Shown here: positions 1 to 23,106 of the stretch, piece after piece
How the letters are laid out: every line of letters starts with the position of its first letter
How positions within the stretch are numbered: the stretch's first letter is position 1
Virus record (IMG/VR): IMGVR_UViG_3300047453_000042
Location: 1-23,106 of that record
Source: a virus
Reading direction: 5' to 3' (one strand)
DNA length: 23,106 nt
Translations under genes and position numbers: made by a program
Notes under the pieces: model-generated
Database searches by the model: none
What the model was told of the DNA's origin: nothing
Seen by the model: the letters and a program-made list of their open reading frames with translations, nothing else

Positions 1-12
1 GCCACCAAATTG

Positions 13-312
13 TTAAAATTCACATGTTGTTGTACCTTTTTCACCTTCTAATTCACACTCAAATGAAAGACCTACTCTAGATAGTTTTTCTTTTAGTTCG
101 TTTACTGCATGTTGTGGGTTAAGATATTCTCTACCTGCAATTGCACCAACAAAACCATTTACTACCTTTAGCACTTCTTCATCATGAATGTTATGAGCAC
201 CGATAACACTATCCTCAACTGATTGTCCATCTACTGTAGTACCTACAGAAGCAGCTGTTTTAGCACCTGAACCGACAACCATTTCATTCATATGTTGTTT
301 AAATGTTTTCAT
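13..312 (-). CDS. Small phage protein with MKTFK leader (99 aa)
   Basis: The protein starts with MKTFKQHMNE, the same kind of leader seen on several enzymes upstream in this genome. M-N-E before M is only an imperfect prohead-protease site. The rest is a small soluble protein with no motif that gives a function; it has no membrane segment and one Cys pair near the C-terminus. The RBS is good: AGAGGTAAAG lies just before the ATG. It is the last complete gene of the late structural cluster, 8 bases after the 39-residue gene. By leader and place I infer a virion-associated protein. Product unknown. Confidence 0.7.
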   Translation of the reverse strand: MKTFKQHMNEMVVGSGAKTAASVGTTVDGQSVEDSVIGAHNIHDEEVLKVVNGFVGAIAGREYLNPQHAVNELKEKLSRVGLSFECELEGEKGTTTCEF

Positions 313-320
313 CTTTACCT

Positions 321-440
321 CTATTTTTGTTCTTCACTATCATTTAAAGATTGTTCTTCTTCAGAATTATCCTGATACAAGACTTCTTGTTCAAAATCTG
401 ATAATTCTAATTCATCGACCATGTCTTTAAATTTTTTCAT
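321..440 (-). CDS. Small acidic protein (39 aa)
   Basis: This short reading frame starts at an ATG two bases after the TAG stop of the coiled-coil gene at 443-673. It ends with TAG just before the RBS of the next gene. It encodes MKKFKDMVDELELSDFEQ followed by a Glu/Asp/Gln/Ser-rich tail of about 20 residues. There is no clear Shine-Dalgarno of its own, so translation is probably coupled to the gene before it. Without it, 312-443 would be an unusually long gap for this region. The MKKFKDM start resembles the MKTFK leaders nearby. Function unknown; it could be a small scaffold-like or core protein. Confidence 0.55.
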   Translation of the reverse strand: MKKFKDMVDELELSDFEQEVLYQDNSEEEQSLNDSEEQK

Positions 441-442
441 TT

Positions 443-673
443 CTATTTTTTGCCATCTGCTACTTTTCTAGCTTCTGACTTTAATCCCTCTTTAGCTTTG
501 ACTATAAGATTATCTACCTCTTGAGCTGCACCAAATAATGCATTTAAGTTAGATTTTTGTTTTCCTAATTCCATTTCAAGTTGTTTAATACCATCTTGTG
601 TCTTAGCAAAATCTTCTTCTAGTCTTTTCTTTTCTTCCTCTAATTCCTGCCATGTAATTGCACCGTTTGCCAT
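443..673 (-). CDS. Coiled-coil structural or assembly protein (76 aa)
   Basis: Residues about 8-40 are almost pure heptad-pattern helix (LEEEKKRLEEDFAKTQDGIK and onward), followed by a second helical stretch to the C-terminus. This predicts an extended or oligomeric coiled coil. The ATG is preceded by TATAGGAG, a good RBS. It lies 21 bases after the fibre-like 152-residue gene, in the late structural cluster, so a role in virion assembly or a small structural part is likely. No enzymatic motif is visible. The identity is not known to me beyond resembling small coiled-coil proteins of T4-like marine phages. Confidence 0.7.
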   Translation of the reverse strand: MANGAITWQELEEEKKRLEEDFAKTQDGIKQLEMELGKQKSNLNALFGAAQEVDNLIVKAKEGLKSEARKVADGKK

Positions 674-693
674 AATATACTCCTATAATTTAA

Positions 694-1152
694 TTAAGCT
701 GTTGCGTAGCCGTTGCCACCTATAATATTCCAATTTGAGTTTTTAAACATCAAAGTTACACTTTCGCCAGGCGCATTTAAAAGTACTGAAGTATAACCCC
801 TTAAATTTGTAGGTGTTATAGTTACTACTTGTGTACCTGAAGTTGAAGTGTTTAGAATTATTTTGATTTGACCATCAGAACCGTCTGCTACAGTTAGTGT
901 TTCAGCAGCTGAGTTAGCGCTTACTTCTGTAACTGATTGAGTTAATGTTACTGCTGTAGATGAACCACTTGCTGTAACTGATTGTGAGGTGTCTGATAAT
1001 CCCAACCATGAAGGTATGTTATTAAATACATCGGCTGCTGTTATTTTCTTGTTGACAGGTGTACCACTTGGGTCATCCACAACATGAAATAAATCTGCAG
1101 CTGCTAGGTTATCACCTAAATCGGTCAATGCCGTTATTTTTTTGTCTGCCAT
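694..1152 (-). CDS. Fibre-like virion structural protein (152 aa)
   Basis: Residues 1-45 have the familiar phage pattern [21 protein letters not shown], then D-D-P-S-G-T and KKITAADVF, seen at the N-termini of many tail-fibre or fibre-attachment proteins. Residues 55-150 are Ser/Thr/Val-rich and beta-prone, ending in a Gly-rich tail (NWNIIGGNG). There is no signal peptide or membrane segment. It follows the Ig-like 188-residue gene and so probably belongs to the same virion surface module. The RBS TTTAGGAG sits 7 bases before the ATG. Structural role likely; exact position on the virion unknown. Confidence 0.75.
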
Positions 1153-1220
1153 TTTTTTCTCCTAAACCCTTTCGGGAATGCTACTCTATGCATACACATA
1201 GACCACTTTCTCATTATATG

Positions 1221-1248
1221 TATAAGGGCACCCTAAGGCACCCTTATA
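1221..1248 (-). other. Intergenic RNA hairpin between structural genes
   Basis: In the minus-strand RNA the arms UAUAAGGGUGCC and GGUGCCCUUAUA form a 12-bp stem including two G-U pairs, with loop UUAG. No U-tract follows, so a normal rho-independent terminator is unlikely. It could protect a 3' end, mark a processing site, or reduce read-through between the 188- and 152-residue genes. The rest of the 1153-1254 gap shows only the downstream RBS and a tiny CCC-GAAA-GGG hairpin at 1167-1176. Confidence 0.55.
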
Positions 1249-1254
1249 AATTAT

Positions 1255-1821
1255 TTATGCTGTTACTGTTATTGTACCAGCTGCTGTACCAATAGCTGAA
1301 CTATTAGTAATTGTTGCATTGGTTGTAGTACCAGTATCTTTGATTGTTCCACCATTAAGCGACATAGCGTTAGCACCAATTGATAGTTCATCACCAGCGT
1401 CTGTAGCTGCGTTACCAGCTGCAATTACTAATGTAAATATCAATTCATTAGTACCTGAACCACTAGCATACGATAATGTATGATTTGCATTGGTATCATT
1501 TACTACTGTTAATTGTGGTGTACCTGTAACTGTTACAGCCTCGTTAAATCTTGCTGTTACTGATAAAGTACCACCATCTGATTTATCAAATGCTGTAATG
1601 TTAAAATCAATACTTGTAATATCAGCCGCACCTAAAAGAGTTGTCAATCCACCGATTGCAACCAAAACTTCTGGTGTCGCACTTGTGTTTCCGTTACCTG
1701 TTAATTTTGAACCTGCTTCTCTCACCCAACCACTAGTTGTAGCAAAGACTTCTTTCTTCTCTGCTGTAGTTAAGTTCTTAGGTTTAGATTCATCAGCATC
1801 GGATGCTCCCCATAAACTCAT
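1255..1821 (-). CDS. Virion surface protein with bacterial Ig-like domain (188 aa)
   Basis: Residues 1-60 (MSLWGASDADESKPKNLT, then a helix with GWVREAG) form a head module I recognise from T4-like marine phage structural proteins. Residues about 70-180 match the bacterial surface-adhesin repeat pattern: VTVTGTPQLTV, then SYASGSGTNELIFTLVIAAG, then ANAMSLNGGTIKD. In large bacterial adhesins such Ig-like beta-sandwich domains are repeated; here there is one copy. I infer a decoration or fibre protein that can bind carbohydrate or a cell surface. It is the first gene after a TATAAATA late promoter and has a strong RBS (AAAGGAGAG). Structural role fairly sure, binding role a guess. Confidence 0.8.
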   Translation of the reverse strand: MSLWGASDADESKPKNLTTAEKKEVFATTSGWVREAGSKLTGNGNTSATPEVLVAIGGLTTLLGAADITSIDFNITAFDKSDGGTLSVTARFNEAVTVTGTPQLTVVNDTNANHTLSYASGSGTNELIFTLVIAAGNAATDAGDELSIGANAMSLNGGTIKDTGTTTNATITNSSAIGTAAGTITVTA

Positions 1822-1845
1822 AATTTCTCTCCTTTTACTAAATAA

Positions 1846-1861
1846 ATTAATTGCAATTAAT
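1846..1861. repeat. 16-bp perfect palindrome in a 5' leader
   Basis: ATTAATTGCAATTAAT reads the same on both strands. It lies between the late promoter at 1883-1890 and the start of the Ig-like structural gene at 1821, so it would be in the untranslated leader. It could be a protein-binding site or an AU-rich RNA hairpin. AT-rich chance palindromes are possible. Confidence 0.4.
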
Positions 1862-1882
1862 CACCTTTTTAATGTATAACAC

Positions 1883-1890
1883 TATTTATA
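1883..1890 (-). promoter_or_regulatory. T4-type late promoter (TATAAATA)
   Basis: The minus strand reads TATAAATA exactly, with 61 bases between it and the ATG of the structural gene at 1821. In T4-like phages this octamer alone marks late promoters, read by the gp55-type sigma factor with the sliding clamp. It would drive the structural gene run 13-1821. Confidence 0.75.
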
Positions 1891-1900
1891 AGATTAGGTA

Positions 1901-2383
1901 TTATAAACCTAGTTTTTTGAGGTCGGATATGACTTGTTGTGGTGATTTAAAGCGTATGCCTATACCACCTCTATCGTTGAATTGTTTAATATTTTTTGGG
2001 AAATCATCAATTAAAACATTTTGTTTACTACCCTTTCTAGCGTAATCTTGTTTTTGATGTCTTTTAACTAGATGTATCTTACTTGAAGGTAAACCTAGAT
2101 TCTTTTGAATCCAGGCTAATTTACCTTTCTTACAATTGGGGTCATGAGTTTCTCTTACAAATGCTGATAATATCTTTACATCATGCTTTTGTATATATGA
2201 CCACATCTGTTTTGAACCAGGATACCAAGGCATATCTGACCAAAACTTCCCGTATTCTCTTATCTTTACCCAACGGTCAGCTGGTTGCATACGAGACCAA
2301 TTGTTTATTTTAAATCCGTGAACCTTTTCAACTTGCCTTACAAAGTCGCAAAGCACTCCGTCCATGTCCACATATATTATCAC
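1901..2383 (-). CDS. HAD-family 5'(3')-nucleotidase-like phosphatase (160 aa)
   Basis: Motif I is DMDGVLCDF (nucleophile Asp6, general acid Asp8). Motif II is the Ser in ILSAF (about 73), a Lys-rich stretch at 107-120 can supply motif III, and motif IV is LIDDFPKNI (Asp126, Asp127). The length of 160 residues and the DMDGVLCDF start fit the small HAD group that includes 5'(3')-deoxyribonucleotidases and phage nucleotidases. It would remove phosphate from nucleotides or possibly from nucleic-acid ends. It overlaps the zinc-ribbon gene upstream by 4 bases (ATGA), so it is translationally coupled to the operon of nucleotide enzymes. Unlike its neighbours it has no capsid-targeting leader. HAD family sure, substrate unknown. 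Confidence 0.85.
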   Translation of the reverse strand: MIIYVDMDGVLCDFVRQVEKVHGFKINNWSRMQPADRWVKIREYGKFWSDMPWYPGSKQMWSYIQKHDVKILSAFVRETHDPNCKKGKLAWIQKNLGLPSSKIHLVKRHQKQDYARKGSKQNVLIDDFPKNIKQFNDRGGIGIRFKSPQQVISDLKKLGL

Positions 2384-3141
2384 TTATCAAACTCTACTTC
2401 TGGATTAGGGTCTACTTTACTAGCAGGAGTACCCACCATAGTCTTTTCTTTATCTTTTTTTTCTTCACGCCTGTTATTTGCTGGTCTAGATTTTTGTGTT
2501 AGACTTGCACCACAATTTACACATTTCTCAGCATCCATCTTATTCATATGTCCACATGCAGGACATTTTATTTTTGAATCGACTTCACTCAGGCTTTTTT
2601 TTTCTTCAGTCTTTAACCACTTAGCGTCATCTTCTCTTTTTTCTTCTTCTGAAGCAGCTTGATTCCAAATGTCATGTACTGTGTCTCTTAAAGATTTAAC
2701 TTCTTCGATTTCTTTTTCTTCTTCATTTACTGATTCATTTACTCTGTAATAAATCTTTTTGATTTCTTGAGCAGTTAACCCCATTTGACCATAATACTTT
2801 TTGATTAAGTCATTTAAACTCATAGAACCAGCGTCATCTTCAACATCCATTAAGAAGTCTTTAACACCACCTTCTTCTAGTTCTACTGATTCACCCTTAA
2901 CAGACCTTTGTTGTTTATTCATTTTGTCTGCTTTAGGTTCTTCATTTTTTGCTGTATGCATTTTATCTATTTTATTAAAGAAAGCTTTTTTCTCCTGGTC
3001 AGACATTGCACCAATACCTTTACCAGCTTTTTCAAGTTCTTTCTTAAATAATTGTTTATAATCTTCTGACTGTTTGCCTTCAGTTACGCCTGCTACTAAG
3101 TCTTCTAGACTACCTTCTCTTGTCTTTAAATATTTTGACAT
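2380..3141 (-). CDS. Zinc-ribbon modular protein, probably capsid-packaged (253 aa)
   Basis: The N-terminal module MSKYLKTREGSLEDLVAG with GIGAMSDQEKKAFFNKID (about 42-59) is one I recognise from T4-like marine phages. Val19-Thr20-Glu21 before Gly22 fits a prohead-protease site, as does Leu88-Glu-Glu90 before Gly91, which opens the next module (GVKDFLMDVEDD onward). Residues 190-215 are a zinc ribbon (C193-x2-C196, C207-x2-C210). The C-terminal 40 residues are Lys/Arg/Glu-rich and look disordered. Its ATG overlaps the stop of the 704-residue gene (TAATG). I infer a head-interior protein with domains separated by cleavage; the zinc ribbon may bind nucleic acid. No enzyme activity visible. Confidence 0.75.
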   Translation of the reverse strand: MSKYLKTREGSLEDLVAGVTEGKQSEDYKQLFKKELEKAGKGIGAMSDQEKKAFFNKIDKMHTAKNEEPKADKMNKQQRSVKGESVELEEGGVKDFLMDVEDDAGSMSLNDLIKKYYGQMGLTAQEIKKIYYRVNESVNEEEKEIEEVKSLRDTVHDIWNQAASEEEKREDDAKWLKTEEKKSLSEVDSKIKCPACGHMNKMDAEKCVNCGASLTQKSRPANNRREEKKDKEKTMVGTPASKVDPNPEVEFDK

Positions 3142-5255
3142 TAGTCTTTCTCCTTGTTTAATAATTTATTTACAAGGTTTCTTGCACCCTCGTATTCATC
3201 AATGTTTAGTTTTTTCTTAACAATATTAGTAGCAGTACCGAATTTAACATTTTCAGCGTCTTTACCATATCGTTTTTTGAAATCTTTCATAGGTAGTTTG
3301 TCTGCAACTTTCTTGACCATGTCTACTTGTTTGTCTGTCAAGTCTGCCTCTTGTACTGATTCAGCCATATCATAACCTTTTGCTTTATATTTGTCCCAAT
3401 CAGATTTATCTATAACTATTACTTTGTTATTTTTAACAACCATCATTTCTTTGTTAGGGTCTTTTAGTTGTCTTGATTCTTCTACTTCTTCTGAAGCTCT
3501 AACTTTTTTTGCTAAATCAGAATCAGCACCACCCCATGTGCCAGATGATTTAGTTACAAATGAATTTACTCTTGCAAATGCCCATTGTTGTTGACTTGCA
3601 CCAGGTCTATGTCCACCTTTCCATGCGGCCATACCTCTATCGTATACTTTCTTTAAGATACCATATGGCATGCCTGTTTTCTTTGCCTTTGTTTCTAATC
3701 CTTTTATTTTCTCTGTAATATATTTGTTAGTGTCTTCTTCTAGTTCTTCACCTAAAATTTTATTTGTAGGCATGATACCTACACTATTTAATTTTTTCAA
3801 GAAGTCTAAATGGTCATTGCCTGTACCTTTCAGTACATATACACCTTTCAATTTAGGTCCTACATTTTTCATTTTCTTGCCTGTCTTTGTACCAGCAAGT
3901 GTCTTATCAAATAAATCTGGATTTCTTGTGTAAGTATATTTAACAGTCATTGGTTTATTCATACTAGGTAAAGACATCTCATCTAATGATTTATCTTCTA
4001 TTGGTTCAAAACTTTCTTTTGTAACTCTTACACCAAACTTTGCCTTTACTTTATCTGCAAGTTCATGAGCATTTTTACCTTCAAACTCTATGTTGCCACC
4101 AGCGTCATCATCTACATAATCAATACCTGATTTGTTTTTCTTAATGAAGTCTGCAATTTGTTTCTTGTCTGAATGTACTGTTGCAAAGTATTCTGTAAGT
4201 TCTGTTTCTTCTTTAAGTGAATATCCTATCATTGAATCGTTAGTGGTAGGTTTTTTTAATTTAACAATTTTTAAAAAACCTCTATTTCTATGATGTACAC
4301 TCATTTTTAAATCTTTTTCATCAGAAGACAAAGAAAGGACTTCGTTATCTTTAGAGGTATCTACAAGAGCATATTTAAATTTAACTGATTCTTGTACTTC
4401 TTCTTTAGATATAATTCTTTTAATATCCATAGGACTTAAATTATGTTTTTGAGAAAGTCTACTTCCTGCTAGTGTACTAACAAAAGGTATGTCTGCCTTG
4501 TATAGTGTAATCAAAGCATCCTTGTTACTATCAATCTTATCAAATATTTTCATTAAAGGTTCAGGGGTTATTCTTTTGCCTCTTAAAGGTTCATATGCCT
4601 TTTTAAGTTTATCAACCATAGCTTTGTTAAAGGTCATTTCATCTAATTCTATTTCTTCTGTTTTAACCTTTTCTTCTTTGTCTTTGAAATGTTTATATGC
4701 AACACCTACTGTTAAAGGTACTTCACCTGTTTGTGGATTTGGTTCAGGTTTAATTGCCTTATTTTTTTCATTTTCAAGTTTTGTTTTGAGCATTGCTATG
4801 TCATTTTTTAATGACTGAATTTCTTTATCTTTATCTTTATCATCTTTGATAATTTTATCTTTTTCTCCAGCTGTATCTTTTCTACCAGCAGAAGCGTCTT
4901 TACCAAAATCAGGATTATACTCTTTTAATTCTTCTTCAGATTTAAGACCATAACTTTTTAGTTTCTTTTCAAAGTCATGTGCATGTTGCCTGTAATCAAA
5001 TACTCTAGCTTTTCTTGTACCATCTTGTGTTTTATAAGAAACAATGTATTGACCAGTAGGAACTCTTTCGACTTTTTCCATTGCAATTTCTTCGCCTAGC
5101 ACTTGTTTAACTGTTTTAACATCTAGATTAAGTTCTTTAGCAATTTTTTCTGCACTATCACCAGCAAAGGCCATAGTATAGATATCTTTCATCTTACCTT
5201 CAAACATTCTTACTTGTTCTAAAAGTTCACCTGTTGTCTTTCTATATCTACTCAT
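3141..5255 (-). CDS. Multi-domain capsid-interior polyprotein candidate (704 aa)
   Basis: This is a chain of small domains joined by acidic linkers. Residues 1-60 hold a helix-turn-helix (SAEKIAKELNLDVKTVKQVL). A charged coiled coil spans about 130-170. Small folds follow at about 205-285, 290-335 and 356-410 (FATVHSDKKQIADF). A GMPYGILKKVYDRGMAAWKG module with GGHRPGASQQQWAFARVNSF lies at about 528-566, and DFKKRYGKDAENVKFGTATN at 658-677; both are shared by marine phage virion proteins (possibly DUF5824 for the former, from memory). Likely protease sites sit at domain borders: MFE19/G, VQE289/S, VEE593/S, VQE636/A. The start has RBS GAGGAAACA. No catalytic residues are recognisable. I infer that it is cut into pieces inside the head; this is not shown directly. 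Confidence 0.8.
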   Translation of the reverse strand: MSRYRKTTGELLEQVRMFEGKMKDIYTMAFAGDSAEKIAKELNLDVKTVKQVLGEEIAMEKVERVPTGQYIVSYKTQDGTRKARVFDYRQHAHDFEKKLKSYGLKSEEELKEYNPDFGKDASAGRKDTAGEKDKIIKDDKDKDKEIQSLKNDIAMLKTKLENEKNKAIKPEPNPQTGEVPLTVGVAYKHFKDKEEKVKTEEIELDEMTFNKAMVDKLKKAYEPLRGKRITPEPLMKIFDKIDSNKDALITLYKADIPFVSTLAGSRLSQKHNLSPMDIKRIISKEEVQESVKFKYALVDTSKDNEVLSLSSDEKDLKMSVHHRNRGFLKIVKLKKPTTNDSMIGYSLKEETELTEYFATVHSDKKQIADFIKKNKSGIDYVDDDAGGNIEFEGKNAHELADKVKAKFGVRVTKESFEPIEDKSLDEMSLPSMNKPMTVKYTYTRNPDLFDKTLAGTKTGKKMKNVGPKLKGVYVLKGTGNDHLDFLKKLNSVGIMPTNKILGEELEEDTNKYITEKIKGLETKAKKTGMPYGILKKVYDRGMAAWKGGHRPGASQQQWAFARVNSFVTKSSGTWGGADSDLAKKVRASEEVEESRQLKDPNKEMMVVKNNKVIVIDKSDWDKYKAKGYDMAESVQEADLTDKQVDMVKKVADKLPMKDFKKRYGKDAENVKFGTATNIVKKKLNIDEYEGARNLVNKLLNKEKD

Positions 5256-5263
5256 TGTTTCCT

Positions 5264-5605
5264 CTAGTCTAAATCAGATACTTTAGTTTTAGCAGTCCAC
5301 ATTCTGCATGACCAGTATCTTGCTGTTGTTTTATCTTTAGCAGTATCACACTTGTGTCTTGCTCTGAAACTTTTTCTTCTCTCTGGGTCATCTCTCTTGA
5401 TACTCAATCCTGTTGTATCACCAAAAGATACTTTGACCACATTACCTTTATCATTCTTAACATATACATAAAACTTCTTACTACCACCTCTTATTGGGTC
5501 GTTGAGTTTTACTTTCTTTCCTTGATATTCTGCCTCTGTAATCTCTAGTTCTTCGTCCAGATGTGCATATATATCATCTTCTGCATACTCTTTGAATGTT
5601 TTCAT
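5264..5605 (-). CDS. Nested late gene: separate copy of the C-terminal module (113 aa)
   Basis: Met765 of the 877-residue protein opens MKTFKEYAEDD, the same leader type as the real start of the adenylate kinase (MKTFKQYI). An exact late promoter TATAAATA lies 26 bases upstream (5632-5639), and AAAGGA about 10 bases before the ATG can act as RBS. The 113-residue product would be cut at ITE24/A (and perhaps LDE18), leaving the module that ends in RARHKCDTAKDKTTARYWSC. Either this was once a separate gene that fused in frame with the one before it, or both products are made. I favour internal expression. The module's function is unknown; it occurs in marine phage virion proteins as far as I recall. 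Confidence 0.6.
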   Translation of the reverse strand: MKTFKEYAEDDIYAHLDEELEITEAEYQGKKVKLNDPIRGGSKKFYVYVKNDKGNVVKVSFGDTTGLSIKRDDPERRKSFRARHKCDTAKDKTTARYWSCRMWTAKTKVSDLD

Positions 5606-7897
5606 CTTATATTTATCCTTTCTACTATCCTTATTTATAGTATTCTCAGGAGTTCTTAATTTAGAATCAACAGGTTTCTCTGTTGGTGTTTCTCCTGGTG
5701 TTACTTCTTTTGTATGATTAGCATAGTCTTGGCCTATCTCATATGATTCAGGCACACAGTTAGGTACTTGTTTACCATTTTTAGTTTTCATACCTACTTG
5801 TTTATAGCCTGACCAACAAGCGTCTTTTAAATCTTTCTTAAATTCACCAAACATCTTTTTATATTTTTGTGTATGTTTGGATGGTTTAGTTTTTGCTTTA
5901 TCATCACCAGGCGCTGGTTTATATCCAGGTTTTGTAGTATCTTGTGATTTGAAATGGTCTGCCCTTTTATCTTTGACATCTTTACTTAAACCTTTATAAT
6001 ATTTTTTAGGTTGTGTTCCTTTTTTCTTCTTGACATCTCTGTCCTGTTCTATGTTTTTTGTATGGCCATCATCAGTCTTTTCATTAACTGCCTCAAAACC
6101 ATAATCTACATTTAGGTCATATTCTCTCATTTCTATTTCCCTGTTTGATGATACAGGTACACAATCCCAAATCCAACATTTATGTAAATTGTTATTGTTG
6201 TCTTCAATTACTATATAATTTGTACCTCTTCTTTTAACTACACCTTGTACATCTTCTTTAACATAATTAACTTTATCGTTTAGGTTAAATATCATTTCTC
6301 TGATATACATATCTCTTATTTGATTTTGTTCAAATTCTTCTAAACTAGCAATAGGTTTAAAGTTATAACCCATATGATGATTTACTGAAGCAGCTAATTT
6401 CTTTCTATTATAAGATACTCTCATACCTGTTGCAACTGCTTTAAATAATTCTTGAGCCCCTTTATATGATGGTGGTAATCCTTTTGCGAATGTTTCAAAG
6501 TCATCATTCTTAACAGCAGCTCTCATTTTACTTGCACTCATACCTGAAGCGCCTTCAGCGTCTGGGTCTCTTTCACCAGCACTAATAACTTTGATATTTT
6601 TAAAATCGTAAAACCCACTTCTCATTTTTACACCATTATATCTTTTAATAAGTGTTTCAAATTCTCTTACTCTATCAGAACCTACAACCATAGTTATATT
6701 TTCAAATCCTTTTTTATACTCTTGTACCATAATATCTAAGACCATATTTGATGATGGTATTCTAAACATGTTTTTATATTGTGGAAACATGTCTCTCATG
6801 AATTTAATCTTTTGTGTTACTGTTAATGGGTTCTTTTGTACATCTTGTGATTTACTTAAATAGATATGTCTTATATCTCCAGGTGTACTTGCCACTTTCT
6901 TAATTAATTTTTCATGACCTATTGTAGGTGGATTAAATCTACCAAATGTTAATACTAAAGTTTTATTTACTGCTTCTTTTAATTCGAGTTCTTCATGCTT
7001 TTGTAAATCTGCAATTTCTTTATCATCTATTTTATCATCTTCTAAAATCTCTTTTAATTTTTTATAGAATTTTAGATAATGGTATTTTTCTAACATTTTA
7101 TAGATAACATTTTTAGGCAATTTATTCTTCTTACCATATTCTCTGATTTCATCAGGTGTCATATCAGTAGCAAAAGCATCCCTTCTATCTGTAGTTAGTG
7201 TATCACCTATCTCTTTAAATCTTCTAATACTATCTTCTATTTCTTCTAGTTTTTTATTTACTCTATCTTGTAGATTAAGAACATCATTGTTTGTTAGATT
7301 GCTAAGTTCATCGTAATCTATTAAATCTCTTTTTAGTTCACCTTTAATTACATCCAACTCTCTGACTTTCTTTTGAAAATCTGCTTCATATTTTTCTGGT
7401 TCAAATGTATCAGGCTCTGGTTTTCTTTCCCATGTATTATTTTCTATATCAAATACACCATCTGCCATTTCATTATTTTTTCTTTCTACTTCAGGGTCAG
7501 TCATTACATAATAGTTTACAGGATGTTCTGTGCCTGGTATATTTTTACCATTTATGTCTTTTAATTTTTTAGACCACTCTAATCTTTTTGCTTCTTGTTC
7601 ATCTTTTGGCACATCAAACAATACATTGATATCTAAATCAGCGTCATTACGATATCTTTTTGTAAGTATAGAACCTATTAAAGAGTATCTTACGACAGGT
7701 GCAAGTTTTTCAAACTCTTTTAATTGTGTATTAATAATATCTAAGACTTCCTGTTTAAGTTTTGGATTTTCAGTATCAGCGTCATCAAATACACCTGGCG
7801 CATAGATACGCCTTGGTATATCAATAATTGATTCTTTAATCTCCACTTCTTTACCTGTAGATATAAAGTCTTTAAATTTTTTAAGAAAGTCTATCAT
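5264..7897 (-). CDS. Pol-beta-type plus HIGH-type nucleotidyltransferase polyprotein (877 aa)
   Basis: Start is set at 7897 because its ATG overlaps the previous stop by 4 bases; an in-frame start 12 codons earlier is unlikely. Domains: leader to IKE22/S; Pol-beta-type nucleotidyltransferase at about 30-160 (G75-S76, then D87-x-D89); helical linker to about 300; site LKE308/A; HIGH-type adenylyl/cytidylyltransferase at 311-490 (GRFNPPTIGH, H328; SGMSASKMR at 451-459 like ISSTxxR, as in NMN adenylyltransferases); small fold at 540-600; basic module with KKYYKGLSKDVKDKRADHFK (about 631-650); CWSGYKQVGMKTKNGKQVPN at 694-713; then after ITE788/A a module ending in FRARHKCDTAKDKTTARYWS. The fusion and cleavage pattern suggest several packaged products. 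Substrates unknown. Confidence 0.85.
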   Translation of the reverse strand: MIDFLKKFKDFISTGKEVEIKESIIDIPRRIYAPGVFDDADTENPKLKQEVLDIINTQLKEFEKLAPVVRYSLIGSILTKRYRNDADLDINVLFDVPKDEQEAKRLEWSKKLKDINGKNIPGTEHPVNYYVMTDPEVERKNNEMADGVFDIENNTWERKPEPDTFEPEKYEADFQKKVRELDVIKGELKRDLIDYDELSNLTNNDVLNLQDRVNKKLEEIEDSIRRFKEIGDTLTTDRRDAFATDMTPDEIREYGKKNKLPKNVIYKMLEKYHYLKFYKKLKEILEDDKIDDKEIADLQKHEELELKEAVNKTLVLTFGRFNPPTIGHEKLIKKVASTPGDIRHIYLSKSQDVQKNPLTVTQKIKFMRDMFPQYKNMFRIPSSNMVLDIMVQEYKKGFENITMVVGSDRVREFETLIKRYNGVKMRSGFYDFKNIKVISAGERDPDAEGASGMSASKMRAAVKNDDFETFAKGLPPSYKGAQELFKAVATGMRVSYNRKKLAASVNHHMGYNFKPIASLEEFEQNQIRDMYIREMIFNLNDKVNYVKEDVQGVVKRRGTNYIVIEDNNNNLHKCWIWDCVPVSSNREIEMREYDLNVDYGFEAVNEKTDDGHTKNIEQDRDVKKKKGTQPKKYYKGLSKDVKDKRADHFKSQDTTKPGYKPAPGDDKAKTKPSKHTQKYKKMFGEFKKDLKDACWSGYKQVGMKTKNGKQVPNCVPESYEIGQDYANHTKEVTPGETPTEKPVDSKLRTPENTINKDSRKDKYKMKTFKEYAEDDIYAHLDEELEITEAEYQGKKVKLNDPIRGGSKKFYVYVKNDKGNVVKVSFGDTTGLSIKRDDPERRKSFRARHKCDTAKDKTTARYWSCRMWTAKTKVSDLD
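5632..5639 (-). promoter_or_regulatory. T4-type late promoter inside an ORF
   Basis: Exact TATAAATA on the minus strand, inside the 877-residue reading frame and 26 bases before the internal ATG at 5605. A second, weaker match (GATAAATA) lies 16 bases further on, at 5612-5619. The spacing to an internal MKTFK start argues that it is used. Confidence 0.65.
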
Positions 7898-8577
7898 GTT
7901 CTTTTCTTTAGTTGTAGTTCTTTGTTGACCCATTGTTTAGCTATATAACCCAAAGGTCTGCTCATTGTACTTCTAACTACCTTAGCAGCTTTATTTAGTG
8001 TTACTGTTACTAATTCTTTTTCACTTCTATTGTTATCTATTATATGCATGTTTTGATATCCAAATAATTTATGAAACTTACCCATATTAGATTGTACTGT
8101 ATTCCAATTCTTTGTAGCAATATATTCAGGTACCGTTCTTTCTCTTTTTTTATTTCTTTCTAATGCAACATCTAAACTGGTATTTACAAATATCATTTGA
8201 GTATCATACCCTATAAATTTTAATAGTCTTTGTTGTCTAGATATCAATTCAAAATCTCTACCTGTACCATCAACAACTAAACCTAATCTGCCCTTAATAT
8301 ATAAATCTAATTTACCAGATGTTTTTGCTTTTGCTCTAGTTCTTATTTCATCTCTAATTTCAGCTTCTGATTCTGGCATTTTCATAGACAATCCAGCTTG
8401 TTTTAAATATCTTTCAAATACGGCATCAGAATTAACTAATTTTAATCCTGTACCTGCAAATGCATTTGCTGTAACAAATGTTTTACCAGAACCTGGTCCA
8501 CCTGCAAGAAAGTATGCCTTAAATATACCAGGGTCATAAACTCCTTCTGTTATTAAAAATGTTTTATAGTCTTTCAT
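7894..8577 (-). CDS. P-loop kinase, zeta-toxin / polynucleotide-kinase-like (227 aa)
   Basis: Walker A is GGPGSGKT (26-33). A second motif VNSDAVF (48-54) and VVDGTGR (101-107) are placed as in zeta-toxin and polynucleotide-kinase-like P-loop kinases, and the lid has Arg/Lys in ALERNKKRER (138-147). It would transfer the ATP gamma-phosphate to a nucleotide sugar, nucleic acid 5' end or similar acceptor; the acceptor cannot be read from sequence. The leader MKDYKTFLITE ends at a perfect prohead-protease-type site ITE11/G12, just before the kinase fold. It starts inside the end of the adenylate kinase gene (14-base overlap) and its stop overlaps the next start (ATGA). I read it as an enzyme packed in the head. 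Confidence 0.82.
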   Translation of the reverse strand: MKDYKTFLITEGVYDPGIFKAYFLAGGPGSGKTFVTANAFAGTGLKLVNSDAVFERYLKQAGLSMKMPESEAEIRDEIRTRAKAKTSGKLDLYIKGRLGLVVDGTGRDFELISRQQRLLKFIGYDTQMIFVNTSLDVALERNKKRERTVPEYIATKNWNTVQSNMGKFHKLFGYQNMHIIDNNRSEKELVTVTLNKAAKVVRSTMSRPLGYIAKQWVNKELQLKKRT

Positions 8578-9163
8578 TTATCTTACTTATTATTTCTGCG
8601 GCTATGTCTTCTATAACTTCACCACCTTTTGCTTTGATAGTTATAAGTTTGTCTTTATAATAATCTACAACAGGTTGTGTTTGTTTTTTATAAACTTTAA
8701 TTCTATTTTTTATAATGTCTGGTTTATCATCTGCACGACCTCTAGACATTAATCTTCTAATGACTTCTTCTTCTGCAACATCTAGATATACAACATGGTC
8801 ATAACCGATATTTCTTTTTTCCATTTCTTTAACTTGTTCCATACTTCTAGGAAAACCATCTAATACATATCCTTTTTCTGTATCTTTTCTTTGTAATCTG
8901 GCCTGTAGTGTATCTAATACAATTTTTGTATCTACATAATCACCTTTTTCTAATGCACTTCTTACTTTACGGCCTGTTGGTGTATCTTGTTTTGCTAAAT
9001 CTCTCATCATATCACCTGTATACACATGAGGTATTTGATATTCTTTTGTTAAGAATTTAGAGTAAGTAGATTTACCAGAACCAGGTCCACCTAACATAAT
9101 AATTCTCATAGGCATTGTTGCCTCTTTTAGTTTTGCAAAAATATATTGTTTAAATGTTTTCAT
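8564..9163 (-). CDS. adk: Adenylate kinase with capsid-targeting leader (199 aa)
   Basis: Catalyses ATP + AMP = 2 ADP, or a related NMP phosphorylation. After a 14-residue leader (MKTFKQYIFAKLKE) the sequence is a standard short-lid adenylate kinase: P-loop GGPGSGKST (25-33), AMP-site motif YTGDMMR (48-54), LDGFPRS (101-107), and lid SRGRADDKPD (140-149). Leu12-Lys-Glu14 before Ala15 fits the T4 prohead protease consensus, and cutting there leaves the protein starting just before its first strand, as in normal cellular adenylate kinases. This makes the leader look like an added sorting tag rather than part of the fold. It follows the 269-residue virion protein by 2 bases. The enzyme call is strong; packaging is inferred. 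Confidence 0.9.
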   Translation of the reverse strand: MKTFKQYIFAKLKEATMPMRIIMLGGPGSGKSTYSKFLTKEYQIPHVYTGDMMRDLAKQDTPTGRKVRSALEKGDYVDTKIVLDTLQARLQRKDTEKGYVLDGFPRSMEQVKEMEKRNIGYDHVVYLDVAEEEVIRRLMSRGRADDKPDIIKNRIKVYKKQTQPVVDYYKDKLITIKAKGGEVIEDIAAEIISKINERL

Positions 9164-9165
9164 TA

Positions 9166-9975
9166 TTAACTAGGATTATCCACTAATACGATTGTAAAAT
9201 CTGCCGATATTGTTGCATTAGAAGAACCTTTTACTCTTAAATCAATATCAGTTTTTTCTGTTAGTTTTAATGGTACAGGAAAATCAATTGATTGATTACC
9301 TTGGTTTAATGATATAGTTGATAAAACTCTAAATGCACCATTAAATGGTCTTTGGAATAAGAATAAATCAACAACTTGGTTTTTAGATGCACTAGCATTT
9401 ATGTTCATCAAATAACCTGTTTTACCTGCTGGTATTGTATATAAACATTGTAGTGTTTGTCCATAATCAGCTGCAATTTCTGTTACGATTGTTGAACCTC
9501 TTTTTACATGAATATCACCAACATTGGTTTCTGTACCTGCCATAAAAGCACGATTAACTCTGGAGAAAGTTTGAGTGCCTGCAACTGGTGTCGAACCTGT
9601 TAATGTTAATGTTTCAGAAACTTCAGCATAGTTATCATCTAAACCTGAAATGGTTACATCTGTTGTATCTGAACCTGATGAGGATTCTACCGTAATTGTA
9701 CCTGCTGAATATGTCCAATCATACAAAGCATTTGCTGTTGTATCTGCTCTTGTCCATACAGTTGACATTGTACCAACAGCAGTACCAAAAACTGCACCGT
9801 ATTTGTGAACACCTGAATATCCGTCAACTAGACCAGCTGCAATAGGTACATTTGAAGCTGCACCAAATGTGTTAATAATATTGCCGTCTTTATCGGCAAG
9901 CATTTGTACTTCAAAGACCGTTTTATCGTGTCCAAAAGGTCCGTATGCTTGTAAATCTTTTCTCCAGTTTGCCAT
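9166..9975 (-). CDS. Virion structural protein (269 aa)
   Basis: Residues 1-45 (MANWRKDLQAYGPFGHDKTV onward) are an N-terminal module typical of T4-like marine phage structural proteins. Residues 75-180 are Thr/Ser/Gly-rich beta strands with Ig-like or jelly-roll character. The C-terminal part (IPAGKTGYLMNINASASKNQ, then a beta-rich end) resembles a receptor- or decoration-type beta domain with an extended tail. It has no catalytic motif, signal or membrane segment, and starts 3 bases after the ligase-like gene. Its location within an operon of predicted head-packaged enzymes suggests a head or tail surface role. I do not know its position in the particle. Confidence 0.75.
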   Translation of the reverse strand: MANWRKDLQAYGPFGHDKTVFEVQMLADKDGNIINTFGAASNVPIAAGLVDGYSGVHKYGAVFGTAVGTMSTVWTRADTTANALYDWTYSAGTITVESSSGSDTTDVTISGLDDNYAEVSETLTLTGSTPVAGTQTFSRVNRAFMAGTETNVGDIHVKRGSTIVTEIAADYGQTLQCLYTIPAGKTGYLMNINASASKNQVVDLFLFQRPFNGAFRVLSTISLNQGNQSIDFPVPLKLTEKTDIDLRVKGSSNATISADFTIVLVDNPS

Positions 9976-9978
9976 TTA

Positions 9979-11196
9979 TTATCCCCAATTTTTATCCATC
10001 TGAAAGTTTGCACGACTAAATTCTAATCTGTCTACAAGTTTAACTGCGCCAGCAACTTTATCTACAGCAACAAAACCTTCAGGTGCTGTTACTCTATAAC
10101 CGTTTGGTGTTTTTAGAAAATGTCCTATGCTTTGTATTTGTGATAGTTTACTTACTAAAAAATTCTTTGCTCTACCTAAACTAATATGACTTGCAATTGC
10201 AAAATATAAGGATGATGAATTTCTATCAATAAATCTTAGACCTTCTGTTTTTGCATTTATAAATTTTTGTTTGCCGGCTTGTGTTTTTCTTGCACTAATC
10301 TCTGTGTCTAATATATTAGAATAGTAATCTCTAAATTGTTTTTGTAAAGTTTTAACTTGACCCATATCACCTGTACTATTTCTTATGACTGAGTTAAAAA
10401 ATGTTTTTAATCTATATGCAACAGATATTGGGTCTGATGACCTTTCAGATAACATATCTAAAAATACTTTACCTTTACCTAATGAGCCTTGTGCCATTCT
10501 AATTAAAGAGTTAAAGCTATTTAATTCTGTTGTGGTAAACTTTGAAACACCTGATGTGTCTTTATATCCTGCTGAAGCAAGAAATACATTTGAACCTCCA
10601 CCACCTGTAACTGTACCAAAACCTGCTCTTAAATCTTGCATAGTTTTACCTGAATACTTTGTATGAAATACGATACCCAATTTTGCTTTTCTAATTCTGT
10701 TACCTATACTTGAATTAGATGGTACTGCATATGTGATTGTGTTTGGTGTAAATGTAATCATAGATTCACCATCTATGTTTGCACCTTTTAGGTCGCCTAC
10801 TGTGTAGAGTAAATCACCTTGATATACTCCGTTTGTAACAATTCTTCTTAAATATTTTAAACAGATTTGTAGTTTATCTGCTAATACACCACCATGATTT
10901 CTGTTTATATCTGCTGGTGTGTAATTGATTTTAGGTGTTCTATTGAATACTGATTTTGTGCCGACAAAGAATTTGCCGTTTTCTGGATTGATACCACATA
11001 TAACAGCGGGAGCACCGTCCCACTTGACAGTCATATTGACTTTCTTTTTAGATGAACCGGCTAGCATGTTGCGAATTGCAACTAAGAAGTTTACAGCATT
11101 TTGACCACCCTTAGAACCTTCATCTATAATCTGGTCCTCTAGATGTTCTAAGTGCTTATTCTTTGCCTTGGTAACATAACCCTTAAATGTGAACAT
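9979..11196 (-). CDS. Ligase-like conserved phage protein (DUF6267-like, 405 aa)
   Basis: I recognise this as a family common in T4-like cyanophages and relatives (probably DUF6267, from memory). Residues 55-64, MTVKWDGAPA, resemble motif I (KxDG) of nucleic-acid ligases and capping enzymes, where the Lys (Lys58 here) is adenylylated. FVGTKS (77-82), YQGDLLYT (125-132) and LGIVFHTK (173-180) fall where later nucleotidyltransferase motifs would be. The leader MFTFKGYVTK runs to IDE26/G27, a good prohead-protease site. It heads the long operon, behind tandem sigma-70 and late promoters. A ligase role is inferred from the motif pattern only; it could be an inactive relative or a structural protein. 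Confidence 0.7.
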   Translation of the reverse strand: MFTFKGYVTKAKNKHLEHLEDQIIDEGSKGGQNAVNFLVAIRNMLAGSSKKKVNMTVKWDGAPAVICGINPENGKFFVGTKSVFNRTPKINYTPADINRNHGGVLADKLQICLKYLRRIVTNGVYQGDLLYTVGDLKGANIDGESMITFTPNTITYAVPSNSSIGNRIRKAKLGIVFHTKYSGKTMQDLRAGFGTVTGGGGSNVFLASAGYKDTSGVSKFTTTELNSFNSLIRMAQGSLGKGKVFLDMLSERSSDPISVAYRLKTFFNSVIRNSTGDMGQVKTLQKQFRDYYSNILDTEISARKTQAGKQKFINAKTEGLRFIDRNSSSLYFAIASHISLGRAKNFLVSKLSQIQSIGHFLKTPNGYRVTAPEGFVAVDKVAGAVKLVDRLEFSRANFQMDKNWG

Positions 11197-11261
11197 ATCT
11201 CTCCAATTATTCCATATACAAATATTCTATCCATTGATATAAACCTCACTCCGAACAGTAA

Positions 11262-11269
11262 TATTTATA
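11262..11269 (-). promoter_or_regulatory. T4-type late promoter (TATAAATA)
   Basis: Exact match on the minus strand, with 65 bases between it and the ATG of the ligase-like gene at 11196. It lies just downstream of a sigma-70 promoter (11285-11312), so the operon below can be read both before and after the late switch. Confidence 0.75.
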
Positions 11270-11284
11270 ACTCTAGGATACTCT

Positions 11285-11312
11285 ATTATACAGGTTTTTG
11301 GAGAAATGTCAA
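11285..11312 (-). promoter_or_regulatory. Sigma-70 promoter TTGACA-16-TATAAT
   Basis: Both hexamers match the consensus: -35 at 11307-11312 and -10 at 11285-11290, with a 16-base spacer. The TGA stop of the gene before lies inside the -35 box. It would start transcription of the 1901-11196 operon with host RNA polymerase. Confidence 0.75.
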
Positions 11313-11914
11313 ATGTTTTCTTCAGATAAATGAAAATTAATATCAAAATTTAATGATATTACAGGTGATTTTGACATATTCTGCATTGTAGCAGCCATCA
11401 CATGAGATTCCAATATAATCATCAAATCAGATTTTAGAGGTATAGTGGTTATTGTTGAATTATATTTACTATACATTTGTGGTTCCTTTTTCTTGAATGA
11501 TGATATATAATCAGGATTCTCAAATATAAGTTTTAATGGTTCATCTTTTTGTTCAGGTATATCTATAAAATATATAGCATTATAATCTGAACTAGGGTGA
11601 TTGTGTCTTTCGTGAAATTGATTCTTTAAAGATATATTAAACCAAGGACATGACATTTCAGGTTCATAGTCTAATAAACCCATTTGATTTTTTACATAAG
11701 TTATTTCTCTAGAAATACTATCATAAAATTTAGTTACTAAATCTTTATTATCCATGAAATCGGATTTAAAAGAACCTCTACTACCTCGAATTTTTTTTGT
11801 TTCTTTATTTTTCTTTTTATATTCTATTGCAATATTTTTTAATTCATTTTTTTCAGGTTTTTGTGCCATATCAAATAAGAATATAGGCGTTGCAAATAAT
11901 TCAACAACTCTCAT
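11309..11914 (-). CDS. 2OG-Fe(II) oxygenase-like protein, second of a tandem pair (201 aa)
   Basis: The layout matches the phage 2OG-Fe(II) oxygenase family sometimes labelled TIGR02466: an ELFATPIFLFD start, WFNISLKNQFHERHNHPSSD (91-110) with the H-x-HP metal motif, AIYFIDIP strand, FENPDY, and a distal His in ESHVMAA (171). The usual R-I-S-[IL]-x-F end, whose Arg binds 2-oxoglutarate, reads SPVISLNFDI here, so the Arg is missing. It may use another residue, be inactive, or act on a different cosubstrate. It starts with an ATGA overlap and a strong GAGGAGGAA RBS inside the end of its sister gene, so the two are co-translated. Substrate unknown; hydroxylation of a protein or base is the general role of the family. 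Confidence 0.75.
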   Translation of the reverse strand: MRVVELFATPIFLFDMAQKPEKNELKNIAIEYKKKNKETKKIRGSRGSFKSDFMDNKDLVTKFYDSISREITYVKNQMGLLDYEPEMSCPWFNISLKNQFHERHNHPSSDYNAIYFIDIPEQKDEPLKLIFENPDYISSFKKKEPQMYSKYNSTITTIPLKSDLMIILESHVMAATMQNMSKSPVISLNFDINFHLSEENI

Positions 11915-12546
11915 GATTCCTCCTCTTCTCTTTCGGTATAATTAACATCAAATGCGATTGAAATTCTAGGAACATCCATTCTATTTGGTCTTATCTCATG
12001 TTCTATGTGTGATTTAAATACTATAAAGTCCCATTTATTTGGTTTGTATGTAAACTGACTGGCGTTGTAAGCGTTCTCAGCTAATGGCACACCCCTTTCC
12101 ATGTGCATAAAATAATCAGGATTTCTAAAACATATTTCACCTGTATCATCCCATACATCAACATAATATATGCAAGATAAATCTCCTTCAGGATGTGCAT
12201 GTTGTATTATGTATTCACCCTTTCTATGTACATTTAACCACGCTTTACTGATTTTAAAATTTAAGTGAAACTTATTATATTCCCAGATACACCAATTTAT
12301 AGCTTGATTTAATTCGTGATATACAAGTTCATGAAATGGTTCTTTATCTAAATCTATTTCATATTGAAATCCTTTAGAATCTTTTCTTCTATGTTCTGAT
12401 TCTTTTTCTAAACAAAACTTCTTTATATCAGGATAGTTTTTATCTATATTGAAAAAATGTAAAGGTGTTTTGAACATGTCTACAGTCTTAGCGAGTTCTG
12501 AAGTTTCTCTTAATACTGAAGAGGCGTCATATATTCTATTATTCAT
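11911..12546 (-). CDS. 2OG-Fe(II) oxygenase-like protein, first of a tandem pair (211 aa)
   Basis: Shows the family pattern more completely than its neighbour: an MFKTPLHFFNID start strand, KAWLNVHRKGEYIIQHAHPE (101-120) with H116-x-H118-P, DLSCIYYVDV, GEICFRNPDY, KSHIEHEIRPN with His180 and His183, and RISIAFDV with Arg194 for 2-oxoglutarate. Such enzymes use Fe(II), O2 and 2-oxoglutarate to hydroxylate proteins, nucleic acids or small molecules; in marine T4-like phages several copies are common and targets are mostly unknown. It is preceded by an exact late promoter (12576-12583) and separated from the AlkB gene by a terminator. No good Shine-Dalgarno is seen, so the start is likely rather than certain. 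Confidence 0.82.
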   Translation of the reverse strand: MNNRIYDASSVLRETSELAKTVDMFKTPLHFFNIDKNYPDIKKFCLEKESEHRRKDSKGFQYEIDLDKEPFHELVYHELNQAINWCIWEYNKFHLNFKISKAWLNVHRKGEYIIQHAHPEGDLSCIYYVDVWDDTGEICFRNPDYFMHMERGVPLAENAYNASQFTYKPNKWDFIVFKSHIEHEIRPNRMDVPRISIAFDVNYTEREEEES

Positions 12547-12575
12547 ACTATAATCACTTGTAAATTATATACTAT

Positions 12576-12583
12576 TATTTATA
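12576..12583 (-). promoter_or_regulatory. T4-type late promoter (TATAAATA)
   Basis: Exact octamer, one base after the U-tract of the AlkB terminator and 29 bases before the ATG of the first oxygenase gene. It starts a new late unit for the oxygenase pair. Confidence 0.75.
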
Positions 12584-12584
12584 C

Positions 12585-12614
12585 AAAAAATAGGAGAGGC
12601 CTCACGACCTCTCC
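12585..12614 (-). terminator. Rho-independent terminator after the AlkB gene
   Basis: The minus-strand RNA forms GGAGAGGUC-GUGA-GGCCUCUCC: a 9-bp GC-rich stem (one G-U) with a GNRA tetraloop, followed at once by UAUUUUUUG. It starts 17 bases after the AlkB stop codon and closes that transcription unit. Confidence 0.9.
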
Positions 12615-12631
12615 CTAGTTTTAAAAACTAT

Positions 12632-13861
12632 TTATTTTTTTGCAGAACGAAGACCTAAGTCTACATTTCCAGCGTCTTGTAAAACATCTCCAACAAAAGG
12701 TGTTCCTTCATAACCTACTTCTTTGTTGATTCTGTTTGCAATTGCTTTTTCTTCATCAGTTGCAAAGTGTTCATCCCATGCAGCCAATCTTTTTCTCATA
12801 TACCAATGCCAAATTGGTGGTACTAATGCGATAAAGAATACCACGAAGTAGCCCCAGCCTGTGTTTGGACATCCGACATTTTCGAGTTCCCAAAAGTGAG
12901 TTTCTCCTCTGTCGTGATGGTCAGCTTGTCTACCGATTTCAATAAAGAACCAAGCAGTAAAGCATGTTGAGTTATCCCAATTGTGTCTGTAATCAATTGG
13001 TTGGTCTTTCACACGGATTAGACCATAATGCTCTAGATAGTTAAGTGCTTCTAGCTCGAAGTTTGAGATTCCCCAAATTGTTGCTAGTACTGCCATACCT
13101 ATCCAACCACCAGCTGCAAAGAATAATGCTACTGTTGGTACTGCCATTAGATATCCTCTTATCCAACGGTTTTGCCAAGAAATGAATGATACACCCATTC
13201 TTGATAGTCTTTCTTTTTCCATGTTGAAAAGAAATTTTGATTGACCTAGATATGAAAGTGGATAATGACCATAGATTGTTCTACCACGAGGTGCAGTAGC
13301 TGGGTCATCTTCACTTGCAAGTTCTAGATGATGGTTGTACACATGAGCGTAACAGAAATGTGCTGAACCTGATAATGCCATCATTAATCTAGAGATTACG
13401 AATCCAAATCCTTTTGTGTGAGATAGTTCGTGACCATAGATGATTCCGATACCAATAAAGATACCAGAAGATAATGTAGCACCGATTAAGTTAACAGCTG
13501 TTATACCTTCGTGCATTACTAATATTCCAGGAATGAGTTCCATGATTACTGCACCTTCAGCTCCACCTAGTGCCATGAATGTATAAAGTCTCCATGCCAT
13601 TACTAGTTGAAACAAAACGAATACAGGTAACATGAAATACATTGTTAGGTTTTGAAAAGTTGGCCAACCTAAAGATTCGCCGTTTTCATCATAACCTACA
13701 CCTGTTGTTTCAAATTTTGTAGCGATATCTACAAGCAGACCTACGAATAGCAATGCTACTCCTAACCAAGCCATGATACCACCCAAAAGAACGCCAGCAC
13801 CAGCTACGATTATAAGAATCGGCGCTAATAGATAGCGTGCATTAAGTAAGATTTGTCCCAT
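12632..13861 (-). CDS. alkB: AlkB-type membrane di-iron monooxygenase (409 aa)
   Basis: Integral membrane hydroxylase of the AlkB/XylM family, which oxidises terminal C-H bonds of alkanes or related substrates using O2 and electrons from rubredoxin or ferredoxin. About six hydrophobic segments are visible (roughly 10-46, 72-98, 118-143, 235-266, 300-311, 335-355). Motifs: HELSH (144-148), H173-VYN-H177-H178 followed by ASEDDPATA, NYLEHYG (274-280) and RQADHH (311-316). The length fits AlkB (about 400). One usual His in the last box (RHSDHH) is Gln312 here. The RBS AGGAGG is 9 bases before the ATG. It is a single-gene unit with its own promoter and terminator. Family assignment strong; substrate could be a lipid or other hydrocarbon rather than an alkane. 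Confidence 0.9.
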   Translation of the reverse strand: MGQILLNARYLLAPILIIVAGAGVLLGGIMAWLGVALLFVGLLVDIATKFETTGVGYDENGESLGWPTFQNLTMYFMLPVFVLFQLVMAWRLYTFMALGGAEGAVIMELIPGILVMHEGITAVNLIGATLSSGIFIGIGIIYGHELSHTKGFGFVISRLMMALSGSAHFCYAHVYNHHLELASEDDPATAPRGRTIYGHYPLSYLGQSKFLFNMEKERLSRMGVSFISWQNRWIRGYLMAVPTVALFFAAGGWIGMAVLATIWGISNFELEALNYLEHYGLIRVKDQPIDYRHNWDNSTCFTAWFFIEIGRQADHHDRGETHFWELENVGCPNTGWGYFVVFFIALVPPIWHWYMRKRLAAWDEHFATDEEKAIANRINKEVGYEGTPFVGDVLQDAGNVDLGLRSAKK

Positions 13862-13896
13862 TTGATTTTTCCTCCTATCAAATGTTTTATACTCGG

Positions 13897-13925
13897 AGTA
13901 TATCGTAAGGAACAGTTAATGTCAA
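13897..13925 (-). promoter_or_regulatory. Sigma-70 promoter of the AlkB gene (TTGACA-17-TATACT)
   Basis: The -35 TTGACA (13920-13925) and -10 TATACT (13897-13902) are separated by 17 bases. The start site would be near 13890, leaving a leader of about 30 bases that contains the AGGAGG RBS. No TATAAATA late motif is present here, so the gene should be read by unmodified host polymerase. Confidence 0.8.
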
Positions 13926-13937
13926 GTGTGAGACACT
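13925..13937. promoter_or_regulatory. Operator-like palindrome at the AlkB promoter
   Basis: AGTGT-GAG-ACACT is a 5-bp inverted repeat with 3-base spacer that touches the upstream edge of the -35 box. The position suits an activator or repressor site. No protein is known to match it from this window. Confidence 0.35.
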
Positions 13938-13954
13938 AAATGAGGGACGATTTA

Positions 13955-14006
13955 CATACCAATCCAAGTAACTGATATTATTTAGTAGTTTAGGAATCTT
14001 GGTATG
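13955..14006. repeat. Interrupted inverted repeat upstream of the AlkB promoter
   Basis: CATACCAA (13955-13962) and TTGGTATG (13999-14006) are exact 8-bp inverted arms 36 bases apart, in the 192-base gap between the 469-residue gene and AlkB. It could be a DNA loop site, an insertion scar or a weak 3'-end structure. No U-tract follows. Confidence 0.4.
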
Positions 14007-14053
14007 GAACTATTTTTTGTGTTTCACTTTATAATAATATACTAATATTTATT

Positions 14054-15463
14054 TTAGTACAATTTTCCGAAAGGTGCAAAATTTATACCTTTTTTCTCTG
14101 AAAGGTATAACATCTCTGTTAAAAGTTCATTTTGTTTTTTTTCGGATAATTTTAAAATTGAGTGTACGAAATCCAGCTGTTGAAGTTTTGATGTTGTTAC
14201 ACCGTTTTTTAAATCAGGAGAATTAAAAGATTTTGTTACATTATTAATAAAATTACTTGATGAAATTTCCGTGTCTGATTTATTTTTTATAAAATCAAAT
14301 TTCTTTTTATACTCATACTGCACCTTTTTAAATTCAGTAGCAGATTGTGGATATACTCTCCAATTATTAACAAATTCTTTTTCAGAAATATTATAATCTT
14401 TTAATAATGATGATAACATATCAAGAGGTACTTTACCTAATCTAGCTGCGCCAGCACCTATTTTTGTCGGTTCAAATTTTAGATTATTGAACCCCTTTGA
14501 GTTTTGTCTTAATTGAAATTTAGCTCCATCTTCTTTGTGTTTTATCGTTATTACTGTATCAGATGATGAAAAGGTGTTATCTGATTTTAAAGAAAACTTT
14601 ATTTTTATATTGTCCAATTTAAAATTTATAGAATTTTTTAAAGATGAATTTTGAGTGTTAACATTTTCATATCTAGCATTATTTCCTGATATAGCTTTTA
14701 GAGATACTCCTACCAAAAGTTTTTTTTCATAAAGTGTTCTCATAGTATCATTTAATCTAGATATGCTAGGTGATTTGCTAGATACAGATTCATCTATTAA
14801 TTTTCTAACATTTTTCTCATTTTTTATTAACCATATATCAGCAGGGCACCAACTATCTTTTTTAGATATTTTAAATTTTTCTTTAACTATATTCGATATA
14901 TAATCCATAAAACCACCATCTCTATTATATACATCAAATTTAGCCCCCTTGTATAGTTGATTCATTTTTTTATGTTGTGCAAATAAACCTTTTAACCATG
15001 TATCGTTTAACTCAGGATAAATTTTAACTAATTCATTATAAAACTTTACATCTTTTGTTATTTGAACTATATTTGTATAATTTTTATTTTCTCGTAACCC
15101 CCTTTCAATGATTCTTAATGAAGCTCTTTCTTGTTTTGCTGTAGATTGAGCGTCTGAAGCTCTAACTGAAACTTTACCTGTTTCTAAAAACCTTATCGTA
15201 TATTTACTGGATAGTAAAACATCTGCTTGCTTTTTGCCGGCCTTCATAACAGGTTTTACTTTAGTCTTATTTAAAATAGGACTTATCTTTATGAAATTAT
15301 CTGAAGATATTTTTACAGTATGTATCTTACCTTGTTTTATTTTACTATCATCACAGAAAAATGAGCCTTCTTGCATTTTATCAAAATACGGCTTGGATAA
15401 TTTAAATAATTCCTGTGGAAAATGTTTTCTAATGCCTGAAATTGTAGCGATGTTGTAAGCCAT
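14054..15463 (-). CDS. Conserved phage protein of unknown function (469 aa)
   Basis: Soluble, Lys/Ser/Asn-rich protein without signal or membrane segments. I believe relatives occur in T4-like marine phages but know no function. Residues 204-213 (SWCPADIWLI) followed about 40 residues later by LVGVSLKAISG (250-260) look like the D...(E/S)-x-K core of the PD-(D/E)xK nuclease fold, with a candidate Asp209 and Lys256; this is a hint only. A basic N-terminal half and beta-rich middle (280-320) follow. The RBS AAGGAGAG is strong. A late promoter (15483-15490) sits 19 bases before the ATG, with a TTGACA further up (15510-15515), so expression is mainly late. Confidence 0.7.
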   Translation of the reverse strand: MAYNIATISGIRKHFPQELFKLSKPYFDKMQEGSFFCDDSKIKQGKIHTVKISSDNFIKISPILNKTKVKPVMKAGKKQADVLLSSKYTIRFLETGKVSVRASDAQSTAKQERASLRIIERGLRENKNYTNIVQITKDVKFYNELVKIYPELNDTWLKGLFAQHKKMNQLYKGAKFDVYNRDGGFMDYISNIVKEKFKISKKDSWCPADIWLIKNEKNVRKLIDESVSSKSPSISRLNDTMRTLYEKKLLVGVSLKAISGNNARYENVNTQNSSLKNSINFKLDNIKIKFSLKSDNTFSSSDTVITIKHKEDGAKFQLRQNSKGFNNLKFEPTKIGAGAARLGKVPLDMLSSLLKDYNISEKEFVNNWRVYPQSATEFKKVQYEYKKKFDFIKNKSDTEISSSNFINNVTKSFNSPDLKNGVTTSKLQQLDFVHSILKLSEKKQNELLTEMLYLSEKKGINFAPFGKLY

Positions 15464-15482
15464 TTATATTCTCTCCTTATAC

Positions 15483-15490
15483 TATTTATA
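15483..15490 (-). promoter_or_regulatory. T4-type late promoter (TATAAATA)
   Basis: Exact match 19 bases before the start codon of the 469-residue gene. A TTGACA lies at 15510-15515 next to the helicase stop codon, but the spacing to a -10-like TTATAA (18) or TATAAA (19) is poor, so an additional sigma-70 promoter here is only possible. Confidence 0.75.
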
Positions 15491-15516
15491 ATAAAGGAAA
15501 GAAAAACTATGTCAAG

Positions 15517-16917
15517 CTATAATTTAAAGTCTGAGAATTTATCGTAAGCCTGTTCAGGTGTTACATAGTCTTCAGTTTCTTCGGTCTGATTACTGTCGAC
15601 TATGTTTTGAGCATTGTTCTCTACATCATATAGTCTCATTTTTGCTCTATCAACACCTATAATAAATGCACGATTCATGGATGGGTCGTTATATCTGTTT
15701 TTCAATTGTTTTACTTTCATTTGACCTAATGCTTCTAATTCTTCATTAGACATTAGAGCAAACATGAAGTCTGCTGTAGCAGGTAAACCAAAAGATTCTG
15801 ATGTGTCTTCTAAACCAATATCTGTTGATACAAAACCACTTCTTGTTGTTTGAGTAGCAGAGAAGATAGGTAAATCAAATTCAACTGCAAGACCTCTAAG
15901 TTCTTCGGCAATTGCTTTGATGTAGAAATATGATGAGATATTTCCACCCTTGAATCTGCTACTCGCACATATGTTGAGGTAATCAACAAATACTATATCT
16001 GGTTTAAAAGTTTTCTTTAATGATAATTCATTTAGTAATGCTCTGAAATGTCCACTATGAGCAGAAGCTGTAGGATATTCTTTGATAATTAAATGACCTG
16101 ATGTTTTACTATTTAACTTTTTCATTTTATTATCATATAAATCTTTTGGCATGGTATGTAAATCATCTATTGTTACATCCATTAAGTTAGCGTCAATTCT
16201 TTCTGCAATTCTTTCTTCTGCCATTTCAAGAGTAATATATAAAACATTTTTACCTTGTGTTAAGAATGATGAAGCACAATGACACATGAATAAAGATTTA
16301 CCAACGCCGGTGCCTGCAAGTGCAATGTTTAAAGTTTTACTTGGGACACCGCCTTTGGTGATACGATTAAAATAATTTAAATCAAACTTAAATCTTTTTT
16401 CTTTTCTATGATAGTATTCAAATCTGGCGTCAGCGTCTTCTATGTAATCATGACCAACATGATTGTCAAAAGATACTGCAAGGGCTTCTGCAAGAATACT
16501 TGGTATTGCTTCTGGTGTTTTTTGTTTGTCTTTGCCATCAAGAATTTTAATACCATCTAATACAGCATTGTGTACTGCACGGTCTTTACAAAACTTTTCT
16601 GTTGTATCAAACAACCATTGTAAATCATCTTCTTGTGGATTTAAGGTCTTTACAACTTCTTTAATTTCTTTTAGTTCATCTTCTGTTATGTCTTTTCTTT
16701 GACCAAGTTCTATAAGAATAGATTCTTTTGTTGGTAAGTTTTTATATTTGTTAACAAAACTTTCTACTTCAGAAAATAATATAGCTTCATCTCTTTTATT
16801 AAAAAATTGAGATTTTATAAAAGGTAAAGCCTTTCTTGTAAAGTCTTCATTGAAGAATAGATTACGGAGTATCGTTGTCTCTATTCTTTCTGAATTATTT
16901 AAGGTCAAGTTTTCCAT
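15517..16917 (-). CDS. 41: Replicative DNA helicase, T4 gp41 / DnaB type (466 aa)
   Basis: Hexameric 5'-3' helicase that opens the replication fork and works with primase and the polymerase encoded upstream. Residues 1-150 are the helical N-terminal domain. The RecA-like motor follows: Walker A AGTGVGKS (201-208), ITLEMAEERIAERI (H1a-like), Walker B IVFVDYLN (near 310), FSATQTTRSG (H3-like) and an arginine-finger region QLKNRYNDPSMNRAF. The length fits gp41 (475 residues in T4). The start overlaps the end of the 96-residue gene by 23 bases. Order uvsX - small gene - 41 is the same as in T4 and its marine relatives. High confidence. Confidence 0.92.
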   Translation of the reverse strand: MENLTLNNSERIETTILRNLFFNEDFTRKALPFIKSQFFNKRDEAILFSEVESFVNKYKNLPTKESILIELGQRKDITEDELKEIKEVVKTLNPQEDDLQWLFDTTEKFCKDRAVHNAVLDGIKILDGKDKQKTPEAIPSILAEALAVSFDNHVGHDYIEDADARFEYYHRKEKRFKFDLNYFNRITKGGVPSKTLNIALAGTGVGKSLFMCHCASSFLTQGKNVLYITLEMAEERIAERIDANLMDVTIDDLHTMPKDLYDNKMKKLNSKTSGHLIIKEYPTASAHSGHFRALLNELSLKKTFKPDIVFVDYLNICASSRFKGGNISSYFYIKAIAEELRGLAVEFDLPIFSATQTTRSGFVSTDIGLEDTSESFGLPATADFMFALMSNEELEALGQMKVKQLKNRYNDPSMNRAFIIGVDRAKMRLYDVENNAQNIVDSNQTEETEDYVTPEQAYDKFSDFKL

Positions 16918-17185
16918 CTTTAATTTGTTTCTCTAAAAGTTCTACACATATATCTCCAATAAAATTTACAAATTCATCAGTAGTAGTATCAATATTATTA
17001 GGATTCTTAACTACTGTGTAATCAAATTTCATTGCAAGTTCACCTTTGTCATTTTCTTCCTTAGCAAAGCCTACTGAACCAAAATCAAAAATAACATCTT
17101 TAAATCTTTCATCTGCAATCTTTATAGATGAGTGGTCTGCACCATCTTTTTGTGCAAACACATATTGTGGTTTATTCTTCTCCAT
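16895..17185 (-). CDS. Small conserved protein between uvsX and the helicase (96 aa)
   Basis: Start chosen at the ATG of [20 protein letters not shown], which overlaps the uvsX stop by 14 bases. A longer in-frame start inside uvsX gives a low-complexity extension in the wrong frame of uvsX and is not believable. The protein is acidic with alternating strands and one C-terminal helix, and no known motif. Position matches T4 gene 40, but I see no sequence resemblance to gp40. Its overlap with both neighbours indicates translational coupling with recombination and replication proteins, so a helper of UvsX or the helicase is a reasonable guess. Confidence 0.8.
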
Positions 17186-18191
17186 AACTAAATTTCTTTT
17201 TAACATATTCATTAACCTTATCAAGCATTTCTTTTGTGAAATATTTTTCAGGGTCATTATTAATAGTTTTTGCATATTGTTTATTACCATCTGGCAATTC
17301 AATACGAGTAGATACCTTTTTAATAACACCAGCTTCTTCTGCTAATTCTAACATGCCATAAAATTTATCAAGACCATGTTTATAGGATAGTCTAACATCA
17401 ACTTGTGCATTTTCTTTTGTAATTCTTGACTTGTAATTTTTACAATGTATTATATTACCTACAACTTCTGTGCCATCTTTTTCTTTTCTTTTACCTAGAT
17501 ATACAATACTTGAAGCTGCATATTTAAGACCAGAACCACCACCCATTTCTTTCTGTGGGAACATAGAACCAATCACATCATATGTATGATTAGTCATAAT
17601 CATTGGCACATTTGCCTGACCTAGTTTTAAAGTTAAAACTCTAAATGCTGATTTAACAATTTGACTTCTAGTCATATCTCTTGTTTCTTTACCTTCAGCT
17701 GTATCTTCCATTTCTTTTGTAGTAGACAACATACCTAAGGAATCAAGTACAAACATTAAAGGTTGTCTTGTTTCTTTATCTTGTTCTAGATATTTGTCAA
17801 GAATTCTGATTGATTGTGTTCTAAACTCTTGTACTGTTGCAACAGGCACCACTACAACTCTGCCGGCATCCATACCTCTACTTTCTACCATTTCTTTTGA
17901 TATTGCATTTTCTGATTCAAAATATACAACACCACCTTCCTTATGTTGTTCTAAGAAACTTTTGCATATTCCTAATGCAAAGAAAGTTTTACCTGTAGCG
18001 GCCTCACCTGCAATTGCTGTGATACGATTGCCTGGTAAACCACCATAAATATCGCCTGATAGTAAAGCATTGAAGGCATAAGAACCTGTGTCAATGAAAC
18101 TATCTACATCTGCCCCAGCAACACCATCTTTTACGAGAGTGGCATATTCGTTGCCGGATTCTTTGATTACATCCTTTAAAAAGTCATTCAT
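17172..18191 (-). CDS. uvsX: UvsX, RecA-like recombinase (339 aa)
   Basis: Strand-exchange ATPase for recombination-dependent replication and repair. Core: Walker A GEAATGKT (62-69), VVYFESENA (88-96) with the catalytic Glu region, Walker [10 protein letters not shown] (145-153), L1-like [27 protein letters not shown], and L2 region [20 protein letters not shown]. The length is a little shorter than T4 UvsX (about 390). A perfect sigma-70 promoter lies just upstream (18217-18245) and GAGGTAATTA serves as RBS. Followed by the small 96-residue gene and the gp41 helicase with overlaps, forming one replication operon. High confidence. Confidence 0.93.
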
Positions 18192-18216
18192 AATTAATTA
18201 CCTCAATATAAAAAAC

Positions 18217-18245
18217 ATTATACACCATTTATCTTATAATGTCAA
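18217..18245 (-). promoter_or_regulatory. Sigma-70 promoter TTGACA-17-TATAAT before uvsX
   Basis: Both hexamers are perfect with the ideal 17-base spacer: -35 at 18240-18245, -10 at 18217-18222. The -35 lies in the last codons of the DruA-like gene. Early or middle transcription of uvsX, the 96-residue gene and helicase is expected. Confidence 0.85.
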
Positions 18246-19326
18246 TGTTGGTTTGGTTTGTCCAGACTTCGATATCTTTTCTTAATCTGTCATCTGATTT
18301 TAGACTTTCATATCTTTTGGTTGCTTTCTTTTTCCACCAATTGATAAGCTCTTCAACTTCATATCTATCGTAATTATCTTCTTTGATAATTTTATCGGTT
18401 TTACCATTTACGATATCTATGTAGTTTCTTATACCATAATTAGACACATAATATCTTTTCTTCTCTGTAAGTTTTTTAGCGTCATTTATGGTGTTTCTAA
18501 AATTCTCTAAATCTGTTCCTTCTAAAGACCTTTTTATTAGGCCTTGAATTGCACTCATCATTTTTAATTTTTTAGATGAGGCGTCTTTTTGTACTAATGA
18601 CCCAACTCTATTCTCAACATATTCTACAAGTTTGGTCCACTTATCACCATGCATTAGTGGTATAAAATCACTATCACTTTTACCTCTGTTTTTTAAGAAT
18701 GGTTTCATGCCATCATATTGACTAGAAGATTTACTACTACCATACAAGCTTGTAGTTTCAAAATATACTAAGTTCATATCATACTTTTCATTCATTCTTT
18801 TTCTGACCCAATGACTACAACATAAAGCTGCCAATAATTTACCACCTAGATAATTAAAACCAAAAGGTTGTGCTGGCACAATTACAAAACCCATGATAGA
18901 AGTTTTGTTAAATGATGTTAAGTCAGGAACATTTCCTAATAATTCATTTCTAGGTTTCATATTAATAACAGGTGAAGCAAGTCTTATAAAACCTAACCAT
19001 TTATTTGTATTTGTTTCTTTTATACCTAGTTTTAAATTCTTACCAGGCACACTTGTCATATTTGTATGGCTTGAAATAATATTCAAACATGAATCAAATG
19101 TTTTATTATCTGGTTCTTCTATCTTAATATTCATATCTTCAGGGGACATGGTGAAATCTGAAAATAAATCTGTTTCAAAACCCATACCAGGTAGAGCAGT
19201 AGGCATATGTTTTATTTGTTCAAGTTTTTGTTCTAACATATACTCATCAACTCTACTAAAATTTTTAAAATAATCTGATATTGCATTTGCACAATGTAGT
19301 GCTTCTTTTCTTTCTAATGTTTTCAT
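18229..19326 (-). CDS. DUF4338 / DruA-like protein (365 aa)
   Basis: The central part has the layout I associate with DUF4338, the domain of the Druantia protein DruA: NKWLGFIRLASPVINMKPRN, then IMGFVIVPAQPFGFNYLGGK with LLAALCCSHWVRKRM, then VYFETTSLYGSSK with a Tyr and Gly-Met (about 195-208). N-terminal 80 residues are helical and specific to phages; the C-terminal third is Lys-rich helical with no motif. The start overlaps the polymerase stop (ATGA), so it is made with the replication proteins. DUF4338 proteins occur in T4-like marine phages, where the role is unknown; a DNA-linked role is likely. The family call rests on pattern recall and needs a profile search. Confidence 0.6.
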   Translation of the reverse strand: MKTLERKEALHCANAISDYFKNFSRVDEYMLEQKLEQIKHMPTALPGMGFETDLFSDFTMSPEDMNIKIEEPDNKTFDSCLNIISSHTNMTSVPGKNLKLGIKETNTNKWLGFIRLASPVINMKPRNELLGNVPDLTSFNKTSIMGFVIVPAQPFGFNYLGGKLLAALCCSHWVRKRMNEKYDMNLVYFETTSLYGSSKSSSQYDGMKPFLKNRGKSDSDFIPLMHGDKWTKLVEYVENRVGSLVQKDASSKKLKMMSAIQGLIKRSLEGTDLENFRNTINDAKKLTEKKRYYVSNYGIRNYIDIVNGKTDKIIKEDNYDRYEVEELINWWKKKATKRYESLKSDDRLRKDIEVWTNQTNIDIIR

Positions 19327-21827
19327 CCGAAAAAACTCTCCAAACTAGCTTGTTCTTCAGCATTCCAATTAATGGTTTCTAATATAAATTCCATAGGCGC
19401 TAAGAATGTTTTTTGAAATTGTGTTTCATAGTCTACAAATTTATTTAAATTAAATTCAGGTGGAAGTTTTGTAATGTAACTAATAACATCAAATTTAAAT
19501 GGATTTGCTTCAACAAGTTTTATAAATTTAATCTTATCACCTTCTTGAATATAAGGATACTTGTTTTGTAATTTAAACTTTTGAATATTATGATTATATA
19601 TCAATGCACCCTTTACATGTATTGGTGTACCCTTTTTAAATATGTTTGCTGAATCTTTATACTTTCTCAAATTATTACATGACCTAGGAAAAGATATTTG
19701 TTCAGGTATCATATTATAAAAATCTTTTCTAAACTCTTTAATATAATTTTGTAGTTCTGTTTCATCTTTTGACATTATAATATTAATAGCTTCCTTAATT
19801 CGACTTCTACAAACTTGTGGTGTTGAAGATTTAACGGCTTCAATACCCATAAGTTTTAGTTTAGGTTTTGATAGTCTAACACCCTCATCATCTAAAACAT
19901 TTAACATATATCTTTTCTTTGCAACCCATATACCTTTGTTTGCAATAACTTCTCTTTTCATTACCATACAATTTTTAAATGCATTAGTATAATCAGATAG
20001 TTCATCAAAACACTTTTCTATATATGGTTCTAATTTGTTTATACAAACTTTTTCTAGAAAATCAATAGTCTCTTGTGTTGATTTACCTTCACATGTTTTT
20101 TCTACTAACTTGCCTAGATTTACATAGATAGAATCTGTATCAGAGGCAACAATATAATCTTTTTCACCATGTGTTTGTAATACTTGATTTAGATATTCAT
20201 TCATTTTGTTTTCTATAAATCTAATAATAAATTGACCAGCTGTTGTGATAGCACTTGCCTGTCTTACATCATAATATCTAAAGTATTGATTACCTACTGC
20301 ACCATAAGCTGAGTTTAATGCAATTTTTCTTGCCCATTGTATATTATGACATCTAGAAATTTCTTTTACTAAATCAGGATTCTTTGTTTTCTCATATTCT
20401 TTTTTTGCTTTCAACATTCGTTTTTTATAGATAACACGTTCATTGTACATTGTCTCCATCATTTCAGGTAAAAACCCTTGATTATCACTTTTGAACATTG
20501 CACCATTTGGTGTTATACATGCACCTTCTGTTTTTAAATGGCCCAATTTAGATTTACCATATAGAAAATTATTTACAGAAATACCATTTGATTTGACACC
20601 AATAATTTTTTCTGGTGATATATTATATTGTATAATGATATGTGGATATAGTGAGTTAATATCAAATGATACAACCCAATCATGCATACCTGTTATTGGT
20701 TCTTTTACATATGCACCTTCATACTTTGTTTCTTTTGCATGTTCTTCTCTTGGTGGTACACATATATTTTTCTTTAACAAATGATTTGCAATCAATGTAT
20801 CCCAAACTCTTACTTGTGAAAAGATATCATCATAATTAACTTTTGATTCATATGCAACAGTCAATGCTAAATCAATAAGGCCTAATTTGTCTTCTAATTT
20901 ATCTACAATTTCAACATCTTGTATGTTATAATCTACAAACTTTTGAAAATCTTTTTCATAAAATTCTTTGAATGTATCAAATGGGTTTTCATTTTTGTTT
21001 TCACCAAGTTCAACCTCACCAATATGGTCTAGTTTATAACTTTCTTGTCTTGTTGGTATAAACCATTTATATAAATCTAGATAGTCTAACATAACAACAC
21101 CAAACAATGTATAGACTGTTTGTAGTCGGCCTCTTACAGATATTTCTTCTTGTCTGATAAGATTCCAAGGAGACATCTTGTTAGCAACTTTATCACCAGC
21201 TAACATTTTAATTCTATTCATCAAATATGGTAAATCAAAAAACTTTGTATTCCAACCTGTAACAACATCTGGATAGTTTGACTTCCAAAATTTAATGAAT
21301 TCATATATTAATTGATTTTCATCTTCACAATCAATATATGTAACATCTTCTCTATCTGTATTATATTGACCAATACCCCATGTTAATATTTGTTTATTAG
21401 ATTGATTTTTAACTGTGATACAAATTATTTGTTCTTGTGGATTTTCTACATCTGGAAAACCATTTTCACAAGTTGTCTCTATATCGAGGGTAAATATTTT
21501 AATAAATTCTTTTGACCATTCTATTTGTTCTGACCATTGCTCATTGATATATTGATAGTGATATCTTTCTAGACCAAATATAGGAGTATTATCTGTTGCA
21601 ACATCTTTTCTAAATCTCATAGCGTCACCAATAGAATTAAAAGTTATTGGTTTTAAGTTTTGGCCTTGTAAGGTTTTGAATTTAGAATTTTCTCTTGTTA
21701 AAGAGTATAGAGTAGGACCGAAATCAATCTTTTCTATGACTTCTCTATTAGTGTCTTTTGTTTGTTCAAATCTTCTAACAAGAAGTTTGCCTTTGTGTTG
21801 TATTACATTCTTATAAAAGTTCATCAT
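19323..21827 (-). CDS. 43: DNA polymerase, family B, T4 gp43 type (834 aa)
   Basis: Replicative polymerase with 3'-5' proofreading. Exonuclease motifs: LDIETT (Asp115, Glu117), GWNTKFFDLP (191-200), YNIQDVEIVD (300-309). Polymerase motifs: A, SFDINSLYPHI (387-397, Asp389); B, RKIALNSAYGAVGNQYF (500-516); C, ASDTDSIYVN (561-570). The C-terminus QASLESFFG is a clamp-binding tail like that of T4 gp43 (ASLDFLFG-like). At 834 residues it is slightly shorter than T4 gp43 (898). No intein, split or homing gene interrupts it. It overlaps the ferredoxin gene by 17 bases. High confidence. Confidence 0.97.
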   Translation of the reverse strand: MMNFYKNVIQHKGKLLVRRFEQTKDTNREVIEKIDFGPTLYSLTRENSKFKTLQGQNLKPITFNSIGDAMRFRKDVATDNTPIFGLERYHYQYINEQWSEQIEWSKEFIKIFTLDIETTCENGFPDVENPQEQIICITVKNQSNKQILTWGIGQYNTDREDVTYIDCEDENQLIYEFIKFWKSNYPDVVTGWNTKFFDLPYLMNRIKMLAGDKVANKMSPWNLIRQEEISVRGRLQTVYTLFGVVMLDYLDLYKWFIPTRQESYKLDHIGEVELGENKNENPFDTFKEFYEKDFQKFVDYNIQDVEIVDKLEDKLGLIDLALTVAYESKVNYDDIFSQVRVWDTLIANHLLKKNICVPPREEHAKETKYEGAYVKEPITGMHDWVVSFDINSLYPHIIIQYNISPEKIIGVKSNGISVNNFLYGKSKLGHLKTEGACITPNGAMFKSDNQGFLPEMMETMYNERVIYKKRMLKAKKEYEKTKNPDLVKEISRCHNIQWARKIALNSAYGAVGNQYFRYYDVRQASAITTAGQFIIRFIENKMNEYLNQVLQTHGEKDYIVASDTDSIYVNLGKLVEKTCEGKSTQETIDFLEKVCINKLEPYIEKCFDELSDYTNAFKNCMVMKREVIANKGIWVAKKRYMLNVLDDEGVRLSKPKLKLMGIEAVKSSTPQVCRSRIKEAINIIMSKDETELQNYIKEFRKDFYNMIPEQISFPRSCNNLRKYKDSANIFKKGTPIHVKGALIYNHNIQKFKLQNKYPYIQEGDKIKFIKLVEANPFKFDVISYITKLPPEFNLNKFVDYETQFQKTFLAPMEFILETINWNAEEQASLESFFG

Positions 21828-22140
21828 CTAGTAAGTGTATTATAATCCCATTTAGTTCATTTGTCAAGTGTATTTGACAGGCTAATCTACTTTTCTTTAT
21901 GTCATAATCATTTTTCATTTCAAGTAAATCTCTTTCTGTAGTTTTTTCATCTATTGGTGTTACTTTATCTAACCATGAATCATCTACTTTGATATGACAT
22001 GTAGCACATGCACAGTTTCCACCACACAATGCTGGTATATGTGGCAGCTGTAATTTTTGAGCTGCTTCCATTACAGTTTTATTTTCTTGAATATCTGTTG
22101 AATATAAACTGTTTTTATCTTTAAAATAAACAGTAACCAC
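21811..22140 (-). CDS. Adrenodoxin-type [2Fe-2S] ferredoxin (109 aa)
   Basis: Small one-electron carrier. Cluster ligands follow C39-x5-C45-x2-C48 ... C88, and CACATCH (43-49) is the signature of the adrenodoxin/putidaredoxin/bacterial ISC Fdx class, not of the plant-type photosynthetic ferredoxins common in cyanophages. Cys43 is an extra Cys within the motif. The start is GTG, overlapping the TAG stop of the Sm-like gene by one base; no ATG fits. Partners of this class include cytochrome P450 monooxygenases and Fe-S cluster assembly. It sits oddly within a replication operon, directly before DNA polymerase. The AlkB-type enzyme in the same genome is a possible client, by inference. Confidence 0.88.
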   Translation of the reverse strand: MVTVYFKDKNSLYSTDIQENKTVMEAAQKLQLPHIPALCGGNCACATCHIKVDDSWLDKVTPIDEKTTERDLLEMKNDYDIKKSRLACQIHLTNELNGIIIHLLDDELL

Positions 22141-22445
22141 TATGTAATCAATTGTGGTTTAGCAATTTCTACCACACCTGAACCTGTGTGCTGATTATAT
22201 GAATTTTTTAAATCAGTCTTTGGTTCTACTTGTGCAATAATATTTGCCGATTTCATGTCTACTTCTTCACATTCACCATATGGAATATAAGGTGAGAATG
22301 CTATTTGAACCGGTTTACCAGGAGATTCCTGCATTGGCACTACTGTAAACGGTTGTTTGATTTTTGTTACTGATGTTCCTTCTGAAATCACTTCTGCGAT
22401 TATGTCTTCACCAGTAGTAAGCCTTAATATTTTCACATTTGCCAT
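22140..22445 (-). CDS. Sm-like (LSm) small protein of marine phage type (101 aa)
   Basis: The first 25 residues (MANVKILRLTTGEDIIAEV onward) show the Sm1-like strand pattern with LxTGE-D, and the second half has a short SPYIPYGECEEVDM insert and a strand (ANIIAQVEP). I recall that a crystal structure of a small Sm-like protein of putative cyanophage origin has been described, and this looks like that family. Sm and Hfq rings bind RNA, so a role in phage mRNA control or as an RNA chaperone is possible, but none is shown. It is the first gene after a perfect sigma-70 promoter and has GAGGTAATTA as RBS. Confidence 0.7.
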   Translation of the reverse strand: MANVKILRLTTGEDIIAEVISEGTSVTKIKQPFTVVPMQESPGKPVQIAFSPYIPYGECEEVDMKSANIIAQVEPKTDLKNSYNQHTGSGVVEIAKPQLIT

Positions 22446-22469
22446 AATAATTACCTCAATTTTTACTGT

Positions 22470-22498
22470 ATTATAATATACTTTTTACTTTTTGTCAA
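22470..22498 (-). promoter_or_regulatory. Sigma-70 promoter TTGACA-17-TATAAT before the polymerase operon
   Basis: -35 at 22493-22498 and -10 at 22470-22475, both perfect, with 17-base spacer. The -35 overlaps the last codons of the RimK-like gene. It should drive the Sm-like gene, ferredoxin, polymerase and DruA-like gene early in infection. Confidence 0.88.
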
Positions 22499-23106
22499 TG
22501 GTGTAATGAGTTGTTATGATATATTTTCTTGAAGGGTTTACCATAACATTCATACGATTCATAAACTCACGGTCTAATAATATTAAACTTCTTTTATCTC
22601 TATCATCTAGAGAAAATTCTACATCTTTATATAGTGTGCCTGCAAACTCAACATCTAGTTTTACAACATATCTGGTTTCTTCATAGTCTCTCATACCACC
22701 TACGGATATTTGTTCAGTTCTAATAATATCCGATGTTATAGTTTTATCTAATAATTTCCAGGTTATCTTCTTCTGTTTTTTGATTTCATATTTATCAGCA
22801 TGTATAACATTCATACCACTATTACCTGTGTCAAACTTAGCAACAATATCACCAAAAGGTTTTATATTTAAAACTTCTTTGTAACCACACTCCATTGGAG
22901 ATTTTCTCCAATTATCTTTATTTTCAAAAAATTCTAAAATCTGTTTACTAATATTTTTACCTGTTGCCTCTTCCATACCTTCTGTACCAGGTGATGAGTT
23001 TACCTCAATCATAAATGGTGGTTCTTTTTGTCTATTCTTTGAAGGTATAAAGTCTACAGCAGTCCATAAACCATTTACTGCTTTAGCGGCTTTTAAACTA
23101 TGTTCA
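22485..23106 (-). CDS. rimK: RimK-like ATP-grasp ligase fused to RimB-type protease domain (partial, 207 aa seen)
   Basis: The reading frame is open to the window edge, so the N-terminal ATP-grasp part is missing. The visible part begins EHSLKAAKAVNGLWTAVDF, then PPFMIEVNSSPGTEGMEEAT, the end of a RimK fold with the E-x-N metal site. From about residue 75 a retropepsin-like domain of the RimB / ATP-dependent zinc protease type follows: GDIVAKFDTGNSGMNVIHAD, with D-T-G, and RSLILLDREFMNRMNV. RimK adds Glu residues to the C-terminus of ribosomal protein S6 in bacteria, and the protease-like domain is thought to trim such tails. A phage copy could change host ribosomes. Family call good, target unproven. 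Confidence 0.85.
   Translation of the reverse strand, partial: EHSLKAAKAVNGLWTAVDFIPSKNRQKEPPFMIEVNSSPGTEGMEEATGKNISKQILEFFENKDNWRKSPMECGYKEVLNIKPFGDIVAKFDTGNSGMNVIHADKYEIKKQKKITWKLLDKTITSDIIRTEQISVGGMRDYEETRYVVKLDVEFAGTLYKDVEFSLDDRDKRSLILLDREFMNRMNVMVNPSRKYIITTHYTIDKK

Follow-up and report, generated by a model that had tools for sequence, protein, structure and literature searches.

DruA-family proteins trade places with DNA methyltransferases in the replication operons of marine T4-like phages

Introduction

Mom of bacteriophage Mu is a protein of 241 amino acids that is encoded by a lone late gene. It transfers an acyl group to N6 of adenine, which protects the DNA (as described in passages of PMC7824862). 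DruA (Pfam PF14236, formerly DUF4338) belongs to the Druantia defence system of bacteria, and no description of its biochemical role was found in the open-licence literature searched. Passages of a paper on DndFGH systems call DUF4338 a GNAT domain (PMC10853773), and passages of the Phold paper (2026) report six Synechococcus phages with DruA-like proteins, S-PRM1 being named, on the basis of structural likeness (TM 0.73; PMC12774648). Both the presence of DruA-like proteins in cyanophages and the GNAT assignment were therefore known before. The same passages of the Phold paper contain no operon slot, methyltransferase exchange or pelagiphages, in contrast to the present analysis. With regard to marine methylomes, the motif GANTC has been found to partition the pelagiphage phylogeny, and viral methylomes often mismatch the methyltransferases predicted for the phages, so that marine phage methylation is not simply explained (passages of PMC9516812).

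Here we describe a DruA-family gene, termed X, in a virus record of 23.1 kb (‘the window’: all 23,106 nucleotides of IMG/VR record IMGVR_UViG_3300047453_000042). Its product and DruA of Druantia type I (PF14236, PADLOC DruA1) appear similar over their full length, the GNAT core included, and have in common a P-loop-like (L/C)GGKL(L/V)A motif and a T-x-S-x-x-G-x-S...Y motif; X differs in its length of 365 amino acids, in standing alone among phage replication genes and in forming a separate clade. Mom (PDB 8bv8), for which the literature gives a DNA-directed role in its phage, is the top structural match of X, with an arginine and a tyrosine in common, but it is the shorter protein, has a catalytic serine where X has a glycine, and gives no direct profile match. 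The Dam/D12 N6-adenine methyltransferases of cyanophages occupy the same place between gp44 and gp62 as X and show the same tight coupling, whereas in fold and sequence they are unrelated to it. The pattern of exchange set out below is new, in that it was not found in the open-licence literature on DruA/Druantia, Mom, cyanophage Dam and pelagiphage modification. The occurrence of this swap in cultured cyanophages and pelagiphages makes the role of DruA directly testable on phage DNA.

Gene X and its surroundings

Within the window, X lies on the minus strand. It is inside the replication operon, as a sequence-only reading of this DNA had proposed, and upstream of uvsX, with the polymerase and RecA/UvsX as its flanks and the DnaB_C helicase beyond (Table 1). 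The minus strand at the gp43/X junction reads TTCGGATGAAAAC, which confirms the proposed coupling of X to the DNA polymerase gene by an ATGA overlap; there is no overlap on the uvsX side, where a gap of 37 nt separates X from the UvsX/RecA homologue. The gene order is that of Pelagibacter phage HTVC008M, namely gp43, X, a small ORF, uvsX and helicase. The open reading frame is not a chance one, since relatives of it are found in 337 IMG/VR stretches and its dN/dS, as measured against six relatives, is 0.10–0.15. The phage operon also encodes a membrane protein of 409 amino acids of the fatty-acid-desaturase family (window 12632–13861; PF00487, 1.1e-27), which by eye resembles an alkane hydroxylase.

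Table 1. Features of gene X and its operon, in window coordinates.
Feature	Position	Strand	Basis or remark
X: DruA-family (PF14236) protein with predicted GNAT fold, 365 aa	18229..19326	-	ORF list, Pfam, PADLOC, AF2, VIA
ATGA overlap: X start codon over gp43 stop codon	19323..19326	-	sequence read
gp43-like family B DNA polymerase, upstream flank of X slot	19323..21827	-	DNA_pol_B 2.8e-29; gene order as HTVC008M
UvsX/RecA-like recombinase, downstream flank of X slot	17172..18191	-	RecA 1.9e-16
gp41-like replicative helicase (DnaB_C), same operon as X	15517..16917	-	Pfam
DruA-profile-matching stretch of X (profile 45–178 of 297)	18754..19143	-	Pfam/HMMER
E190-T-T-S-L-Y-G196 motif	18739..18759	-	invariant in 18 aligned phage X proteins
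C-terminal Ile-Ile-Arg (IIR) of X	18232..18240	-	last three residues in 330/330 complete X proteins

Family membership and distribution

The central claim of the earlier reading, that this gene encodes a DruA-like (DUF4338-like) protein, is borne out by profile searches, and the lack of a profile match, which would have refuted it, was not observed. Pfam PF14236 matches residues 62–191 of X above its curated cut-off (E 1.6e-7, 31.2 bits, cut-off 27), PADLOC DruA1 matches with E 1.7e-5, and hhalign of X against one bacterial DruA extends over 264 columns (E 6e-12), where the HMMER match covers only profile positions 45–178 of 297. The PF14236 search found a match in none of 14 control genomes; 14 of the 15 named phages with X exceed the cut-off, S-T4 lying below it at 21.4. 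X corresponds to PHROG 19197, for which no function is given, it has no match in NCBIfam, and a sequence search of solved structures returned nothing relevant. The DruA-like protein of S-PRM1 that appears in the Phold paper is 44.5% identical to the X of the window.

At E 1e-5 or better, X or its paralogue is present in 31 of 50,697 phage records (25 Synechococcus, 3 Pelagibacter, 2 marine single-cell viruses and 1 cyanophage). The best 80 of the 337 IMG/VR stretches that encode relatives near the window's X were used, and further IMG/VR scans with three cyanophage versions of X and with the paralogue gave at least 80 loci each. The paralogue is divergent (432 amino acids, DruA 80 bits; L085 5602–6900, L179–L258) and has a conserved place of its own between peptide deformylase and MazG/peptidase genes; its C-terminus is VGR in 80 of 80 proteins. 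Phage HTVC008M has both X and the paralogue, and Mosig holds only the paralogue, beside its peptide deformylase and MazG genes. Giant viruses (Faunusvirus, Yasminevirus and Dasosvirus; A0A3G4ZXG3, A0A5K0UAJ3 and A0A3G4ZRA1) supply three of the four BFVD matches to the X model under 1e-3, the best having E 1.2e-15 at 23% identity.

Predicted fold and conserved residues

An AlphaFold2 model of X, built from a 42-row alignment (pLDDT 88.7, pTM 0.85), confidently predicts a GNAT-type fold. When compared with the PDB by Foldseek it retrieved mainly GNAT-type acyltransferases (best E 8.6e-3, none below 1e-3), the nearest of which were protein N-acetyltransferases. The fold and these nearest matches would suit a protein acyltransferase that acts on the phage replisome or on a host protein; we consider such a role improbable, as it leaves the exchange with DNA methyltransferases unexplained and the family neighbours DruA and Mom act in DNA-directed systems (for the substrate of Mom, see passages of PMC7824862). 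With VIA-align 2 run on the Foldseek chains, Mom of phage Mu came first (Z 10.0, 183 aligned, rmsd 4.2 Å) and gave the longest alignment listed; ordinary GNATs score Z 9.0–9.7, and many GNATs reach Z 9–10 over about 140–180 residues, so that Mom's lead of less than 1 Z is a tie. Direct comparison of the 42-row X profile with Mu Mom alone by hhalign gave no match (E 0.37, 20 columns), and Pfam Mom (PF25680) was not among the Pfam matches of X; as a direct sequence match is absent, the link to Mom rests on structure and on intermediate families.

Conserved residues were read by eye from an alignment of 18 rows (7 X, 2 paralogues, 4 long DruA, 4 transposon-linked DruA and Mu Mom), in which R126 and Y204 of X are kept in every row and G112 in 17. 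Residue S124 of Mom (the PDB title gives an inactive mutant S124A, and the change of serine to alanine is seen in the sequence) aligns with the invariant Gly162 of X, a pairing that comes from an alignment of remote relatives and could be one residue off; in this column the four transposon-linked DruA all have a serine, and the long DruA have a glycine. By this active-site test X is not a Mom, since Gly162 stands where Mom has Ser124, and from the alignment it appears that Mom chemistry is not conserved in X, whose own chemistry need not be Mom's. Amongst X proteins, the stretch from T191 to G196 is still invariant once three paralogues join the 18 phage sequences, and the strictly conserved polar residues of the cleft are T191, T192, S193, Y195, S202, Y204, D205, R126, Q153, N158 and K163. 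That these residues look like an active site speaks against a protein that protects without modifying, be it a dead or non-catalytic GNAT-fold DNA-binder or a restriction inhibitor, delivered with the replisome. Such a role is unlikely in our view, even though Mom's serine is lost in X, the exclusion data presented below fit any anti-restriction function, and DruA domains adjoin or are fused with DNA-processing proteins (transposases; TnsABC-TniQ-HerA with a NurA-like protein).

Operon slots

Reference proteins were used in tblastn searches to type the slots. In 65 loci X stands between gp43 and uvsX, as in the window, and in 209 it stands between gp44 and gp62, these counts being of loci with both neighbours detected, as the others ran off contig ends. 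The gp44–gp62 slot, which is framed by clamp-loader genes, is that of cyanophage X and the gp43–uvsX slot is that of pelagiphage X; in S-B68, X adjoins gp47/gp46. In one contig of the pelagiphage type, a tryptophan-halogenase-family protein (L546 4339–5961; PF04820, 8.9e-85) is found between X and uvsX.

The sequence-only reading had listed a replication accessory protein among the possible roles, and a partner of the polymerase, the clamp loader or UvsX would account for several features: X is invariably found amongst replication or recombination genes, its start is an ATGA overlap in 215 of 330 X genes, and the invariant C-terminal IIR could be a docking peptide. The claim fares poorly against the distribution of the gene, and we rate it a distinctly unlikely one. 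The position of X is not fixed but moves between three places, most T4-like marine phages are without X (31 records with X or paralogue as against 513 with a gp44 relative), and what replaces X is a methyltransferase, not a replication gene.

Exchange at the gp44–gp62 slot

Amongst 339 gp44–gp62 loci with both flanks seen, X was found in 223, D12/Dam in 98, both in none and another gene in 13, with five slots empty; the typing relies on a few reference proteins and would overlook a methyltransferase in an X slot if it had diverged strongly. In this set most loci with X were fetched because they carry it, and the fair sets are therefore the gp44-centred scans. The ACG-2014f scan, which was not selected for X, comprises 65 rows, 18 with X, 36 with D12, 11 with neither and none with both, where 9.97 co-occurrences were expected (Fisher 6.9e-9). 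The S-RIM8 scan has D12 in 58 of 58. When relatedness was controlled, 12 independent pairs differed in X, and D12 differed in the opposite direction in 11.4 of these on average and in the same direction in none (sign test, p about 0.001), this test, like the sister-pair comparison, resting on gp44 trees of short proteins.

Among named phages, D12/Dam fills the slot in S-RIM8, S-RIM14, P-SSM2 and S-RS29, all of which are X-less, and a Pfam-confirmed Dam does so in all six of a further set of named cyanophages without X, which were picked from rows at even spacing; X-less ACG-2014f has no D12/Dam between gp44 and gp62. The D12 genes match PF02086 in all four cases tested (E 2e-24 to 9e-31). In 21 named phage records, D12 is present in one of 16 DruA-bearing phages (S-SCSM2R, where it lies outside the slot) and in all five records that have no DruA-family gene, two of these five having been chosen for a displayed methyltransferase; a C5 methylase was found in none of the 21.

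Two simple accounts of the exclusion were rejected. The first was that the slot holds one gene only: the 321 filled gp44–gp62 slots contain 114 other ORFs of 180 amino acids or more, 69 of them alongside X and 45 alongside D12, as counted from a mechanical list of ORFs rather than of genes. As both X and D12 are found there in the company of other genes, no limit of a single gene applies to the slot. The second was that the exclusion is one old split, against which stand 24 state changes on a careful tree of the 65 rows. A thinned 142-row tree has 22 X/D12 changes, and its well-supported branches force at least five for X. The exchange can also be seen between near-sisters: in seven of eight pairs both gp44 and gp62 remain alignable as DNA on either side of a slot gene that differs, and in the eighth (L690/L689) only gp44 aligned, the contig ending early in gp62.

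Exchange at the gp43–uvsX slot

In pelagiphages a scan centred on uvsX covered 80 loci, of which 47 have X, 12 are X-less with gp43 and uvsX both visible, and 21 are cut. Counted without selection for X, the scan holds 32 loci with X and 12 with another DNA methyltransferase (C5 or SPPY type), none with both and none with neither. DNA methyltransferases are present in all 12 X-less loci: seven have MT-A70, a C5 methylase and a class I methyltransferase, four have an SPPY-type N6_N4 relative (26.1 bits in Pfam, narrowly below the cut-off of 26.7), and one has MT-A70 with an SPPY-type enzyme. X is itself accompanied by MT-A70 in 60 of the 91 loci in which it occupies this slot, and it therefore does not replace every methyltransferase. 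There are two well-supported independent pairs, both opposite, which are too few for a sign test.

Proposed function of X

X and the methyltransferase share a place in the operon, replace each other and are not found there together, and it is on these grounds that we propose the same job for both. As X alternates with Dam, C5 and N4/N6 methyltransferases and has the fold of a phage-DNA modifier, it most likely does a similar kind of work; its trading places with DNA-methylating enzymes suggests that X too marks phage DNA for protection. The mark would be placed on the DNA, most likely on a base, during synthesis by the replisome, and would guard that DNA against restriction by the host or against nucleases of the phage itself; X would take the part that a DNA methyltransferase has in sister phages. 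We infer that X is catalytic, that its substrate is DNA and that the mark is protective. Taken as a whole, a Mom/DruA-superfamily GNAT-fold enzyme that chemically marks phage DNA and protects it is the account towards which we lean, by a modest degree. The exclusion of X and methyltransferase could instead be one of incompatibility rather than equivalence. Modification or protection of DNA was not amongst the three functions offered by the sequence-only reading (an ancestral phage role, a counter-defence mimic or a replication accessory), all of which are less well supported; the exchange with DNA methyltransferases favours modification or protection instead. If the account is true, X would bring a new DNA modification, maybe an abundant one in ocean viruses, and a mechanism for the DruA part of Druantia.

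Sequence-composition traces

Avoidance of GATC, considered as a trace of lost Dam protection, was rejected, as X phages and D12 phages show no difference (0.83 against 0.81). For GGCC, one of 16 palindromes tested in phage genomes W01–W27, the difference having first been seen in contigs, the observed/expected ratio is 0.84 in X phages (15 genomes) and 0.19 in D12 phages (11 genomes; MWU p 6.6e-4). Loci with neither X nor D12 also tolerate GGCC (0.59), the X-bearing HTVC008M has 0 sites against 8.6 expected, and the difference is not significant once relatedness is controlled (median p 0.63). That cyanophages with Dam avoid GGCC and most of those with X do not is a lead only.

Phylogeny and the question of Druantia

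In a 53-row tree, which is unrooted and for which the tool warns of long branches, the X clade and the paralogue clade join (91) and adjoin a long DruA clade of bacterial and SAR11 proteins, whilst lying apart from the clade of transposon-linked DruA. With respect to phage and defence copies, this places the phage clade separate from host DruA and leaves unfixed the root, on which the ancestral phage role of the earlier reading would depend. Matches in ten metagenome-assembled genomes group within or beside the phage X clade, and these are likely to be contigs of phage origin. No Druantia model, those of the partner genes (DruB-E or DruH/E, including the large helicase) among them, matches the 10 window proteins scanned with PADLOC; the neighbours of X are polymerase, RecA and DnaB_C.

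In the Pelagibacter order, 4 of 197 genomes carry a long DruA (about 660–700 amino acids), and one further match is a phage contig. In two loci of this order (L479 9688–13578 and L480 7300–11114) the host DruA adjoins a HATPase protein resembling MzaB, with no Druantia partner among the scanned neighbours; these loci are a candidate SAR11 defence operon. The homology of X to DruA and the existence of true long DruA in those four genomes are what a decoy that poisons host Druantia complexes, the counter-defence mimic of the earlier reading, would draw upon. A decoy is nevertheless highly improbable: the phage proteins form a clade of their own that is not nested within host DruA, the host gene is rare in the Pelagibacter order and, among the neighbours scanned in the two loci, sits with the HATPase/MzaB-like gene rather than with Druantia partners, and the exchange with Dam is given no reason. 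Both the decoy and a pure replication role fit worse than DNA marking.

A broader and more tentative possibility is that all members of the DruA family are enzymes that modify (or mark) DNA. They would then provide marine T4-like phages with another means of protecting DNA, traded freely for Dam, C5 and N4/N6 methyltransferases at a slot set aside for this amongst the replisome genes, and the same chemistry might serve to mark or read DNA in Druantia, in insertion sequences and in those TnsABC-TniQ transposons that carry NurA/HerA-like genes.

DruA on transposons

A Tn7-like operon in a bacterial genome (L481 2622–11412) has the order TnsA, TnsB, TnsC/TniB, TniQ, DruA, a 404-amino-acid protein and a HerA/mad8-like ATPase. 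In a second genome (L440) a Pfam NurA protein follows DruA, and a transposon-borne module of the NurA/HerA type may include DruA. A weak match to Pfam Mom is given by one transposon-fused DruA (1.8e-4, under the cut-off). Short DruA domains adjoin or are fused with transposases (DDE_Tnp_1, DDE_Tnp_1_assoc) in L442, L444 and L446, and these domains retain the Mom-like serine.
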